Assembly (NCBI RefSeq): GCF_009649635.1
Contig: NZ_WJII01000001.1
Span: forward strand, 744,001-808,000
Direction: 5' to 3'
DNA length: 64,000 nucleotides
DNA from: Microbacterium sp. SYP-A9085
GTDB lineage: Bacteria; Actinomycetota; Actinomycetes; Actinomycetales; Microbacteriaceae
Shown here: piece by piece, positions 1 to 64,000 of the stretch
Numbering within the stretch: the stretch's first letter is position 1
Layout of the letters: each line of letters starts with the position of its first letter
The notes under the pieces: model-generated
The model's input: only the letters and a program-made list of their open reading frames with translations
Database searches by the model: none
What the model was told of the DNA's origin: nothing
Translations under genes and position numbers: made by a program

Positions 1-288
1 TGGTTCGAGTTCGACGGTGAGCACGTCCGGTTCACGCACACGACGAAGCGCCAGAAGTACCGCAACCTGAAGCGCAATCCGTCGATGGCACTGTCGATCG
101 TCGACCCCGACAACCCGGTTCACTACCTCGAGATCGCCGGCCGGCTCGTCGAGATCGTCCCGGACCCCGAGGGCGCGTTCTACGTGCGCCTGCAGAATTG
201 GTACGGCGATCCGAGCACGACGCCGCCGGCTAACAAGGCCGACCGCGTCATCCTCGTGATGTCGATCGAGCGCACGACGCACCAGTAG
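1..288 (+). CDS. Pyridoxamine 5'-phosphate oxidase-like split-barrel protein, 3' part
   Basis: The gene enters the window already in frame, so only the last 95 residues are visible. The fragment reads through WFEFDGEHVRFTHTTKRQ, a basic KYRNLKRNP segment and SMALSIVDPDNP, then ends SIERTTHQ. This beta-strand pattern, with a basic loop followed by a 'P.ALSI.D' strand, is typical of the FMN/F420-binding split-barrel (PPOX) family, whose members are usually 130-150 residues long. The family carries out flavin- or F420-dependent redox chemistry; the substrate cannot be read from this part. It converges with the VOC gene downstream with 3 bp between stops. Confident on family, not on function. Confidence 0.8.
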   Translation, partial: WFEFDGEHVRFTHTTKRQKYRNLKRNPSMALSIVDPDNPVHYLEIAGRLVEIVPDPEGAFYVRLQNWYGDPSTTPPANKADRVILVMSIERTTHQ

Positions 289-291
289 GCG

Positions 292-651
292 TCAGCCCAT
301 CGTGCCTTCGAACAGGCCGATGACATTGCCGTCGGGGTCCTCGAACACGGCCCACCAGCTGGTGTCCGTGATCGGGCTCTTCGGCGTGTGCACGCGACCG
401 CCGGATGCCTCGACCTTCGCGAGCACATCGTCGATCGAGTCCACCTCTACCGTGCTGCGCGGTTGGGTGAAGTCGTCCGAGCGCTTCACCAGCGCGCCCC
501 CGCTGGACCCGTTGGGCCCCTGCCACATCGGGTAGTCGTCGAAGCCCGGTGCGTCGGCGATGTTCCACCCGAAGACCGTGCCGTAGAAGTCCTTCGCCGC
601 CCCGAAATCGCGCACCGGGATCTCCAGATGTGTGACGTCACCATTCGGCAT
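292..651 (-). CDS. VOC family (glyoxalase-like) protein
   Basis: This 119-residue protein has the compact vicinal-oxygen-chelate fold. The N-terminal strand HLEIPVRDFGAAKDFYGTVF and the C-terminal strand AVFEDPDGNVIGLFEG are the paired beta-alpha-beta modules that normally carry the metal ligands (His near residue 8 and Glu near residue 115). Proteins of this size and motif are usually annotated as VOC or bleomycin-resistance/glyoxalase-like and act on small substrates or bind drugs; nothing here defines the ligand. It is a single gene, transcribed away from the NUDIX gene and convergent with the split-barrel gene. Confidence 0.8.
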   Translation of the reverse strand: MPNGDVTHLEIPVRDFGAAKDFYGTVFGWNIADAPGFDDYPMWQGPNGSSGGALVKRSDDFTQPRSTVEVDSIDDVLAKVEASGGRVHTPKSPITDTSWWAVFEDPDGNVIGLFEGTMG

Positions 652-716
652 TGTTCCCGCTCCTTCGATCAGTGAATCCGCTCAACGTACGCCTCACGAT
701 CGGGGGTGGCAAGAGG

Positions 717-1397
717 TCACACCCCGGGTTCGACGACCCGGTCTTCGTCCCACGGCACGGCCCAGCCGAGCGTGTCGAACAGGCCCGACAGGAGCGCCGC
801 GGTGAACCCCCAGACGAGCCGCCCATCCACCTCGAACGCCGGCATCCGCGGTATCCGCATGCCGCGCACCCGCTCCACACTGCGGCGATTCGCCGGGTCC
901 AGCAGCGCACCCACCGACGTGAAGAAGACCTCTTCGGTCTCGGCGGCGTCCACCGCGTGGACCGGTGAGGGATGCCGCCACCACGCGGGAACGGGAGTGA
1001 CGAGATGGTTGCTCACGGCCAGGGGAAGCTCGGGCAGCGGGGCGAACAGCTCGATGCCGCGCGGGTCCACGCCGGTCTCCTCGACGGCCTCGCGCACCGC
1101 GGCCGCGCTGGGGTCGACATCCACCGGCTCCAGCCCGCCGCCGGGAAACCCGATCTGGCCGGGGTGGTGGCGCAGGCCCGACGCGCGCCGCAGCAGGAGC
1201 ACCGCCGTGTCGCTCGGCGCGACGGCATGGTCGCCGACCGACCCGTCGGCGGCGCCGAACAGCATCAGCACCGCCGAGCGGCGCCCGGATGCCAGGGTCG
1301 TCAACTGCTCGGGCAGGCGGCCCCAGTCCACGACCGGCCCGCCGATCCGCGCGAGCGCCGTGCGCGCATCGCCCGCACCAACCTCTGTCGCACCCAC
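717..1397 (-). CDS. NUDIX hydrolase, CoA pyrophosphatase (NudL) type
   Basis: The 226-residue protein contains the signature that precedes the Nudix box in CoA diphosphatases, LRHHPGQIGFPGG, followed by a Nudix box spread over GGGLEPVDVDPSAA and VREAVEETGVD (the REUxEExGU core is intact). The family hydrolyses coenzyme A or its derivatives to 3',5'-ADP and phosphopantetheine in the cytosol. I chose the GTG start at 1397. The frame stays open further upstream only because it runs antisense to the AlkD-like gene. The gene is divergent from the AlkD-like gene, with 57 bp between starts. Family assignment is strong; the exact start is moderately sure. Confidence 0.85.
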   Translation of the reverse strand: MGATEVGAGDARTALARIGGPVVDWGRLPEQLTTLASGRRSAVLMLFGAADGSVGDHAVAPSDTAVLLLRRASGLRHHPGQIGFPGGGLEPVDVDPSAAAVREAVEETGVDPRGIELFAPLPELPLAVSNHLVTPVPAWWRHPSPVHAVDAAETEEVFFTSVGALLDPANRRSVERVRGMRIPRMPAFEVDGRLVWGFTAALLSGLFDTLGWAVPWDEDRVVEPGV

Positions 1398-1454
1398 GAC
1401 CAGGAACTTACCCCACGCCCGTATTAGAGTCGACGCACGGACGAGGAGGGTGCG

Positions 1455-2120
1455 ATGACCGCCACGGTGGACGGCGTGCTGGCCGAGCTCGCCGCGCTCG
1501 AGGACCCGAAGATCCGGGCCGTGAACGAGCGGCACGGGGACGATCACGGCGTCAACCTCGGAAAGCTGCGCGCGGTCGCGAAGGGGCTGAAGACCCAGCA
1601 TGAGCTGGCAGTGCGGCTGTGGGCGACCGGTGACACCGCGGCGCGCCTGGTCGCGCTCCTGATCTGCCGGCCGAAGCAGTTCAGCCAGGACGAGCTCGAC
1701 GCGATGCTGCGCGAGGCGCGCGTCCCCAAGGTCGTGGACTGGCTCGTGAACTACGTCGTGAAAAAGAGCCCGCACGCCGAGCCGCTGCGCGTCGCGTGGT
1801 CGGCCGATGCCGATCCGGACGTCGCCGGAGCGGGATGGATGCTGACCGCCGACCGAGTCGCGAAGGCGCCGGACGAGCTGGATCTCGACGCGCTGCTCGA
1901 GGTGATCGAGGCGCAGATGCGGCAGGCCCCGGGCCGGCTGCAGTGGGAGATGAACCATACGCTCGCCCAGATCGGCATCTCGCATCCGCCGCTGCGGGCC
2001 CGCGCCATCGAGATCGGCGAGCGGCTCGAGGTCCTCAAGGACTACCCGACCCCGCCGAACTGCACGTCCCCCTTCGCGCCGATTTGGATCGCGGAGATAG
2101 TGCGCCGGCAGTCCGCCTGA
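1455..2120 (+). CDS. AlkD-like DNA alkylation repair (HEAT-like) protein
   Basis: A 221-residue all-helical protein with the layout of the AlkD family: NLGKLRAVAKGLKTQHELAV near residues 35-55, then repeated amphipathic helices, including PKVVDWLVNYVVKKSPHAEP near 95-115 and WEMNHTLAQIGISHPPLRAR near 165-185. AlkD-type enzymes remove bulky or cationic alkylated bases from DNA using tandem HEAT-like repeats; some relatives lack activity. The catalytic Asp and Trp residues were not assigned because no alignment was possible. The start follows a GAGGAGGG ribosome site at about 1443-1450. It is divergent from the NUDIX gene and 38 bp upstream of the acetyltransferase. Confidence 0.75.
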   Translation: MTATVDGVLAELAALEDPKIRAVNERHGDDHGVNLGKLRAVAKGLKTQHELAVRLWATGDTAARLVALLICRPKQFSQDELDAMLREARVPKVVDWLVNYVVKKSPHAEPLRVAWSADADPDVAGAGWMLTADRVAKAPDELDLDALLEVIEAQMRQAPGRLQWEMNHTLAQIGISHPPLRARAIEIGERLEVLKDYPTPPNCTSPFAPIWIAEIVRRQSA

Positions 2121-2158
2121 GCACGCGGTCGTAGACTCGCTCCGGCGAAAGGGGCGGG

Positions 2159-2686
2159 ATGCAGATCCGCGATGCGACAGGGCGGGATGCCGCGGGCATC
2201 GCCGAGATCTACAACGACGCCGTCGCGCACACGACAGCGACGTGGCACACGACCCTCGTCGACGTCGCCGACCGCGCCTCCTGGATCGCCGCGCGGCAGG
2301 CGCGCGGCTTCCCGGTGCTGGTGGCCGTCGCGGACGACGACGTGCTCGGATATGCCACCTACGGCGACTGGCGCGCGTGGGAGGGATACCGGTTCACCGT
2401 CGAGCACTCCGTCTACGTGCGCTCCGACCGGCGCGGCCGCGGCATCGGGCGGCTGCTGATGGAGGACCTGGTCGCGCGGGCCCGCGCCGCCGGGAAGCAC
2501 ACGATGGTCGCCGGCATCGCCGCCGAGAACACCGGGTCGATAGCCATGCACGAACGGCTCGGCTTCCGCGAAGTGGGCCGGCTGCCCGAGGTCGGCGCGA
2601 AGTTCGGCCGCTGGCTGGACCTCGTGTTCCTGCAGCGGGTCCTCGACGACCGCGCGGAACCGGGCACCCGAGAATTGGTTACATGA
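2159..2686 (+). CDS. GNAT acetyltransferase, phosphinothricin acetyltransferase-like
   Basis: The 175-residue protein opens with QIRDATGRDAAGIAEIYNDA and TTATWHTTLVDVADRASWI, which matches the start of the bar/pat and yncA branch of the GNAT superfamily. Motif A is RGRGIGRLLMEDL (acetyl-CoA pyrophosphate loop, about residues 99-111), and the C-terminal AAENTGSIAMHERLGFREVG is the usual motif B. Such enzymes acetylate the amino group of phosphinothricin, methionine sulfone/sulfoximine or related amines; the actual substrate here is unknown. Its stop codon lies inside the palindrome upstream of the MarR gene, so its 3' end overlaps that operator. Confidence 0.85.
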   Translation: MQIRDATGRDAAGIAEIYNDAVAHTTATWHTTLVDVADRASWIAARQARGFPVLVAVADDDVLGYATYGDWRAWEGYRFTVEHSVYVRSDRRGRGIGRLLMEDLVARARAAGKHTMVAGIAAENTGSIAMHERLGFREVGRLPEVGAKFGRWLDLVFLQRVLDDRAEPGTRELVT

Positions 2687-2708
2687 TGTAATCATGCGCT
2701 AATGTAAC
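2679..2708. promoter_or_regulatory. Palindromic operator candidate for the MarR regulator
   Basis: TTACATGATGTAA at 2679-2691 is a perfect 13-bp palindrome with a single central base, and the half site ATGTAAC recurs at 2702-2708, only 5 bp before the marR-type start codon. Short AT-rich palindromes of this form next to a MarR gene are commonly its own binding site. The position suggests autorepression. This is an inference from sequence symmetry and location. Confidence 0.55.
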
Positions 2709-2712
2709 GAAG

Positions 2713-3192
2713 ATGGAACCCACCGTCCTCGACCGGCTGCTGGAGATCAGTGCTCTCTTCCAGCGCGATATGCAGAATGGGTTCGCGGGCACGGCGCTCA
2801 CCGAGACGCGTGTCCATGCGTTGTGGGTGCTGCAGCACGCCGGGCCGGTCACGCAACAGGCCCTCGCGCAGGCGCTCGGGACGACCCCCCGGAGCGTCTC
2901 CGCCCTGATCGACGCGCTCGCCGCCGCCGGCTATGTGGTGCGTGGTCCCCATCCGGACGACCGCAGAGCGCACCTGGTGACGCTCACCGAGGCGGCCGCG
3001 ACGCTCATGGCCGGCATGCAGTCCGACCACGAGCAGCTCACCTCCACGCTGCTGTCGGCGGTGGATGCCGCCGATCGCCCGGGATTCGAGCGGGGCGTCC
3101 TCGCCGTGCTCGAACGCCTCCGGGGCCTCGTTGGGAGCGAGACCGTGGACTACAGCGCCGTGGAGCGCCGGGCCGAAGGCACGCAAACATGA
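2713..3192 (+). CDS. MarR family transcriptional regulator
   Basis: A 159-residue winged-helix regulator. The helix-turn-helix lies in GPVTQQALAQALGTTPRSVS (about residues 43-62), followed by ALIDALAAAGYVVRGPHPDD and RRAHLVTLTEAA, the recognition helix and wing with the conserved DDRR element of MarR proteins. MarR dimers bind short palindromes and release DNA on ligand binding. The palindrome immediately upstream (2679-2708) is the likely site. It shares an ATGA overlap with the following membrane-protein gene, so the two are probably co-transcribed and that protein may be part of the regulated response. The ligand is unknown. Confidence 0.9.
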   Translation: MEPTVLDRLLEISALFQRDMQNGFAGTALTETRVHALWVLQHAGPVTQQALAQALGTTPRSVSALIDALAAAGYVVRGPHPDDRRAHLVTLTEAAATLMAGMQSDHEQLTSTLLSAVDAADRPGFERGVLAVLERLRGLVGSETVDYSAVERRAEGTQT

Positions 3193-3857
3193 CCGACACG
3201 CGGCATCCCGCACCCGAGGCGACCCGCCGCCAGCGCATCGCCTCGCTGTCGGTGCGCGCCGTCCGCATCGAGCTCCGCGTCTACGAGAGCCTCTGGCGGA
3301 TGGCCGTGCGCCGTCCGAGCATCGCCCCCGGCGCCCGCGGCTTCGGGTATCACCGGCCGGTGCTGACGATCCTGCTCGTGTTCATCGGGCTGTCCGCGCT
3401 CGAGATCCCCATCGTCGACCTCATCGTCCACCGGTGGACGCCGGTGCGGATCGGGTTCCTCGCCCTCGGCATCTGGGGAGTGACGTGGATGCTGGGACTG
3501 TTGTGCGCGTACTTCACCCGCCCGCACACCGTCGGCCCCGACGGCATCCGGGTCCGCGAGGGCCTCGAGCTCGACCTGCCCGTCGCGTGGGACGACTTCG
3601 CGTCGATCGAGCTGCGGCCGACGACGATCGAGGGCAAGCCGGGCCGCGTCTTCGACGACGGCGACGACCGCGTGTGCGCGGTGAAGGTCGGCAGCCACAC
3701 GAACCTCGAGATCCGCTTCGAGCGGCCGACCACGCTGCGGCTGCCGGGGCTCGCGCCGAAGGGCGGCGCGCACACCGTCACGGTGCTCCGGTTCTGGGCC
3801 GACGACCCGCGCGGTCTCCTGAACGCCGTGGGCGTGCAACTGCGAGACGTCGAGTGA
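3189..3857 (+). CDS. Hypothetical membrane protein with PH-like C-terminal region
   Basis: I do not recognise a named family. The 222-residue protein has a basic cytosolic N-terminus, two hydrophobic segments (about residues 58-79 and 87-109), then a soluble region beginning TVGPDGIRVREGLELDLP that resembles bacterial PH-like or YdbT-type beta domains. The start was placed at the ATG overlapping the marR stop (ATGA), because earlier in-frame codons run inside marR. Co-transcription with the MarR regulator is the only functional hint. It converges with the gluconokinase gene 7 bp away. Confidence 0.6.
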   Translation: MTDTRHPAPEATRRQRIASLSVRAVRIELRVYESLWRMAVRRPSIAPGARGFGYHRPVLTILLVFIGLSALEIPIVDLIVHRWTPVRIGFLALGIWGVTWMLGLLCAYFTRPHTVGPDGIRVREGLELDLPVAWDDFASIELRPTTIEGKPGRVFDDGDDRVCAVKVGSHTNLEIRFERPTTLRLPGLAPKGGAHTVTVLRFWADDPRGLLNAVGVQLRDVE

Positions 3858-3864
3858 TCCGCGA

Positions 3865-4383
3865 CTAACGCCGAGCCGCGAGTGCGGGTAGCGCCGCCAT
3901 CGCGTCGTCGACGACCGCCGCGACATCCCGGCCGACGTCGATCTCGCGACCCGGCTCGTCGGGCGCCAGCGGCTCAAGCGTCGCCAGCTGGGAGTCCAGC
4001 AGGGATGTCGGCATGAAGTGGCCGCCGCGGTGCGAGAGCCGGTCGGCGATCACATCGCGCCGTGCGACCAGGTGCAGGAACACCGCCCGAGGCTCCTCGG
4101 CGAGGATGGCGTCACGGTATGCGCGCTTGAGGGCCGAGCACGCTATCACCAGGCCCGTGTCCTCCGCCTCGGTGAGCGCCCGGCCGATGCGCGCGAGCCA
4201 CGGCCACCGGTCCGCGTCCGTGAGCGGGTGACCTGCCGCCATCTTGCGGATGTTGGCCGCGGGATGCAGGTCGTCGCCGTCGACGAACCGGACGCCGAGG
4301 CGGTCGGCGAGGTGCTTGCCGATCGTCGACTTGCCGGATCCGGAGACCCCCATCACGACCACCAGCGGCGTGTGCTCCGCCAT
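3865..4383 (-). CDS. gntK: Gluconokinase
   Basis: The 172-residue protein begins with a Walker A loop, VVVMGVSGSGKSTIGKHLA, followed by VRFVDGDDLHPAANIRKMA and GHPLTDADRWPWLARIG, the characteristic sequence of the GntK/IdnK family. The later VIACSALKRAYRDAI and HRGGHFMPTSLLDSQLATLE elements also match. The enzyme phosphorylates D-gluconate to 6-phosphogluconate with ATP, feeding the pentose phosphate pathway. The ATG at 4383 directly precedes the P-loop at normal family spacing; the longer open frame upstream has no family similarity. There is no gluconate permease beside it, so it stands alone here. Confidence 0.93.
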   Translation of the reverse strand: MAEHTPLVVVMGVSGSGKSTIGKHLADRLGVRFVDGDDLHPAANIRKMAAGHPLTDADRWPWLARIGRALTEAEDTGLVIACSALKRAYRDAILAEEPRAVFLHLVARRDVIADRLSHRGGHFMPTSLLDSQLATLEPLAPDEPGREIDVGRDVAAVVDDAMAALPALAARR

Positions 4384-4425
4384 CCTGCTCTCCCCCGTTC
4401 CCACGACGATACCGCGGCGTGCTGT

Positions 4426-4451
4426 GGTGCCGGGGCCGGCGGCCCGGCACC
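4426..4451. other. GC-rich inverted repeat between divergent genes
   Basis: GGTGCCGGG (4426-4434) pairs perfectly with CCCGGCACC (4443-4451) around an 8-nt loop, in the 110-bp gap between the divergent gntK and small-protein genes. It could be an operator or a transcript hairpin; no sequence evidence separates the two. Confidence 0.35.
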
Positions 4452-4493
4452 GTCCCCGGACGGTAGCGTCGATCGTGAGAGGAAGAGGCATCC

Positions 4494-4697
4494 ATGGTGG
4501 GATCCGACGACCGCGACCTGGTCACGCTGTTCACGAAGGCGCTGCGCAAGCTCGGCGAGGCCGGGCGGCCCGAGGAGGCCAGCATGCTCGGCGCGCAGGC
4601 GTGGTGGGCGCTGAAGGACACCGACGCACGCGCCGCCGAACGGGTGAACGGCACGATGCACTACCTCGCGGGGTTGCCCTCCACCGCCGACGACTGA
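4494..4697 (+). CDS. Small conserved-looking hypothetical protein
   Basis: A 67-residue, soluble, helical protein starting MVGSDDRDLVTLFTKALRKL and ending LAGLPSTADD. No named domain was recognised. Codon use matches its neighbours, and GAGAGGAAGAGG (4478-4489) supplies a plausible ribosome site 4-8 nt before the ATG, which supports it being a real gene. It is divergent from gntK and converges with the acyl-CoA dehydrogenase gene 5 bp away. Confidence 0.6.
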   Translation: MVGSDDRDLVTLFTKALRKLGEAGRPEEASMLGAQAWWALKDTDARAAERVNGTMHYLAGLPSTADD

Positions 4698-4702
4698 GAC
4701 GC

Positions 4703-5869
4703 TCAGTCGTCGAGCAGTGCGGCGGCGTACATCGGCCGCGCCGCGTCGACGCTCGGCGGATGGAAAAGCCCGGCCGTGGCGTCCCGGAACAGTCGGCTCA
4801 CCTCGTCACCGTTGCCAAATCCCGACCCGCCCGAGCAGATCAGCGCGGTCTCGGCCGCCCGGCGCGCCGCGGCCGAGGCGTTGATGCGGGCGGACACCAG
4901 ACGCAGCGGCCAGCCGGCGCCGTGGTCGACGACGTCGTCGAAGTCGCGGCAGTACGTCTCCAGCTGCGCGGGCACCGGCAGGTAGTCCAGGTACGCGTCC
5001 GCGAGGCGCGCCCGCGACTCGGGCACCTCGGCGTACGTCGTGCCGGACTTCGCGGACGTTCGCCGTTTGAGCCCCGCCGCCGCGAGGTCGAGCGCGCGCC
5101 GCGCGACGCCCGCGTACACCGAGCCGATCAGCAGCTGGAAGTTGCTCGTGATCGCGAACGTCAGCAGGTCGGGGACCCGCCCCGGCGGCACGTGCCGGGC
5201 CACGCGCCCGGGCGGCATCCGTACGTCCTTCAGGATCGTGGCGCGGCTGTGCGAGGCACGCATGCCGATCACGTCCCAGTCGTCCGAGACCGTGATGCCC
5301 GCAGCATCCCGGTCCACGAATCCGTACACGAGGTCCGGTTCGCCCGTCGAGTCCAGGCCGTGGACGATGAGGCGCGTCCACACCGGCGACAGCGACGTGA
5401 AGATCTTCACGCCCGACAGCAGATACCCACCGTCGCCCTGCGGCACCGCGACCGTGTTCGAGCCCTGCAGCACCCAGTCGTTCGCCGGCTCGCTGATCCC
5501 GAACGCGAAGACCTCGCCCGCCATCGTCTCCTCGAACACGTACGCCAGTGACCGGTCGCCGCGATCGAACATCGCCTTCACGACACCGCCGCACATCAGG
5601 TGCATGTTGACCGCGAGCGCCGTCGCCGGAGCCGCCGTCGCCAGCCGCTGCTGCAGTCGTGACACCTCAGCCAGGTTCAGCCCGGGCCCGCCGAGCTCCT
5701 CAGGGACGAACAGGCGCAGATAGCCGCGGTCGCGCAGCTCGACGAAGTCCTCGTCGAAGAACGCGTTCTCGCGGTCGTAGCGCGCGGCGCGCTCCCGGAA
5801 CCGCTCCAGCAGCTCGTCGGGAAGGTACGTCTCGGCCAGCTGCGCGTGCCGCGCTTCACGGTCGGTCAT
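4703..5869 (-). CDS. Acyl-CoA dehydrogenase family protein
   Basis: The 388-residue protein has the flavin-dependent acyl-CoA dehydrogenase layout: helical N-domain with RDRGYLRLFVPEELGGPGLN, a middle beta domain with FGISEPANDW and GGYLLSGVKIFTSLSPVWTR, and a helical C-domain ending LICSGGSGFGNGDEVSRLFR DATAGLFHPPS. These proteins oxidise acyl thioesters at C2-C3 or act as related monooxygenases; the usual catalytic Glu could not be placed with confidence. The start follows AGGAGA on the transcribed strand and overlaps the end of the ketoacyl synthase gene by 14 bp, so it is the last gene of a ligase-synthase-dehydrogenase operon. Confidence 0.85.
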   Translation of the reverse strand: MTDREARHAQLAETYLPDELLERFRERAARYDRENAFFDEDFVELRDRGYLRLFVPEELGGPGLNLAEVSRLQQRLATAAPATALAVNMHLMCGGVVKAMFDRGDRSLAYVFEETMAGEVFAFGISEPANDWVLQGSNTVAVPQGDGGYLLSGVKIFTSLSPVWTRLIVHGLDSTGEPDLVYGFVDRDAAGITVSDDWDVIGMRASHSRATILKDVRMPPGRVARHVPPGRVPDLLTFAITSNFQLLIGSVYAGVARRALDLAAAGLKRRTSAKSGTTYAEVPESRARLADAYLDYLPVPAQLETYCRDFDDVVDHGAGWPLRLVSARINASAAARRAAETALICSGGSGFGNGDEVSRLFRDATAGLFHPPSVDAARPMYAAALLDD

Positions 5870-7091
5870 CGGGTTCTCCTGTTCTGAGGATGACGGCGCC
5901 GTTGTGCCCGCCGAATCCGAACGACGTCGAGAGCACGGTGCGCACGTGCTGCTCACGGGGCTCGGTGACGATATTCCATTCCGGGAATGCGGGGTCGTCG
6001 AGGTTGATGGTGGAGGGGAGGATGCCATGGCGCAGCGTCGCGACGGCGATGATCGCCTCGACCACGCCGGATGCGCCGAGCAGGTGGCCGGTGCTGGATT
6101 TCGTCGCGCTGATCGGGATGCCGCGGGCCGCCGCGCCGAAGGCCGCGGCGAACGCCGCGAGCTCCGCCGCGTCCCCCGCCACGGTGCCGGTGCCATGCGC
6201 GTTGATGTGGTCGACCGTGCCGATGCCGGCGTCGGCCAGCGCCGCGCGGATCGCCCGGGCGCCGCCCGCGCCGGACGGGTCCGGCGCGGTGGGGTGATAC
6301 GCATCGCTGGACGCCCCGAAGCCGGCGAGTTCGGCGAGCGCCGGAGCGCCGCGTCGATGCGCGGACGTCTCCGACTCGAGCACGACGGCGGCGGCGCCCT
6401 GCGCCATCACGAAACCGGACCGGGCGGCGTCGAACGGGCGGGAGGCACGGGCGGGGTCGTCCTCGTACCCGGATGCCAATGCGCGCATATTCGCGTTCGA
6501 GGACAGGTTCACGGCGTTCAGGCAGTCCTCCATGCCGACCACCAGGACGGCGTCCGCGTATCCGTGCCGGATCCGCCGCAGCCCCTCGCCGAGGCCGACG
6601 GCACCGCTCGCGCACGTCGCCGAGACCCCCTGCGCGCCCCCCAGGATCCCGTGCCGCTGGCTCAGCACGGCGGCCGCGGCATCCGGCGCCCCGTGCATCG
6701 ACAGGGTGAGCGGGACCGCGCGGGGACCGCGCGCGTCCAGGGCGCGGGTGGCCTGCTGCATGGCATCCACCGGTCCGGATCCGGTCGCCGCTATCACCGC
6801 CACCCGCTCCGGACCCCACGGCAGCGGCGTGGCGCCGGCCTCGGCCAGCGCCTGGTCGGCGGCGGCGATGGCCCACAGCTGCATCGGAGTCAGCCGCCGG
6901 GCCAGGCTCGGCTCGACAGTGGTCTCGAATCCCGAGACCTGTCCGCCGATCCGCACCGCGAGGCCGGCGAACGCCGGGGCGTCGAGCCTCGTGATCGCGC
7001 TGCGGCCGGAGGCCACGGCATCCCACAATCGCGCCGCATCCAGCCCGCTGGGCGTGATGGCGCCCGTCCCGGTGATCACGACGCGGGTCAT
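5856..7091 (-). CDS. Beta-ketoacyl-ACP synthase (KAS II/FabF-like)
   Basis: A 411-residue thiolase-fold condensing enzyme. The nucleophile sits in GVSATCASGAVGLGEGLRR (Cys near residue 163), and the two catalytic histidines are in HINAHGTGTVAGDAAE and KSSTGHLLGASGVVEAI, so the Cys-His-His triad is complete. The start MTRVVITGTGAITPSG and end STSFGFGGHNGAVIL are canonical for FabF-type synthases. It should catalyse decarboxylative condensation of malonyl-ACP with an acyl primer. It lies between an adenylate-forming ligase and an acyl-CoA dehydrogenase and there is no acyl carrier protein or malonyl transferase nearby, which points to a specialised rather than housekeeping role. Confidence 0.9.
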   Translation of the reverse strand: MTRVVITGTGAITPSGLDAARLWDAVASGRSAITRLDAPAFAGLAVRIGGQVSGFETTVEPSLARRLTPMQLWAIAAADQALAEAGATPLPWGPERVAVIAATGSGPVDAMQQATRALDARGPRAVPLTLSMHGAPDAAAAVLSQRHGILGGAQGVSATCASGAVGLGEGLRRIRHGYADAVLVVGMEDCLNAVNLSSNANMRALASGYEDDPARASRPFDAARSGFVMAQGAAAVVLESETSAHRRGAPALAELAGFGASSDAYHPTAPDPSGAGGARAIRAALADAGIGTVDHINAHGTGTVAGDAAELAAFAAAFGAAARGIPISATKSSTGHLLGASGVVEAIIAVATLRHGILPSTINLDDPAFPEWNIVTEPREQHVRTVLSTSFGFGGHNGAVILRTGEPDDRP

Positions 7092-7104
7092 GCGCGCCGC
7101 CTCT

Positions 7105-7194
7105 CCTCGGCCGAGCCGAGGGGAATGGCCGAGGCGAGGATGCTTGCGCGGGATTCTCTCCTCGCCTCGTCCGATCCCCTCGGCCGGGCCGAGG
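7105..7194. repeat. Long imperfect palindrome between ligase and ketoacyl synthase genes
   Basis: Two 36-nt arms (7105-7140 and 7159-7194) pair around an 18-nt loop with only a few mismatches. The arms are built from CCTCGGCC, GCCGAGGGGA and GAGGCGAGGA words. It fills the 112-bp gap between two genes transcribed in the same direction, so it would be in the transcript and could act as an attenuator or stability hairpin, or be a mobile palindromic repeat. There is no U-tract, so a simple intrinsic terminator is unlikely. Confidence 0.75.
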
Positions 7195-7203
7195 GCCGGC
7201 CGC

Positions 7204-8718
7204 TCACAGCCGCACCGCCTGTCCCTGCGCCACCAGCTGCGCGGTCTGGCCGCGCCGGATCTTGCCGCCCACGGTGCGCGGCAGGCTCTCGACCCGGTAC
7301 CAGCGGTGCGGCACGAACTGCGGCGCCAGGCGCGCGCGAGCCCACCCCTGCAGCTCCGCCTTGGTCGGCGCCTCGCCCTCGATGACGAGCGCGACGACGC
7401 TTCCCGCGCCCGGATCGGGGAGGGCGACCGCGCAGACGGCGGCCAGTCCCGGCATCCCGTCGAACGCGCGCTCCACCTCGGGCAGCGCGACCTTGTGCCC
7501 GCCGGTGACGGCGATGTCGCCGGCGCGGCCGATCAGCTGCAGCCGGCCGTCGACGATCCGGCCCTGGTCGTGGACGGTCGCCCACCCGTCGGCGTCCCGG
7601 AGCGCGGCATCCGTCGTTCCCCGCAGGTAGCCGTCGGAGCAGGCCTCGGCGCGGATCCAGACGGTGCCCGGGATGCCGTCCGGCACCGGGATGCCGTCGT
7701 CGTCACGGATCTGCGCGCCGATACCGTCGTAGACGGTGAGGAGGGTGCCGTCGCCGCCCCGGCTGTCGCCGATGAACCCGATCTCCGCGGCCCCGTAATA
7801 GCTGATCAGGCGCACCCCTGGGAGCACCTGCGCGAGCCCGGTGCGGATCGCCTCCGGGAGGTTCGCGCCGCCCGTGACGACGAGCTCGAGCCCCGCGAAG
7901 CGCGCGGGGTCCCTCCGCGCCGCGTCCGTCAGCGCACGGACCACGGCCGGCACCGCGACCACCCGCGTGATGCCCTCGTCGCGGATGCGGCGCCCCGCCG
8001 CGATCGGGTCGAACGCGTCGGCGAGGTGCACGGAGCCGCCGGTCGCCAGGCACTCGATCACCGCGTACAAGGTCAGGCTGTACGACACCGGGCCCGGCGC
8101 GAGCGTCGCGACGCCGGGCAGCGGCTCGAGGTGGGTGGCCGACACCGCGACATTGGCGCGATACTGCGCCCGGGTCTTCAGGAACGCCTTCGGGTCGCTC
8201 GTGGTCCCCGACGAGAACAGCATGAGGAACGGCTCGTCACCGGCGCGTACCGACGGCGCCGGCGCCGGCGCCTGGACCGTGGATGCCTCGCGGCGCCGGA
8301 ACTCGTCCAGGCTCAGCACCGTCCCGGTCCAGCCGCGCTCCGCGAGCGCCGCGCCGAGGTCCCCGCTGTCGCTGATCACGAGCCCGATGCCGGTCGTCAT
8401 GGCCACGCCGACGCGGTGGGCCAGCGGCCAGCGCGGGTCGATAGTGGCCGACACCGCGCGGTAGCCGGCCAGGCCCGCGACGATCCGCGCCGCATGGAAC
8501 GCCGAGGTCGCGCTCACGGCGGTGATCGGGATGCCGCCGGTCTCGCGCGCGGGGATCGGCGGCGCCGTCTGCGCGCGGTGCGCGGCGTCCACCACCGCGA
8601 ACATGCGCCGCGAATCCTCGACGAGGTCCGCGTAGGTCAGGGCGCCGTCGGTGCCGACGATCGCCGGCATCGTGGGATGCCGCGCCGCGACATCCAGCAC
8701 CGCCCCCGTGATCGGCAA
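7204..8718 (-). CDS. AMP-binding (ANL superfamily) acyl-CoA/acid ligase
   Basis: The 504-residue protein shows the adenylate-forming core: FLMLFSSGTTSDPKAFLKT (A3 phosphate loop), ISYYGAAEIGFIGDS (A5), DQGRIVDGRLQLIGRAGD and VTGGHKVALPEVE (A7-A8), and PRTVGGKIRRG (A10 with catalytic Lys) near the C-terminus. Family members activate a carboxylic acid as acyl-AMP and transfer it to CoA or a carrier. It is the first gene of the operon with the ketoacyl synthase and acyl-CoA dehydrogenase, so it probably supplies the primer acid for that pathway. Substrate specificity cannot be read without structural comparison. Confidence 0.87.
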   Translation of the reverse strand: MPITGAVLDVAARHPTMPAIVGTDGALTYADLVEDSRRMFAVVDAAHRAQTAPPIPARETGGIPITAVSATSAFHAARIVAGLAGYRAVSATIDPRWPLAHRVGVAMTTGIGLVISDSGDLGAALAERGWTGTVLSLDEFRRREASTVQAPAPAPSVRAGDEPFLMLFSSGTTSDPKAFLKTRAQYRANVAVSATHLEPLPGVATLAPGPVSYSLTLYAVIECLATGGSVHLADAFDPIAAGRRIRDEGITRVVAVPAVVRALTDAARRDPARFAGLELVVTGGANLPEAIRTGLAQVLPGVRLISYYGAAEIGFIGDSRGGDGTLLTVYDGIGAQIRDDDGIPVPDGIPGTVWIRAEACSDGYLRGTTDAALRDADGWATVHDQGRIVDGRLQLIGRAGDIAVTGGHKVALPEVERAFDGMPGLAAVCAVALPDPGAGSVVALVIEGEAPTKAELQGWARARLAPQFVPHRWYRVESLPRTVGGKIRRGQTAQLVAQGQAVRL

Positions 8719-8778
8719 TTCGGCCTCCCCGCGGCGATCGCCGCGGCGCCATTCTACGACGGGGTTTCTGGACCGGGT

Positions 8779-9189
8779 CTACCAGGGCCGGGGCCGCTCC
8801 TTGTCGAACCGGCTGTCGCGGCCGATGTCCGCGAGCGTGTCGCCACCGGAGCGCACGCACAGCCACCGCAGCGGCTCGGGGCTGTCCGGCAGCGCGTGCC
8901 AGGCCCGCATCACGCCCTGACCCACCCGCACGACAGTGCCGGCCTGCACGTCGATGACGTCCTCGTCGAGGGCCATCTGCCCGCGCCCGGCCAGAAACAC
9001 GTAAAGCTCCTCGAGCCGCTCGTGCGCGTGCCAGAACGCGGACTGCGCGCCCGGCTCGGCGGCGTTCACGGACGTGCCGATGAACTGGGTGGGGATCTCC
9101 TTGTCGACGAAGCGCTTCGCGGTGGGCGCGCCGCCCGGATCCGTCCAGCTCGACGGTGCCCCGACCTGGATGACGTCGTATCCGCTCAT
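8779..9189 (-). CDS. Cupin-domain protein
   Basis: The 136-residue single-domain cupin carries motif 1 as AFWHAHERLEELYVFLAGRG (two His and a Glu as metal ligands, about residues 72-91), and a weaker second motif at GVMRAWHALPDSPEPLRWL. Cupins of this kind bind a metal and act as isomerases, dioxygenases or sugar-binding proteins. The gene begins 9 bp after the stop of the upstream LacI gene, so it belongs to the oxidoreductase-LacI-cupin operon facing away from a sugar importer. A role in sugar or sugar-acid metabolism is inferred from that context. Confidence 0.8.
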   Translation of the reverse strand: MSGYDVIQVGAPSSWTDPGGAPTAKRFVDKEIPTQFIGTSVNAAEPGAQSAFWHAHERLEELYVFLAGRGQMALDEDVIDVQAGTVVRVGQGVMRAWHALPDSPEPLRWLCVRSGGDTLADIGRDSRFDKERPRPW

Positions 9190-9198
9190 GACGCCACC

Positions 9199-10200
9199 CT
9201 AGCGACCGGCGGGGACCGGCCCCGTCGATGCGCGCACCACGAGCTCGGCCGGGTAGTTGCGGAACATCGGCGAGAGCTCGCCGGAGACCAGCAGCGCGAC
9301 GGCGTCGTTCGCCATCTCGTGCACGGGCTGCGAGACGCTCGTCAGCGCCGGCCACGTGTACGCGGCCTCCGGCGTGCCGTCGAACCCTACCACGGAGACC
9401 TCGCCGGGGATGTCGACGCCGCGCTCGTGCAGGGCGGTCAGCAGTCCGGTCGCCACCTGGTCGGATGCCGCGAACACGGCCGTCAGCTCGTCCCGGCGAT
9501 CGGCCACCTGCAACCCCGCTTCGTAGCCGCCGCGCAGGCTGTACTCGCTGTGGAACACGGGCCCGGCGGGCACTCCGGCATCGGCGAGCGCTCGCCGCCA
9601 TCCCGATTCGCGCGTGTCCAGGGGCGATTCGTTGCCGACGAAGGCGATGCGGCGGTGCCCGAGCGAGAGCAGGTGCTCCACCGCCAGCCGCGACCCGGCG
9701 ATGTAGTCGGTGCTGAACGTGGGGTGGCCGGGGCGGGCGGTGAACTGGTTGACGTACACGAGCGGGATGCGGTTGCGCTCGATGATCGTCAGCTCCTGGG
9801 GCGTGAGCGCGTCGGCGCTGATGATGCCCTCGAGCTGCTGGGAGGTGAGCCCGGCGATCTCGTCGCCGTCGACGGAGCGGCGCTCGTGCGCATTGAGCGT
9901 GAGCACCATCAGATCGTGCGCGTGCGCGGCGCCGTCCACCGCGGACATCATCTCGGCGAAGAACGGGTTGCGCTGGTCGGGGACGATGAACCCGATCATC
10001 GTGGAGCGTCCGCGGCTCAGAGCCTGCGCGGCGGCGTTCGGACGGTAGCCCAGCGCATCCACGGCGGCCAGGACCCGGGCCCGGGATGCCTCGGAGACCG
10101 GCCGGTCGGACCCGGACAGGACATAGCTCACGACGGCAGTGCTGAGACCCGCCAGGCGCGCGACATCCGCGCGCGTGACCGTCCTGCGCCGACTGTCCAT
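9199..10200 (-). CDS. LacI family transcriptional regulator
   Basis: A 333-residue repressor with the helix-turn-helix TRADVARLAGLSTAVVSYVL (about residues 9-28), followed by the hinge helix in ALGYRPNAAAQALSRGRS. A periplasmic-binding-like effector domain then begins TMIGFIVPDQRNPFFAEMMS and contains SVVGFDGTPEAAYTWPALTS. LacI proteins repress sugar genes and release DNA on sugar binding. It lies between the Gfo/Idh/MocA oxidoreductase (23 bp upstream) and the cupin gene, and probably controls both this operon and the divergent importer at 11621. Shared GTTACGCG words at the two promoters are candidate half-sites. Confidence 0.95.
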   Translation of the reverse strand: MDSRRRTVTRADVARLAGLSTAVVSYVLSGSDRPVSEASRARVLAAVDALGYRPNAAAQALSRGRSTMIGFIVPDQRNPFFAEMMSAVDGAAHAHDLMVLTLNAHERRSVDGDEIAGLTSQQLEGIISADALTPQELTIIERNRIPLVYVNQFTARPGHPTFSTDYIAGSRLAVEHLLSLGHRRIAFVGNESPLDTRESGWRRALADAGVPAGPVFHSEYSLRGGYEAGLQVADRRDELTAVFAASDQVATGLLTALHERGVDIPGEVSVVGFDGTPEAAYTWPALTSVSQPVHEMANDAVALLVSGELSPMFRNYPAELVVRASTGPVPAGR

Positions 10201-10223
10201 TCAGTCCCCCAAGATGCCGTGCG

Positions 10224-11426
10224 TCACGACTCCGGCGCGCTGCCGAAGTCGGGTACGTCCAGTCGCTCGCCATCGCGACGAACGGACTTGTGGGCGATGA
10301 TACCTGGCACCGTGAACCGCGCCGCTCGCCACGCGTTCACCGGCGGCTGGATGCCGCTGATCACGGCGGTCGCGAAGTCGTCCACGAGGAAGTGGTGACT
10401 GCCCTCATGCCCGTTCGGCAGCGTCGCCAGCGCCGCCGGGATCCGTGCCCGGTCGTGCACGGGCGCGTACCCGGACACGAACGCGGGCCGCAGGTCGGGG
10501 GAGATGTGCGCGAGCTGCGGGTCGCCGACGCCGAGGGTGGCCGTGGTCTCCACCATCGCCGAGACGTCCTGCACGCCGTCGCGGGTGTACCAGAACGCCG
10601 CCGTCGCGACCTGCTCGAACGAGGCCTCCGTGCCGAAGAACCGGAACCGGGACTCGCGGATGTGCGAGGGATACCCCACCCGGCGGAACTCGTTCGTGCG
10701 GAACGATCCGCCGCCCGCCACCTCGAACAGCGCTGTCGCATTCGACACGTCGTTGTCGAACATGCTCACCGCGCGGTCGAACACCCCGTCGCCGCGGCCG
10801 TCGTGGATGCCGACGCCCACCGCCTTGGTCACGTGTGTGTCCCACGCGCCCAGCACGCCCCCGATCGAGTGCGTCGGGTACAGCAGCGGCGGGTAGCTGG
10901 CGGTGCGCTTCCACTGGTCGCCGCCGCTGAACCGGTACGCGTCGTAGAAGCCGAGGTCCATGTCGTGCACGTAGTCGCCCTCGGCGTAGAACAGGGTCCC
11001 GAACTGGCCGTCGGCGTTGCGCTGCCGCGCGAGCACCGTGGCGGGGTTGTAGAAGCTCGTCTCGCCCATCATGTAGATCCGGCCACTGGCGGTCACCGCG
11101 TCGATGATCGCGCCGATCTCCTCGACGCGGATGCCCATCGGCACGGTCGAGTACACGTGCTTGTCGGCGCGCAGCGCCCGCACCGCCAGCTCGCCGTGCG
11201 TCCACCGCTGCGTGAACAGCGCGACGGCGTCGATCCGCGGGTCGGCGATCATGTCCTCGAACGACGCGATGGTGCCGGCCAGGCCGTACAGTGACACCAG
11301 GCGGGCGGCCCGTTCGGGGCGCAGATCGGTGACCCACACCTCGCCGATGAGAGGATGCCGGCGGAACAGCGGGGCGAACGAATCGGCGAACTGCCCCGCG
11401 CCGACGACCCCGATCGTGAACGGCAT
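10224..11426 (-). CDS. Gfo/Idh/MocA family oxidoreductase
   Basis: The 400-residue protein starts with a Rossmann fold, IGVVGAGQFADSFAPLFRRH, and continues with DPRIDAVALFTQRWTHGELA and KHVYSTVPMGIRVEEI, the position of the usual EKP motif (here STVPM, so the canonical Lys is not conserved). The C-terminal half is the beta-sheet substrate domain. The family uses NAD(P) to oxidise or reduce sugars, inositols and their derivatives. It is the first gene of the operon with LacI and cupin, divergent from a sugar importer, so it likely works on the imported carbohydrate. A GGAGAGGAG ribosome site precedes the start. Confidence 0.9.
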   Translation of the reverse strand: MPFTIGVVGAGQFADSFAPLFRRHPLIGEVWVTDLRPERAARLVSLYGLAGTIASFEDMIADPRIDAVALFTQRWTHGELAVRALRADKHVYSTVPMGIRVEEIGAIIDAVTASGRIYMMGETSFYNPATVLARQRNADGQFGTLFYAEGDYVHDMDLGFYDAYRFSGGDQWKRTASYPPLLYPTHSIGGVLGAWDTHVTKAVGVGIHDGRGDGVFDRAVSMFDNDVSNATALFEVAGGGSFRTNEFRRVGYPSHIRESRFRFFGTEASFEQVATAAFWYTRDGVQDVSAMVETTATLGVGDPQLAHISPDLRPAFVSGYAPVHDRARIPAALATLPNGHEGSHHFLVDDFATAVISGIQPPVNAWRAARFTVPGIIAHKSVRRDGERLDVPDFGSAPES

Positions 11427-11482
11427 GCGCTCTCCTCTCCGACCCGGATGATCGCCATGGTCACCCTAGCTTCACGCGCAGG

Positions 11483-11496
11483 GTTACGCGCGTCAA
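11483..11496. promoter_or_regulatory. Candidate LacI half-site/-35 region of oxidoreductase operon
   Basis: GTTACGCGCGTCAA is a near-palindrome. On the minus strand it reads TTGACG at its start, a possible -35 element for the oxidoreductase operon, with AAGCTA 18 bp downstream as a weak -10. The word GTTACGCG recurs at 11562-11569 inside the opposing promoter. Shared operators are inferred only. Confidence 0.35.
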
Positions 11497-11548
11497 GCGC
11501 CGGAAACACGAGGGACGCTGATTTTCACCGGGATTACTCGACTAAAAC

Positions 11549-11577
11549 TTGTCAAGGCAATGTTACGCGGGTAGATT
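11549..11577 (+). promoter_or_regulatory. Sigma-70-type promoter of the sugar importer
   Basis: TTGTCA (11549-11554) and TAGATT (11572-11577) are separated by exactly 17 bp, 44 bp before the start of the binding-protein gene. The interval contains ATGTTACGCG, the same GTTACGCG core seen at the opposing promoter, so a LacI protein bound there would block RNA polymerase. The promoter is predicted from hexamer match and spacing. Confidence 0.55.
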
Positions 11578-11620
11578 TTCCGGACACCATCCGGTTCCAC
11601 AGTCACGAGGGAGTGCGACG

Positions 11621-12865
11621 ATGCCCGCACGCACGAAGGCGCCCGCGATCCTCGCCCTGGCGGCGAGCCTCATGCTCACCGGATGTGCGGCCGGCGAGGG
11701 CGGCACCGGAGGCTCCGCGACGCTCGAGATGCAGACCGGCCTCGGCGCTGCCGACCCCACCCTTCAGGTGCTCACGGACATCACCGGCACGTGCACGCCC
11801 CACGGCGCGACGATCGAACTCGTCCCGATGACGAACACGTACGAGGCCGACATGAAGACCCGGATGGCGGCCGGCGATCTGCCCGACATCTGGTCGACGC
11901 ACGGCTGGTCGCTGCTGCGCTACAGCCCGTTCCTGCAGCCCCTGAACGACCGCTCGTGGGCCGCCAACGTGAACCCCGCGCTGAAGCCGGCCATGGATGA
12001 CAAGGACGGCCGGTTCTTCGCGCTCCCGCTGAACACGGACCTCGCCGGGATCCTCTACAACGCCGACACGCTGCGCGCCGCCGGGGTCGATCCGTCTACG
12101 CTGACGACGTGGGATGCCTTCACCGCCGCGCTGGGGACGCTCAAGAGCGCGGGGGTCACCCCCATCGCCTCGTCCTCGAAGGACTCGTGGATGGCGGGCA
12201 ACATCGCCGACTTCATGGCATCCGGCGCCTTCAGCGACAGCGACCTCACCCAGTTCACGAAGGGGACGTTCGTCTCCGCCGGGTACACGCGGATGCTGTC
12301 GGTCATCAAGCAGTGGGCCGCGGCGGGGGATGTCAACCCGGACTTCTCCTCGATCACGATGGACGAGATAGGCCGGGCGCTGGGCTCGGGCCACGTCGGC
12401 TTCGTGTTCGTGCAGAACACGCTCGCGAACACGGCGCTGCAGCAGAACCCGGACGCGGCGCTGGGCTTCATTCCGATTCCGTCGTTCGTGGGCGACCCGT
12501 ACTTCGTCGGCGGGGAGGGCACCGCGTACGGCGTCTGGAACAAGAGCCCGCACAAGGCGCAGGCGCTGCAGTACCTCGACTGCCTCGCGAAGCCCGCGAA
12601 CATCTCGAAGCTCGCGAAGGCGCTCGGCGCCATCCCGGGCCTCACCGACGCCACGACAGACCTCGGCGTGCTGCAGCACAGCTACGACACTCTCGTGAAG
12701 CCGAACACGTACGACCTGAAGCCGTACTTCGACCGTGTGTACCTGCCGAACGGCATGTGGGACAGCATGGTCACCACGACGGGGGCGGTGATCACCGGTC
12801 AGTCAACGCCGCAGGCGGCGACCGACCAGGTGGCGCAGCAGTTCTCGTCGCTGTACGGCCAGTGA
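11621..12865 (+). CDS. ABC sugar transporter solute-binding lipoprotein
   Basis: The 414-residue protein has a lipoprotein signal, ILALAASLMLTGCAAGEGG (lipobox LTGC, Cys near residue 22). The mature part matches family 1 extracellular solute-binding proteins: DMKTRMAAGDLPDIWSTHGW, RFFALPLNTDLAGILYNADT and SSKDSWMAGNIADF. Such proteins capture oligo- or monosaccharides outside the membrane for a two-permease importer. The start follows CGAGGGAG at 11606-11613; an upstream in-frame ATG would place the signal peptide too far in. Two permease genes follow, but no ATPase, so the importer probably uses a shared MsmK-type ATPase encoded elsewhere. Confidence 0.92.
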   Translation: MPARTKAPAILALAASLMLTGCAAGEGGTGGSATLEMQTGLGAADPTLQVLTDITGTCTPHGATIELVPMTNTYEADMKTRMAAGDLPDIWSTHGWSLLRYSPFLQPLNDRSWAANVNPALKPAMDDKDGRFFALPLNTDLAGILYNADTLRAAGVDPSTLTTWDAFTAALGTLKSAGVTPIASSSKDSWMAGNIADFMASGAFSDSDLTQFTKGTFVSAGYTRMLSVIKQWAAAGDVNPDFSSITMDEIGRALGSGHVGFVFVQNTLANTALQQNPDAALGFIPIPSFVGDPYFVGGEGTAYGVWNKSPHKAQALQYLDCLAKPANISKLAKALGAIPGLTDATTDLGVLQHSYDTLVKPNTYDLKPYFDRVYLPNGMWDSMVTTTGAVITGQSTPQAATDQVAQQFSSLYGQ

Positions 12866-12883
12866 CCACCGGGGACGGTGAGA

Positions 12884-12916
12884 GGTGGCGGGGCCGTTGG
12901 GGGGCGTCCCGCCACC
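12884..12916 (+). other. Intercistronic hairpin after the binding-protein gene
   Basis: GGTGGCGGG (12884-12892) pairs perfectly with CCCGCCACC (12908-12916) around 15 nt, between the lipoprotein stop and the ribosome site of the first permease (GGAGGAG at 12921-12927). It lacks a U-tract. It could stabilise the upstream message or dampen permease expression. Confidence 0.6.
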
Positions 12917-12929
12917 GGGGGGAGGAGCG

Positions 12930-13853
12930 ATGACGGGGGTCGCTCCTCCCCTGGTCGGCGGTCGGCAGCGAACGCACCGTGCTCTGCACGTGCGACGGCG
13001 GGTGAACCTGCTGTATCTGCCGGCCGTCGCGGTGTTCGCGGTGTTCACGGTGTACCCGCTGATCAGCGGCATCCTTATCTCATTCACGAAGTGGGACGGG
13101 TACAGCCCGCAGCGCGCGTTCGTCGGGATCGCGAATTATCTGCACCTGTTCTCGGACCCGCTGGTGGGCCACGCGCTGCTGAACACTTTCGCGTATGGGT
13201 TCGGGTCGACGATCCTGCAGCAGGTGGTCGGGCTCGCCCTCGCCCTCGCGCTGGACCGGGCGCTGCGCGGCCGCAACGTCGCCCGCGCGATCGTGTACCT
13301 GCCGGTGCTCGTCTCACCGGTCGTGATGGGCACTATGTACTACCTGCTGTTCTCCTACTCGTACGGCGGGCTGAACGACATCGTCACGGCCCTCGGCGGG
13401 CAGCGGGTCGCGTGGCTCAGCGACGCCGGCTCGGCGGTCACGATCATCGTGCTGGTGAACTCGCTGCAGTTCGTCGGCATCTCGATGGTCATCTACCTGG
13501 CGGGGCTGCAGTCGATCCCGGTGATGTACCACGAGGCCGCCCGCATCGACGGGGCCGGAGCCTGGCGCCGGTTCACCGGCATCACGGTGCCGCTGCTGCA
13601 GCCTGCGTTCGCGACCAGTGTGGTGCTGAACCTCATCGGCGGGCTGAAGCTGTTCGACGTGATCCGGGTGATGACCGGCGGCGGTCCCGGCTATGCGACG
13701 GATTCGATGTCGACGCTGATCTCGAAGTTCTACTTCGACAACCAGAACGCCGGGTATGCGTCGGCGCTCGGGGTCGCGCTGTTCCTCGTGATCGCGGTGT
13801 TCACGCTCGCGCTGAACACGGCCCTGAACCGGCGTCGGCTGGAGCAGGCATGA
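12930..13853 (+). CDS. ABC sugar transporter permease (MalF/UgpA-like)
   Basis: A 307-residue inner-membrane protein with six predicted helices, the first at LLYLPAVAVFAVFTVYPLIS. The EAA loop that contacts the ATPase is MYHEAARIDGAGAWRRFTGI, near residues 205-225, and TVPLLQPAFATSVVLNLIG follows. It forms half of the channel for the sugar bound by the upstream lipoprotein. The ATG at 12930 is preceded by GGAGGAG at 12921-12927. It overlaps the second permease by ATGA, showing translational coupling. Confidence 0.93.
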   Translation: MTGVAPPLVGGRQRTHRALHVRRRVNLLYLPAVAVFAVFTVYPLISGILISFTKWDGYSPQRAFVGIANYLHLFSDPLVGHALLNTFAYGFGSTILQQVVGLALALALDRALRGRNVARAIVYLPVLVSPVVMGTMYYLLFSYSYGGLNDIVTALGGQRVAWLSDAGSAVTIIVLVNSLQFVGISMVIYLAGLQSIPVMYHEAARIDGAGAWRRFTGITVPLLQPAFATSVVLNLIGGLKLFDVIRVMTGGGPGYATDSMSTLISKFYFDNQNAGYASALGVALFLVIAVFTLALNTALNRRRLEQA

Positions 13854-14671
13854 GAGGCCGGCTCGGGACCGCGAGCCTCGTCGCCGGGCTCCTCCTCGCG
13901 TGCGCGGTGCAGCTGATCCCGTTCTACGTGACGCTCACGACCGCGCTGAAGCCCCGCACCGACCTGTCCTCGCAGTGGCTGATGCCCACCCGCGGGATCT
14001 ACTGGCAGAACTTCCAGACCGCGATAGTGGACGGCGGGATCCTGCGCGCGATCGGCAACAGCGCCATCGTCACCGTGGCATCCACGGTCCTCATCTGTCT
14101 GCTGGGCGCCCTGGCCGCCTATCCGCTCGCGCGCCGGCCGACGCTCGGGAACCGGCTGGTGCTCGGCGGCATCGTCGCGCTGATCATGATCCCGCCGCTG
14201 AGCATTCTGGTGCCGGTGTACACGCTGATGGCGCAGCTGGACTGGATCAACACGTACGGGGGCGCGGTGGCGCTGATGGTGGCGTCGCAGCTGCCGCTGA
14301 GCATCTTCCTCTACACGCATTTCATGCGCAGTCTCCCGCTGTCGGTCGAGGAGGCCGCCACCGTCGACGGCGCCGGAACGCTGCAGGTGCTGTTCCGGGT
14401 CGTGTTCCCGATGCTGAAGCCCGTCACGGCCACGGTCATCATCCTCACCAGCGTCACGGTCTGGAACGAGTACGCGCTGAGTGTGTTCGTGCTGCGCGAT
14501 CCCGCGGTGCGCACCACCGCGCCCGCGATCGGCACGTTCTTCGCGAGCCAGGGCAGCAACCCCAACGCCGCGGCCGCCGCGGCGCTGCTGACCGTCATCC
14601 CGGTCCTGGTGGCCTACCTCGTGCTGCAGCGCTCGTTCATCAAGGGCATGGTCGCCGGCGCCGAGCAGTGA
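13850..14671 (+). CDS. ABC sugar transporter permease (MalG/UgpE-like)
   Basis: A 273-residue membrane protein and the partner of the preceding permease. It begins with a membrane helix SLVAGLLLACAVQLIPFYVT and has the EAA loop LSVEEAATVDGAGTLQVLFR near residues 163-182, followed by VVFPMLKPVTATVIILTSVT. The start ATG overlaps the previous stop (ATGA). The operon ends here without an ATPase gene, a common arrangement for actinobacterial CUT1 sugar importers that share one ATPase. A 67-nt palindromic repeat begins 7 bp after the stop. Confidence 0.93.
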   Translation: MRGRLGTASLVAGLLLACAVQLIPFYVTLTTALKPRTDLSSQWLMPTRGIYWQNFQTAIVDGGILRAIGNSAIVTVASTVLICLLGALAAYPLARRPTLGNRLVLGGIVALIMIPPLSILVPVYTLMAQLDWINTYGGAVALMVASQLPLSIFLYTHFMRSLPLSVEEAATVDGAGTLQVLFRVVFPMLKPVTATVIILTSVTVWNEYALSVFVLRDPAVRTTAPAIGTFFASQGSNPNAAAAAALLTVIPVLVAYLVLQRSFIKGMVAGAEQ

Positions 14672-14678
14672 CGAACCG

Positions 14679-14745
14679 CGAGAGTGCATCTGACGGACGA
14701 AGATGCGGTAAATGACCGCTCCCTCGTCCGCCAGATGCACTCTCG
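14679..14745. repeat. 67-nt palindromic repeat, copy 1
   Basis: Two 30-nt arms (14679-14708, 14716-14745) flank a 7-nt loop, taaatga. The outer arms read CGAGAGTGCATCTG and CAGATGCACTCTCG and pair almost fully; the inner part is GCGG/CCGC. The same element with the same 30-7-30 geometry is at 19134-19200. It lies downstream of the permease operon and within the leader of the peptidase gene. Confidence 0.88.
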
Positions 14746-14833
14746 GCGTCCGTGCGCGGCCGTGCGGGGTCGCGTCGGGCGGGGCGGGGCGGGGGCCGGT
14801 GGGGCCGGGCGGGGCGCCCGTAGACTCGGGCGC

Positions 14834-16081
14834 ATGGCCGTCACGACTCGCCGCATCCTGGACCTCACCGTCGAAGACCACACCATCACCGTCCCGCTGG
14901 TGTGGGGCGACGCGGCCGACACCCGCACGATCGAGGTGTACGCGGCGGTCGTGTCGCGCGAGGGCGGCGAGGATCTGCCGTACCTCGTGTTCCTGCAGGG
15001 CGGGCCCGGCCACGAATCGCCGCGGCCGTTCCACTGGCCGACCGCGCCGTCGTGGCTGGATGCCGCGCTGAAGCACTACCGGGTGGTGCTCATCGACCAG
15101 CGCGGCACCGGGCGCTCCACCCCGGTCGGCGACGCCGACCTCGCGCGCGGCGCCGACGAGCTCGCCGAGCACATCACGCACCTGCGCGCCGACAGCATCG
15201 TGCGCGACTGCGAGGCCCTGCGCGAGCACCTGGGGGCGGCGACCTGGAGCGTGCTCGGGCAGTCATTCGGCGGCTTCACGTCCCTCGCGTATCTGTCGAC
15301 GGATGCCGCGTCCCTGCGCGAGATCTACGTCACCGGCGGGCTCTCCGCCATCGGGCGGCACCCCGACGAGGTGTACGCGCTCACGTACGACAAGCAGCGC
15401 GAGGGATCGGAGCGCTACTACCGCCGGTTCCCGCACCACCGCGACACCGTGCGCCGACTTGCGGACCTCGCCGCCGACGGCCGCATCGAGCTGCCCGACG
15501 GCGAGGTCGTCTCCGTCTCCCGGCTGCGCTCGCTCGGGATGCTGCTGGGCACGAACGACGGGTGGCAGACGCTGCACCACCTGCTCGAGGAGGAGCCGCA
15601 CACCAACGCGTTCCGGTACGACCTGTCCGCCGCACTGCCGTTCTCGGCCCGCAACCCGCTGTACTTCGTGTTCCACGAGTCCAGCTACGCCGACGGGCAC
15701 GCCACGCGCTGGTCGGCCGAACGGGTCGAGCCCGACGACTTCCGAGAGGATGTCACGCTGCTGACGGGCGAGCACGCGCGCAGCGAGTGGCTGGACACCG
15801 TGCCGGGGCTGAAGCCGTGGAAGGATGTCGCGCTCGCCGTCGCCGAGATCGAGTGGCCGCAGCTGTACGACGCGGACCGGCTCGCGGCATCCGACGCCCG
15901 CGGCGCCGCCGCCGTCTACGTGAACGATCTGTACGTGCCGATCGAGTTCTCGCTGCAGACCGCCGCGCTGCTGCCCGGCGTCATCCCGTGGATCACGAAC
16001 GAGCACGAGCACTCGGGGCTGCGTCAGGGCGAGGTGCTCCCGCACCTGATCGACCTCGCGCACGGCCGCCGCGTGCGCTGA
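14834..16081 (+). CDS. Alpha/beta hydrolase, prolyl aminopeptidase-like (S33)
   Basis: The 415-residue protein has the S33 aminopeptidase architecture: oxyanion segment LVFLQGGPGHESPRPF (the family's HGGPG, here QGGPG), VVLIDQRGTGRSTPVG, and the nucleophile elbow WSVLGQSFGGFTSLAYLS (Ser near residue 141). The C-terminal TNEHEHSGLR probably supplies the catalytic His. Such enzymes release N-terminal proline or other residues from peptides in the cytosol. The ATG at 14834 sits just before the conserved fold; the open frame before it runs through the palindromic repeat. Its 3' end overlaps the convergent dehydrogenase gene by 58 bp. Confidence 0.88.
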   Translation: MAVTTRRILDLTVEDHTITVPLVWGDAADTRTIEVYAAVVSREGGEDLPYLVFLQGGPGHESPRPFHWPTAPSWLDAALKHYRVVLIDQRGTGRSTPVGDADLARGADELAEHITHLRADSIVRDCEALREHLGAATWSVLGQSFGGFTSLAYLSTDAASLREIYVTGGLSAIGRHPDEVYALTYDKQREGSERYYRRFPHHRDTVRRLADLAADGRIELPDGEVVSVSRLRSLGMLLGTNDGWQTLHHLLEEEPHTNAFRYDLSAALPFSARNPLYFVFHESSYADGHATRWSAERVEPDDFREDVTLLTGEHARSEWLDTVPGLKPWKDVALAVAEIEWPQLYDADRLAASDARGAAAVYVNDLYVPIEFSLQTAALLPGVIPWITNEHEHSGLRQGEVLPHLIDLAHGRRVR

Positions 16082-17121
16082 CGCGCCCGCGTGAGCCGCT
16101 GCGGCTGCAGCAGCGTCTTGATCGCGCGCCGCTCGTCCATCGCGCGGTAGCCTTCGGCCACCTCGGACAGCGGCAGCGTGAGGTCGAAGACCAGGCCCGG
16201 CTCGATCTCGCGGTGCCAGATCCGGTCGATGAGATCCGGCAGGAAGCGGCGCACCGGTGCCGGGCCGCCGAAAAGGTGCACTTCGCTGTAGAACAGCAGG
16301 TCCCCCGGCAGCGTCACGCCGTGCGCGACGCCCACGAACCCGACGTGGCCGCCGGCGCGGGTGGAGCGGATCGCCTGCAGCATCGACTCCTGCGTGCCGA
16401 CGGCCTCGATCGTCGAGTGCGCGCCGAGGCCACCGGTGAGCTCCTTTATCCGTGCGACGCCGTCGTCGCCGCGCTCGGTCACGATGTCGGTGGCGCCGAA
16501 CCGGCGGGCCAGCTCCTGCCGGTCGGCGTGCCGGCTCATCGCGATGATCCGCTCGGCGCCGCGGGCGGCTGCCGCCATCACGCCGAGCAGGCCCACGGCG
16601 CCGTCGCCGACGACGACCACGGTCTTGCCGGGCCCCGCCTCGGCCGCTTCCGCGCCGAACCAGCCGGTGCCCAGGACATCGGATGCCGCCAGCAGCGACG
16701 GGATGAGGTCGGCATCCGGCTCACCCGGCGTCGCGACCAGCGTGCCGTCGGCCAGCGGGACCCGCAGCCGCTCGGCCTGTGCGCCGAGCGCTCCCATCGG
16801 CACGACATCCACGCACCGCGATGGGTAGCCGGCGCGGCAGATCTCGCACGTGCCATCGGATGCCATGAACGATCCGATCACGAAGTCGCCGGGCTTCACG
16901 GTGCGCACGTCGGCGCCGACCTCTTCGACCCAGCCGACGTACTCGTGACCCATCGGCCGCGGCCGCCGGATGGCGTCGTCGCCGCGGTACGGCCACAGGT
17001 CCGACCCGCACACGCATGTTGCGGCCATCCGGATCACGGCGTCCGTGGGCTGCTCGATCCGCGGGTCGTCGCGTTGTTCGTAGCGCACGTCACCGGGTGC
17101 GTGGATGACGGCTCCGTACAT
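16024..17121 (-). CDS. Zinc-dependent alcohol dehydrogenase (MDR family)
   Basis: The 365-residue protein starts MYGAVIHAPGDVRYEQRDDP and has the catalytic-zinc region ATCVCGSDLWPYRG and RPMGHEYVGWVEEVG, a short Cys-containing loop DGTCEICRAGYPSRC in place of a full structural-zinc lobe, and the NAD(P) site VVVVGDGAVGLLGVMAA. Zinc dehydrogenases of this type oxidise alcohols or polyols, or reduce aldehydes. The start follows GGAGGACT on the transcribed strand. The last 25 or so residues (after KTLLQPQ) are Arg-rich and lie antisense to the peptidase gene, so they look like read-through of a lost stop rather than family sequence. The epimerase gene upstream ends 1 bp before it. Confidence 0.9.
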   Translation of the reverse strand: MYGAVIHAPGDVRYEQRDDPRIEQPTDAVIRMAATCVCGSDLWPYRGDDAIRRPRPMGHEYVGWVEEVGADVRTVKPGDFVIGSFMASDGTCEICRAGYPSRCVDVVPMGALGAQAERLRVPLADGTLVATPGEPDADLIPSLLAASDVLGTGWFGAEAAEAGPGKTVVVVGDGAVGLLGVMAAAARGAERIIAMSRHADRQELARRFGATDIVTERGDDGVARIKELTGGLGAHSTIEAVGTQESMLQAIRSTRAGGHVGFVGVAHGVTLPGDLLFYSEVHLFGGPAPVRRFLPDLIDRIWHREIEPGLVFDLTLPLSEVAEGYRAMDERRAIKTLLQPQRLTRARQRTRRPCARSIRCGSTSP

Positions 17122-17122
17122 G

Positions 17123-17752
17123 TCAGTCCTCCTTCGCGGCGCCGGGGGCGGCATCCAGCCGCGTCGTCCCGTCGTCGGTGATCACGAGTATCCCGCTCGG
17201 TTCGTGCAGGGCGGCGGCGGTCTCCTCCGCGGCTCGCTGGATGTGCACCTGCGGCTTCCCCGGCGGCGTGGTCGGATGGAACGTGCCGGGCCCGTAGAAC
17301 TGCCCGTAGCGCAGCACGACGCCGCCGTACGCGAGCACCGAGCGCTCCAGCTCGGCGACCGCGGCCTGTCCCGGCCCGTCCGGCATCGGCCAGGCGACGC
17401 TCTGCGCGAGCAGCCGCGGGGTGGATGCCGCGCGCGCGGCCGCGATCAGGTTGTGCGTGCCCTCGATCCGGATGCGGGTGTGACGCTCGCGGAATGCGGC
17501 GATCTTCGCGGGATCGTCCGGCAGGTCGGTGAGCTCGTGGATCACGACGCCCGGCTCGAAGCGCACGACCGCATCGGTGAGCGCGTCGGTGTCGTACACG
17601 TCGCACACGACGGGCTCGGCGCCGAGTTCGGCCAGCCACGCCGCCTTCGCCTCGGTGCGGGTCAGCCCCGCGACGGTGTGCCCGTCGATGAGCAGGAGCG
17701 GGATGAGCCGGCTGCCGATCACGCCGGAAGCACCGGCCAGGAAGACGCGCAT
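17123..17752 (-). CDS. NAD-dependent epimerase/dehydratase family protein
   Basis: A 209-residue short Rossmann-fold protein starting MRVFLAGASGVIGSRLIPLL, the glycine-rich NAD(P) loop of the extended SDR family. AELGAEPVVCDVYDTDALTD follows, the usual second-strand acidic region. It is shorter than a full epimerase (about 300 residues) and ends after a Pro-rich segment, consistent with NAD(P)-binding reductase-like relatives. No Tyr-x-x-x-Lys was identified; VVLRYGQFYGPGTFHP is the expected region. It is probably co-transcribed with the zinc dehydrogenase, since its stop is 1 bp from that start. Substrate unknown. Confidence 0.8.
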   Translation of the reverse strand: MRVFLAGASGVIGSRLIPLLLIDGHTVAGLTRTEAKAAWLAELGAEPVVCDVYDTDALTDAVVRFEPGVVIHELTDLPDDPAKIAAFRERHTRIRIEGTHNLIAAARAASTPRLLAQSVAWPMPDGPGQAAVAELERSVLAYGGVVLRYGQFYGPGTFHPTTPPGKPQVHIQRAAEETAAALHEPSGILVITDDGTTRLDAAPGAAKED

Positions 17753-17919
17753 GGTCCGATCGTAGGCCGGTCGAGGTCGCCGCGGAGGGGCGGAAGCGAC
17801 GGCCGGGGATGCCGCGACCGACGGCCGGGAACGCCGCGCGGCGCCCGGGGATGCCGCGCGGCCCGCACCGCCGCCCGGTCCGGTGCGGGCATCGCGCGGG
17901 ACGGGGATAGCGTTGGCGC

Positions 17920-19089
17920 ATGGGACTGACTGATCTCCACTTCGACACCGTCGCCGTGCACAGCGGCCGCGAAGACCTCGACGCGATGGGCGTGCACGCC
18001 CTGCCGATCGACCTCTCCACGACGAACCCGCTGCCGGACATCGGCCGCGGCGGCGACTCCTACGAGTCGATGGCCACCGGCGGCCGCCCGCTCGCGGACG
18101 GCGGGATGGTGTACGCGCGGCTGTGGAACCCGACCGTGGCCCGCTTCGAGTCGGCGCTGGCGGCGCTCGAGGGCGCCGAGGCCGCGGTGGCTTTCGCATC
18201 CGGCATGGCGGCGACCACGGCGATGATCATCGCGCACACGGGGACCACCGGCAAACGCCACGTCGTGGCGGTGCGCCCGCTGTACGGCGGCACCGACCAC
18301 CTGCTGGAGTCGAACCTGCTCGGCACGCAGACCACGTACTGCACCGAGGACGAGGTGGGCGCCAGCATCCGCGACGACACCGCGCTCGTCGTGATCGAGT
18401 CGCCGGCGAACCCCACCCTCGACCTCGTCGACATCGCGAACGTGGCCTCGCAGGCCGGGGACGTCCCGGTCGTGGTCGACAACACGTTCGCGACGCCGGT
18501 GCTGCAGAACCCGCTCGCGCTCGGTGCCGCAATGTCGCTGCACAGCGCGACGAAGTACATCGGCGGGCACGGGGATGTCATCGCCGGCGTCATAGCGTGC
18601 GACGAGGCGACCGCCGTGAAGCTGCGCGGCGTCCGCGCTATCACGGGCGCGCTGCTGCATCCGCTGGCCGCGTACCTGCTGCACCGGGGCCTGCAGACGC
18701 TGCCGCTGCGCATGCGCGCGCAGCAGGAGTCGGCGGCGCGGATCGCGGTGTGGCTGCAGGGACATCCCGCCGTCCGGAAGGTGCACTACCCGGGCCTGGA
18801 CGGCGACCCGCGCGGGATAGTGGCGCGGCAGATGCGCGGCACCGGGGCGATGCTGGCGGTCTCGCTGCATGGCGGATACGCCGCCGCGGACGCACTCACC
18901 TCGAAGGTGCGGCTGTTCACGCACGCCGTGTCCCTGGGCGGCGTCGACTCGCTGATCCAGCTGCCCGCCGCGCTCACGCACCGCCCGGTGGCGCCCGAGG
19001 CGCGGCCCGGCGCCGACGTCGTGCGGATCTCGATCGGCCTGGAGTCCGTCGACGACCTGATCGCCGACCTGGACCAGGCCCTGTCCTGA
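17920..19089 (+). CDS. Cys/Met metabolism PLP-dependent enzyme (gamma-lyase/synthase type)
   Basis: The 389-residue protein matches the gamma family of PLP enzymes: FASGMAATTAMIIAHT, VIESPANPTLDLVDIANVAS, VVVDNTFATPVLQNPLALGA and the PLP-lysine site MSLHSATKYIGGHGDVIAG (Lys near residue 211). SLGGVDSLIQLPAALTH near the C-terminus is the substrate carboxylate site of methionine gamma-lyase and cystathionine gamma-lyase/synthase. These enzymes cannot be told apart by motif alone. It stands alone, with no met or cys genes beside it, so a catabolic gamma-lyase is as likely as a biosynthetic role. The upstream 167 bp are rich in GGGGATGCCGCG repeats. Confidence 0.88.
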   Translation: MGLTDLHFDTVAVHSGREDLDAMGVHALPIDLSTTNPLPDIGRGGDSYESMATGGRPLADGGMVYARLWNPTVARFESALAALEGAEAAVAFASGMAATTAMIIAHTGTTGKRHVVAVRPLYGGTDHLLESNLLGTQTTYCTEDEVGASIRDDTALVVIESPANPTLDLVDIANVASQAGDVPVVVDNTFATPVLQNPLALGAAMSLHSATKYIGGHGDVIAGVIACDEATAVKLRGVRAITGALLHPLAAYLLHRGLQTLPLRMRAQQESAARIAVWLQGHPAVRKVHYPGLDGDPRGIVARQMRGTGAMLAVSLHGGYAAADALTSKVRLFTHAVSLGGVDSLIQLPAALTHRPVAPEARPGADVVRISIGLESVDDLIADLDQALS

Positions 19090-19133
19090 CCGCGGGGGTC
19101 CTGCCTCGCGCGTCCCGCTCCCGCTCGTGACCG

Positions 19134-19200
19134 CGAGAGTGCATCTGACGGACGAGAGGGTGGCTTTTTACCGCTCCCTCGTCCGTCAGATGCACTCTCA
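19134..19200. repeat. 67-nt palindromic repeat, copy 2
   Basis: Same 30-7-30 layout as the copy at 14679-14745: left arm 19134-19163, loop cttttta, right arm 19171-19200. The 21-nt outer part of each arm (GAGAGTGCATCTGACGGACG core) pairs perfectly, better than in copy 1. It lies 44 bp after the PLP enzyme gene and upstream of the membrane protein gene. Confidence 0.88.
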
Positions 19201-19320
19201 CAGAAGGGGTGCCAGACAAGGGGTGCCGGGCCCGGGGATGCCGCGGCCGGCATCGGAGCGCACGACCTAGACTGGAGAGGTCGGCTCGCGATCCGCGGGC
19301 CCTTCTGTCGAGGAACCACC

Positions 19321-20010
19321 GTGCCGTCTGCAACTCCCGTGCGCTCATTCGAGGCGCGCCACCTGCAGATGGCGCGCGCCATCGCCGCGGCGCTCGCGGC
19401 GGCGATGATCACGTTCTCCCCGGACCACTCGTCCGCGCTCGGGCTGTCGGTGTTCAGCGGGTTCGCTATCCTCTCCGCCCTCGTCCTGTTCCTGTCGGCG
19501 TGGCTCGTGTTCCCGTCCGGTGCCCGCGGCACCGTGCTCCTGCTGGGCGCCATCGACGTGATCGCCGGCATGGTGGCCGGGGTCGGCCCGCTGCGCAGCG
19601 ACGCCCTTTTCTACGCGGTCGTGATCTGCTGGGCCGTGGCATCCGGTCTCGCCGAAGGCGTCTCGGGCCTTCTCGCCCGCCGCGCCGCCCAGACCACGCC
19701 GGCCCGGTCGCAGGCACGGGATGCCATCGTGATCGGCGCCCTCGGTGTCCTGCTGGGCGCGGCCCTGATGATCCCGGCGGGCTTCGCGCTCGCCGTCCCC
19801 GGCGGCTACGCGCTGCACTACACGGTGGCCGAGGCGCACCAGGCCTTCACACTGACCGGCATGACGATCGCCGTCGGCGTGTTCGGCGGGTACGCCGCGG
19901 TCGTCGCCGTCTACCTCGGCATCGCGGGCTTCTCACCCCGCGAGAGCGAGGATCCCGTGCGCGCGGCCGACGCCGCCGCATCCGATGAGCATTCCGGAGG
20001 TGCCGCATGA
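19321..20010 (+). CDS. Hypothetical multi-pass membrane protein
   Basis: A 229-residue protein with about six hydrophobic segments, including LGLSVFSGFAILSALVLFLS, GTVLLLGAIDVIAGMVAGV, ALFYAVVICWAVASGLAEGV and DAIVIGALGVLLGAALMIPA. The paired-helix pattern with a central GLAEG resembles the HdeD/DUF308 group of small membrane proteins, but the match is loose. It begins with GTG after GAGGAACC and overlaps the next membrane-protein gene (ATGA), so the two are one transcription unit. Function unknown. Confidence 0.65.
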   Translation: MPSATPVRSFEARHLQMARAIAAALAAAMITFSPDHSSALGLSVFSGFAILSALVLFLSAWLVFPSGARGTVLLLGAIDVIAGMVAGVGPLRSDALFYAVVICWAVASGLAEGVSGLLARRAAQTTPARSQARDAIVIGALGVLLGAALMIPAGFALAVPGGYALHYTVAEAHQAFTLTGMTIAVGVFGGYAAVVAVYLGIAGFSPRESEDPVRAADAAASDEHSGGAA

Positions 20011-20372
20011 GCGGACAGCGCCCCACCCGACGCCGTGACCTGATGAAGCCCGCCCAGCTGCTGGGCCTCGCCGTGATCGCGGCCCTGTTCGCGGGCGTCG
20101 TGACGCTCGTGTCGATGGGATTCTTCCAGTCGCGGTTCCCCGGCGAATCGCAGCACGCGCTCATCGTGGGGCTGATCGTGGCGGGCGTCACGTTCATCGT
20201 CACGATCCTCGTGATTGCGCTGCTGCTGCTCGTGGTCCAGCCCGATCAGGTCACCCACACGATCGACCGCCCGGTGCTCGTCGCGCGCGACGAGGCCGTC
20301 GCGAAGGAGAAGGCGGCGCGGGATGCCGCGGCCACCCGGTCCGCCGACGACGACCGCGGCGCCGGGCACTGA
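20007..20372 (+). CDS. Hypothetical membrane protein
   Basis: A 121-residue protein with two membrane helices, AQLLGLAVIAALFAGVVTLV (about 16-35) and ALIVGLIVAGVTFIVTILVI (about 51-70), and a charged cytosolic tail rich in Ala, Lys and Asp. It is translationally coupled to the preceding membrane-protein gene through an ATGA overlap. No family name was recognised. Just at its 3' end the sequence GGCGCCGGGCACTGA, including the stop, is duplicated in tandem with a 20-bp period (20358-20392). Confidence 0.65.
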   Translation: MSGQRPTRRRDLMKPAQLLGLAVIAALFAGVVTLVSMGFFQSRFPGESQHALIVGLIVAGVTFIVTILVIALLLLVVQPDQVTHTIDRPVLVARDEAVAKEKAARDAAATRSADDDRGAGH

Positions 20373-20429
20373 GCCCAGGCGCCGGGCACTGACCCGAGGA
20401 GCCGAGCGCAGCGCCCGAGCGCGCTGATC

Positions 20430-21803
20430 CTACGGAACGAGCCGCTCCGCGAGCCCCGTGTACGTGGCCGGCGTCAGCGCGAGCAGACGCCGCTTCGCGG
20501 CATCCGAGACATCCAGACCCTGCACGAACGCGGCGAGCTCGGCCACGCCGACCCGGTGCCCGCGGGTGAGGTCCTTCAGCAGGGCGTACGGGTCCGAGAT
20601 GGACGAGTTGCCCGCGGCGATCTCGGCGCGCACCACCGTCTGGATGGCCTCGGCGAGCACCTCCCAGTTCGCGTCGAGGTCGGCCAGCAGCACGTCGCGC
20701 GACAGCGAGATGGCGTCCAGCCCTCGTAGCAGGTTGTCCAGTGCCAGCAGCGAGTGGCCGAACGCGACACCGATGTTGCGCTGCGTGGTCGAGTCCGTGA
20801 GGTCGCGCTGCAGGCGGGACGTCACGAGCGTCGCGGCAAGCGTGGCGAACAGGCCCCCCGAGATCTCCAGGTTCGCCTCCGCGTTCTCGAACCGGATCGG
20901 GTTGATCTTGTGCGGCATCGTCGATGACCCGGTCGCCCCCGCCACCGGAATCTGCGCGAAGTAGCCGAGCGAGATATAGGTCCAGACATCCGTCGCGAGG
21001 TTGTGCAGGATGCCGCCGGCGTGCCGCACGCGGTCGTACAGCTCGACCTGCCAGTCGTGGGATTCGATCTGCGTGGTCAGCGGGTTGAACCCGATGCCGA
21101 GCCCCTCGATGAACCGGCGCGACAGCGCCGGCCAGTCGACGTCGGGGGCGGCGGCGAGGTGGGCCGACCAGGTGCCGGTGGCGCCGGAGAACTTCGCCAG
21201 GAACTCCGCACCGTCCAGTTGGCCGGCGATCCGGCGCAGCCGGTGCGCGAACACGGCGAGTTCCTTGCCCATCGTCGTGGGCGTGGCCGGCTGGCCATGC
21301 GTGCGCGAGAGCATCGCGGCATCCGCATGCTCGCGGGCCAGCGCGTCGAGCCGCTCGATCACGGTGCGCAGCTTCGGCAGCCACACGCGGGTCACCGCAC
21401 GCTGCACGGTCAGCGCATACGACGCCGAGTTGACGTCCTCGCTCGTGCACGCGAAGTGCGTGAGCTCGGCCAGGCGATCCAGGCCCAGCGTCGCGAGCCG
21501 GTCGCGCACGAGGTACTCCACGGCCTTCACGTCGTGCTGGGTGACCGCCTCTTTCGCGGCGAGCCAGTCGATCTCGGCCTGACCGAAGTCGCGGTACAGC
21601 GCGCGCAGCCGATCGGCGTCGTCGTCGGACAGCGGTTGGGTGCCGAACAGTCCCTGGTCGGTGAGCGCGATCAGCCACTCCACCTCGACCTCGACGCGGG
21701 CGCGGTTCAGTCCCGCCTCGGACAGATACTCGGACAGGCCGGCGACGGCATCCCGGTACCGTCCGTCGAGAGGGCTGATCGGCTGCGGGGCAAGAGTGGA
21801 CAA
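20430..21803 (-). CDS. purB: Adenylosuccinate lyase
   Basis: The 457-residue protein carries the fumarase/aspartase superfamily signature GATGSSTMPHKINPIRFENA (flexible loop with the catalytic Ser) together with FACTSEDVNSASYALTV, MLSRTHGQPATPTTMGKE and ATGTWSAHLAAAPDVDWP. These are specific to PurB among the superfamily. It removes fumarate from SAICAR and adenylosuccinate in purine synthesis. It opens with LAPQPISPLDGRYRDAVAGL, the conserved N-terminus of the long-form enzyme. It is transcribed towards the membrane-protein pair and lies 31 bp downstream of the phosphatase gene, possibly one transcript. Confidence 0.96.
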   Translation of the reverse strand: MSTLAPQPISPLDGRYRDAVAGLSEYLSEAGLNRARVEVEVEWLIALTDQGLFGTQPLSDDDADRLRALYRDFGQAEIDWLAAKEAVTQHDVKAVEYLVRDRLATLGLDRLAELTHFACTSEDVNSASYALTVQRAVTRVWLPKLRTVIERLDALAREHADAAMLSRTHGQPATPTTMGKELAVFAHRLRRIAGQLDGAEFLAKFSGATGTWSAHLAAAPDVDWPALSRRFIEGLGIGFNPLTTQIESHDWQVELYDRVRHAGGILHNLATDVWTYISLGYFAQIPVAGATGSSTMPHKINPIRFENAEANLEISGGLFATLAATLVTSRLQRDLTDSTTQRNIGVAFGHSLLALDNLLRGLDAISLSRDVLLADLDANWEVLAEAIQTVVRAEIAAGNSSISDPYALLKDLTRGHRVGVAELAAFVQGLDVSDAAKRRLLALTPATYTGLAERLVP

Positions 21804-21834
21804 CAGGGCTCCCGTTTCGGCGGAGGGCCGCCGG

Positions 21835-22338
21835 TCAGACGGCGCGGATCGCGGGTTCGAGCTGCCGGAAGAGCGCCCGGCACGCGCTCTGTATCATACC
21901 GAGCACCTCGTCGAACATCGCCGGCTCCGCATAGTACGGGTCCGGGACGTCCCGCGCGCCGTTCGAGCTGGGGTCGAACGAGAGCAGCAGCGCTATCTTC
22001 GCCTCGTCGTCCTCGCCGCGCGCCCACTCGTGCAGCACGCGCTCGTGACCGGTGTCCAGCGCGACGACGAGGTCGTTCTCGTCGAAGTCGTGGTAGCCGA
22101 ACTGGCGGGAGCGGTGCATCGTGGCGTCGAACCCGTGCCGCTCCAGTGCTTCGAGGGTGCGACGGTCGGCGCGCTCGCCGACGTGCCAGTCGCCGGTGCC
22201 GGCGCTCGTGGACACGACCCGGTCGCCCAGGCCCACCGATTCCGCGAACCAGCGGAACACCGCGGCCGCCATCGGCGAGCGGCAGATGTTGCCGGTGCAG
22301 ACGAACACGACGCGGAAGGGCGGCGGCGCATCGGTCAT
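21835..22338 (-). CDS. Low-molecular-weight protein tyrosine phosphatase
   Basis: The 167-residue protein has the P-loop VCTGNICRSPMAAAVFRWF near its start (C-x5-R-S nucleophile loop, Cys near residue 14) and the general-acid loop DVPDPYYAEPAMFDEVLGM with the Asp-Pro-Tyr-Tyr motif near residue 136. This is the full active site of LMW-PTPases, which dephosphorylate tyrosine-phosphorylated proteins or related arsenate-reductase substrates. The DPYY form favours phosphatase over arsenate reductase. In actinobacteria such genes are often single; here it lies just upstream of purB on the same strand. Confidence 0.92.
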   Translation of the reverse strand: MTDAPPPFRVVFVCTGNICRSPMAAAVFRWFAESVGLGDRVVSTSAGTGDWHVGERADRRTLEALERHGFDATMHRSRQFGYHDFDENDLVVALDTGHERVLHEWARGEDDEAKIALLLSFDPSSNGARDVPDPYYAEPAMFDEVLGMIQSACRALFRQLEPAIRAV

Positions 22339-22453
22339 GGCTCTATTCTGGGGTGTTCATCGGCTCCTGCACAGGGATGACGCGCGTTGATCCCCTCCAC
22401 CGATCTGCGTCCGGACCGGCATCGGATGCTGCCGGGTCGGCATCGTGGAGGGC

Positions 22454-22705
22454 ATGACCACCGTCGATGTGCTGGATGCCGTGCTCGGCGCGCTCGCCGA
22501 CATCCAGCGCCGCGTGCGTGCGGCCGAGGCCGAGGTGGCGGCCGCCGAGGCGGACACGCGGTGGCAGGCGGCGGCCGTTTCCGGATACCGCCGGGCGGCG
22601 GCGGCGACCGAACAGCGCCTCGCACAGCTGGCGGCGCAGGTCGCTGCCACGGAAGACGACGTGCGCGCGATGCGCGCGCAGGCGGCGCTGATCGGCGCGG
22701 GATGA
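22454..22705 (+). CDS. Small coiled-coil protein paired with the hydrolase gene
   Basis: An 83-residue Ala/Glu-rich protein, predicted as one long coiled coil: RRVRAAEAEVAAAEADTRWQ and RLAQLAAQVAATEDDVRAMR show heptad spacing. No enzymatic motif. The ATG at 22454 has GGAGGG very close before it; a GTG 9 nt upstream (22445) is an alternative start. It overlaps the next gene by ATGA. Small helical proteins coupled to WXG-like proteins are a common pattern in type VII-type secretion loci, but no ESX component lies in the window, so this is only a suggestion. Confidence 0.6.
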   Translation: MTTVDVLDAVLGALADIQRRVRAAEAEVAAAEADTRWQAAAVSGYRRAAAATEQRLAQLAAQVAATEDDVRAMRAQAALIGAG

Positions 22706-24078
22706 GCGACGACATCGACATCCGGGAGGGCGGTGTCGTGGCGGTGGACACCGGGTCGCTGCGCGCCGCGGCCGACCGGTACGCGGTGCTCGGCGCGCGG
22801 GTGCGGGAAGTGGCGGAGGACCTCGGCGCGCAGGCGCGGGCGGTGTCGGCGCTGGGTCCGGCGGCCGCGTATGGCGGGTCGGTGCCGTATCGGCTGCAGA
22901 ACGCCGCGTTCGCCGCGGAATCCCACGCCGACGACCTCGCCGGGATCGCCCGCGACCTGCGAGAGCTGGCCGACACGTACGAGATCGTCGAACTGCGGGC
23001 GCGGCGGGCGATGGCGGTGGGCGTCGACGCCCGGGCCGCGGCGGCGCAGGCGGCAGATCTCGCCGCGCAGCGGCATCCCGATGCCGCGCGCCGGGCGGAT
23101 CTGGCCATCCGCGGCCGCGACATGGAGATCGGGGCCGGGCTCGTCTCGGCGGCGAACGGCGGCGTCGGTCTCGCCGGCGGCGTCGCGGGGATCGCGTATC
23201 CGCAGCTGGCCGGCGCCATCGATGCGGCGCTGCTGTCGCTGCCGGTCGCGGCGCAGAGCCTGCAGGCGCTGATCCGGCGCCTGGGCACCGGCACCATCCC
23301 GCCGGGTCGGCGGCTGTCCGGCGACGCGGCGGTCGTGGAGGTCCGGCAGGAGGGTGGGGTGACGGTGACCGCGTCGCCGCGTGATCTCGCCGGCGCGCTG
23401 AGCCGCATCCCGGACGCGACGCGGGTGCGCGTGGAGACGTACACGATGCCGGATGGCACGGCGAAGTACGCGGTCTACCTTGCCGGCACCCGCGATTTCC
23501 CGCCGGAGGCGGGGGATGACCCGTGGGATCTGTCGTCGGACACGCGAATGTACCTGGGGGAGGACGCCGCCGCCTACGCCGCCGTCGTGCAGGCGCTCGA
23601 TGACGTCGGGGTGCCGCTGGGGGCGGAGCTGTACCTGTTCGGCCATTCGCAGGGCGGACTCATCGCCGACTGGCTCGCAGTGCAAGGCGGGTACCACACG
23701 CGGTTGCTGGTGACGGCCGGGTCGCCGACCGAGGCGGATGTCGGTCCGGGCACGCTGAGCGTACAGCTGCGCCACACCGACGATCTCGTGCAGTCGCTTG
23801 CGGCGGGTGGGTCGGACGAGCGGGTCGGCGCGGCCGGGAGCCTCGTCGTCGAGCGCGCCGGCGACCCGGCTCCCGGCATCCAGGACCTCTCGTTCGCGCC
23901 GCATCGCCTCGCCGCGTACGTCGCGACCGCGAAGATGCTGGATGCCGCGCCCGACCCGCGGACGGGCCCGATGCGCAGCGCGCTCGCCGAGCTGCGCGGC
24001 GCCACCTCGGTCACCGCGGTCGAGTACGACGCGCGCCGCGTCCCGCGGCAGGCCGCGAAGGGCGGCGGCGGGCTGTGA
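22702..24078 (+). CDS. Alpha/beta hydrolase with WXG100-like helical N-terminal domain
   Basis: The 458-residue protein has two parts. Residues 1-110 are helical with AVDTGSLRAAADRYAVLGAR and ESHADDLAGIARDLRELADT, the two-helix spacing of WXG100/ESX-like domains. The second half is an alpha/beta hydrolase with the nucleophile elbow YLFGHSQGGLIADWL (Ser near residue 316) and SFAPHRLAAYVATAKML, whose His near residue 400 could be the catalytic one. There is no N-terminal signal peptide. The start overlaps the coiled-coil gene (ATGA). Export by a type VII-like system, or a role as a secreted lipase/toxin, is inference. A 49-nt hairpin array starts 45 bp after its stop. Confidence 0.75.
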   Translation: MSDDIDIREGGVVAVDTGSLRAAADRYAVLGARVREVAEDLGAQARAVSALGPAAAYGGSVPYRLQNAAFAAESHADDLAGIARDLRELADTYEIVELRARRAMAVGVDARAAAAQAADLAAQRHPDAARRADLAIRGRDMEIGAGLVSAANGGVGLAGGVAGIAYPQLAGAIDAALLSLPVAAQSLQALIRRLGTGTIPPGRRLSGDAAVVEVRQEGGVTVTASPRDLAGALSRIPDATRVRVETYTMPDGTAKYAVYLAGTRDFPPEAGDDPWDLSSDTRMYLGEDAAAYAAVVQALDDVGVPLGAELYLFGHSQGGLIADWLAVQGGYHTRLLVTAGSPTEADVGPGTLSVQLRHTDDLVQSLAAGGSDERVGAAGSLVVERAGDPAPGIQDLSFAPHRLAAYVATAKMLDAAPDPRTGPMRSALAELRGATSVTAVEYDARRVPRQAAKGGGGL

Positions 24079-24117
24079 GGCGGTGTGCTGTCTTGGGGTG
24101 AGGCGGTGTGCTGTCTT
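24076..24117. repeat. Tandem 23-bp duplication at hydrolase stop
   Basis: TGAGGCGGTGTGCTGTCTT at 24076-24094 is repeated at 24099-24117. The first copy includes the hydrolase stop codon, so the duplication copied the 3' end of the gene. It borders the hairpin array. Confidence 0.8.
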
Positions 24118-24123
24118 GTGTGT

Positions 24124-24661
24124 GTCGCAGAAGGTGCGGGTTGCGGAGGTCGGATGCCCCATCTTGTGCGACTCGTTGCGCGGCCGGTCGCACAAGATGC
24201 GGGTCCTCGGCTTCGGAAGTCGCGCTTTGTGCGACACGATCGGTGGCCGGTCGTTCCCGGCAGTGGATGTCGGGCTGGGCAGTGGATGTCGGGCTGGGCA
24301 GAGGATGTCGCAGAACATGCGGGTGCGAGCCCCGGCATCCCGCACTTTGTGTGACACGGGCGACCGGTCGCAGAAACTGCGACTTCCTGACCCGGGATGC
24401 CGCATCTTCTGCGACACCGAGTGCGGCGGGTCGCAGAAGGTGGGGTTCGAGCGTGGGATGCCTCACCCGGCAGGACCGGAATGGGTGTCGCAGAAGATGC
24501 GACTGTTGGCGACGGCATCCCGCACCTTGTGCGACACGATTCCAGGCCGGTCGCAGAACACGCGGGTGCAGGCCCCTGCATCCCGCACCTTGTGCGACAC
24601 GATTCCAGGCCGGTCGCAGAAGGTATGGCCTCCGGGCACCGGATGCCGCATCTTGTGTGAC
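24124..24661. repeat. Array of 49-nt hairpin units, period about 63 bp
   Basis: Seven clear units, each exactly 49 nt from GTCGC to GCGAC/GTGAC, start at 24124, 24187, 24307, 24367, 24487, 24550 and 24613; decayed units start at 24250 and 24430. Successive starts are 57-63 bp apart. Each unit is an imperfect palindrome: left arm like GTCGCAGAAGATGCGGG, about 15 nt of variable loop often containing GGATGCC or GGCATCC, and right arm like CCGCATCTTGTGCGAC. Spacers of 14 nt such as acgattccaggccg separate most units. Two 20-bp direct repeats (CAGTGGATGTCGGGCTGG) sit inside the third period. No gene was found here. The same unit geometry recurs at 34600-35056. Confidence 0.93.
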
Positions 24662-24687
24662 CTAGACGCAGCCGCCGGCCGCACCCC

Positions 24688-26064
24688 TCAGCCCACGCGA
24701 TGCGCGGCGGCGAAGGTGTCGTCCGGATCGAGCAGGCGCTTGAGCTCCGCCAGTCGCGCGGCCGATGCACCGAATCCCGGTGCGCTGTCGCGCTCGCGGT
24801 CCACGAACGTGAGCGCTATCCCAGAGCCGTGCCACTCCGCCATCGCGGCGACCACGGCGCGGACGGCGGCATCCATTCCGGGCAGGGCCTCGGGAACCGG
24901 AACCATCGAGATCGCCGTCAGCAGGTACTCACCGTCCACCGAGCTGACGGCACCCGGACCGTCCGACGCGCGCGCGAAGCCCTCGCCCATGTGGCGGATC
25001 TCGCTGATCATCGGCCGGGCCTCGAACGCCGCCGCCACAAATGCGTCGACGGCCGCGGCATCCAGGCTCCGCAGCATCGCGTGGTCTGACACGGCGGGCG
25101 ACGGCTCGGGCGGATCCATGTGGACCTCGACCACCCGCGACGTGGGCATCCGCGCGAACGTGTCAATCTCGGGCTCGAGCTCCCGCAGCGGCGCGAGCAG
25201 CGTCTCGGCGCCGGCGTCCGTCTCGAGGATCGCGCCGTCCACGACGACGACGGAGCGGCCCGACACGAACGGCGGCAGCTCCGGCAGCGGCGGGAAATGC
25301 ATCACCCGCAGCGACGTCGTCGCCGACGCGGGCGCGCGGCGCGTCCACTCCGCCCACGCGCGCCCGACCTCGGCGGAGCGTGCGCCGTCCCACAGCATCA
25401 TCCCCGCGAACACGTCTGCATACGGCAGCAGGTCGATTTCGAGCGACACCACGACGCCGAACGCGCCGGATCCACCGCGCAACGCCCAGAACAGCTCGGG
25501 ATTCTCGGCGGCGCTCGCGGTGACCAGCTCGCCGGCGGCCGTGACGAGCCGCACCGACCGGACGCTGTTCACGGCCAGTCCGTGCCGGCGGCCGTATAAC
25601 GAGACGCCGCCGCTGAGCGTGTACCCGACGACGCCGACGTCGCCGGCGCTGCCGTGCAGCGCGGTCAGACCATGCAGGGCGGTGGCGTCCACGACGTCGT
25701 GCCACACGCTGCCGCCGCGCACCCGCGCGGTGCGCGCGACCGGGTCGACCACCGCGCCGCGCATCGCGCGCAACGACACGATGACCGTGCGGGACAGGTC
25801 GGTGCCGGCCAGGGCGCCGGCCCCGTGGCCGGTGGACTGCGGCGCTATCCGCAGGCCGGATGCCGCGGCCGCCCGCACGACCGCGACGACGTCGTCGTCG
25901 GTCTCGGGAAGCGCGACGGCGAACGGCCGCTGGTCGACAGCGGTGTTCCACGGTGTGCGCGCGGTGTCGTATCCGCCGTCGCCGGCAAGGACGATGCGCT
26001 CACCGAGCGTGCTGCGGAGGTTTTCAGCGGCGACGTCGTCGTCGACCGGGGAGAAAAGGGTCAT
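24688..26064 (-). CDS. FAD-binding oxidoreductase (berberine-bridge/PCMH type)
   Basis: A 458-residue flavoprotein with a PCMH FAD domain: PETDDDVVAVVRAAAASGLR, APQSTGHGAGALAG (His of the usual covalent FAD site in RxxGGH-like position), and TALHGSAGDVGVVGYTLSGG. FWALRGGSGAFGVVVSLEID follows, and the C-terminus ends LKRLLDPDDTFAAAHRVG, the BBE motif. These enzymes oxidise alcohols, sugars or alkaloid-like substrates using FAD. The second covalent Cys of berberine-bridge enzymes was not seen; GSAGDVGVVG occupies its position. It is a single gene, next to the hairpin array. Substrate unknown. Confidence 0.88.
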   Translation of the reverse strand: MTLFSPVDDDVAAENLRSTLGERIVLAGDGGYDTARTPWNTAVDQRPFAVALPETDDDVVAVVRAAAASGLRIAPQSTGHGAGALAGTDLSRTVIVSLRAMRGAVVDPVARTARVRGGSVWHDVVDATALHGLTALHGSAGDVGVVGYTLSGGVSLYGRRHGLAVNSVRSVRLVTAAGELVTASAAENPELFWALRGGSGAFGVVVSLEIDLLPYADVFAGMMLWDGARSAEVGRAWAEWTRRAPASATTSLRVMHFPPLPELPPFVSGRSVVVVDGAILETDAGAETLLAPLRELEPEIDTFARMPTSRVVEVHMDPPEPSPAVSDHAMLRSLDAAAVDAFVAAAFEARPMISEIRHMGEGFARASDGPGAVSSVDGEYLLTAISMVPVPEALPGMDAAVRAVVAAMAEWHGSGIALTFVDRERDSAPGFGASAARLAELKRLLDPDDTFAAAHRVG

Positions 26065-26185
26065 TGGTCGTCCTTTTCGTGAGAGTGCGTGAAAGTGCGG
26101 CGCCTGCCGCCGGTGCGAACCGAGCACCCGGTGCGCAGAGTCGCTCCGTTCCCGGTGCGGTACATCGTCCGCGAGTCCCCAGGGC

Positions 26186-26677
26186 TCACTCGCGGAAATC
26201 GTCGGGGTCGACGTCCTCGATGAATTTGGAGAACTCCTCGACATCGGCTTCCGCCTCTGCCTCGCCGATCACATCCTCCACCCCCGCCTCGGCGAGCACG
26301 TCGTCGGCCACGAAGATCGGGGACCCGGTCCGTGATGCGATGGCCACCGCATCCGAGGGGCGCGCGTCGATGCGATGGATGCCACTGGCGGCATGCATCG
26401 TGATTTCGGCATAGAACGTGCCGTCGTCGATGCGCGTGATCTCGACCCTCTCGACGGTGGCGCCGACCGTGTCTAGCACCGTGCGCAGCAGATCGTGGGT
26501 CAGCGGTCGGGGCGTGGAGGCGCCCTCGATTGCGACCATGATGGCGGTGGCCTCCATCGGGCCGATCCAGATGGGCAGCAGCTTGCCCTGCTCGGGAGTG
26601 GGGTCCACCGGCTGGAGCAGGATCACGTGCTGACCCGACGTGTCGAGGGCCACCCCCGCGACTCGTACCTCGACCAT
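26186..26677 (-). CDS. Bifunctional nuclease family protein (DUF151)
   Basis: The 163-residue protein matches the BFN/DUF151 family in full: LPIWIGPMEATAIMVAIEG near residues 35-53, PLTHDLLRTVLDTVGATVER, and IDARPSDAVAIASRTGSPIF near 103-122. The C-terminus is an acidic tail rich in Glu and Asp. Family members have reported nuclease activity in some plants and bacteria, but the bacterial role is not well defined. I chose the ATG at 26677 because GGGAGGA lies upstream at proper spacing. In many actinobacteria this gene sits near MerR/glycine cleavage regulators; here it has no such neighbours. Confidence 0.9.
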   Translation of the reverse strand: MVEVRVAGVALDTSGQHVILLQPVDPTPEQGKLLPIWIGPMEATAIMVAIEGASTPRPLTHDLLRTVLDTVGATVERVEITRIDDGTFYAEITMHAASGIHRIDARPSDAVAIASRTGSPIFVADDVLAEAGVEDVIGEAEAEADVEEFSKFIEDVDPDDFRE

Positions 26678-26801
26678 GATTCCTCCCGACATCCCGTCCC
26701 GCCATGCTACGCACGGGTGGCGTCCGAGGGGAGTGCCAGCGCCTGAAACCGCTGTACCCGCGGCGGCAGGACGGGCGGGTGCCCAGCGCGGGGGTGGCGC
26801 G

Positions 26802-28076
26802 TCAGGCGGTGAAGAACGCCTCGGCGACCCGGGTGAGGTCGGCCAGGTCGCTCACGCCCGCGAGCTCGCGCGCCGAGTGCATCGACAGGATCGGGATGCC
26901 GACATCCACGGTGCGGATCCCCAGCCGCGTCGCGGTGATCGGCCCGATCGTCGACCCGCACGGCACCGTGTTGTTGGACACGAACTCCTGGCTCACGACG
27001 CCCGCGGCCTCGCACCAGCCGTGCCACGCGGCGGCGCCCGCGCCGTCGGTCGCGTAGCGCTGGTTGGCGTTGATCTTCAGGATCGGCCCGGATCCCAGCA
27101 GCGGCTGCACCACCGGGTCGTGCTTGTCGGTGTAATTCGGATGGACGGAGTGGCCGACGTCGCTGGAGACGCACCAGGATGCCGCCAGGGCACGGAACTG
27201 CTGCTCACGGTCGGCGCCCAGCCCGAGCCAGATCCGCTCGAGCACCTCGGCGAGGAACGGTCCCGCGGCGCCGGAGCGTGTCGCCGACCCGACCTCCTCG
27301 TGGTCGAACACGGCGAGCATCGCGATGCGCTCGCCGGGGTCGGCGATGCGCGTGAGCGCCGTCACGCCGGCGTGCACCGACGCGAGGTCGTCGAGGCGGC
27401 CGCTCGCGAAGAACGCGTCGTCCTTGCCGAACACGCGCCCGCGCTGGGTGTCGGCGGTGACGACGTCGTAGCCGCGGATGCGGGCGGCATCCACACCCGC
27501 CGCGGCGGCCAGTTCGCCGAGGATGTCGGCGGATGCGACCTGCCCGAGGCCCCACACCGGCTGCGTGTGCCCCTGCTTGTTCAGCGTCAGGCCGTCGTTC
27601 GCCGACCGGTCCAGGTGGATCGCGAGCTGGGGCAGCCGCAGCAGCGGCCCGGTGGATGCCAGGACTTGCGTGCCGTCGTCGAGCACGAGTCGTCCGGCGA
27701 GCGTCAGCTCGCGATCCAGCCACGAGTTCAGCAGTGGGCCGCCATAGATCTCGACGCCCGCCTGCAGCCACCCGCCGCCGCCGGTGGTCGGCTGCGGCTT
27801 CAGTTTGAACGCCGGCGAGTCGCTGTGCGCGCCGAAGACGTGGATGCCGGTGCCCGGCGTGGCCGCGGCGGGGACGATCCAGGCGATGACCGCGCCGTCT
27901 CGGACGACGAGGAACCGTCCCCCGGGCTGTGCGGGCCAGCCGGCGGTCTCGTCCAGGCGGGTGAAGCCCGACTCCTCGAGCCGCCGGGCCACCTCCGCGG
28001 CCGCATGGAAGCTGGACGGCGACGCCGCCACGAAGTCGGCGAGATCGTCGGCATGGGCGAGGGCGGGTGCGGGCAC
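26802..28076 (-). CDS. M18 family aminopeptidase
   Basis: The 424-residue protein shows the M18 zinc peptidase motifs: IHVFGAHSDSPAFKLKPQP (first metal His/Asp), LDDLASVHAGVTAL, MLAVFDHEEVGSATRSGAAG (catalytic Glu and metal Glu), SSDVGHSVHPNYTDKHDP and IPILSMHSARELAGVSD (last metal His). M18 enzymes remove N-terminal acidic or other residues from peptides in the cytosol. The GTG start at 28076 follows GGAAGGTC; the open frame before it crosses the SDR promoter region. It is divergent from the SDR gene, with 83 bp between starts. Confidence 0.94.
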   Translation of the reverse strand: MPAPALAHADDLADFVAASPSSFHAAAEVARRLEESGFTRLDETAGWPAQPGGRFLVVRDGAVIAWIVPAAATPGTGIHVFGAHSDSPAFKLKPQPTTGGGGWLQAGVEIYGGPLLNSWLDRELTLAGRLVLDDGTQVLASTGPLLRLPQLAIHLDRSANDGLTLNKQGHTQPVWGLGQVASADILGELAAAAGVDAARIRGYDVVTADTQRGRVFGKDDAFFASGRLDDLASVHAGVTALTRIADPGERIAMLAVFDHEEVGSATRSGAAGPFLAEVLERIWLGLGADREQQFRALAASWCVSSDVGHSVHPNYTDKHDPVVQPLLGSGPILKINANQRYATDGAGAAAWHGWCEAAGVVSQEFVSNNTVPCGSTIGPITATRLGIRTVDVGIPILSMHSARELAGVSDLADLTRVAEAFFTA

Positions 28077-28159
28077 GGCGGCGACCTTCCGGTGGTGGGC
28101 GGTGCTTCGATCGTACGCATCCCGGCTCCGGGCGCCGGCGAACGGGCTATCGTCGGGCC

Positions 28160-28843
28160 ATGGATCTCGAACTGAGCGAACGCGTCGTCCTCGTCGTCGG
28201 CGGGAACGGACTGATCGGATCGGCCGTGGTCGCGCGGCTGCGCGGCGAAGGCGCGACGGTGATCGCGGCATCCCGTCACACGACGGACGGCCTCGTGCTG
28301 GACGCGCGCGACGACGCTTCCGTGCGCGACGGCGTGGCCCGCGTGCTCGCCGACCACGGGCGCCTGGATGCCGTCGTCGTCACGGCGGCGCCGGCGGCGC
28401 AGACACTGGATCCCGCACGGAACTCGGACCCCGCCCAGGTGCTGGAGGCGTTCGAGGGGAAGGCGCTCGCGTTCCTGCGCGTCGCGAACGCGGTCCTGCC
28501 CCCGATGGTGGATGCCGGCTACGGCAGGATCGTCGGAGTCAGCGGCCAGAACGCGTTCATGACCGGGAACATCACCGGCTCCGTCCGCAATGCCGCGCTC
28601 GTCATCGCGGCGAAGAACCTCGCTGATCAGGTCGCCGGCTCCGGCGTCACCGTCAACACCGTCAACCCCGGCACCGTCTCCACCGAGCCGCGTCGTGAGG
28701 TCCCGGCCGGTGCCGGCGGCCAGTGCTCGCCGACCGAGGTCGCCGATCTCATCGCGTTCCTCGTCTCGCCCCGCAGCTCCGGGGTCTCGGGGGAGGCGAT
28801 CGCTGTCGGCCATCGCCTGCGTGGGGCGAGCCGACTGCAGTAA
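28160..28843 (+). CDS. SDR family protein lacking the catalytic Tyr and Lys
   Basis: The 227-residue protein is an SDR by fold: VVLVVGGNGLIGSAVVARLR (NAD(P) loop), LDAVVVTAAPAAQ in place of the NNAG strand, RIVGVSGQNAF with a Ser before the usual active site, and VTVNTVNPGTVSTEP at the C-terminal half. The expected Tyr-x-x-x-Lys is replaced: the region reads GNITGSVRNAALVIAAKNLA, putting Gly140 and Asn144 where Tyr and Lys normally lie. The mechanism must therefore differ or the protein may only bind nucleotide. The ATG at 28160 precedes the fold directly. It converges with the small Cys-rich gene. Confidence 0.82.
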   Translation: MDLELSERVVLVVGGNGLIGSAVVARLRGEGATVIAASRHTTDGLVLDARDDASVRDGVARVLADHGRLDAVVVTAAPAAQTLDPARNSDPAQVLEAFEGKALAFLRVANAVLPPMVDAGYGRIVGVSGQNAFMTGNITGSVRNAALVIAAKNLADQVAGSGVTVNTVNPGTVSTEPRREVPAGAGGQCSPTEVADLIAFLVSPRSSGVSGEAIAVGHRLRGASRLQ

Positions 28844-28870
28844 CGGGATGACGCCCGGTGTCGGGCGCCG

Positions 28871-29221
28871 TCACCACATCCTCCGCCGACGCCGGAACCA
28901 GAGGTCGCACGGCTGGGTGGACCCGAGCCGGACGCCCTCGCAGGAACGCACGTGGTCACTCGTGGCCCAGTACACGTTGAAGAGCACCTCGCAATCGCAG
29001 TGCCCGCCCGCGCGGCTCAGGCGCTGCAGCAGGGCCGTCGCTGCGGGCGCCGTGCTGTCCCGGTAGTGGCGGGTGAGGGCGTGGGTGCCGTCGCAGCTGA
29101 CCTCGTGCAGAACACGGTCGAGGTAGCACGGCAGACACTCGCGGTCGCGGGGAGCGGTGATCGCGGCGGCGAGGTCCTGCACGACTCCTTCCGCCTCGGC
29201 GATGATCCTGTCGCGTGACAC
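28871..29221 (-). CDS. Small Cys-rich protein, DUF2695-like
   Basis: A 116-residue protein whose cysteines form a metal-binding-like pattern: ECLPCYLDRVLHEVSCDGTH, then GGHCDCEVLFNVYWA. The last motif, followed by a helix, resembles DUF2695 proteins of actinobacteria; I am fairly but not fully sure. No enzymatic function is known for that family. The GTG start at 29221 follows GAGGAGGA on the transcribed strand, a strong ribosome site; a longer frame upstream has no good site. It is divergent from the LacI gene 195 bp away. Confidence 0.7.
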   Translation of the reverse strand: MSRDRIIAEAEGVVQDLAAAITAPRDRECLPCYLDRVLHEVSCDGTHALTRHYRDSTAPAATALLQRLSRAGGHCDCEVLFNVYWATSDHVRSCEGVRLGSTQPCDLWFRRRRRMW

Positions 29222-29416
29222 GGCGTCCTCCTCGAGTCCTCGGACCGGTGCCGAGCGCACCGGCCCTATTCCGGGACGATAGGCCGCGGGAAGGGCGCGG
29301 CGAGCGCCCGGCCGCAGATCCGTGGACAACTCGCTCTGCACCCCGGGCTGGGGAGGCGCCCCTGCCCCGACCCCGCAGGTCCCGGCCCCCGCACCCGCGT
29401 CGAGGATAATCGGGGC

Positions 29417-30445
29417 ATGCCCTCAGCCCGCGATGCGAATCCCCTCCCGAGCATCCGGGATGTCGCGCGCCTGGCCGGGGTGTCGCACATGACCGTCTCA
29501 CGCGTCCTGAACGACTCGCCGAACGTGAGCGAGCAGGCGCGCGCCCGCGTCGAGAACGCCATCGACGAACTGCGCTTCCGGCCGAGCTCCACCGCGCGCG
29601 CCCTCGCCCACGGCCGCACCCGCACGCTCGGCGTGCTGGACGCCACCGGTGGCCTGCTGTACGGGCCGTCACGCACGATCAGCGCGATCGAGCTGGCCGG
29701 CCGCGATCTCGGCTACTCCGTCATGATCGCCGCCGTGGACGCCGCCGACCTCGCCTCGGTGCAGAGCGCGCTCGAACACCTGCTGGACCAGGACGCCGCC
29801 GGCGTCATCGTGATCGGCCCGAGCGCCCACACGCACGACGCCGTCGCGGAGGCCGCCCCGCGCGTTCCCGTGATGACGATGCACGGCACCCACGAGGGCG
29901 ACGGTTTCGTCGGCCAGACGCTGGGCGTGCAGGCCGCCGTGGACCACCTGCTGCAGCTCGGCCACACCCGCATCGCGCACATCGCCGGCCCCGCCGAATG
30001 GTCCGAGGCCGAATCCCGGCGCCGCGGCTTCATTGCGTCGCTGCAGACCGCGGGCCTGGAGCCGGCGGCGATAGTGCCCAGCGACTGGAGTGCGGATGCC
30101 GGATACCGCGCCGGGCAGCAGCTGCTGCGGGATGCCGACGCCACGGCCGTGGTCTGCGCCAACGATCAGATCGCCCTGGGGCTGCTGCACGCGGCGGCCG
30201 AGGCCGGCATCCCGGTTCCGGGGCGGCTGAGCATCGTGGGATTCGACGACACCCCGGAGAGCCGCCATTTCAGCCCGCCGCTGACCACGCTGCGCCAGGA
30301 CTTCACCGAGATCGGCCGCCGTGCCGTGGCATCCATCGTCGAGGCCCTCGCCGGCGGCCGCTCCGCCGCCGAGCACGTCGCCGAGCCGCTCGTCCCCGAG
30401 CTCATCGTGCGCGCCTCGACTGCGAAATCGGCTCCCGGGGCTTGA
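29417..30445 (+). CDS. LacI family transcriptional regulator of the monosaccharide importer
   Basis: A 342-residue repressor. The helix-turn-helix is SIRDVARLAGVSHMTVSRVL (residues 13-32), followed by the hinge ELRFRPSSTARALAHGRTRT; the effector domain has VVCANDQIALGLLHAAAEAG and LSIVGFDDTPESRHFSPPLT. It lies directly upstream of a ChvE/Ggu-type sugar importer, and two perfect GTTACCGGTAAC palindromes lie between its stop and that operon, the likely binding sites. The inducer is probably the transported monosaccharide (xylose, arabinose, galactose or glucose class), which cannot be specified from sequence. Confidence 0.95.
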   Translation: MPSARDANPLPSIRDVARLAGVSHMTVSRVLNDSPNVSEQARARVENAIDELRFRPSSTARALAHGRTRTLGVLDATGGLLYGPSRTISAIELAGRDLGYSVMIAAVDAADLASVQSALEHLLDQDAAGVIVIGPSAHTHDAVAEAAPRVPVMTMHGTHEGDGFVGQTLGVQAAVDHLLQLGHTRIAHIAGPAEWSEAESRRRGFIASLQTAGLEPAAIVPSDWSADAGYRAGQQLLRDADATAVVCANDQIALGLLHAAAEAGIPVPGRLSIVGFDDTPESRHFSPPLTTLRQDFTEIGRRAVASIVEALAGGRSAAEHVAEPLVPELIVRASTAKSAPGA

Positions 30446-30484
30446 TCCGACCGTGGTCGACGTGGTTTGCTGTCGGAGCACATT

Positions 30485-30496
30485 GTTACCGGTAAC
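30485..30496. promoter_or_regulatory. LacI operator 1
   Basis: GTTACCGGTAAC is a perfect 12-bp palindrome with a central CG, typical of LacI-family operators. It lies 92 bp before the binding-protein start and 27 bp centre to centre from operator 2. Both share TTGTTACCGGTAAC. Confidence 0.85.
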
Positions 30497-30511
30497 GAAT
30501 CCCTCCGAATT

Positions 30512-30523
30512 GTTACCGGTAAC
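30512..30523. promoter_or_regulatory. LacI operator 2
   Basis: An identical perfect palindrome, GTTACCGGTAAC, extended to TGTTACCGGTAACA. Two operators 27 bp apart (about 2.5 helical turns) would allow cooperative repression of the importer operon beginning at 30588. Confidence 0.85.
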
Positions 30524-30587
30524 ATGACGCAGAGCACCATACATTCCCGCCCGCCGCGTGCGCGGGCTGCAAGGAGGCTGAACAGAG

Positions 30588-31730
30588 ATGTTCCACACGA
30601 AGAAGATCGCCGCCCTCGCGATGGGCGCTGCACTGGTGGTGACCCTTGCCGCCTGCTCCACCGGCCGCGGCGGCGCCGGCAGTGACGGAGCCGGGGATGC
30701 CGCCGGCTCGAAAGCCGGAGCGCTCGTGGGCATCGCAATGCCCACGAAGGTCGACCAGCGCTGGATCCAGGACGGCAACAACGTCGAGAAGTTCCTGCAG
30801 AAGGCCGGCTACAAGACCGACCTCGAGTACGCGAACAACGACATCCCGACCCAGGCCAAGCAGATCGAGTCGATGATCACGAAGGGCGCGAAAGTCCTCG
30901 TGATCGCCTCGATCGACGGCGGTGCGCTCGGGCAGCAGCTCGACGACGCGAAGGCCGCCGGTGTCAAGGTCATCTCGTACGACCGCCTGCTGACCGGCGA
31001 TGCCAACGTCGACTACTACGCCACGTTCGACAACTTCAAGGTCGGCGTGCTGCAGGCGAACTCCCTGCTGACCGGCCTCGGCTACCTCGACGACAGCGGC
31101 ACGAAGACCGGCAAGACCGGACCGTGGCACGTCGAGCTGTTCGCCGGCAGCCCCGACGACAACAACGCGACGTTCTTCTACAACGGCGCCATGAGCGTCC
31201 TGAAGCCCCTCATCGACGACGGCACCCTGGTGGTCACCAGTGGCCAGACCGCGTTCAACCAGATAGCGATCCAGGGCTGGGACCCGGCCACGGCGAAGAA
31301 GCGCATGGACGACCTGCTCGCGAAGAGCTACTCCACCGGCAGCACGAAGCTCGACGGCATCCTCTCTCCCTACGACGGCCTGTCCGACGGCATCATCGCG
31401 GCCCTGGAGAGCGGCGGCTACAAGGTGGGCGCCGCCGACTGGCCCGTGATCACCGGCCAGGACGCCGAGGTCGCCAGCGTCAAGCAGATCATCGCGGGAT
31501 CGCAGTACTCGACGATCTTCAAGGACACCCGCAAGCTCGCGACCCAGGCCGTCGCGATGACCGAGGCGGTTCTGAAGGGCGACACGCCCGAGGTGAACGA
31601 CACGAAGAGCTACAACAACGGCAAGAAGGTTGTGCCGACGTTCCTGCTGCCCCCGGTGGTCGTCACGAAGGCGAACTACCAGAAGGAGCTCATCGACAGC
31701 GGCTACTACACGCCGTCCGACCTGAAGTAG
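30588..31730 (+). CDS. Monosaccharide ABC transporter binding lipoprotein (ChvE-like)
   Basis: The 380-residue protein has a lipoprotein signal [20 protein letters not shown] (lipobox LAAC, Cys near residue 23) and a type I periplasmic-binding fold: [60 protein letters not shown] and [20 protein letters not shown]. This matches the ChvE/multiple monosaccharide group rather than RbsB. It captures aldoses such as galactose, glucose, arabinose or xylose for the following ATPase and permease. The start follows AAGGAGG at 30571-30577. Two LacI operators precede it and a 14-bp hairpin follows. Confidence 0.93.
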
Positions 31731-31740
31731 CGAGCCACGA

Positions 31741-31779
31741 TGCGGGATGCCGCGAGCCGGCCGGCCGCGGCATCCCGCA
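31741..31779 (+). other. Intercistronic hairpin after ChvE-like gene
   Basis: TGCGGGATGCCGCG (31741-31754) pairs perfectly with CGCGGCATCCCGCA (31766-31779) around 11 nt. It lies between the binding-protein stop and the ATPase ribosome site (AGGAGGAG at 31787-31794). No U-tract; likely mRNA stabilisation or partial attenuation. Confidence 0.75.
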
Positions 31780-31796
31780 CCGTCCCAGGAGGAGAC

Positions 31797-33341
31797 ATGT
31801 CCCAGGATGCGATCCTTCAGATGCGCGCCATCACGAAGGAGTTCCCCGGCGTCAAGGCGCTGTCCGAGGTGACCCTCACCGTGCAGCGCGGCGAAGTGCA
31901 CGCGATCTGCGGCGAGAACGGCGCCGGCAAGTCCACGCTGATGAACGTGCTCTCGGGGGTGTACCCGCACGGCACGTACGACGGCGACATCGTCTACGAC
32001 GGGCAGGTGTGCCGGTTCGCGAGCATCAACGATTCCGAGAAGGCCGGGATCGTCATCATCCACCAGGAGCTGGCCCTCAGCCCGTACCTGAGCATCGCCG
32101 AGAACATCTTCATCGGCAACGAGCAGGCCACCGCCGGGTGGATCGACTGGGGCCGCACCGAGACGCTCGCGCGCACGTACCTGGAACGGGTCGGCCTGCG
32201 CGACAACCCCGCCACGAAGGTCAGCGAGCTCGGCGTCGGCAAGCAGCAGCTGGTGGAGATCGCCAAGGCGCTGTCGAAGGACGTGAAGCTGCTGATCCTC
32301 GACGAGCCCACTGCGGCGCTGAACGACGACGACTCCGCGCGGCTGCTGGACCTGATCCTCGAGCTGAAGGCGCAGGGCGTCACCAGCATCCTCATCTCGC
32401 ACAAGCTCAACGAGATAAAGAAGGTCGCCGACACCGTCACGATCGTCCGCGACGGGCACACGATCGAGACGCTGGATGCCCGAAGCGACGACGTCAACGA
32501 GGACCGGATCATCAAGGGGATGGTGGGGCGCGACCTCACCCACCGGTTCCCCGAGCACACCCCGACGATCGGCGACGAACTGCTGCGCATCGAGGACTGG
32601 ACCGTGCACCACCCGTCCGACCGCACCCGCGTCGTGGTCGACCACGCGTCGCTCTCGGTGCGCGCCGGCGAGATCGTCGGCATCGCCGGGCTGATGGGCG
32701 CCGGGCGCACCGAGCTGGCGATGAGCGTGTTCGGGCACAGCTGGGGCGTGGACATCTCCGGCACCGTGTACAAGCGCGGCGTGCCGGTGAGCACCCGCTC
32801 CGTGCCCGCCGCGATCCGGGCGGGCCTGGCGTATGCCACCGAGGACCGGAAGACGTACGGACTGAACCTCATCGACGACATCGCCCGCAACATCTCCGCC
32901 GCGAGCCTCCTGAAGCTCAGCCGCCAGGGCTGGGTGGACCGCAACCGCGAGCACGTGATCGCCGAGGACTACCGGCGCAGCATGAACATCAAGGCCCCCT
33001 CCGTGGCCACGCTCACCGGCAAACTGTCCGGCGGCAACCAGCAGAAGGTCGTGCTGTCCAAGTGGATGTTCGCCGACCCCGACGTGCTGATCCTGGACGA
33101 ACCCACCCGCGGCATCGACGTGGGCGCGAAGTACGAGATCTACACGATCATCGACCGGCTCGCCGATGAGGGCCGCGGCATCATCGTGATCTCGTCGGAG
33201 CTGCCCGAGCTGATCGGGCTGTGCGACCGCATCTACACGCTGTCCGAGGGCGTGATCACCGCCGAGGTGCCGCGGGACGCGGCATCCCCCGAACGACTCA
33301 TGCAGAGCATGACCAAGATCCGAGAAGAGGACCACCTATGA
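31797..33341 (+). CDS. Monosaccharide ABC transporter ATP-binding protein (GguA/XylG-like)
   Basis: A 514-residue protein with two ABC domains. Domain 1: Walker [17 protein letters not shown] near residue 40, signature [20 protein letters not shown], Walker [16 protein letters not shown]. Domain 2: [16 protein letters not shown] in place of Walker A (a usual deviation), [20 protein letters not shown] and [18 protein letters not shown]. This duplicated layout is typical of CUT2 sugar ATPases (XylG, RbsA, GguA). The start ATG follows AGGAGGAG. It overlaps the permease gene by ATGA and energises uptake of the sugar bound by the ChvE-like protein. Confidence 0.94.
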
Positions 33342-34555
33342 GCACGACGCAGCTGACGCCCCCGCGCACCGGGGGCCTGATCGGCAGCACCGTGTCGTAC
33401 ATGGGCGGGCAGCTGCGCCAGGTGGGCCTGTTCATCGCGCTGATCGTCATCGTGCTGTTCTTCCAGGTCGTCACGAACGGCATCACGCTGAGCCCGCGCA
33501 ACGTGTCGAACCTGATCGTGCAGAACAGTTACATCCTGATCCTCGCGATCGGGATGGTGATGGTCATCATCGCCGGGCACATCGACCTGTCGGTGGGGTC
33601 GGTGGTGGCCGTGATCGGCGCGCTCGCCGGCGTCCTCAACAACAAGATGGGGCTGCCGTGGTGGATGACGGTGCTGCTGTGCCTGCTGGCGGGCGCCGTG
33701 ATCGGGGCGTGGCAGGGGTTCTGGATCGCGTACTTCCACATCGAGTCGTTCATCGTCACGCTCGGCGGGATGCTGCTGTTCCGCGGGCTCGCGCAGATCC
33801 TGCTGCACAACACGCAGATCTCCCCGTTCGACGACGGATTCCGCGCGATCGGGTCCGGGTTCCTGCCGGATCTCGGCGGCGGGACGTCGTACCTCGAGCC
33901 GCTGACGATGATCCTCGGCGTCGGCGCGGTGGTCGCCCTGATCGGCATGAATCTGCGCTCGCGGCGCGCCCGCGCGAAGAACGGGCTGACGCTCGAGCCG
34001 ATCGGCTGGTTCGCGCTGAAGACAGCGTTCATGGCGGTGCTGATCCTCGGCATCGCGTGGCTGCTGGCCAGCTACCGCGGCACACCGGTGGTGCTCGTGA
34101 TCCTCGGAGTGCTGGTCGTCGCATACTCCGCGGTGATGGCGAACTCCGTGTTCGGCCGGCACGTGTACGCAATCGGCGGCAACAAGAGGGCGGCGAAGCT
34201 CAGCGGCGTGAATGTCGACCGGGTGGGCTTCCTGCTGTTCGTGAACATCGGGGTGCTGTCGGCCCTGGCCGGCCTCGTCTTCACGGCGCAGCTGAATCTC
34301 GCCGGCCCCAGCGCCGGCAACGGCTTCGAGCTGGATGCCATCGCCGCCGTGTTCATCGGTGGGGCCGCCGTCAGCGGCGGCGTGGGCACTATCGGCGGCG
34401 CCATCGTCGGCGGCCTGATCATCGGCGTGCTCAACAACGGCATGACGATCCTCGGCGTGGGCACGGAGTGGCAGGAATTCATCAAGGGCCTCGTGCTGCT
34501 GGCCGCCGTCGCGTTCGACGTCATCAACAAGAGGCGCGGCGCCGGGGCGCGGTAG
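33338..34555 (+). CDS. Monosaccharide ABC transporter permease (GguB/XylH-like)
   Basis: A 405-residue multi-pass membrane protein of the CUT2 permease family. Conserved segments are [40 protein letters not shown] and [20 protein letters not shown]. Its length, with an inserted region around residues 170-240 containing hydrophobic helices, matches GguB/XylH-type permeases, which are longer than RbsC. It starts inside the ATPase stop (ATGA). A triplicated hairpin repeat begins 45 bp after its stop. Confidence 0.93.
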
Positions 34556-34599
34556 CGGGCTGGTCCGGGCGAGCGCAGCGGCTGCCAGTGCGCGATCGT

Positions 34600-35056
34600 G
34601 TCGCAGAAGAGGCGGGTTCGGAGGCGCTGACGCCGCGTGTTGTGCGACACGGTGGGGTGGATGTCGCACAACACGCGGGTTCGGCGGCGATCAGGCCGCA
34701 TGTTCTGCGACACGGTCGGCGGCGGCATCCCGAGCCCCTGTGGGCTGGCGCCCCGCACCACCTGAACGTCGTGTCGCACAACCTGCGGGTTCGGGCGGTC
34801 TGATGCCGCGTGTTGTGTGACACGGTGGGGTGGATGTCGCACAACACGCGGGTTCGCGGGGGATCAGGCCGCACGTTCTGTGACACCGTCGGGGACGGCA
34901 TCCCGAGCCACTGTGAGCTGCCGCCCCCACCCCCTGAACTTCGCGTCGCAGAAGATGCGGGTTTGGGCGGCCTGATGCCGCATCTTGTGCGACACGGTGG
35001 GGTGGATGTCGCACAAGATGCGGGTTCGCGCGGGATCAGGCCCCATCTTCTGCGAC
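34600..35056. repeat. Triplicated array of paired 49-nt hairpins
   Basis: Six 49-nt units start at 34600, 34663, 34773, 34836, 34945 and 35008. They form three pairs with 63 bp between starts inside each pair and about 172 bp between pairs, so a roughly 172-bp block is present three times. Each unit is a palindrome ending GTCGC...GCGAC or GTGAC with 17-nt arms such as GTCGCACAACACGCGGG and GCCGCATGTTCTGCGAC. The 14-nt spacer inside each pair is acggtggggtggat. The inter-pair segment contains GGCATCCCGAGCC. This is the same unit length and spacing as in the array at 24124-24661, but with different inner arms. No gene was found in 34556-35253. Confidence 0.93.
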
Positions 35057-35253
35057 ACGGTCGGGGACGGCATCCCGAACCGCCGCCGGCGCCGGGCCGG
35101 CATCCCCGGCGAACACTCCGTATCCCGCTGGCAGGCACCCCGAACGCGGGTGCTCCGTGTCGGAGGGGGGTGCCATCGTAGGCAGCCTGATGCTGCGCCG
35201 CGATCGGCGGGGCGGCTGGCCCACTCGACAGCACCCATGAGGAGGTGCCCGGG

Positions 35254-37332
35254 ATGAACAGAGTCGCCGCCGCCGTCTGTGCGATCACCGTCGCTGCCAT
35301 CGCCGTCGTCGCGGCTTCCGCGGTCGCGAATGCCCGGGGCACGGATGTCGTGATCGACCACGTCTACGGGGGCGGCGGCAACCCCGGCTCCACGATCGAT
35401 GCGTCGGACGCGGCATCCGCGGTCGCGATCGCGCAGATCCAGGGCACCGACACCGACACCTCGCCGTACGTCGGGCGGACCGTGACCACCACCGGCGTCG
35501 TCACCGCGGCCTACCCGACCGGCGGGTTCAACGGCTTCTACCTGCAGACCGGCGGCTCGGGCGGCGCACCCGACGCCACGCCCGGGGCATCCGACGGGAT
35601 CTTCGTGTTCGGCTCGCAGTCCGCGGCGGCCGTCACGATCGGCGAGAGCGTGAGCGTCACCGCCGAGGTGCAGGAGCACCAGGGCACCACCGAGCTCGCC
35701 TTTCCCACCGTGACGAAGCTCGACGAGCCCCTGCCGGCCGTGACCGCCGGCGCGCTGGGATGGACCGCGCTGGACACCCCGGCCGAGAAGGAGGCGCACG
35801 AGGGCGAGCTGCTCGCCCCGCAGGGCCCGTTCACGGTGACCGACAACGACGACACGAATGTCTACGGATCGCTCGTGCTGGCCGCCGGCACCGCCCCGCT
35901 GGTGCAGCCGACCGACGCGGGCACTGCCGGCAGCGATGCGGCGAAGGCCGCGGTGGCCGACAACGCGCGCCGGGCTATCACGCTCGACGACGGCTCGACG
36001 TGGAACTACGCCGTGTTCGGCTCGCACACCGGCGACCCGCTGCCGTGGCTGACCGCCGAGAATCACCCGCGGGTGGGCGCTGCCGTCACGTTCACGGCCC
36101 CGGTGGTCCTCGAGTACCGGTTCGACGCGTGGAACTTCCAACCCACGCACCAGATCACCGATGCGGGCACGGATGTCGCCACGTTCGCCGACACCCGTGC
36201 CGACAACCAGCATCCCGCCGCCGTCGGCGGTGACGTGCGCCTGGCCGCGTTCAACGTGGAGAACTACTTCGCGCTGACCGGCGAGGAGTACGTGGCGCAG
36301 GGCCTCGGCACGTGCACCTGGTACGACGACCGCGACGGCGACCACGTCACGGACAACCGGTGCGCCACGGCCGACGGCAGCCCCGGCCCGCGGGGAGCGG
36401 CGACGGCGGCGAGCTTCGCGCGGCAGCAGGCGAAGATCGTCACCGGCATCAACCGGCTCGATGCCGGCATCGTGTCGCTGGAGGAGGTCGAGAACTCGGT
36501 GAAGTTCGGCCAGAACCGGGATGCCGCGCTCGCCGGACTCGTGCACGCGCTGAACGCCGCGGCCGGGTCGGACGTCTGGGGGTACGTGCCGTCGCCGGAC
36601 GCCGCCGACCTGCCGCCGATCGCGCAGCAGGACGTCATCCGCACCGCGTTCATCTACCAGCCGGCCGAGGTGATGCCAGTGGGTGTCTCGCACGTGCTCA
36701 GCGACAAGTCCGGCCCCGGGCAGTCGTTCTCGATCGCGCGCGAGCCGCTCGCGCAGGCGTTCGCGAAGGTCGGGGCGTCTGCGGAGGACGCGTTCCTGGT
36801 GGTGGCCAACCACTTCAAGTCGAAGGGGGCGGATGCCGACGGCATGTTCGACGGCTGCGTCAACGGCGGCGACGCCGAGAACACCGACCCCGCATACGAT
36901 CAGGGCGCGTTCACCTGCACCCGGGTGCACGAGGCACGGGATGCCGCGGCGTTCGCCGAGGCGACGGCGGCGGCGATCGGCACGGACCGGATCTTCCTGC
37001 TCGGCGACGTCAACGCGTACACGCACGAGGATCCGATGCAGGAGCTGTACGCGGCCGGGTACACCGACCTGGGCAGCGTGTTCGGGCCGGCCGAGGCGAC
37101 GTATTCGTTCGACGGGATGTCGGGGTCGCTCGACCACGTGCTGGCGAACCCGGCCGCCCGCGCGATGGTCACCGGCGCGCACGTGTGGCAGATCAACGCG
37201 CAGGAGTCGGTCGCGTACGCGTACAGCCGGTACGACGACAACGCGCGGCAGCTGTTCGACGCGAGCGACCCGTTCGCGGCATCCGACCACAACCCGGTGG
37301 TGGTGGGGCTGACGCTGGTGCTCGCTCGTTAG
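35254..37332 (+). CDS. Secreted ExeM/NucH-type endonuclease/phosphatase
   Basis: A 692-residue exported protein. The N-terminus VAAAVCAITVAAIAVVAASA is a signal peptide, followed by a short region with IDHVYGGGGNPGSTI and an OB-fold-like segment (VGRTVTTTGVVTAAYPTGGF, NGFYLQTGG). The C-terminal half is an exonuclease-endonuclease-phosphatase domain: VRLAAFNVENYFALTG, GIVSLEEVENSVKFG, VANHFKSKGADADG, FLLGDVNAYTHEDPM and FAASDHNPVVVGLTL, the metal and catalytic motifs including the final SDHxP. This matches ExeM/NucH extracellular DNases. It probably degrades external DNA for nutrients or biofilm turnover. The start follows GGAGG at 35241-35245. It is a single gene. Confidence 0.92.
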   Translation: MNRVAAAVCAITVAAIAVVAASAVANARGTDVVIDHVYGGGGNPGSTIDASDAASAVAIAQIQGTDTDTSPYVGRTVTTTGVVTAAYPTGGFNGFYLQTGGSGGAPDATPGASDGIFVFGSQSAAAVTIGESVSVTAEVQEHQGTTELAFPTVTKLDEPLPAVTAGALGWTALDTPAEKEAHEGELLAPQGPFTVTDNDDTNVYGSLVLAAGTAPLVQPTDAGTAGSDAAKAAVADNARRAITLDDGSTWNYAVFGSHTGDPLPWLTAENHPRVGAAVTFTAPVVLEYRFDAWNFQPTHQITDAGTDVATFADTRADNQHPAAVGGDVRLAAFNVENYFALTGEEYVAQGLGTCTWYDDRDGDHVTDNRCATADGSPGPRGAATAASFARQQAKIVTGINRLDAGIVSLEEVENSVKFGQNRDAALAGLVHALNAAAGSDVWGYVPSPDAADLPPIAQQDVIRTAFIYQPAEVMPVGVSHVLSDKSGPGQSFSIAREPLAQAFAKVGASAEDAFLVVANHFKSKGADADGMFDGCVNGGDAENTDPAYDQGAFTCTRVHEARDAAAFAEATAAAIGTDRIFLLGDVNAYTHEDPMQELYAAGYTDLGSVFGPAEATYSFDGMSGSLDHVLANPAARAMVTGAHVWQINAQESVAYAYSRYDDNARQLFDASDPFAASDHNPVVVGLTLVLAR

Positions 37333-37513
37333 TACAAGAGGCCCAGTAGTCGCCATGGTTTCATACCGTCGCACAGTAGTCGGGCGCGAGACCCGGTCAT
37401 ACTCTCGTCGCGTATCGAACGAGCTGTCAGCGACGACGAGGCGGCCGGAGCCGGTCCCTGAGGGACGGCGTCACCCGGAAGCCGAAGCACGACAGAAGAC
37501 GAGGGAGTTTTCA

Positions 37514-38635
37514 ATGAAGCGAAGGACCTGGGCGATGGTGACTGTGCTCGCCGTTGGCACGCTGGCCCTGGCAGGGTGCGGCGCCAGCTCGGCGGAACCT
37601 GTTCCGGCGGTCTCGAACCCGGTGGCCGGTCAGGTGGCGAACGGGATCCTGAAGGGCCACACCATCACGTACGCCGCCGACGGCGGTACGACGCAGGATG
37701 CGCAGATGAAGGCCTTCTTCACGCCGTTCGCGGACGCGTCTGGCGTGAAGATCAACCAGGACTCGCCGCAGACCCTCGCGAAGATCAAGGCGCAGGTCCA
37801 GTCCAAGAACTTCCAGTGGGACTTCATCTCGGGCGTGGCGGACACCGTCGCCCGCAACTGCGGGACCTTGTTCGAGAAACTCGACATGTCGAAGATCGAC
37901 ACGTCGAACGTCGCCGACGGCCTGCTCGGCGGCACCGAGTGCGGCGTCCCGTCCATCGCGTACGCGATGATGGCGGTGTACTCCAGCGATGCCTTCGGCG
38001 GCAACGGCCCGCAGTCGTGGGCGGACTTCTTCAACGTGCAGAAGTTCCCCGGCACCCGGGCGATGTACAGCGGCGACGGGGTGATCGACAGCGCCACCGT
38101 CCAGGCTGCCGCCATCGCGGCCGGATGGGACGGGAAGACGCCGTTCACCGCCGACTGGGCCACCAGGGGCCTCGACCAGATCGAGAAGATCAAGGACAGC
38201 ATCGCGTTCTACTCGACCGGCGCCCAGGCGCAGCAGATGCTCGAGTCCGGCGAGGCGAAGATCGGAGCCGTCTGGAACGGCCGTGCGCTGGCCGCGGAGA
38301 AGAACGGCAAGCAGCTGACCCCGGTCTGGAACGACTGGATCTCGATCGTCGACCGGTTCGCGATCATCAAGGGCACCCCCAATGCCGAGATCGCCTACTA
38401 CGCGATCAACTACGCGCTGGGCGCGGAGCAGCAGGCGAAGTGGACGGAGCTGTCGGGCTACTCACCGGTCAACAAGAACGCGCAGCCGAAGATCGACGAC
38501 GTGACGAAGAAGTACATCACGACCACTCCGGAACGGGCCGCGACCTCTGTCCCGGTGGCGTTGGACTTCTGGAAGAACGCCGACGACGTCGCGCCGCTGC
38601 AGGACCGCTGGAGCTCGATCGTCGCAGGCGGCTGA
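37514..38635 (+). CDS. Polyamine-type ABC transporter binding lipoprotein (PotD-like)
   Basis: The 373-residue protein has a lipoprotein signal VLAVGTLALAGCGASSAEPV (lipobox LAGC, Cys near residue 20). The mature part resembles the PotD/spermidine-putrescine group: HTITYAADGGTTQDAQMKAF, DFISGVADTVARNCGTLFEK, GVPSIAYAMMAVYSSDAFGG and SWADFFNVQKFPGTRAMY. The ligand may be putrescine, spermidine or a related amine. The following permeases and ATPase, and the amine oxidases downstream, support this. The start follows GAGGGAG at 37501-37507. A 15-bp hairpin follows the stop. Confidence 0.88.
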   Translation: MKRRTWAMVTVLAVGTLALAGCGASSAEPVPAVSNPVAGQVANGILKGHTITYAADGGTTQDAQMKAFFTPFADASGVKINQDSPQTLAKIKAQVQSKNFQWDFISGVADTVARNCGTLFEKLDMSKIDTSNVADGLLGGTECGVPSIAYAMMAVYSSDAFGGNGPQSWADFFNVQKFPGTRAMYSGDGVIDSATVQAAAIAAGWDGKTPFTADWATRGLDQIEKIKDSIAFYSTGAQAQQMLESGEAKIGAVWNGRALAAEKNGKQLTPVWNDWISIVDRFAIIKGTPNAEIAYYAINYALGAEQQAKWTELSGYSPVNKNAQPKIDDVTKKYITTTPERAATSVPVALDFWKNADDVAPLQDRWSSIVAGG

Positions 38636-38639
38636 GCCG

Positions 38640-38672
38640 TGTTCTCGGGGAGGCATCGCCTCCCCGAGAACA
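38640..38672 (+). other. Intercistronic hairpin after PotD-like gene
   Basis: TGTTCTCGGGGAGGC (38640-38654) pairs perfectly with GCCTCCCCGAGAACA (38658-38672) around a 3-nt loop. It lies between the binding-protein stop and the first permease. It is followed by TCTGAGCC, not by a U-run, so partial termination or message protection is more likely than full termination. Confidence 0.8.
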
Positions 38673-38705
38673 TCTGAGCCCGACGCGAGAGGAAGCCGAT
38701 CCCCT

Positions 38706-39641
38706 ATGGCGAACGCACCCGACACCACGCAGTTCTCCGCGCTGTCCACCAGAGTGATCCGCACCGGCGACGCCCGGACGAGCCGACGCAACTGGCGGAC
38801 GGGTTCACGCGGACTGCTCCTGGTCCTGCTGCCCGCGTTCGTCGTGCTGGCGGTCTTCTACTTCTATCCGATGCTGACGGTTCTGGTCGCATCGTTCACC
38901 GAGCCGCAGCCCGGACTGCAGAACTTCCAGTGGTTCTTCGGCCAGCAGGTCAACCTGGACGTGCTCGGCCGCACCCTCAACATCAGCTTCTGGGTCACGG
39001 TCATCTGCGTGATCCTTGCGTTCCCGTTCTCGTACTTCCTGACCATCGTCACGCCGAGAACGCGCAGCCTCCTGATGCTGATAGTGCTCATCCCGTTCTG
39101 GACGAGCACCGTGGTCCGTACGTTCGCATGGGTGATTCTGCTGCAGGACGCCGGTCCCATCGGGGACTTCATGAAGATCTTCGGCATCGCCCCGCTCGGG
39201 GTGATCCGGACCCCCACCGCGGTCCTCATCGGGATGGCGCAGGTGCTGCTGCCGTTCGTGGTCCTGCCGATGTACGCGACGATGTCGCGGATCGACACGC
39301 GCCTGCTGACCGCGGCGCGCAGCCTCGGGGCGCGGCCGTCGAAGGCGTTCATCTCGGTGTATCTGCCGCTGTCGCTGCCGGGCGTGGCATCCGGTGCCCT
39401 GCTGTGCTTCGTGATGGCGCTCGGGTTCTACATCACGCCGGCGATGCTCGGCAGTTCGCGCGATGCGTTCCTGTCCACGCTCATCCAGGGGCAGGTCCAG
39501 GGTCTGGCGCAATGGGGCCACGGTTCGGTGATCGGCTTCGTCCTGCTGGTCGTCACGCTGTTCATCCTCGGGGTGGCCGGCTACGTCGGGAAGAAGACCG
39601 GCGGTTCGGTCCAGGACATGGTGGGAGGGAGCAAAGCGTGA
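38706..39641 (+). CDS. Polyamine-type ABC transporter permease (PotB-like)
   Basis: A 311-residue inner-membrane protein with about six helices, starting at GLLLVLLPAFVVLAVFYFYP. The ATPase-contact loop is LLTAARSLGARPSKAFISVY, near residues 199-218, followed by LPLSLPGVASGALLCFVMAL, as in PotB/PotH permeases. It pairs with the next permease to form the channel for the PotD-like receptor. It overlaps the second permease by GTGA. The start follows GAGAGGAAG. Confidence 0.92.
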   Translation: MANAPDTTQFSALSTRVIRTGDARTSRRNWRTGSRGLLLVLLPAFVVLAVFYFYPMLTVLVASFTEPQPGLQNFQWFFGQQVNLDVLGRTLNISFWVTVICVILAFPFSYFLTIVTPRTRSLLMLIVLIPFWTSTVVRTFAWVILLQDAGPIGDFMKIFGIAPLGVIRTPTAVLIGMAQVLLPFVVLPMYATMSRIDTRLLTAARSLGARPSKAFISVYLPLSLPGVASGALLCFVMALGFYITPAMLGSSRDAFLSTLIQGQVQGLAQWGHGSVIGFVLLVVTLFILGVAGYVGKKTGGSVQDMVGGSKA

Positions 39642-40459
39642 ACAACGAGGTACGGCCGCTCACGAAGGTCCTCCTGTCGATCCTCACCGTCCTGATTGCG
39701 ATCTGGCTGATCGCACCCATGCTGATCGTGTTCCCGATCTCGTTCTCCGGCGATGCGAGCTTCCAGTTCCCGCCGCGCAGCTGGTCGACGCGCTGGTACG
39801 AGTCCTTCTTCACGAACTCGCAGTGGACGGATGCCCTCGGCAACTCCGCGGTCATCGGCATCCTCGTCGCGGTCATCGCGACAGTCCTGGGCACGATCGC
39901 CGCGCTCGCCATCAACCGCTCCACGAGCCGCCTCGCGCGCAGCGCGCAGACGCTCATGCTCACCCCGATGATCGTGCCGCCGATCATCGCCGGGGCCGGC
40001 ATCTACACGTTCTTCCTGAACGCCGATCTCGTGGGCACCATCTTCGGGTTCGTGATGGTGCACGTGACCCTGGCGCTACCGCTCGTGGTGATCGCCGTCA
40101 ACGCCTCGCTGTCGGGGTACGATCGCACGCTAGAACTCGCCGCCGCCAGTCTCGGCGCGAACCGGCTGAAGACGTTCTTCACCGTGACCGTCCCGCTGAT
40201 AGCGCCCGGCCTCCTGGCGGGCGCCGTCTTCGCGTTCGTCACCAGCTTCGACGAGGTCATCATCGCGCAGTTCATGGTGAGCCCGTCGCTGACGACGCTG
40301 CCGATCATGATGTACACCAGCGTCACGCGCACGACAGACCCGACGATCGCGGCGGCCTCGGCGCTCGTGCTCGGTGCCATCCTCGTCGCGTTCTGCCTCT
40401 ACCAGTTCGTCGTGGTGCCGCTGACCCGGTCGTCCCGCAACCGAGGGCCGGCGGCATGA
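39638..40459 (+). CDS. Polyamine-type ABC transporter permease (PotC-like)
   Basis: A 273-residue membrane protein, the second permease. Helix 1 is VLLSILTVLIAIWLIAPMLI, and the cytosolic loop LELAAASLGANRLKTFFTVT contacts the ATPase. FDEVIIAQFMVSPSLTTLP is the conserved C-terminal region of PotC/PotI. It starts with GTG overlapping the previous stop (GTGA) after GGGAGGGA. The ATPase gene follows 46 bp downstream. Confidence 0.92.
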   Translation: MNNEVRPLTKVLLSILTVLIAIWLIAPMLIVFPISFSGDASFQFPPRSWSTRWYESFFTNSQWTDALGNSAVIGILVAVIATVLGTIAALAINRSTSRLARSAQTLMLTPMIVPPIIAGAGIYTFFLNADLVGTIFGFVMVHVTLALPLVVIAVNASLSGYDRTLELAAASLGANRLKTFFTVTVPLIAPGLLAGAVFAFVTSFDEVIIAQFMVSPSLTTLPIMMYTSVTRTTDPTIAAASALVLGAILVAFCLYQFVVVPLTRSSRNRGPAA

Positions 40460-40505
40460 GGCGCCGCCCGGACCTGATGTCGTCGAGAGAGGAAACCGCG
40501 ACCAA

Positions 40506-41573
40506 ATGAGTGATGACACGATCCTCGGCATCGACGGGATGTCGAAGAAGTACGGTGACGCCGTCGCCCTGGACAGCATCGACCTGCAGATCAACCGGGG
40601 GGAGTTCCTCACGTTCCTCGGCCCGTCGGGGTCCGGGAAGACGACGACGTTGAACCTCATCGCCGGGTTCATCAGTCCGACTGCGGGCAGTATGACGCTC
40701 AATGGCGCTCCGCTGGAGAAGCTGCCCGCGCACGAGCGTAACCTCGGCGTCGTCTTCCAGCACTACGCGCTGTTCCCGCACATGACCGTGCGCGACAACG
40801 TCGCCTACCCGCTCAAGCAGCGCAAGGTGCCCAAGGACCAGCGGCTCAAAGCGGTCGATGACGCCCTGCGGATGGTCCGGCTCGAGCAGTATGCCGGCCG
40901 GTATCCGCGGCAGCTCTCCGGCGGGCAGCAGCAGCGTGTGGCGCTGGCCCGGGCCGTCGTGTACCGCCCGCCGATCCTGCTGATGGACGAACCCCTGGGT
41001 GCGCTGGACAAGAAGCTGCGCGAATGGCTGCAGATGGAGCTGCGGCGCATCCACCGCGAGCTCGGCAGCACCTTCATCTACGTCACGCACGACCAGGAGG
41101 AGGCGCTCGTGCTCTCCGACCGGATCGCGGTGTTCAACGAGGGGCGGATCGAGCAGATCGGCACCGCCCGGCAGCTCTACAACGAGCCGCAGTCGCTGTT
41201 CGTCGGCAAGTTCATCGGCGAGTCCAGCGTGTTCGAGGGCGTCTACCGGGGCGGCGGCTTCTACGCGGGCGACCGGCAGTACCGCACGAACGGCACGTGC
41301 GCCGAGGGGCCCGCGGCGATCCTCGTCCGCCCCGAGAAGCTGGCCGTGTCGCTTCCCTCCGACGATGCCGTCGTGGATGCCGCGACCAACCGGATTGAGG
41401 GGCAGATCACCGACATCGTCTTCGTGGGCTCCGCCGTCAAGTACGCGGTGCACACGCCGATCGGCGAGGCCGTCGCCCACGTCCCGGCCGAACGCGCCGT
41501 GGACACCCGGATCGGCGACCGGATCGCTGTGTCGTGGCGCGCCGATGACGGTCGGCTGCTCTCGGCGAACTGA
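40506..41573 (+). CDS. Polyamine-type ABC transporter ATP-binding protein (PotA-like)
   Basis: A 355-residue ATPase: Walker A FLGPSGSGKTTTLNLIAGF near residue 40, Q-loop VVFQHYALFPHMTV, signature [19 protein letters not shown], Walker B ILLMDEPLGALDKKLREW and H-loop STFIYVTHDQEEAL. The C-terminal 110 residues form a TOBE domain (AAILVRPEKLAVSLPS). This is the PotA/FbpC layout. GAGAGGAAACC about 12 bp before the start acts as ribosome site. It energises the polyamine importer. Confidence 0.94.
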   Translation: MSDDTILGIDGMSKKYGDAVALDSIDLQINRGEFLTFLGPSGSGKTTTLNLIAGFISPTAGSMTLNGAPLEKLPAHERNLGVVFQHYALFPHMTVRDNVAYPLKQRKVPKDQRLKAVDDALRMVRLEQYAGRYPRQLSGGQQQRVALARAVVYRPPILLMDEPLGALDKKLREWLQMELRRIHRELGSTFIYVTHDQEEALVLSDRIAVFNEGRIEQIGTARQLYNEPQSLFVGKFIGESSVFEGVYRGGGFYAGDRQYRTNGTCAEGPAAILVRPEKLAVSLPSDDAVVDAATNRIEGQITDIVFVGSAVKYAVHTPIGEAVAHVPAERAVDTRIGDRIAVSWRADDGRLLSAN

Positions 41574-41629
41574 CGTCCGGCCGCGCCCTGAGGTGCCGGC
41601 CGACCTACGACTGTGAAGGGGTGGTGTGC

Positions 41630-42859
41630 GTGAAGGTCATCGTGATCGGCGCGGGGCTGTCGGGTCTCACGGCGGCGTGGGAGCTGCACAAGGGCGGGCA
41701 CGCGGTGACGGTGCTCGAGGCCCGCGACCGGGTCGGCGGGCGCACCTGGTCGCAGCGGCTCGACAACGGCCAGGTTGTCGAGCGCGGCGGGGAGTACATC
41801 TTCCCGGTCGAGTTCGCGATGCGGCGACTCGCGGCCGAGCTGGAGGTCCCGATCCTCACCCACAACGTGCGGTACGGGCGACGCACGTTGCACGGGCGGA
41901 CGATCACGTTCGCGGAGCTGAAGGCGACCTCGGAGCGCGTCGCGCAGACCCACGCGGCCATGGTCGCGGACGGCGCGACCGCGGCATCCCTCACCGACGT
42001 TTTCGCACAGGCCCTCGGACCGGACTACGCGCAGGACCCGGTCTACCGGCGCACCGTCACGTCCGTGGCGGCCGACCCGACCCGGGTCAGTGCGGCGGCG
42101 ACGTTCGGACGGCCCACACGATCGGTCGACCGCTACATCGAGGACGGCGGACGCCTCGTGGACGGCAACCAGTCGCTGACCCTGGAGGTCGCACGGCGGC
42201 TCGGCGACCGCGTGCGCCTCGAGCATCCGATCACGGGCCTGGACCAGTCCGCGACGGGGGTCCAGGCGGTGCTCGCGGACGGCGGGCGAGTGGATGCCGA
42301 CATCGCGGTGCTGTCTGTGCCGTTCCCCGTTCTGCGCACGCTGGAGCTCGGGTTCGCACTCACCGCCGAGCAGCAGCGGGCGCTCGACCACCGATTCATG
42401 GGAGTGGCCGCGAAGCTCGGCGTGCCGCTGGGGCGCGTCGACGGCGACAACGCCGTGCAGAGCGGCGACCACACCTGGTGGTCGTGGCACTCGCTGTCCG
42501 AGGACGGCGAGACCCGGATCCCGGCGCTGTCCTGCTTCGCCGGCGGACCGGACGCACTGGACGCCCTCGGCGTGACCGACGGGGCGGACGGATGGGTGGC
42601 CGCGCTGAAGGCGCTGCGGCCGGAGCTCGAGATCGCGGGGGAGCCGCTGCTGTCCACGTGGGCCGACGATCCGTGGACGCAGGGGTCCTACAGCGCGCCG
42701 TCGCTGGACTGGGAGCCCGCCGACGCCGACGCGTTCACCCGTCCGTGCGGTCGCGTGGTCATCGCCGGCGAGCACACCGGCCTGGAACAGTCGATGTCTG
42801 GCGCGGTCGCGTCGGGCTATCGCGCCGTGGACGCGTTGCGCGAGCTGCTGAACGAGTGA
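41630..42859 (+). CDS. Flavin amine oxidase (putrescine oxidase/MAO-like)
   Basis: A 409-residue FAD enzyme: dinucleotide loop VIVIGAGLSGLTAAWELHKG at the N-terminus, followed by TVLEARDRVGGRTWSQRL, and the C-terminal FAD motif GRVVIAGEHTGLEQSMSGAV. This is the amine oxidase family of putrescine oxidases and monoamine oxidases, which form an aldehyde, ammonia and hydrogen peroxide. The Cys that binds FAD covalently in MAO is not apparent. I chose the GTG at 41630, because GAAGGGG sits about 9 nt before it. It directly follows the importer, so it probably oxidises the imported amine. Its 3' end overlaps the convergent PucR gene by 43 bp. Confidence 0.88.
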   Translation: MKVIVIGAGLSGLTAAWELHKGGHAVTVLEARDRVGGRTWSQRLDNGQVVERGGEYIFPVEFAMRRLAAELEVPILTHNVRYGRRTLHGRTITFAELKATSERVAQTHAAMVADGATAASLTDVFAQALGPDYAQDPVYRRTVTSVAADPTRVSAAATFGRPTRSVDRYIEDGGRLVDGNQSLTLEVARRLGDRVRLEHPITGLDQSATGVQAVLADGGRVDADIAVLSVPFPVLRTLELGFALTAEQQRALDHRFMGVAAKLGVPLGRVDGDNAVQSGDHTWWSWHSLSEDGETRIPALSCFAGGPDALDALGVTDGADGWVAALKALRPELEIAGEPLLSTWADDPWTQGSYSAPSLDWEPADADAFTRPCGRVVIAGEHTGLEQSMSGAVASGYRAVDALRELLNE

Positions 42860-44262
42860 ACCGTCTCCCAGGCCTGATACGCGATCCAGAACGCTGAGAG
42901 GTTGGACGAGCGGGTGACGCTCATGTCCGTCTCCTCCTCGATCCGGTTCAACCGGTACGCGAGGGTCTGCCGGTGGATGCCGAGTTCGTCCGCGGTCTCC
43001 TGCCAGCGACGGTCGTGACGCAGGTAGGCGAACAGCGTCTCACGCAGCTTCTGCGCGGACGGCGTCGCGGCGGCGAGCGGTCCGAGCACCCCGGCGATGA
43101 TCTCCTCCGACTCCTTGTTCGAGCGGGTCAGCACGGACAGGGTGGTGCCGACGAACTCGTTCCACCGGCGATCGGTCTGCCACGACGCGTTGAGCACCCG
43201 CGTCGCCTCATCCGCCGCCGCCGACACGTCGCTGTAGCTGCTGAACGCCGAGGAGACGCCGACCTGGAGGCTGGTGGACTCCGCGAGCTTGCGGACCGCG
43301 GGCACCGCTTCGACCGGGATCAGCGCCAGATGGTTCGCCCTCCCCGGGCCGACCAGCACCGGCAGCCGCCACAACGCCATGGCCCGCGAGACGCGCTCGC
43401 CGTGCTCCGTCGCGAACGCGGCGACCTGGAATCTCTGGGACGTCGTGTACGGCGCCAGCAGCTCCTTCAGACCCGCCGGCTTCGCGCCACTGAGGAGAGA
43501 GGCCAGCATCCGGGCGCCGAGTTCGGCCCGGCGGTCGGCGGCGGTGAGGATCTGATCGACGGTGACTTCGAGGGTCTTGACCAGGTGGACCAGCAGGAGG
43601 CTGTCGAGTTCTTCGCCCTTGTACTCGGTGAGGACGAGGGTGGCGTGCTGCGAGCCTCGGAGCGGGTAGCGGTGCGTGACCTGCTCGGCGTCGACGTGGG
43701 CCGGGTTGTCGGCGCCCACCACGGTCAGTCCCGTGGCTTCGTCTTCGACGCGGATGCCGATGCCCAGAAGTTTCGTGAGGCTGTTCACGAGCGTGGGGGC
43801 GTCGCCGGAGGCATCCGCGGCGAGGTGATACAGCTTGCTCAGCTGCAGCACCTGCAGCAGCTGAGAGGACGTGTTGGCCGCCGCCACATGGCGTGCCACC
43901 ACCGCGTACGGCGTCCGCATGGCCGCCAGCAGGATCGGGAAACCCCTGCGCGCGGCCTCGTGGAGCATCGCATCCGACAGACGCGGCATCGTGTCGTGGT
44001 TGCTGATCATGATGCCGGCAAGGCCCGCGTCATCCAGGCGACGCAGGAACGCGACCTGCTCATCGTGGTCGGCGGGCACGCACAGTCCGACCGTCATCAG
44101 CAGCTCATGCGGGCCGAGCCACTGCTCCGGGTCGGCGAGCTCGCAACTGTGCGCCCACAGCACGTCGCGATCCAGCCCCGCGGACCCGGCGAGCACGCTC
44201 ACATCGAGGCTCTTCGTGGAGACGATGTCGGCGATCTTCAGGACCTGGCGGGGGGCGCTCAT
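42817..44262 (-). CDS. PucR family transcriptional regulator
   Basis: A 481-residue regulator. The N-terminal PucR domain includes VLWAHSCELADPEQWLGPHE and LVPADHDEQ-like loops; the C-terminal helix-turn-helix is RHDRRWQETADELGIHRQTL followed by AYRLNRIEEETDMSV, the PucR/CdaR-type HTH_30. In other bacteria PucR-type proteins activate purine, amino acid or polyamine catabolism in response to pathway metabolites. It is divergent from the PuuB-like oxidase gene and lies at the end of the amine importer and oxidase genes, so it is the probable regulator of this cluster. The 160-bp gap at 44263-44423 should hold its operators. Confidence 0.93.
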   Translation of the reverse strand: MSAPRQVLKIADIVSTKSLDVSVLAGSAGLDRDVLWAHSCELADPEQWLGPHELLMTVGLCVPADHDEQVAFLRRLDDAGLAGIMISNHDTMPRLSDAMLHEAARRGFPILLAAMRTPYAVVARHVAAANTSSQLLQVLQLSKLYHLAADASGDAPTLVNSLTKLLGIGIRVEDEATGLTVVGADNPAHVDAEQVTHRYPLRGSQHATLVLTEYKGEELDSLLLVHLVKTLEVTVDQILTAADRRAELGARMLASLLSGAKPAGLKELLAPYTTSQRFQVAAFATEHGERVSRAMALWRLPVLVGPGRANHLALIPVEAVPAVRKLAESTSLQVGVSSAFSSYSDVSAAADEATRVLNASWQTDRRWNEFVGTTLSVLTRSNKESEEIIAGVLGPLAAATPSAQKLRETLFAYLRHDRRWQETADELGIHRQTLAYRLNRIEEETDMSVTRSSNLSAFWIAYQAWETVHSFSSSRNASTAR

Positions 44263-44423
44263 TCTTCAAACCGTAGTACGAGTGCGGGGGACCAACCAGA
44301 CGATCATCGCATTCGGCCGCCGCTCCCTTCCGACAACACTGGAACCGGGGAAAACGGATGCCCACCGGCCGGCACGAGGCCGTATCGACGGCACCCCTCA
44401 CCGACATGCGAAGGAGCTCATCG

Positions 44424-45824
44424 ATGCCAGCGACGGCAACCGGCCCGCTCGTCAACGGCGGCATCTCCTTCTGGGTGCAGGATGCGGGGCGGCCCGCGCC
44501 GCGGGATCCCCTCCCCGGTGCCGTGGACGCGGACGTCGCGATCGTGGGCGGCGGGCTCACCGGACTGTGGACCGCCTACTACCTCAAGAAGGCGCGCCCG
44601 GGCTGGAAGATCGTGGTCATCGAGCGCGAGTTCGCCGGGTTCGGGGCGTCCGGCCGCAACGGCGGGTGGATGAGCGCAGAGCCGGCCGGCCAGTTCCGGC
44701 GTTACGCCGCAAGCCGTGGCGCCGACGCCGCGCGGGCGCTGCAGACCGAGATGTTCGGCGCGGTGCGCGAGTCCGTCGAGGTCGCTCGCCAGGAGGGGTT
44801 CGGTGAGAGCGTCGCCGAGAACGGGCTCATTCACGTCGCCACCTCGAAGCCGCAGCTGTCGCGCGCCCGCGCACACCTGCGCGCGATGCGGCAGCAGGGC
44901 TGGGGCGATGAGGATGCCTCCGAGCTTTCGGCCGACGAGGTCGGCTCGCGGGTGGCGGTCGAGGGGGCGCTGGGCGGATACGCCACGCCGCACTGCGCGC
45001 GCGTGCACCCCGCGAAGTATACGTTCGGGCTCGCGGCGGCCGTCGAGCGCCTGGGCGTGACCATCTACGAGCAGACCCGGGCCACCGCGATCGAGCCGTA
45101 CCGGGTGACCACCGATCGCGGCACCGTGACCGCGCGCATCGTGGTGCGGGCGCTGGAGGGGTACACGCTCAGCCTTCCCGGCCTTGCCCGCAAGCTCCTG
45201 CCGATGAACAGCAGCATGGTGGTCACCACACCGCTGACGCCCGAGCAGCGGGATGCCGTGGGCTGGCGTGGGGGCGAGCTGGTCGGCGACATGGCGCACA
45301 GCTTCAGCTACATGCAGATCACCGCCGACGACCGCGTCGCCATCGGCGGGCGCGGAGTCCCGTACAACTTCCATTCCGGGTTCGACCGCAACGGCCGGAC
45401 CGCGGAGTTCGCCGTCGACCTGATCCGGGCGCGGCTGGCCGAGCTGTTCCCGGCGCTGGAAGGCATCGAGCTCGAGCAGACGTGGAGCGGCGTGCTGGGC
45501 GTGCCGCGGGACTGGTGCGCCGCGGTGAATTACGACCCGGAGTCCGGGATGGCATCCGCCGGCGGGTACACCGGGCACGGCCTGAGCGGCACGAACCTCG
45601 CGGCCCGCACGCTGCGCGACCTGATCCTCGGCGAGGACACGCCGCTGGCGCGGCTTCCATGGGTGGGCCGGACGGCCCGCAACTGGGAGGTCGAGCCGCT
45701 GCGCTGGTTCGGCGCGACCGCGCTCTATGCGGCGTACCGCTACGCCGATCGGCGCGAGTACGCGGCGGACGACGGCAAGACGAGCGTCGTCGCCACAATC
45801 GCCGACACCATCAGCGGGAGGTAG
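44424..45824 (+). CDS. FAD-dependent amine oxidoreductase (PuuB/DAO-like)
   Basis: The 466-residue protein has a DAO fold: DVAIVGGGLTGLWTAYYLKK near residue 35, FGASGRNGGWMSAEPAG (typical of PuuB and related gamma-glutamylputrescine oxidases), and the C-terminal SAGGYTGHGLSGTNLAARTL. Such enzymes oxidise gamma-glutamylated polyamines or secondary amines with oxygen. AAGGAGC at 44411-44417 identifies the ATG at 44424 as the start; upstream codons are not preceded by a site. It is divergent from the PucR gene. No gamma-glutamylputrescine synthetase lies nearby, so the substrate is inferred from the cluster only. An acetyltransferase gene follows within 3 bp. Confidence 0.88.
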   Translation: MPATATGPLVNGGISFWVQDAGRPAPRDPLPGAVDADVAIVGGGLTGLWTAYYLKKARPGWKIVVIEREFAGFGASGRNGGWMSAEPAGQFRRYAASRGADAARALQTEMFGAVRESVEVARQEGFGESVAENGLIHVATSKPQLSRARAHLRAMRQQGWGDEDASELSADEVGSRVAVEGALGGYATPHCARVHPAKYTFGLAAAVERLGVTIYEQTRATAIEPYRVTTDRGTVTARIVVRALEGYTLSLPGLARKLLPMNSSMVVTTPLTPEQRDAVGWRGGELVGDMAHSFSYMQITADDRVAIGGRGVPYNFHSGFDRNGRTAEFAVDLIRARLAELFPALEGIELEQTWSGVLGVPRDWCAAVNYDPESGMASAGGYTGHGLSGTNLAARTLRDLILGEDTPLARLPWVGRTARNWEVEPLRWFGATALYAAYRYADRREYAADDGKTSVVATIADTISGR

Positions 45825-45827
45825 GGG

Positions 45828-46292
45828 ATGGATATCGTCGTTCGGCATGTCGAGGCGTCGGACGCGGACCAGTGGGCCGCGCTCTACGCCGGGTACCGCG
45901 CGTTCTACCGGTTGGCGCCGGATGCCTCGGCCGTCTCGACGACGTGGTCGTGGATCATCGACGGGCGGTGGGACCTGGAGGGGTTGGTCGCCGTCGACGG
46001 CGATCACCTGGTCGGTCTCGCGAATCTCCGGTGGTTCGCCCGGCCGTCGATGGGTCGGGTCGGCCTGTATCTGGACGACCTGTTCACGGCGCTGCCTGCC
46101 CGGGGGAGCGGCGTGGGCGGGGCGCTGCTGCGGGAGGCGGCGCGGCTGGCCGCGGACCGCGACGCGCAGGTGGTGCGGTGGATCACTGCGGAGGACAACG
46201 CCACCGCGCGGCGCCTTTACGACGGGGTCGCTGCGGCCACGGACTGGGTTACGTACGACATGGTGCCGGCGTCAGGGATGCCGCTGTCTTGA
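45828..46292 (+). CDS. GNAT family N-acetyltransferase
   Basis: A 154-residue acetyltransferase. Motif A is LPARGSGVGGALLREAARL (about residues 87-105) and motif B is WITAEDNATARRLYDGVAA. The N-terminus IVVRHVEASDADQWAALYAG is also typical. It starts 3 bp after the oxidase stop, so it is co-transcribed with it and may acetylate an amine in the same pathway (spermidine/putrescine acetylation is a known alternative route). The acceptor cannot be read from sequence. Confidence 0.85.
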   Translation: MDIVVRHVEASDADQWAALYAGYRAFYRLAPDASAVSTTWSWIIDGRWDLEGLVAVDGDHLVGLANLRWFARPSMGRVGLYLDDLFTALPARGSGVGGALLREAARLAADRDAQVVRWITAEDNATARRLYDGVAAATDWVTYDMVPASGMPLS

Positions 46293-46687
46293 TGGCGGCA
46301 TGGTCTCCGAGCCGGAAATCGGCGACGGATTGCCCGAGGGAACGTAGTCCTCTAGTATTCGCCCGGCGGCGATCATGGCGGACGCAGGATTGGGTCACCG
46401 AGCAAGCGCGCGTCTGCCTGCGTTTGTGGCTGGATGTCAAGGCGGCAAACCCACGATCGAGATGGCGAAGCTTTTCCGACGTCGTTCGAGTGCTTCGCGA
46501 CGAGACCGCACTTTGCCACTGACCGAAAGTCAACTGTGGTGGTGATGGACCACGTTTTCGATGTGCACCCTGGCCGCGCCACCCGAGCGTTGATTCACGG
46601 AAGTTGTGTCGGTTGGCGCCCCGAGGCTTCGGCGCGTCCTCGAAGACTTGGGCGTGGCAACCCCTCATTGAACGGTTGGGTGCCACG
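46293..46687. other. Gene-free interval at the edge of the restriction island
   Basis: No supported gene was found. The base composition falls from that of the neighbouring cluster and stays lower through the restriction genes. Short open frames on both strands have no ribosome site or recognisable similarity. I saw no direct repeat, tRNA end or integrase that would mark an attachment site. Confidence 0.5.
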
Positions 46688-47599
46688 ATGAGAGCTGTGG
46701 CTGTCACGGTGATCGACTGGTTCGGGTACAGGTCGGGGGATCGAAGCCCAGACGCTGAGGCCGCGGCAAGGTTGGAATACTGCCCATTCATCAACGATCG
46801 ATGTGAGAAGATCTTCCGCGACGGGCTCGTGTCCGGAGTCTGCTCATTGAAGCAATCGACGCGCGATGCTGTGGTCTGTTGCCCCAATCGCCTGTATGGA
46901 GACGGTTACCGGATCCTCCGCGATATTGCGGAAATCGCCTTTGGCCCTGGGTGGGAGTTAGTTGCGGGCCCGAGCGCGCAGCGGGAGGCAACCAGGAGGG
47001 GGGCCCCTGTTGTAGGCGTATTCGGGAAACGGTGGGGTGGTGAATTGCACCTTCCGCAGCGCAATGGTGTTGGCTCATATTTCGTCGACTGGATTCTCGC
47101 CCTTGTCACGCCGGCGGGTCTCGATCGCTTTGTTGCGATCGAGGTACAGACGATTGATACCACAGGAAACTATAGGGACTCAATCGATGCACTACGGGAG
47201 GGTCGACAAGTCATCGAGAGTGGAGCGGCATTTAACTGGGAGAATGTCAATAAGCGGATACTGCCACAGGTAATTTATAAGGGAAACGTTCTGCAGCGCG
47301 AGCGCAAGTGTTTGGGGGGACTGTTCTTCGTGACGCCTAAGCCCATATACGAACGCATAATGAATCGTCTTATAGGTAACGGGCAGCAGCTGCCGCCATA
47401 TCCGCTTGGACCCGGTGCAGTCACGTTCCTCTCGTATGATCCGGATTGGGTGAACGGGCAAGCTGGTCAGCCAGCGCCGCTCGTCCAGACCGGGCGCCTA
47501 ACCACCAGTGTGGTCCAGATCGCCCAGGCCTTCATAGGAGTGACCAACCTCCCACCGATGGGTGCGTATGAGTCCGCGATCTATGCGGCGTTGCAATGA
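46688..47599 (+). CDS. NotI-like type II restriction endonuclease
   Basis: The 303-residue protein follows the NotI layout. An Fe/metal-binding cysteine set lies in EYCPFINDRCEK, SGVCSL and AVVCCPNRL (Cys32, 39, 52, 65), as in NotI's CPF...GVC...VCPNR. The catalytic core is YFVDWILALV followed by RFVAIEVQTIDTTGNYRDS, giving Asp134, Glu152 and Gln154; the unusual Glu-x-Gln replaces the Lys of PD-(D/E)xK, also as recalled for NotI (Asp160, Glu182, Gln184). It is shorter than NotI (383 residues). It should cut a GC-rich site protected by the downstream methyltransferase. The exact recognition sequence is unknown. Lower GC than its neighbours suggests transfer. Confidence 0.85.
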   Translation: MRAVAVTVIDWFGYRSGDRSPDAEAAARLEYCPFINDRCEKIFRDGLVSGVCSLKQSTRDAVVCCPNRLYGDGYRILRDIAEIAFGPGWELVAGPSAQREATRRGAPVVGVFGKRWGGELHLPQRNGVGSYFVDWILALVTPAGLDRFVAIEVQTIDTTGNYRDSIDALREGRQVIESGAAFNWENVNKRILPQVIYKGNVLQRERKCLGGLFFVTPKPIYERIMNRLIGNGQQLPPYPLGPGAVTFLSYDPDWVNGQAGQPAPLVQTGRLTTSVVQIAQAFIGVTNLPPMGAYESAIYAALQ

Positions 47600-47634
47600 T
47601 CGACAGCGTCGTAGGGTGGCTCTAGGCTCGATGC

Positions 47635-48609
47635 ATGCGGTACGTCTCTCTCTTCAGCGGTGGTGGCGGCCTCGACCTCGGGTTTGAACGCGCGGGCTGG
47701 GAGCCTGTCGTCTGTGTGGACAACGACCCCGTCGCGTGCCAGACTCTCAGCCTCAACCGCCCCAAGTGGCACGTCGTCTGCGACGACATCCGCAACTTCG
47801 ATGCGAGACCGTTCGAGGGTACCGATGTCGTTATTGGGGGGCCGCCGTGTCAGGGCTTCAGTACCGCGGGCAAGGGGGACCCCGCAGATCCGCGCAATTT
47901 CTTGTGGCGGGAGTACATGCGAGTTGTCAGTGAGGTTAGACCCCGGGCCCTCGTCCTTGAGAACGTGAGTGCGTTGACTCATCGTCGTAACGGAGATCAC
48001 CTAAGTGGGATCATGCAGGAACTGGAGAAACAAGGCTATACGTTTGCCTACGGCGTCTTGAACGCTGCTGACTATGGCGTGCCTCAGGCGCGCCGTCGCC
48101 TAATCGTTATCGGCGTGTTGGATGGTGTTGCTTCGTTGCCGCAGCCGACCACTGCTGGTGCTTGGCCGACTGTCTGGGATGCGATCGGTGACTTGGCGGG
48201 GCTCCCAGACGACCCAGACTTCAGCCACGTTGCAAATAGGCATGCAGCGCACGTCGTTGACCGCTGGCGTCACCTTGGTCCCGGAGAGACGGATCCTAAC
48301 TATCGTCGTGCGCGCCTCGATCCTAACCGCCCGTCACTGACGATTCGCGCGGGCGGAGGTTACGGGCCGAGCGGGAACCACCTCGCGGGGTTTCATCCTC
48401 CGATTCATCCGACCCTTCCTCGCCAGTTGACTGTCCGCGAGGCGGCTCGTCTTCAGTCATTCCCTGACGATTGGATGCTCTGCGGGCCAAAGACGATTCA
48501 GGGTCGTCAGATTGGCAACGCGGTCCCGGTAAACCTCGGCGAGGCCATAGGATTGCATCTCGCCGCTTTGCTGGAATCGCAGCACGCCCATGAGACCGTA
48601 CTTGCCTGA
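47635..48609 (+). CDS. DNA (cytosine-5)-methyltransferase
   Basis: A 324-residue C5-methylase with the conserved motifs in order: I, YVSLFSGGGGLDLGFERAG; IV, VIGGPPCQGFSTAGKG with the catalytic Cys near residue 79; VI, ALVLENVSAL; VIII, VPQARRRLIVIG; IX, TVREAARLQSFPD; X, IGNAVPVNLGEAIG. The target-recognition region between VIII and IX is short (about 80 residues). It starts 35 bp after the restriction endonuclease and probably methylates the same site. It converges with the Vsr gene 4 bp away. Confidence 0.96.
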   Translation: MRYVSLFSGGGGLDLGFERAGWEPVVCVDNDPVACQTLSLNRPKWHVVCDDIRNFDARPFEGTDVVIGGPPCQGFSTAGKGDPADPRNFLWREYMRVVSEVRPRALVLENVSALTHRRNGDHLSGIMQELEKQGYTFAYGVLNAADYGVPQARRRLIVIGVLDGVASLPQPTTAGAWPTVWDAIGDLAGLPDDPDFSHVANRHAAHVVDRWRHLGPGETDPNYRRARLDPNRPSLTIRAGGGYGPSGNHLAGFHPPIHPTLPRQLTVREAARLQSFPDDWMLCGPKTIQGRQIGNAVPVNLGEAIGLHLAALLESQHAHETVLA

Positions 48610-48613
48610 CAGC

Positions 48614-49066
48614 TCACCTAGTCCTGACCTGGCTATCGGTTTGCGAAGCCCGGTCGCCGAAGTCAAGTACCGCTGCGATTGAGTCCGCCACTTCTGCCGG
48701 ATCCTCATGCTCCCAGAACCGGAGCACGGTCCATCCGGCAGCTCGCAGTAACTCATTTGTCTCTTGATCTCGGTCGCGATTTCGCTGAATCTTCGGTCCC
48801 CAGTACTCGACGTGGGAGCGGGGCATCGCGAGGTGAGTGGGACAGCCATGCCAGAAGCATCCGTCGATGAAGACTGCCACGCGTCGACGTGTGAAGACCA
48901 CGTCTGCTGTTCGCCGGAGGGTCCGGTCAGGCCGGAAATTGGTGCGGTAACGCAGGCCGCGCGCGTGTAGCAGAGACCGGACTGCCAGCTCGGGGGCAGT
49001 GTCCCTTGAACGGTTCGCAATCATGGTTCGGCGTGCCCGTTCGCTCGTCGCCCACGAGTTCGTCAC
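48614..49066 (-). CDS. vsr: Very short patch repair endonuclease (Vsr)
   Basis: A 150-residue nickase: RTMIANRSRDTAPELAVRSL at the N-terminus, ADVVFTRRRVAVFIDGCFWH with the catalytic Asp, then GCPTHLAMPRSHVEYWGPKI and GWTVLRFWEHEDP. These match Vsr, which cuts T:G mismatches arising from deamination of 5-methylcytosine, and is typically paired with a C5-methylase. The GTG at 49066 gives the usual length; no clear ribosome site lies before it. It is convergent with the methyltransferase gene and completes the restriction-modification module. Confidence 0.93.
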   Translation of the reverse strand: MTNSWATSERARRTMIANRSRDTAPELAVRSLLHARGLRYRTNFRPDRTLRRTADVVFTRRRVAVFIDGCFWHGCPTHLAMPRSHVEYWGPKIQRNRDRDQETNELLRAAGWTVLRFWEHEDPAEVADSIAAVLDFGDRASQTDSQVRTR

Positions 49067-49412
49067 ACTGACAGAGTACGTTAGAGATCTGGCGAGCCCA
49101 ACCTCCTGGAGGCTCCAGAGCTGGGGTAACGTCTTCGGAGTCTCGGTTCCCCGCCCGTCCTTCGCTGTGGCATAGGACGAAGGCGGATACACGAAGTTTG
49201 CCCTCGGCGCCGAGTGAGGCGCATCGAGGCCCGTTGGCATCTTCGCGGGGCGCTCGGCTATTCGGCGACACTGCTGCCGCTAGCCACGGCTCTGGCTGTC
49301 GCCTCTACCAGTGAGATCGCCCGGCTGATCAGGGAGAAGCTCATGCGCCCATAGAATCGGTGCGAGGATAGTCCCGATCACGAAGCGGAAGCCGAGTCAG
49401 TCAAAGGAGCGC
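49067..49412. other. Intergenic region between vsr and the two-gene unit
   Basis: 346 bp between divergent genes, with no supported gene. It should contain promoters for both. No clear hexamers, palindrome or mobile-element end was found. AAGGAG at 49404-49409 is the ribosome site for the next gene. Confidence 0.5.
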
Positions 49413-49835
49413 ATGGACGAGTTGACTCGCTGGTTTACCGAGATGTCGCTCAACCTTATTCTCGGCATTGCTACTCTCGCGGCGTTGTGGGTTGCGCTGG
49501 TTCAGGTGAGGCACGCGCGATCGGAATCAGCAGCCGCCAAGATCGCAATTTCCCGTGAACGCCGCCTCACATTCGAATTGAGTCTTCTTTCGGATATCTA
49601 CGAGCAGTGGAGTATGACGGACACTGCCCACTTGGCAGGGTACATCAACGCCCTGATTACCAATCAAGATGACGATAGGGATATTCCGCTTCTTCGTGTC
49701 GCGACGGGTGCGAAGTCACCATACCTGGATAGTTCCTTGCTCGACCAATATCCTCGAGACTCGGTGGCGTTCAAAATCCAGACCAGGTCAGAACTCGACG
49801 CAGCGATTCAGCGACGATTGGAGCGTGAAGGATGA
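49413..49835 (+). CDS. Hypothetical membrane-anchored protein, first gene of a pair
   Basis: Not recognised. The 140-residue protein has one N-terminal membrane helix, MSLNLILGIATLAALWVALV (about residues 11-30), then VRHARSESAAAKIAISRERR, a basic helical linker, and a soluble domain containing LTFELSLLSDIYEQWSM and SPYLDSSLLDQYPRDSVAFK. This single-helix plus helical cytosolic domain layout is frequent among uncharacterised proteins near restriction systems. AAGGAG (49404-49409) supports the start, and an ATGA overlap couples it to the second gene. Confidence 0.65.
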   Translation: MDELTRWFTEMSLNLILGIATLAALWVALVQVRHARSESAAAKIAISRERRLTFELSLLSDIYEQWSMTDTAHLAGYINALITNQDDDRDIPLLRVATGAKSPYLDSSLLDQYPRDSVAFKIQTRSELDAAIQRRLEREG

Positions 49836-50263
49836 CCCAATCCGATTCGGAATTGGACGCCCATGTAAATGAAAATTGGGGTAACGCCGAACGACTGCTG
49901 GAGTACTTGGGTGATCGGCGACTATTGACCGAAGATCATGCTCGTGAAGATCCGGCATTCTGTGTGGAATCGGCCATTGCGATCCGTTCGACGATGGGTG
50001 TCCTGATGGGAGCGTCGACTGTGGGTCCTTTGAAGACGGCCCTTCGCGACATCCAGCGCTTCTGTCGTGAGTTCGTCAGCGCAGCTGGGCCGCACGGAGC
50101 GCACTTCCAGCAGGATTCAATTTCGTTCGCGACAAATCTTGTCGCGCTACGAATAGGCGTCGCGAGACAGGTTTACGAAGTCATAACACTCTTCAAGATT
50201 CATCCCAACCGAGAGATAAGTCTTCTCCTGCAGTTAATCGATTCCGACCGCCGCAGTCCGTAG
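49832..50263 (+). CDS. Hypothetical soluble protein, second gene of a pair
   Basis: Not recognised. A 143-residue, mostly helical protein without membrane segments: ENWGNAERLLEYLGDRRLLT, SAIAIRSTMGVLMGASTVGP, LRDIQRFCREFVSAAGPHGA and LRIGVARQVYEVITLFKIHP. It is translationally coupled to the membrane-anchored gene. The pair sits right after a restriction-modification module in lower-GC DNA, so a role in phage defence is possible but unproven. Confidence 0.65.
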   Translation: MTQSDSELDAHVNENWGNAERLLEYLGDRRLLTEDHAREDPAFCVESAIAIRSTMGVLMGASTVGPLKTALRDIQRFCREFVSAAGPHGAHFQQDSISFATNLVALRIGVARQVYEVITLFKIHPNREISLLLQLIDSDRRSP

Positions 50264-50534
50264 CCCGCCGTTCGAACTCCGGTGGTAACCCGCAGCGATG
50301 GCGACTCGGATCTGGGGCGGCGAAACTCTGATGCCTCGTCGCTTCCGGTGAATGAGCAGAAGTGACTGTCCGTGGCTGAGACCCAGGGTGGTACTTGTAG
50401 TCGTAGTAGCGCGGCGGCTTCCGTGGGATGTGAGAGACGGCGCACTCGGCGATACCAGCGGGACGGCCACGAGCCTTAGCCGGCTGGTCCAGCTCTACAT
50501 TAGGAGACAATTTGCGCACCGGTCTCACGCCTCA

Positions 50535-51125
50535 CCCCGCAACGCGGCCGCTTGCCCCGCAGCACCCGCTGCTGCGCCGCATCGTGCACAGCGCCGCCGC
50601 CGTGAGAAGTTCGGCCCGCGCCTCGTCGACCCGCCTCAGCTGCGCGAGCAGCTCGCCGCGCACGCTCGGCACCAGGTGCGAGCCGCGCAGCGCACCCGAC
50701 TCTTCGAGCTCGTCCACGATCGCCAGCGCCTCGCCCGGGCCCTGCGTCATCGACACCGCCACCGCCCGGTTCAGGTCCACGACCGGGTTCGGCGCCACCC
50801 GTCCGAGCACTTCGTACAGCGTGACGATCCGCGCCCAGTCCGTCTGAGCGACGCTCGCCGCCACGGCGTGGCACTGGGCGATCGCCGCCTGCAGCGCGTA
50901 CGGGCCACGACCCGTGCCCCGCGCCGCAGCTGCGGCATCCGCCCGCTGCAGCAGCCCGATCGCACGCTGGATCTGCCCGCGGTCCCACCGCGACCGATCC
51001 TGATCGGCCAGCAGCACCGGCATCCCCGATCCGTCGACACGCGCCGCGAACCGCGAGCGCTGGAACTCCATGAGTACGAGCAGCCCCAGCGGCTCCGCTC
51101 CCGCGGCAGCAGGCCCGCCACGAGT
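50535..51125 (-). pseudogene. Truncated, frameshifted copy of the ECF42 sigma factor gene
   Basis: This stretch matches the C-terminal half of the intact gene at 57069-58325. Shared segments include MEFQRSRFAARVDGSGMPVL, LADQDRSRWDRGQI and WARIVTLYEVLGRVAPNPVV, with only scattered differences. It lacks sigma regions 2 and 4 entirely. A one-base deletion near 51110 breaks the frame in the LLPREPEP segment, and another near 50580 shifts the end (AAQQRVLRGK continues in a different frame). It therefore encodes no functional sigma factor. It marks the right side of the lower-GC island. Confidence 0.88.
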
Positions 51126-51304
51126 AGACCGGGAATGCGGTTTCGAATGCGCGTCCGCTCAGCGTCCCGCGTCATACCCGAGCAGATCAGCGGCGACGCG
51201 GCGATCGCGCTTGTCAGTCACCCGTAGCGTGCGCATAATGACCGCGCTGTACAGTTTGCGTCGAGCGAGGTCGCTGCCGACTTCTCCCTTATGACCGGCG
51301 CGTC

Positions 51305-51661
51305 TCAGCCGCGAGCCAGCGGCGAGTAGAACGTGAGCCCGTTGCCCTGGCTGTCGTACCCGACCGCACGGCGTTCGTGCGCATCGTTGTACGGGCCCTT
51401 GGCGATCCCGCCGCCGTTGTCGTCGAGCGCCTTGGCATCGGCATCCACGTCATCGGTCTTGATGCCGACGACCACCTGACCCGGGATCGGGTGGTCGAGA
51501 GCGGTTGCCAGTGCGAGCGTGATCGTTCCGCCGTCGAGTGCCGCGAAGTGATTGCCGTCGCGGAACTTCAGCGGGAAGCCGAGTGTCTCGGTGTAGAACC
51601 GGATCGATTCGTCGAGATCCTCGGTCGAGAGGACGATCATCTTCACTTGGCGGTCGGTCAT
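51305..51661 (-). CDS. VOC family protein
   Basis: The 118-residue protein has VKMIVLSTEDLDESIRFYTE and TLGFPLKFRDGNHFAALDGG, then GYDSQGNGLTFYSPLA at the C-terminus, the two halves of a VOC fold. It may be a small metal-dependent enzyme or a ligand-binding protein. AAGGAG upstream of the ATG at 51661 decides the start over a longer frame. It is divergent from the rifampin ADP-ribosyltransferase gene with 105 bp between starts. Confidence 0.82.
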   Translation of the reverse strand: MTDRQVKMIVLSTEDLDESIRFYTETLGFPLKFRDGNHFAALDGGTITLALATALDHPIPGQVVVGIKTDDVDADAKALDDNGGGIAKGPYNDAHERRAVGYDSQGNGLTFYSPLARG

Positions 51662-51766
51662 GACGACTCCTTCGGCCACGTGGTGCTCCCGACGCTACTC
51701 GTCGCCAAAGGTGCCCCGCCGCTGTCCGCATCATGAAGTGCACTCGGTCTCTCGGCCGAATACGCT

Positions 51767-52183
51767 GTGGCCGTGCACCAACCGTCAGACAAGGGCCCGT
51801 TCTACCACGGCACGAAAGCCGACCTTGAGGAGGGCGACGTCCTCTCCGCCGGATTCCGGTCGAACTATCGCCCGGACGTGGTGATGAACCACATCTACTT
51901 CACCGCGCTGCCCGATGGTGCGGGCCTCGCCGCGGAGCTCGCGCCGGGCGATGCTGCGCCTCGCGTCTACATCGTCGAGCCGACCGGGCCGTTCGAGGAC
52001 GACCCGAACGTGACGGACAAGAAGTTCCCCGGCAATCCCACGCGCTCCTATCGCAGCTGCGACCCGCTCCGCGTGGTGGGCGAAGTCACCGACTGGACGC
52101 GGCTGACGCCCGAGGCGCTGCAGATGTGGAGCGATCGGCTGGCGGCGATTCGAGAAGACGTGCGGGGCGAGATCATCAACTGA
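51767..52183 (+). CDS. arr: Rifampin ADP-ribosyltransferase
   Basis: The 138-residue protein matches the Arr family along its length: PFYHGTKADLEEGDVLSAGF, SNYRPDVVMNHIYFTALPD, APRVYIVEPTGPFEDDPNVT, KKFPGNPTRSYRSCDPLRVV and DWTRLTPEALQMWSDRL. Arr enzymes transfer ADP-ribose from NAD to the C23 hydroxyl of rifamycins, giving resistance; chromosomal copies are common in actinobacteria. The GTG at 51767 gives the normal length; a second GTG lies 6 nt downstream. No mobile element flanks it. Confidence 0.92.
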   Translation: MAVHQPSDKGPFYHGTKADLEEGDVLSAGFRSNYRPDVVMNHIYFTALPDGAGLAAELAPGDAAPRVYIVEPTGPFEDDPNVTDKKFPGNPTRSYRSCDPLRVVGEVTDWTRLTPEALQMWSDRLAAIREDVRGEIIN

Positions 52184-52210
52184 TTGACCGCGGACGAGCC
52201 GCTGTGCCCC

Positions 52211-52996
52211 TCACTCCATGGGCATCACGAGCGAGATCCGCTGCGCGGCGTCTTGTAGCGCCGGCAGCCATCGGTGCAGAGTGTCGACCGTCGCGCGGAA
52301 TGCCGGCGCGGCAATCGAGATCGCCGCGCGGGCAAGGGGAACCGGGTCACGCATCACGGGCGCCGCGATCGCCCGGATGCCCACTTCATGCTCTTCGTCG
52401 GCGATGGCCCAGCCCTGCTGGGCGACTTTCGTCAGTTCGCGACGGAACTCTGCCCGGTCCGTGATGCTCTTCGCCGTGAACGCGGTCAGATCGAGGGTGT
52501 CGACGAGGTGGCGTTGGGTCTTCTCGGAGCTCATCGCGACGAGCACCTTGCCCTGGGCGGTGCAATGCAGCGGGCCGAGCGTACCGGGGCTGCCGGTGAC
52601 GCTGACGGAGTGAGGACCGCGGACATAGTGCACATAGAGCTGATGGCTCCCGCTGAGCACCGCCATCAGCGTCGCCTCGCCGGTCTCCGCCGCCAGCTCC
52701 TCGAGAATCGGTCGCGCGACGCCCGTGAGCCCACGCGCCTGGGCCACGGTCTGGCCCAGCACGAACGTCTCGAGCCCCAGCGTGTACCGACGGGTGCGCT
52801 TGTCCAGCACGGTGTACCCGCGTTGTGTCAGCGACGTGAGCAGTCGGTAGGCGGTGCTCAACGGCACACCGCACTCTTCTGCGAGCTCAGCTGCCTGTCT
52901 GCCCGCGGCATCCACCGACACCGCATGCAGCAGATCAAGCGCCTTGTCTAGCATGTTGCGGTGGCCGCCCAGCGGCTGAGCACCCAGTTCAGTCAT
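52211..52996 (-). CDS. IclR family transcriptional regulator
   Basis: A 261-residue regulator. The helix-turn-helix is QAAELAEECGVPLSTAYRLL (about residues 34-53), followed by YTVLDKRTRRYTLGLETFVL. The effector domain contains MAVLSGSHQLYVHYVRGPHS and GPLHCTAQGKVLVAMSSEKT, and the C-terminal RAAISIAAPAFRATVDTL. IclR proteins sense small organic acids and control their catabolism. It is the last gene of the minus-strand operon with the amino-acid-type importer and D-2-hydroxyacid dehydrogenase and probably regulates it. Confidence 0.94.
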   Translation of the reverse strand: MTELGAQPLGGHRNMLDKALDLLHAVSVDAAGRQAAELAEECGVPLSTAYRLLTSLTQRGYTVLDKRTRRYTLGLETFVLGQTVAQARGLTGVARPILEELAAETGEATLMAVLSGSHQLYVHYVRGPHSVSVTGSPGTLGPLHCTAQGKVLVAMSSEKTQRHLVDTLDLTAFTAKSITDRAEFRRELTKVAQQGWAIADEEHEVGIRAIAAPVMRDPVPLARAAISIAAPAFRATVDTLHRWLPALQDAAQRISLVMPME

Positions 52997-53008
52997 AGCT
53001 TCATAGCC

Positions 53009-53779
53009 TCAGAGAACCTTATCCAAGAACGCCTGCGTACGTTTGTGCTGCGGATGCTCCAGCACCTGCGCCGGGGTGCCCTGCTCGACGATGACTCCGT
53101 CATCCATGAAGACGACGCGATCGGACACCTCTCGCGCAAACCCCATCTCATGCGTGACGATCACCATGGTCATGCCCGCGAGTGCCAGATCACGCATCAC
53201 GCCGAGCACTTCACCGATGGTCTCCGGGTCGAGCGCGGATGTCGGCTCGTCGAAGAGCATGAGCTCAGGATCCATTGCCAGCGCTCGTGCGATCGCCACC
53301 CGCTGTTGCTGACCGCCCGACAACTGCCGCGGGAACGCGTCCCCGCGCCCTTCGAGTTTGACCCTCGCCAGCAGCCGCTCGGCCTCCGCCTTCGCCTGGG
53401 CAGTGCCGATCTTCTTGACCTTGCGTGGCGCCAGCATGATGTTGTTGATCACCCGCAGATGGGGGAACACGTTGAAAGACTGGAACACCATGCCCATCTG
53501 CTCCCGCGCCGCACGCAAGTCAGTGCGGGACACTCCGATGTGATGGCCGAGCACCGTTACGGACCCGGAATCGAACGTCTCCAAGCCATTGAGGCAGCGC
53601 AGGAGCGTGCTCTTGCCCGAGCCCGACGGGCCGATCACGCAGACGACCTCGTTGCGGCGGACGGCGAAGTCGATCCCCTTCAGCACCTCCACGGAGTTGA
53701 AGGCCTTGCGCAGCTCGCGAACCGATATCGCGAACGTGCTGTCGCCCCCGGGTCGGGACACGATCGGCTCGTTCTTCAT
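53009..53779 (-). CDS. Amino-acid-type ABC transporter ATP-binding protein (GlnQ-like)
   Basis: A 256-residue ATPase with Walker [21 protein letters not shown] near residue 45, Q-loop [14 protein letters not shown], signature [20 protein letters not shown], Walker [16 protein letters not shown] and H-loop [15 protein letters not shown]. This is the GlnQ/HisP type serving polar-amino-acid importers. It overlaps the start of the preceding permease by ATGA-type coupling and precedes the IclR gene by 12 bp. Confidence 0.95.
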
Positions 53780-54417
53780 GCGAGCCTCCTTTCCAAGCGG
53801 CGGCCGAGCAGCGCAAGCGGGTACGAGATCACAAAGTAGAGCGCAGCCACGATCAGGAAGACCGTCAGCGGTTCGTTGTTGATCGTGCTCACGATGTGGC
53901 CCTCCGAGGTGAGCTCGGTGACGCCGATCACCGAGGCAAGCGACGACGCCTTCACCAGAGAGATGAGGAATCCGATTGCTGACGGCATCGCGATCTTCAG
54001 GGCCTGCGGCAGGATCACGTGGCGCATCTTGGTGGGATAGCTCATCGCCAGGATGTCCGCCGCCTCGGACTGGCCCTGCGGAATCGCGAGGATGCTGCCA
54101 CGGAAGATCTCGCCGACGTAGGCCGCCGCGTAGATCGACAGGCCGATGATCCCCGTCGTGATGGCCGAGAGAGTCAAGGCCGGCAGTACCAGCGGCAGGG
54201 CGAAGTACATGAAGAACAGGATGATCAACGGGGGGATGCCGCGGATGACGTTCGTGTAGATGTTGCTGATCCAGCGGGCCACGGCCAGGGGCGAGGTCGC
54301 GGCGACACCCAGCAGCAACCCGACGATGCTGCCGATGATCGCCGATGCCACCACCAGGATCACCGTCAGCACCAGCCCGGTAAGCAGAGCGGGTATGACA
54401 CTGACCAGGTCAGTCAT
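53776..54417 (-). CDS. Amino-acid-type ABC transporter permease 1
   Basis: A 213-residue membrane protein of the HisMQ family: [20 protein letters not shown] at the N-terminus, [20 protein letters not shown] and [20 protein letters not shown], which contains the conserved EIFRG/G-x-Q-x-EA region ([20 protein letters not shown]). It pairs with the next permease as a heterodimer, taking substrate from the binding lipoprotein. It is coupled to the ATPase gene (overlap). Confidence 0.93.
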
Positions 54418-54437
54418 GTGTCCTCACACCTCCCCGG

Positions 54438-55085
54438 TCACCAACGGAACAGCGTTCGCTCGGCCAGCCGCGATGCCCCCGCCAGGATGGCCGAGACCAC
54501 GTAATACATAGCGGCCGCGAAGGCGAACAGCTCGATCGTCAGCTGGGTCTGCGACACCAGCTGGTTCACTTCGTTCGTCAGCTCGTTGAGCGATATCACC
54601 GACGCGACCGAGGAGAACAGGAACAGGACGATGAACTGGTTGGTCAGCGCCGGCAACACGTTGCGCAGAGCCGGCTTGAGTGACACATGCACGAGCGTCT
54701 GCCACCTCGACAGGCCCAGCACCGCCGCCGCCTCGTGCAGGCCGACCGGGACCGATTCCAGCCCGGCGCGGAAGATCTCCGCCGTGTAGGCGGCGTTGTT
54801 CAGCGTCAGCCCGAGAAGCGCCGAGGTGAACGGATCCAGGTTGATGCCGAGCTGCCCCAGCCCGAAGAAGAACAGGTACAACTGGACCAGCAGGGGCGTG
54901 TTCCGAAAGATCTCGATGTAGATCCTGCTGGCCCAGTTGGCGACCGGATTCCTTCCCGACTTCGCGACCGCGAGCGGTACACCCAGGATGGATCCCGCGA
55001 TGAAGCCGACCACCGCGATGAGGACGCTCATTCCGAGCGCGCTCAACATCTGCGGCAGGTAGGTGGCGGCGATCGCGAAGTTCAT
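54438..55085 (-). CDS. Amino-acid-type ABC transporter permease 2
   Basis: A 215-residue HisMQ-family permease: AALGMSVLIAVVGFIAGSIL, IYIEIFRNTPLLVQLYLFFF (the conserved RNTPxLVQ motif) and NNAAYTAEIFRAGLESVPVG followed by LHEAAAVLGLSRWQTLVHVS (the EAA loop). It lies between the binding-protein gene and permease 1, with 9 and 20 bp gaps. The substrate is a polar amino acid or related acid. Confidence 0.93.
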   Translation of the reverse strand: MNFAIAATYLPQMLSALGMSVLIAVVGFIAGSILGVPLAVAKSGRNPVANWASRIYIEIFRNTPLLVQLYLFFFGLGQLGINLDPFTSALLGLTLNNAAYTAEIFRAGLESVPVGLHEAAAVLGLSRWQTLVHVSLKPALRNVLPALTNQFIVLFLFSSVASVISLNELTNEVNQLVSQTQLTIELFAFAAAMYYVVSAILAGASRLAERTLFRW

Positions 55086-55094
55086 CGTGACGGG

Positions 55095-55937
55095 TTACGG
55101 CTGGTTGGTGATGATCGCCGGCAGATCCTCGTGGAACCACTTCTGATAGAGCTGGGCGTCCTGACCGGAGGCGATGAGGTTGCGGATGAAGTTGTTCAGA
55201 TAGTTCAGCCAGATCTGCTGATCGGGCAGGACGCCCATGGAGATGAGGTCCGGATCGATCGGCGGGATGTTCAGCGTCGCCAGGTCGGGGTTCTTCGCGG
55301 TGATGTCCTTGACGGTCGTCGACTCTTCCATCGCCACATCCGTCTTGCCCGACTTCAGGGCCTGGAGTGCGTCGGCGATGTTGTCGAAACGGACGGGCTT
55401 GGCCTTGGGGAAGCTGTTCGTGATGATCGTGTCGTTTGTGCTGCCTCTGGCCACAGCGACGGTCTTGCCGTCCAGATCCTTCAGGCTCGTGATCGGGTTG
55501 TTCTTGCGGAACAGCACGCCCGCGCCCTGCGCCTTGTAGGGGATCGTGAACGCGACCTTCTGGGCACGCTCGTTGGTCGCCGTGTACGACGAGATGTTGA
55601 CGTCTGCCCGCTTGGACTGCATGGCGGAGAGCCGTGCCGTGCCATCGACCGGGACGAGCTGAGGTTTGACGCCGAGAGACTTCGCCAACGCTGCGGCGAT
55701 GTCCGGCTCGTATCCCACGATCTTGCCGTCTGGCTGCTTCACGCTGCTGGGCGGAAAGTCCGGAAGCACGGCCACGCGCAGAGTGCCGCGTTTCAAGACC
55801 TGCTGGAGGGTGTTCGAGGCGCTTGGACCCGCTGCGGCACCGCTGCCGCCGTCTGCCGTGCACGCGGTGAGCGTCAGCGGAACGACGGCGAGGGTCAGCG
55901 CGAGCAGTGTGAGTCCGGTCTTATGTCTGATCTTCAT
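55095..55937 (-). CDS. Amino-acid-type ABC transporter binding lipoprotein
   Basis: The 280-residue protein has the lipobox LTLTACTADGGSG (Cys near residue 26) and a family 3 binding fold: RGTLRVAVLPDFPPSSVKQP, YEPDIAAALAKSLGV, RADVNISSYTATNERAQKVA and VAVARGSTNDTIITNSFPK. These are polar amino acid-type receptors, although some bind opines or hydroxy acids. No strong hairpin follows it, unlike the other three receptor genes here. It is the second gene of the operon. Confidence 0.93.
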   Translation of the reverse strand: MKIRHKTGLTLLALTLAVVPLTLTACTADGGSGAAAGPSASNTLQQVLKRGTLRVAVLPDFPPSSVKQPDGKIVGYEPDIAAALAKSLGVKPQLVPVDGTARLSAMQSKRADVNISSYTATNERAQKVAFTIPYKAQGAGVLFRKNNPITSLKDLDGKTVAVARGSTNDTIITNSFPKAKPVRFDNIADALQALKSGKTDVAMEESTTVKDITAKNPDLATLNIPPIDPDLISMGVLPDQQIWLNYLNNFIRNLIASGQDAQLYQKWFHEDLPAIITNQP

Positions 55938-56019
55938 CGATGACTCCTTCTCACAATGAGAGAGTGACTGTCACGTCACAAGAAAGAGTTTCCGCCGGTC
56001 CGCGCCGCATGTCAACGGG

Positions 56020-56970
56020 TCAGGATGCTGATCGGTCGATTCGGTTCTGGATCGTGCCGTCACCGCCCAAGGCGCGAAGGTTTCGTTCGATGAGGCGTTC
56101 AGCGCCGACCGGCCGACCGCCGGCGGCATGCGGCGTGATGATCAGATTGGGCGCATCCCACAGCGGGTCGGTCGTCGGCAGCGGCTCGGGAGTCGTGACA
56201 TCCAGCGCCGCGCCGCTGATGGCGCCCGTGCGCAGGGCTGAGATCAGCGCACTCTGGTCGACGACGTCTCCGCGGCCGACACTGACGAAGAGTGCCCGCG
56301 TGGGGAGGGCGTCGAAGACGTCGGCGCCGACCACGCCGCGGGTGCTTTCGGTCGCGGGAAGAACGCTGATCAGCACGTCCGTGGCCGGCAGCTCGTCTTG
56401 CAGACGGCCGGCTTCGACGACGCCGAATCCGGCGCGTTCACCGGGGTGCCGGGCCACCCCGGTCACGGTCGCGCCGAGCGCGGTGAGGATGGGTGCGAGG
56501 GTCTGGGCGATGCTGCCGAATCCCCAGATCAGGATGCGGGCGTCCAGCAGCGTTGTGACCCGGTCGCCCGGGTGCAGCTTCTGGATGCCGCCGAGCTCGC
56601 GCGACCAATCGTGGCGCTGCTGATGCTCCAGTGCGGTCGGCAGTCGCCGGACAAGTGCGAGGAGGAGGGCCAGCGTGTGCTCGGCCACGGTCCGGTTGTG
56701 CAGGCCCGCCCCGTTCGCGATCACCGTCTCGGGCCGAAAGCCCCGGCGGAGAATCGCCTCGACGCCCGAGGACAAGGACTGCACGAGCTGCAGAGCGCGC
56801 AGATTCTCCGCCGCCGAATCAAGATGCCGGGCCGACGGACCCCACGTGGCCAGGGCGTCGGCATCCCAGTGCTGTCGGGGGATCTCCTCTGCGCTGTCGA
56901 CGACGACCGCATCCCACCCGGCCGGCAGTTGTAAGGAGAGGGAGACCGTGTCGGGCAGGAGAAGCTTCAT
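56020..56970 (-). CDS. D-2-hydroxyacid dehydrogenase
   Basis: The 316-residue protein has the NAD-binding core RILIWGFGSIAQTLAPILTA, the Arg region SVGRGDVVDQSALISAL, the Glu in VTTPEPLPTTDPLWDAPN and the catalytic His in IITPHAAGG. NGAGLHNRTVAEHTLALLLA is also conserved. The enzyme interconverts 2-keto acids and D-2-hydroxy acids with NAD(P). I chose the ATG at 56970; an upstream frame adds unrelated residues. It is the first gene of the operon with the importer and IclR, so it probably handles the imported compound or a keto acid derived from it. Confidence 0.9.
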   Translation of the reverse strand: MKLLLPDTVSLSLQLPAGWDAVVVDSAEEIPRQHWDADALATWGPSARHLDSAAENLRALQLVQSLSSGVEAILRRGFRPETVIANGAGLHNRTVAEHTLALLLALVRRLPTALEHQQRHDWSRELGGIQKLHPGDRVTTLLDARILIWGFGSIAQTLAPILTALGATVTGVARHPGERAGFGVVEAGRLQDELPATDVLISVLPATESTRGVVGADVFDALPTRALFVSVGRGDVVDQSALISALRTGAISGAALDVTTPEPLPTTDPLWDAPNLIITPHAAGGRPVGAERLIERNLRALGGDGTIQNRIDRSAS

Positions 56971-57068
56971 GGTCTCATGATATGGGAGCTGCTCTCGCAA
57001 AATCCGGGCGGGATTCGCCGTGCTGCGGGCCCGTAGCGGTCCCGGCGGTTTCACCTCGCGTCGCGCGA

Positions 57069-58325
57069 TCAACCGTCGGGTGCTCGGAGCGCGGCGGCCT
57101 TACCTCTGAGCACTCGCTGCTGCGCCGCATTCGCGCATAGCGCCGCCGCCGTGAGCAGCTCGGCCCGCGCCTCGTCGACCCGGCCGAGCTGTGCGAGCAG
57201 CTCGCCGCGCACGCTCGGCACCAGGTGCGACCCGCGCAGCGCACCCGACTCTTCGAGTGCATCCACGATCGGCAGCGCCTCGGCCGGCCCCTGCGCCATC
57301 GACACCGCCACCGCTCGGTTCAACTCGACCACCGGGTTCGGCGCCACCCGTCCGAGCACTTCGTACAGCGTGACGATCCGCGCCCAGTCGGTCTCGGCGA
57401 CGCTCGCCGCCACCGCATGGCACTGCGCGATCGCCGCCTGCAGCGCGTACGGGCCACGACCCGTGCCCCGCGCCGCAGCCGCGGCATCCGCCCTCGCCAG
57501 CAGCCCGACCGCCCGCCGGATCTGGCCGCGGTCCCACCGCGACCGATCCTGATCCGCCAGCAGCACCGGCATCCCGGAGCCGTCGACCCGGGCGGCGAAC
57601 CGCGAGCGCTGGAACTCCATGAGCGCCAGCAGCCCCAGCGGCTCCGGCTCGCGCGGCAGCAGCCCCACCACGACCCGTCCCAGCCGGATCGCCTCGTCGG
57701 CCAGATCCGGCCGCACCCACCGATCGCCCGCGGTGGCCGCGTACCCCTCCGTGAACACGAGGTACACGACCCCGAGCACCGCGCCCAGGCGTGCCCTCCA
57801 CTCGCTCGGATCGGGCGTCTCGAACGGCACCCGCGCGGCGGCCAGCGCCTTCTTCGCCCGGGTGATCCGCGCCTGCACCGTCGGGACGCTCGTCAGCAGC
57901 ATCCGGGCTATCTCCTCCGTCGACAGCCCCGCGACCACCCGCAGCGTCAGCGCCACCTGCGACTCGCGCGACAGCGTCGGGTGGCACGCGGTGAACACCA
58001 GCCGCAGCACGTCGTCGTCGATCGGCTGCCACGCGTCGTCGGACGCCTCATCCAGTGTCCGCGCGATCGCCGCGTACCGCTCGTCCAGCCGCTCCCGCCG
58101 CCGCCACGCGTCGATCGCGCGGCGCTTCGCGACCGCGGTCAGCCACGCTCCCGGATTGTCCGGGATGCCGCTGCCCGGCCACGCCGCCAGTGCCTCGAGC
58201 ACCGCCTCCTGCGTGACATCCTCGGCGAGGCCGAGGTCGCCGGTCATCTTGGCCACGGATGCCGTGATCCGCGGCCCTTCGATGCGCCAGACGGCCTCGA
58301 GCCTGCGCCGGGTGTCGTCGCTCAT
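57069..58325 (-). CDS. ECF42-type RNA polymerase sigma factor
   Basis: A 418-residue sigma factor. Sigma region 2 is LAEDVTQEAVLEALAAWPGS, region 4 is VALTLRVVAGLSTEEIARML with LTSVPTVQARITRAKKALAA. A 230-residue C-terminal extension with TPR-like helices follows (WARIVTLYEVLGRVAPNPVV, EALPIVDALEESGALRGSHL). This long C-terminal domain and the adjacent YciI/DGPF gene are the known signature of group ECF42. There is no anti-sigma factor; the C-terminal domain is thought to control activity. A truncated copy lies at 50535-51125. It precedes the YciI gene by 8 bp. Confidence 0.93.
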   Translation of the reverse strand: MSDDTRRRLEAVWRIEGPRITASVAKMTGDLGLAEDVTQEAVLEALAAWPGSGIPDNPGAWLTAVAKRRAIDAWRRRERLDERYAAIARTLDEASDDAWQPIDDDVLRLVFTACHPTLSRESQVALTLRVVAGLSTEEIARMLLTSVPTVQARITRAKKALAAARVPFETPDPSEWRARLGAVLGVVYLVFTEGYAATAGDRWVRPDLADEAIRLGRVVVGLLPREPEPLGLLALMEFQRSRFAARVDGSGMPVLLADQDRSRWDRGQIRRAVGLLARADAAAAARGTGRGPYALQAAIAQCHAVAASVAETDWARIVTLYEVLGRVAPNPVVELNRAVAVSMAQGPAEALPIVDALEESGALRGSHLVPSVRGELLAQLGRVDEARAELLTAAALCANAAQQRVLRGKAAALRAPDG

Positions 58326-58332
58326 GGCGGGC

Positions 58333-58752
58333 TCACTCGGTGCCGAGCTGGGCGCGCCACTCCTTCTCCTTCTGCACGTACTCGTTGTCGGCGAACGCGT
58401 CGAAGTCGGCGTCCTCGTGCACGCGGCGGACCTCGAGCTTCGCGCCCGGGCCCAGCGGGCAGCGCTTCGCCCACTCGAGCGCCTCGTCGGCCGTCGCGGT
58501 CTGGATGATCCAGAACCCGTTGAACATCTCGTGCACCTCGCCGTAGGGGCCGTCGCTGACGACCGGCGGCTGGCTGCCGAAGTCGACCACGAACCCCGGC
58601 TCGTCGGCCAGGCCCTCCCCGGCCACCATCACGCCGGCCTTGATCATGGACTCGTTGTACGCGCCCATCGCGTTCAGCATTTCGTTGAAGTCGATCTGCT
58701 TGGACGCCTCGACCGCCTCGGCCGTGGCCCGCATGATCAGCATGTGCTTCAT
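58333..58752 (-). CDS. YciI/DGPF-domain protein, ECF42 partner
   Basis: A 139-residue protein: KHMLIMRATAEAVEASKQID, then PPVVSDGPYGEVHEMFNGFW, which carries the DGPF-like motif (here DGPYGE), and ECPLGPGA-type end RCPLGPGAKLEVRRVHE. Such proteins are genetically linked to ECF42 sigma factors; their biochemical role is not established. AGGGAG about 8 nt before the ATG at 58752 fixes the start over an earlier in-frame ATG. It lies upstream of the sigma gene on the same transcript. Confidence 0.9.
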   Translation of the reverse strand: MKHMLIMRATAEAVEASKQIDFNEMLNAMGAYNESMIKAGVMVAGEGLADEPGFVVDFGSQPPVVSDGPYGEVHEMFNGFWIIQTATADEALEWAKRCPLGPGAKLEVRRVHEDADFDAFADNEYVQKEKEWRAQLGTE

Positions 58753-59046
58753 CTCGATACTCCCTGGTCGGTGGGGATCCATCATCCCCTCTCACTATCG
58801 CGTCGAACGGGCGGAAGCGGAATCGACATGACGTGCGACCTTTTTCGAGGCGGACACAGGCGGGCGCGACCGATCGAGGGCACGCAAGGGTGACGCGCGT
58901 AGTACCTATACTCGCAAGCCGCGTCTTCAGAGGTAATGGACCACATGATCGCGGGTAGCGTCAGCAGGCCGCAAACGTCGTGGCGTTCCACCCCTGCGGA
59001 CGTGCACGACGGTATCCTCCTGACGTCGAGTCGTCCCGGGGGAAAC

Positions 59047-60132
59047 ATGGAATTTCAGGATCGTGTCGCTGCGCTCGCGACGAAGGTGGCCAATCAGGCA
59101 TCCGCGATCGGCACGGAAGAGGCGACGAAGAATGCCTTTGTCATGCCGTTCATCTCCACGATTCTCGGGTACGACGTCTTCGACCCGCTCGAGGTCGTTC
59201 CGGAGTTCACCGCCGACGTCGGCGTCAAGAAGGGCGAGAAGGTCGACTACGCCATCATGCGGGATGGCGAAGTGCAGATCCTGATCGAGTGCAAGGCGTC
59301 GACCGGCGTACCCCGGATCGAGCACGCTTCACAGCTGTTCCGCTATTTCGCAACGACGAATGCGCGCATAGCGGCGCTGACCAACGGAGTCGTCTGGCAG
59401 TTCTTCACCGACCTCGATGCGCCGAACCTCATGGACGCCAAGCCGTTCCTCGTCCTGGATCTGCTCGACATCGACGAGACGCTGATCCCCGAAGTGCAGA
59501 AGCTGAGCAAGGGAAGCTTCGACCTCGACTCCATCATCAGCGCCGCAGAGGAACTGAAGTATGTCGGAGCGCTCAAGCGTGAGATCGCTTCCCAGTTCCG
59601 GGAACCGACCGACGAGTGGATCAAGTTCTTCACGCAACGCGTATACGACGGTTCGTACACTGCTCGTGTCCGCGAGCAGTTCACGGCACTGGTGACGAAG
59701 GCGACCCGCCAGTTCCTTACCGAGAGCGTAAACGCCCGGCTCAAGACCGCTCTGGGGGCCGGCATCAGTATTCCCGGGGATGGTGACGGGCAGGATGTCA
59801 CGAGCCACCCGGTCGTGGCGAAAGACCTGAATCGTGACACGGAGATCGAGACCACGCTCGATGAACTCGAGGGGTACCAGATCGTCAAGGCGATCGCGTG
59901 TCGTGAGGTCAAGCCGCATCGGATCACCCAGCGGGATGCGAAGAGCTACTTCGCGGTGCTCCTCGACGACAACAACCGGAAGCCGATCGCCCGCCTTCAC
60001 TTCAACGGCCGGCAGAAGTACCTCGGGCTGATGGACGCCGAGAAGACAGAGACGCGGCATCCGATCGACACACTTGACGAGATCTATCTGCACGTGGAGG
60101 AGATTCGCGAGGCCGTGCTCCGCTACGCCTGA
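59047..60132 (+). CDS. Solo HsdR-N-type nuclease domain protein
   Basis: A 361-residue protein starting MEFQDRVAALATKVANQASA. Residues 20-130 match the N-terminal nuclease of type I restriction R subunits: FVMPFISTILGYDVFDPLEV, KGEKVDYAIMRDGEVQILIE and ECKASTGVPRIEHASQLFRY, giving a D-(11)-ExK centre (Asp in VDYAI, Glu-Cys-Lys). Helicase motifs are absent, and the C-terminal 200 residues form a separate region ending with REVKPHRITQRDAKSYFAVL and DEIYLHVEEIREAVL. HsdM and HsdS genes are not nearby. GGGGGAA precedes the ATG at 59047. It is a candidate restriction or defence protein. Confidence 0.8.
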   Translation: MEFQDRVAALATKVANQASAIGTEEATKNAFVMPFISTILGYDVFDPLEVVPEFTADVGVKKGEKVDYAIMRDGEVQILIECKASTGVPRIEHASQLFRYFATTNARIAALTNGVVWQFFTDLDAPNLMDAKPFLVLDLLDIDETLIPEVQKLSKGSFDLDSIISAAEELKYVGALKREIASQFREPTDEWIKFFTQRVYDGSYTARVREQFTALVTKATRQFLTESVNARLKTALGAGISIPGDGDGQDVTSHPVVAKDLNRDTEIETTLDELEGYQIVKAIACREVKPHRITQRDAKSYFAVLLDDNNRKPIARLHFNGRQKYLGLMDAEKTETRHPIDTLDEIYLHVEEIREAVLRYA

Positions 60133-60171
60133 CCCGGCCCGAAGGGGGGCGCACTGCGCCCTGCTCTGTGC

Positions 60172-60241
60172 CCGAACCCACCCCGTGCTGCCGAGCCCAC
60201 CCGCTATATCCGGTGGGTTCGGCAATGACGGGTGGGTTCGG
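60172..60241. repeat. 70-nt palindrome after nuclease gene
   Basis: Two 30-nt arms (60172-60201, 60212-60241) flank a 10-nt loop (cgctatatcc). The arms carry CCGAACCCACCC and its complement GGGTGGGTTCGG at both outer ends, with some mismatches inside. It lies 40 bp after the HsdR-N-type gene and could terminate transcription or be another member of the genome's palindromic repeats. Only one copy is in the window. The rest of 60133-60354 holds no gene. Confidence 0.72.
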
Positions 60242-60354
60242 CGCGCCGCGAGGGGCGCGGGATGTCGCCGCTCGCGCGCTGACGCGGCGGCGGAGTGGAC
60301 GCGATTCCACGTCCCGTAGGTGTCCGGTGTGGGATGTCGCCCACTCTGCGGGGC

Positions 60355-60384
60355 TTGACACTCGCATCCCGTGGCGGCTACCGT
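60355..60384 (+). promoter_or_regulatory. Promoter of LacI/ribose-type importer operon
   Basis: TTGACA (60355-60360), a perfect -35 hexamer, and TACCGT (60379-60384) are 18 bp apart. The two operators begin 3 bp after the -10, covering the transcription start. The -10 element is a moderate match (TAxxxT). Confidence 0.55.
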
Positions 60385-60386
60385 GA

Positions 60387-60414
60387 TGGAAACGGTTCCA
60401 TGGAATCGATTCCA
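60387..60414. promoter_or_regulatory. Double LacI operator
   Basis: Two adjoining perfect 14-bp palindromes: TGGAAACGGTTCCA (60387-60400) and TGGAATCGATTCCA (60401-60414). They are typical of LacI-family operators with a central CG. They lie 34 bp before the LacI start and just downstream of the -10 element, so the regulator should repress its own operon. Confidence 0.87.
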
Positions 60415-60447
60415 TTGCAGGACTCCCGCCCGCACGAAGAGGTGAAG

Positions 60448-61494
60448 ATGCCGACGACGCCGTCCGAGCGCCGCCATGCGGTCACGATCGAAGAGGTCGC
60501 CGCGCGCGCGGGGGTCTCCAAGGCCACGGCATCCCGCGTGCTGTCCGGGCATCCCGCGACCTCCGAGCAGTCCCGCGCCCGCGTCACCGCGGCCGCCCGC
60601 GAGCTGGACTTCCAGCCGAACGCGCAGGCCCGGTCGCTGCGCTCCGCGCGCACCGGCACCATGGGAGTGCTCATCCCCGACGTCCGCAACATGTTCTTCG
60701 CCGAGCTCGTGCACGGCGTCGAGCAGGAGGCCCTGGCCCGCGGCTACGTGAACGTACTCGGCAACGCCGACGAGAGCGTGTCGCAGCAGGACGCGTTCCT
60801 CGAGGCGCTCATGCGCCAGCGCGTCGACGGCGTCATCATCGCCCCCATCGGCGACGGCAGCGGCGCCATCACCCGGCTGCTGAGCCGGCGCATCCCCGTC
60901 GTCTTCGTCGACCGGGTCCTCCCCGGCGTCGGCGGCGCGGTCCCCGCGATCACCACCGACAGCGCCCAGGGCCTTGGCGAGGCCATCGCACACCTGCGCG
61001 CGCACGGGCACCGCCGGATCGGGTTCATCGCCGGTCCGCAGGCCACCTCGACCGGCCGCGAGCGGCTCGAGCTGTTCCGCCGCCTGATGGCCGAGAACGC
61101 GTTACCGCTGCGCGAGGACCACATCGTCATCGGCGACTTCCAGCCCGCCAGCGGCGCGCGGGGCATCGACATCCTCCTCGGCACCGCCGAGGCGCCCACC
61201 GCGATCATCACCGCCGACAGCCCGATGACGGCCGGCGCGGTCTCGCGCCTGCACGAGCGCGGGATGCGCCCCGGCCACGACATCGACCTGGTCGCGTTCG
61301 ACGACATCGACTGGTTCGCGCTGCTCGACCCGCCGCTGAGCGTCATCGCGCACTCGGCGCCCGAGATGGGCCGCCGCGCCGTGCAGGCGCTGTGCGATGT
61401 GATCGAGGGCCGCACCCCCGACTCGCACGTCCTGCCCAGCACGTTCATCGCCCGCGGCCCGCTCGCCGAGGCCCCCACCGGGAAGGCGCACTGA
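60448..61494 (+). CDS. LacI family regulator of ribose-type importer
   Basis: A 348-residue repressor. The helix-turn-helix is TIEEVAARAGVSKATASRVL (about residues 13-32), followed by ELDFQPNAQARSLRSARTGT; the effector domain has MGVLIPDVRNMFFAELVHGV and LVAFDDIDWFALLDPPLSVI. It is first in the operon with the ATPase and permease, and two perfect operators lie 34 bp upstream, so it autoregulates the operon. GAAGAGG decides the ATG at 60448. The inducer is probably the transported sugar. Confidence 0.95.
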   Translation: MPTTPSERRHAVTIEEVAARAGVSKATASRVLSGHPATSEQSRARVTAAARELDFQPNAQARSLRSARTGTMGVLIPDVRNMFFAELVHGVEQEALARGYVNVLGNADESVSQQDAFLEALMRQRVDGVIIAPIGDGSGAITRLLSRRIPVVFVDRVLPGVGGAVPAITTDSAQGLGEAIAHLRAHGHRRIGFIAGPQATSTGRERLELFRRLMAENALPLREDHIVIGDFQPASGARGIDILLGTAEAPTAIITADSPMTAGAVSRLHERGMRPGHDIDLVAFDDIDWFALLDPPLSVIAHSAPEMGRRAVQALCDVIEGRTPDSHVLPSTFIARGPLAEAPTGKAH

Positions 61495-63014
61495 TGGCCG
61501 AGCTCCCGACGCCGGTGGTCTCGGTCCGGTCGGTGAGCAAGTCGTTCGGCCCGGTGACCGTGGTGCGGGATGTCTCCTTCGACCTGCACGCCGGGAAGGT
61601 GCAGGTGCTGCTGGGCGAGAACGGCGCCGGCAAGTCCACCATCATCAAGATGATCGCCGGGGTGCACGAACCCGACAGCGGGCAGATCCTGCTGGACGGC
61701 GTGCCCGTGCGCATCCCGCACGCCCGCGCCGCCGAGGCGCTCGGGATCGCGACGATCCACCAGGAGCTGAACCTGGTCCCCTCGCTCAGCGTCGCCGAGA
61801 ACGTCCTGCTCGGCCGCACCCCCGAGCGGCTCGGCATGGTCGACCGGCGCGAGCTGCGTCGCCGCGCCCAGGCCGCGCTCGACAAGATCGGGCTCACCGT
61901 CGACCCGGCCACCCCCGTCTCCGATCTCGGCATCGCCCAGCAGCAGCTCGTCGAGATCGCCAAGGCGCTCAGCGTCGACGCGCGCGTCCTCATCCTCGAC
62001 GAGCCGACCGCGGCGCTGACCAAGCACGAGACCGCGCAGCTGTTCCGCGTCATCGGCGACCTGCGCGCGCACGGCGTGGCCATGCTGTTCATCAGCCACC
62101 ACCTCGAGGAGATCGCGCAGATCGGCGACAGCGTCGTCGTCCTCCGGGACGGCGAGCGGGTCGCCGAGGTGCCCGGGTCGACCCCCGAACCCGAGCTCGT
62201 GCACCTCATGGTCGGCCGTGACATCGGCGACCAGTTCCCACGTCGTCGCCCCGACCTCACCGCCGCCGCCCCGCTGCTGCAGGTCGAGGGCCTGTCCGCC
62301 GCAGGCCGGTTCACGGACGTCGACCTCACCGTGCACGCCGGCGAGATCGTCGGCATCGCGGGCCTGGTCGGCGCCGGACGCACCGAGCTGCTGCGCGCGA
62401 TCGCCGGGATCGACGCGTACGACGCCGGCGCCGTGACCGTCGACGGCCGGACTCTGAAGCCCCGACGCATCCGGACCGCGATCCGGTCCGGCATCGGCCA
62501 CGTGCCGGAGGACCGCAAGCGCCAGGGGCTCGTGCTGCAGGCCTCCGTCAACGACAACCTCGGCTTCGCCACGCTCGCCTCCACTGCCCGCGCCGGACTC
62601 GTCGACTTCGCCGGGCAGCGCCGCCGCGCCGCCGCGGTCGCCGAGAAGCTGCGCGTGCGCATGCACGACATCGGCCAGGACGTGGCATCCCTGTCCGGCG
62701 GCAACCAGCAGAAGGTCGTGTTCGGCCGTTGGATCATGGCCGGCTCGCGCGTGCTGCTGCTGGACGAGCCTACCCGCGGGGTGGATGTCGGCGCGAAGGT
62801 CGAGATCTACGAGCTGATGAACGCCATCACCGACGCCGGCGGCGCGGTGCTCATGGTGTCCAGCGAGCTGCCCGAAGTCCTCGGGATGAGCGATCGCATC
62901 CTCGTGATGCGCGGCGGTCGCATCCGCGGGCAGTTCTCCGCCGGCGAGGCGACGGAGGACACGATCATGGATCTCGCCGCGCGCGGCGGGGACGAGCGAA
63001 GGACGATGCAATGA
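61494..63014 (+). CDS. Ribose-type ABC transporter ATP-binding protein (RbsA-like)
   Basis: A 506-residue double ABC ATPase. Domain 1: [20 protein letters not shown] near residue 40, signature [20 protein letters not shown], Walker [16 protein letters not shown]. Domain 2: [36 protein letters not shown] and LLLDEPTRGVDVGAKVEI. This is the CUT2 layout (RbsA/AraG). Its ATG overlaps the LacI stop (TGATG), so it is translationally coupled. The binding protein must lie beyond the window. Confidence 0.94.
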   Translation: MAELPTPVVSVRSVSKSFGPVTVVRDVSFDLHAGKVQVLLGENGAGKSTIIKMIAGVHEPDSGQILLDGVPVRIPHARAAEALGIATIHQELNLVPSLSVAENVLLGRTPERLGMVDRRELRRRAQAALDKIGLTVDPATPVSDLGIAQQQLVEIAKALSVDARVLILDEPTAALTKHETAQLFRVIGDLRAHGVAMLFISHHLEEIAQIGDSVVVLRDGERVAEVPGSTPEPELVHLMVGRDIGDQFPRRRPDLTAAAPLLQVEGLSAAGRFTDVDLTVHAGEIVGIAGLVGAGRTELLRAIAGIDAYDAGAVTVDGRTLKPRRIRTAIRSGIGHVPEDRKRQGLVLQASVNDNLGFATLASTARAGLVDFAGQRRRAAAVAEKLRVRMHDIGQDVASLSGGNQQKVVFGRWIMAGSRVLLLDEPTRGVDVGAKVEIYELMNAITDAGGAVLMVSSELPEVLGMSDRILVMRGGRIRGQFSAGEATEDTIMDLAARGGDERRTMQ

Positions 63015-63985
63015 CAACCGCAACGGCGACCAAGCGCTCCACCGGCCGGTTCAGCACGAAGAAGTTCCTCGCCGAGAACGGCGCCCTCGTGGGCCTGGTC
63101 GTGCTCAGCCTGCTGCTGTTCATCGCCACCCCCGCGTTCTTGACCGGGCAGAACATCCTGAACATCGGCATCCAGGCCTCCACCGTCGCGATCCTCGCGT
63201 TCGGCTCGACGTTCGCGATCGTCGCGGCCGGCATCGACCTGTCCGTCGGCTCGGTCGCGGCCCTGGGCGCGATGGCGTCGGCGTGGATGTTCGCCGACGC
63301 GCACTTGCCGGGCTGGCTCGCCCTGATCGCGGGCCTTGCCACCGGGCTCGTCGTCGGCGCCGTGAACGGCATGGCGAACGCGTACGGCAAGCTGCCCTCG
63401 TTCATCGCGACGCTGGCCATGTTGAGCGTCGCGCGCGGGCTGACGCTGGTCATCTCCGACGGCATCCCGATCAAGACCCCGCCGATCGTCTCGTTCCTCG
63501 GCGGCAGCATCGGCCCGGTGCCGGTGCCGATTCTCGTGCTGATCCTGGCGGCGCTGGTCGCCTCGTTCATCCTGAACCGCACCGTGATCGGCCGCAGCAT
63601 GTACGCGGTGGGCGGCAACGCCGAAGCCGCCGAGCTGTCCGGCATCAACGTGCGCCGCGTCCGGGTGATCGTGTTCGCCCTGTCCGGCCTGTTCGCCGCG
63701 GTGGCGGGGCTGCTGCTGGCCGGCCGGCTGGATTCCGCCCAGCCGCAGGCCGCCGTCGGCTACGAACTGGATGCCATCGCCGCCGTCGTGATCGGCGGAG
63801 CGTCGCTGATGGGCGGCTACGGCAAGATCTCCGGCACGTTCATCGGCGCGCTCGTGCTCGTCGTCATCCGCAACGGCCTGAACCTGCTGAATGTCAGCTC
63901 GTTCTGGCAGCAGGTCGTGATCGGCATCGTGATCGCCCTCGCCGTCGGATTCGACGTCATCCGCCGCAAGACCCGCAGCAGCTGA
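63011..63985 (+). CDS. Ribose-type ABC transporter permease (RbsC-like)
   Basis: A 324-residue membrane protein of the CUT2 permease family: [60 protein letters not shown] and [20 protein letters not shown] are conserved segments. Eight or more helices are visible. The start ATG overlaps the ATPase stop (ATGA). The window ends 15 bp after its stop, so the operon probably continues with a substrate-binding gene. Confidence 0.94.
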   Translation: MTTATATKRSTGRFSTKKFLAENGALVGLVVLSLLLFIATPAFLTGQNILNIGIQASTVAILAFGSTFAIVAAGIDLSVGSVAALGAMASAWMFADAHLPGWLALIAGLATGLVVGAVNGMANAYGKLPSFIATLAMLSVARGLTLVISDGIPIKTPPIVSFLGGSIGPVPVPILVLILAALVASFILNRTVIGRSMYAVGGNAEAAELSGINVRRVRVIVFALSGLFAAVAGLLLAGRLDSAQPQAAVGYELDAIAAVVIGGASLMGGYGKISGTFIGALVLVVIRNGLNLLNVSSFWQQVVIGIVIALAVGFDVIRRKTRSS

Positions 63986-64000
63986 CCGCCGCGTACGACT

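Follow-up and report, generated by a model that had tools for sequence, protein, structure and literature searches.

According to PMC3116915 and PMC3733652, REP elements are short intergenic palindromes, often paired, which are dispersed in one genome; the gene of their partner enzyme (RAYT) has a palindrome class of its own on its flanks, and a genome may contain several such classes. The repeats of Microbacterium sp. SYP-A9085 considered here resemble REP/RAYT in all of these respects. CGTC-type REPs apparently lack a transposase, and the word Actinobacteria is absent from the main text of the corresponding paper (PMC3733652). A second system of relevance is AbiEi, known from type IV toxin-antitoxin pairs, which, according to the passages of PMC7319586 on its operator, binds two 23-bp inverted repeats lying 3 bp apart and thus covering 49 bp. 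For Rv2827c they give four repeats of 23 bp separated by 13 and 4 bp (PMC7319586), which amounts to a period of 63 bp.

Two further proteins are related through their nuclease fold. The founding protein of the MTES_1575-type Vsr REases, from Microbacterium testaceum, carries the PF18741 domain together with HEPN, transglutaminase and wHTH domains on a single long polypeptide, and repeats go unmentioned in the available part of its description (PMC3710099). Caulobacter VsrA has a Vsr-like fold and a DUF559 domain and causes a DNA-damage response when the cytosine methylase is absent; in the accessible sections of that study repeats are not described either (PMC12907096).

The locus analyzed here differs from each of these systems. 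In place of the tagged 20-40-bp hairpins of REP/RAYT there are 49-nt units made of two independent half-sites, and in place of a RAYT the predicted enzyme has a Vsr fold joined to an AbiEi-like part. Unlike AbiEi and Rv2827c, the protein is fused to a nuclease-type domain and has no constant partner gene, and its presumed sites lie to either side of the gene and elsewhere throughout the genome, not at a promoter alone. Unlike I-Bth0305I and Vsr, it carries the AbiEi-like part in front, and partner repeats flank its gene. The best reading, which is one by analogy, is that the pairing would be REP/RAYT-like in logic but built on an unrelated enzyme. In the open-access literature searched we found no description of this repeat-nuclease pairing, and no joint treatment of AbiEi with DUF559 or of very short patch repair with repetitive extragenic palindromic elements.

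The array and the repeat family of the source genome

The window, i.e. the whole analyzed stretch of 64,000 nucleotides from this genome (labelled G000), contains the following features.

34600..34648, no strand: unit 1 of pair 1, 49 nt, two inverted half-sites
34663..34711, no strand: unit 2 of pair 1, starting 63 bp downstream of unit 1
34773..34821, no strand: unit 1 of pair 2, 49 nt
34836..34884, no strand: unit 2 of pair 2, 49 nt
34945..34993, no strand: unit 1 of pair 3, 49 nt
35008..35056, no strand: unit 2 of pair 3, 49 nt
34596..35099, no strand: three locally duplicated 159-nt blocks (34596-34754, 34769-34927, 34941-35099)
24124..24661, no strand: sister array of the same family, 7 units at 24124, 24187, 24307, 24367, 24487, 24550 and 24613
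24430, no strand: lone left half-site within the sister array
33221..34555, + strand: gene preceding the array (longest ORF; judged by eye to be permease-like), its stop codon 44 nt ahead of the first unit
35245..37332, + strand: gene downstream of the array, beginning 188 nt after the last unit

The array at 34600..35056 sits between two genes of the same direction. As an earlier note on this DNA had stated, it consists of six 49-nt units in three pairs, with unit starts 63 bp apart in all three, and of a composite block present in three copies. All six units conform to GTCGCASAA-N31-TTSTGYGAC. The blocks start at 34596, 34769 and 34941 (spacings of 173 and 172), and their identity over 159 nt is 0.868 (1-2), 0.805 (1-3) and 0.824 (2-3); this divergence of 13-19% argues against an artefact of assembly. 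When only positions beyond the half-sites are counted, the doublets of the three blocks are identical at 0.806 (1-2), 0.75 (1-3) and 0.917 (2-3) of positions. The window has 23 copies of the box GTCGCASAA where 1.38 would be expected (the largest count in 100 shuffles was 4), and every copy falls in one of the two arrays. In the sister array unit starts are spaced by 63, 120, 60, 120, 63 and 63.

The two arrays had been taken to be independent, a view that does not hold, since both belong to one dispersed family. A DNA search of the source genome with the array gave 63 matches (both strands and the array itself counted), and a pattern search in which the gap was free between 22 and 36 hit 37 sites on the forward strand and 34 on the reverse, while the reversed control pattern hit none on either strand; among the matches listed, every one of these 71 was 49 nt long. 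More than 20 arrays are dispersed over the genome, mostly in intergenic positions. Scanned with relaxed criteria, 22 regions (the window plus 21 other stretches of the same genome) yielded 87 units, of which 85 measure 49 nt and the other 2 measure 48 nt. Counting the 49-nt units only, they form 24 doublets, 9 singles, 8 triplets and 1 quadruplet. The half-site consensus derived from both arms of the 85 units is GTCGCASAA-SAT-GCGG-SWT, and 58 of the 82 classifiable units combine one G-type with one C-type half-site.

Within runs (spacings <65, relaxed scan), neighboring units start 63 bp apart in 42 of 46 cases, 62 in 3 and 60 in 1. Spacings between runs are not fixed: they range from 92 to 163 in this genome and are 110 and 109 between the three pairs of the window. 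For the 21 spacings other than 63, phasing gave R = 0.25 at 10.5 bp and R = 0.52 at 10 bp, so that a general helical phasing of 10.5 bp is not borne out. We also compared 40 doublets over the 36 positions outside the half-sites with 30 column-shuffled sets. Among 752 pairs of doublets from different loci there was no signal of recent copying, the top identity being 0.639 against a mean maximum of 0.656 for shuffled columns. By contrast, the twelve top identities of within-locus comparisons were 0.69-0.92, the highest being that of blocks 2 and 3 of the window array. Since loop and spacer positions are no more alike between loci than shuffled columns, half-sites and spacing look selected in this genome, in agreement with the earlier proposal that the spacing is functional. 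Likewise, the high identity within the locus against the null-level identity between loci means that the window array expanded locally, as its triplicated block had suggested, and that arrays elsewhere share with it only half-sites and geometry.

Related repeats in other genomes were searched with several patterns. The exact box with a free gap was found in 10 of 99 genomes of the genus (own included), among the matches listed always at 48 or 49 nt. The shorter pattern GTCGCA-N36/37-TGCGAC was rejected as a general marker, because in most of 199 family genomes the reversed control matches at least as often; a clear excess was seen in G233 (19 vs 1) and G114 (5 vs 0). Clear palindromes, with counts against control of 11/6, 4/1, 4/3, 5/3 and 4/4, occur in G101, G119, G129, G155 and G203, respectively, and their inner arm differs between genomes while being largely common within each. 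In G129 two identical 47-nt GTCGCACCCCCGC palindromes lie 127 bp apart (L099, 1897-2070). A second palindrome type, TGTCCCACTT-N-AAGTGGGACA, is present in 22 of the 99 genus genomes in up to 36 copies, and none was found in G000. The earlier note had asked how units are spaced elsewhere, and the answer is divided. For this different box, neighboring copies in G057 are 63 bp apart, or 126 or 189, but in other congeners the spacing is 74 to 128 bp. The 63-bp spacing common to G057 and G000 may be inherited, because the inner arm in G057 still resembles that in G000.

The gene enclosed by the repeats

In the source genome, units at 258445/258508 and 259717/259780/259893 enclose a gene at 258612-259748 of contig C7, so that, as in REP/RAYT, the partner gene is flanked by the same palindrome class. 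Its longest frame enters the first upstream unit, and the 323-aa form (P0001) starts after it. A related gene is bracketed by two such palindromes, some 1.05 kb from each other, in G119 and G114, and the arrangement recurs in G233; the G114 copy has two in-frame stops. In G057 there is a clear palindrome on one side of the gene and a weaker one (13/18 pairs) on the other. The TGTCCCACTT-type palindrome adjoins the family gene in at least 11 of the 22 genomes that contain it, within ~110 nt in G008, G009, G018, G032, G035, G044, G053, G054, G081 and G093 and within ~200 nt in G057. The five founding proteins align, the other four being 34-37% identical to the first, and at E 1e-15 their profile finds matches in 144 of the 199 genomes of the family and in 95 of the 99 of the genus, the source genome among them. 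By this gene, its closest named relatives belong to Microbacterium.

The structure model of P0001, which is confident, has an AbiEi-like N-terminal part and a Vsr/I-Bth0305I-like C-terminal part. From the model, the N-terminal part is predicted to adopt the AbiEi fold, with a high rmsd of 5.5 Å for the match, and the C-terminal part a Vsr-type PD-(D/E)XK fold. A Foldseek search alone with this model returned nothing below E 0.001. By sequence P0001 does not match AbiEi, whereas some relatives do; PADLOC assigned AbiEi models to L193 and L232 and 0 families to P0001 and L206, and NCBIfam gave 0 families for the four proteins searched. The best Pfam match of the nuclease part is PF18741 (MTES_1575-type Vsr REase), at 27.2 bits for P0001, below the curated cut-off of 38.2. 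Among 86 family members, PF18741 is detected in 74 and PF04480 in 44 (E 0.01). In the same number of relatives E216 is invariant, and D249, H266 and D276 are each at least 90% conserved; we take this E, D, H, D set to be the catalytic set of the I-Bth0305I/Vsr family. The conserved residues suggest that the partner protein may be an active nuclease.

The more familiar partner of such palindromes, a RAYT, was rejected because PF01797, the Y1 (HUH) tyrosine transposase domain, has 0 matches in the source genome (control matches in 5 of 14 genomes). In addition, the flank columns of the 85 units contain no unpaired GTAG or CGTC tag at the stem end, and in 82-83 of the 85 the foot of the unit, GTC..GAC, forms pairs at positions 1-3. 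Nor is there a constant partner gene: among 346 neighbor ORFs at 79 loci, with functions read by eye, no family occurs in more than 10 loci, and no nucleotidyltransferase toxin operon was found beside the gene.

To assess how general the association of gene and repeats is, we compared the flanks of related genes. From 80 named loci of Microbacterium, Cryobacterium, Arthrobacter, Agreia, Agromyces and others, 10 incomplete ones were excluded; near flanks were 500 nt long, and a word of at least 15 nt common to both flanks was scored. Such a word was present in 32/70 named loci for near flanks vs 1/70 for far flanks, in 30/58 vs 3/58 unnamed loci, and in 19/1000 random pairings of different loci. 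The unnamed set contained all five founders and the named set two of them again, and a recount was therefore made without the founders (7 loci) and repeated proteins (L150, L159). It gave shared words in the near flanks of 58/119 related genes vs 4/119 for far flanks; the flanks of the remaining 61 have no such word in common. Two founders, G119 and G057, themselves reach only 12 and 14 shared nt, and the paralog L281 14 nt.

Strong palindromes gave a similar result. They are found on both sides of 21/72 named loci vs 1/66 neighbor genes and on either side of 53/72 vs 11/66, leaving 19/72 named loci without one on either side and 51/72 without them on both. In the unnamed set, for which there is no neighbor-gene comparison, the counts are 22/58 on both sides and 50/58 on either. 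The paralogs of the source genome, L280 (1457-2550) and L281 (1397-2810), each have their own, different palindrome class on both sides. Among the other DUF559 loci of this genome, 4 of 5 share no flank word longer than 12 nt; the flanks of the remaining one, L284 (687-1547), share 15-16-nt words, and it is possibly a separate repeat-gene pair of a different subfamily. The window itself holds a second Vsr-like ORF (48614-49240, - strand; DUF559 match at 48671-48811), whose flanks are without shared palindromes.

Similar palindromes accompany 53 of 88 protein pairs at 60-90% identity, compared to ~3-4% of pairs below 45%, a relationship that could be explained by descent alone. Judged from these sequence comparisons, the pairing of gene and palindrome recurs in many relatives, with palindromes that appear lineage-specific. 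At up to ten loci (L174-L183) that share neighbor gene families, the palindromes beside the nuclease gene nevertheless differ among several, representing site turnover at one conserved place.

Proposed docking sites and the alternatives

We propose that the arrays are docking sites of the partner nuclease-type protein, recognized as duplex DNA with inverted half-sites, and consider this probable (roughly 0.7). The reading of units as duplex sites is based mainly on two coinciding lengths together with the AbiEi fold match: 49 equals 23 + 3 + 23 and 63 equals 49 + 14, values that agree in length with the published AbiEi-type operators. The idea of a bound protein, which the earlier note wished to see checked for both arrays, has gained support in the form of a candidate, a predicted binder whose gene is flanked by the same units. 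Two monomers would occupy each 49-bp unit, one on each of two ~23-bp half-sites 3 bp apart, and units recurring every 63 bp, or six helical turns, would make consecutive dimers sit on one side of the helix. Once an array is occupied, the nuclease part might nick or cut the DNA there or next to it. Repair of such a break from a neighboring copy could perhaps lead to local array growth, as the three blocks suggest, and slow copying together with selection on bound sites might conceivably keep half-sites and spacing while the rest drifts.

Extended in this way, the system would be a REPtron without transposase, in which an AbiEi-type part and a Vsr-type homing nuclease keep and slowly spread their own operators, the site sequence changing with the enzyme while the 49/63-bp ruler stays. 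Enzymes of this type might also turn out to serve the orphan CGTC-type REPs of other phyla, whose partner is missing. We regard this larger scheme as rather unlikely, and its spreading part is weakened by the lack of any trace of between-locus copying in the source genome.

A tentative alternative is that the arrays are a chromosomal binding platform, serving regulation, DNA bridging or as a protein sink, in which cutting has no role. It would account for half-sites and spacing being kept without visible copying and for the match of the AbiEi-like part to a DNA-binding autorepressor. The setting of the arrays also fits a platform: of 24 that could be assigned to a gap between predicted genes, 15 lie in a tandem, 7 in a convergent and 2 in a divergent arrangement (at 4 of the 24 the simple gene caller extended an open frame into the array). 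The conservation of E216, D249, H266 and D276, on the other hand, is not obviously needed by a pure binding protein. Of comparable, minority standing is the view that the units are mainly selfish, REP-like mobile elements actively copied by the nuclease in a homing-like manner. Against it, none of the 752 between-locus doublet pairs exceeds shuffled columns outside the half-sites, and a DNA search of 58 genomes (own included) recognized no orthologous empty site for the window array; among the matches listed, its two flanking genes were found at separate places.

Finally, it is very improbable that the units serve gene ends as hairpins in RNA or DNA, for instance as terminators or mRNA-stabilizing stems, although for five of the six window units nearly all shuffles fold less well than the unit itself and several single copies in congeners are near-perfect palindromes directly after a stop codon, which would fit a hairpin function there too. 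Good folding and near-perfect palindromes also arise when one half-site consensus is read twice in opposite directions. Summed over positions 7-20 of the 85 units, own arms form 712 pairs vs 741 ± 11.6 for swapped arms, on which selection for hairpins in the source genome was rejected; the earlier idea that units are kept as such is not supported. No arm position pairs significantly better than with shuffled partners, and position 7/43 is anti-paired (24 of 85 units, permutation 0.00015). Moreover, the overlapping 48-nt units of G051 and G086 (L059-L062, L069-L070), offset by 19 nt, cannot all fold simultaneously, and no Rfam family reaches its gathering score within the 64-kb window.

Dispersed palindromes with a dedicated enzyme are known with tyrosine transposases; from the sequences, an unrelated nuclease-type protein appears to take that place here, in Microbacterium and related genera (Cryobacterium, Arthrobacter, Sinomonas, Agromyces, Arsenicicoccus and others). 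The proposed protein-site pairs would be easy to test in vitro, and the site sequences that differ between lineages offer a natural set for reading DNA-recognition rules. For proteins known only as DUF559 or REase_MTES_1575 the association provides a functional lead.
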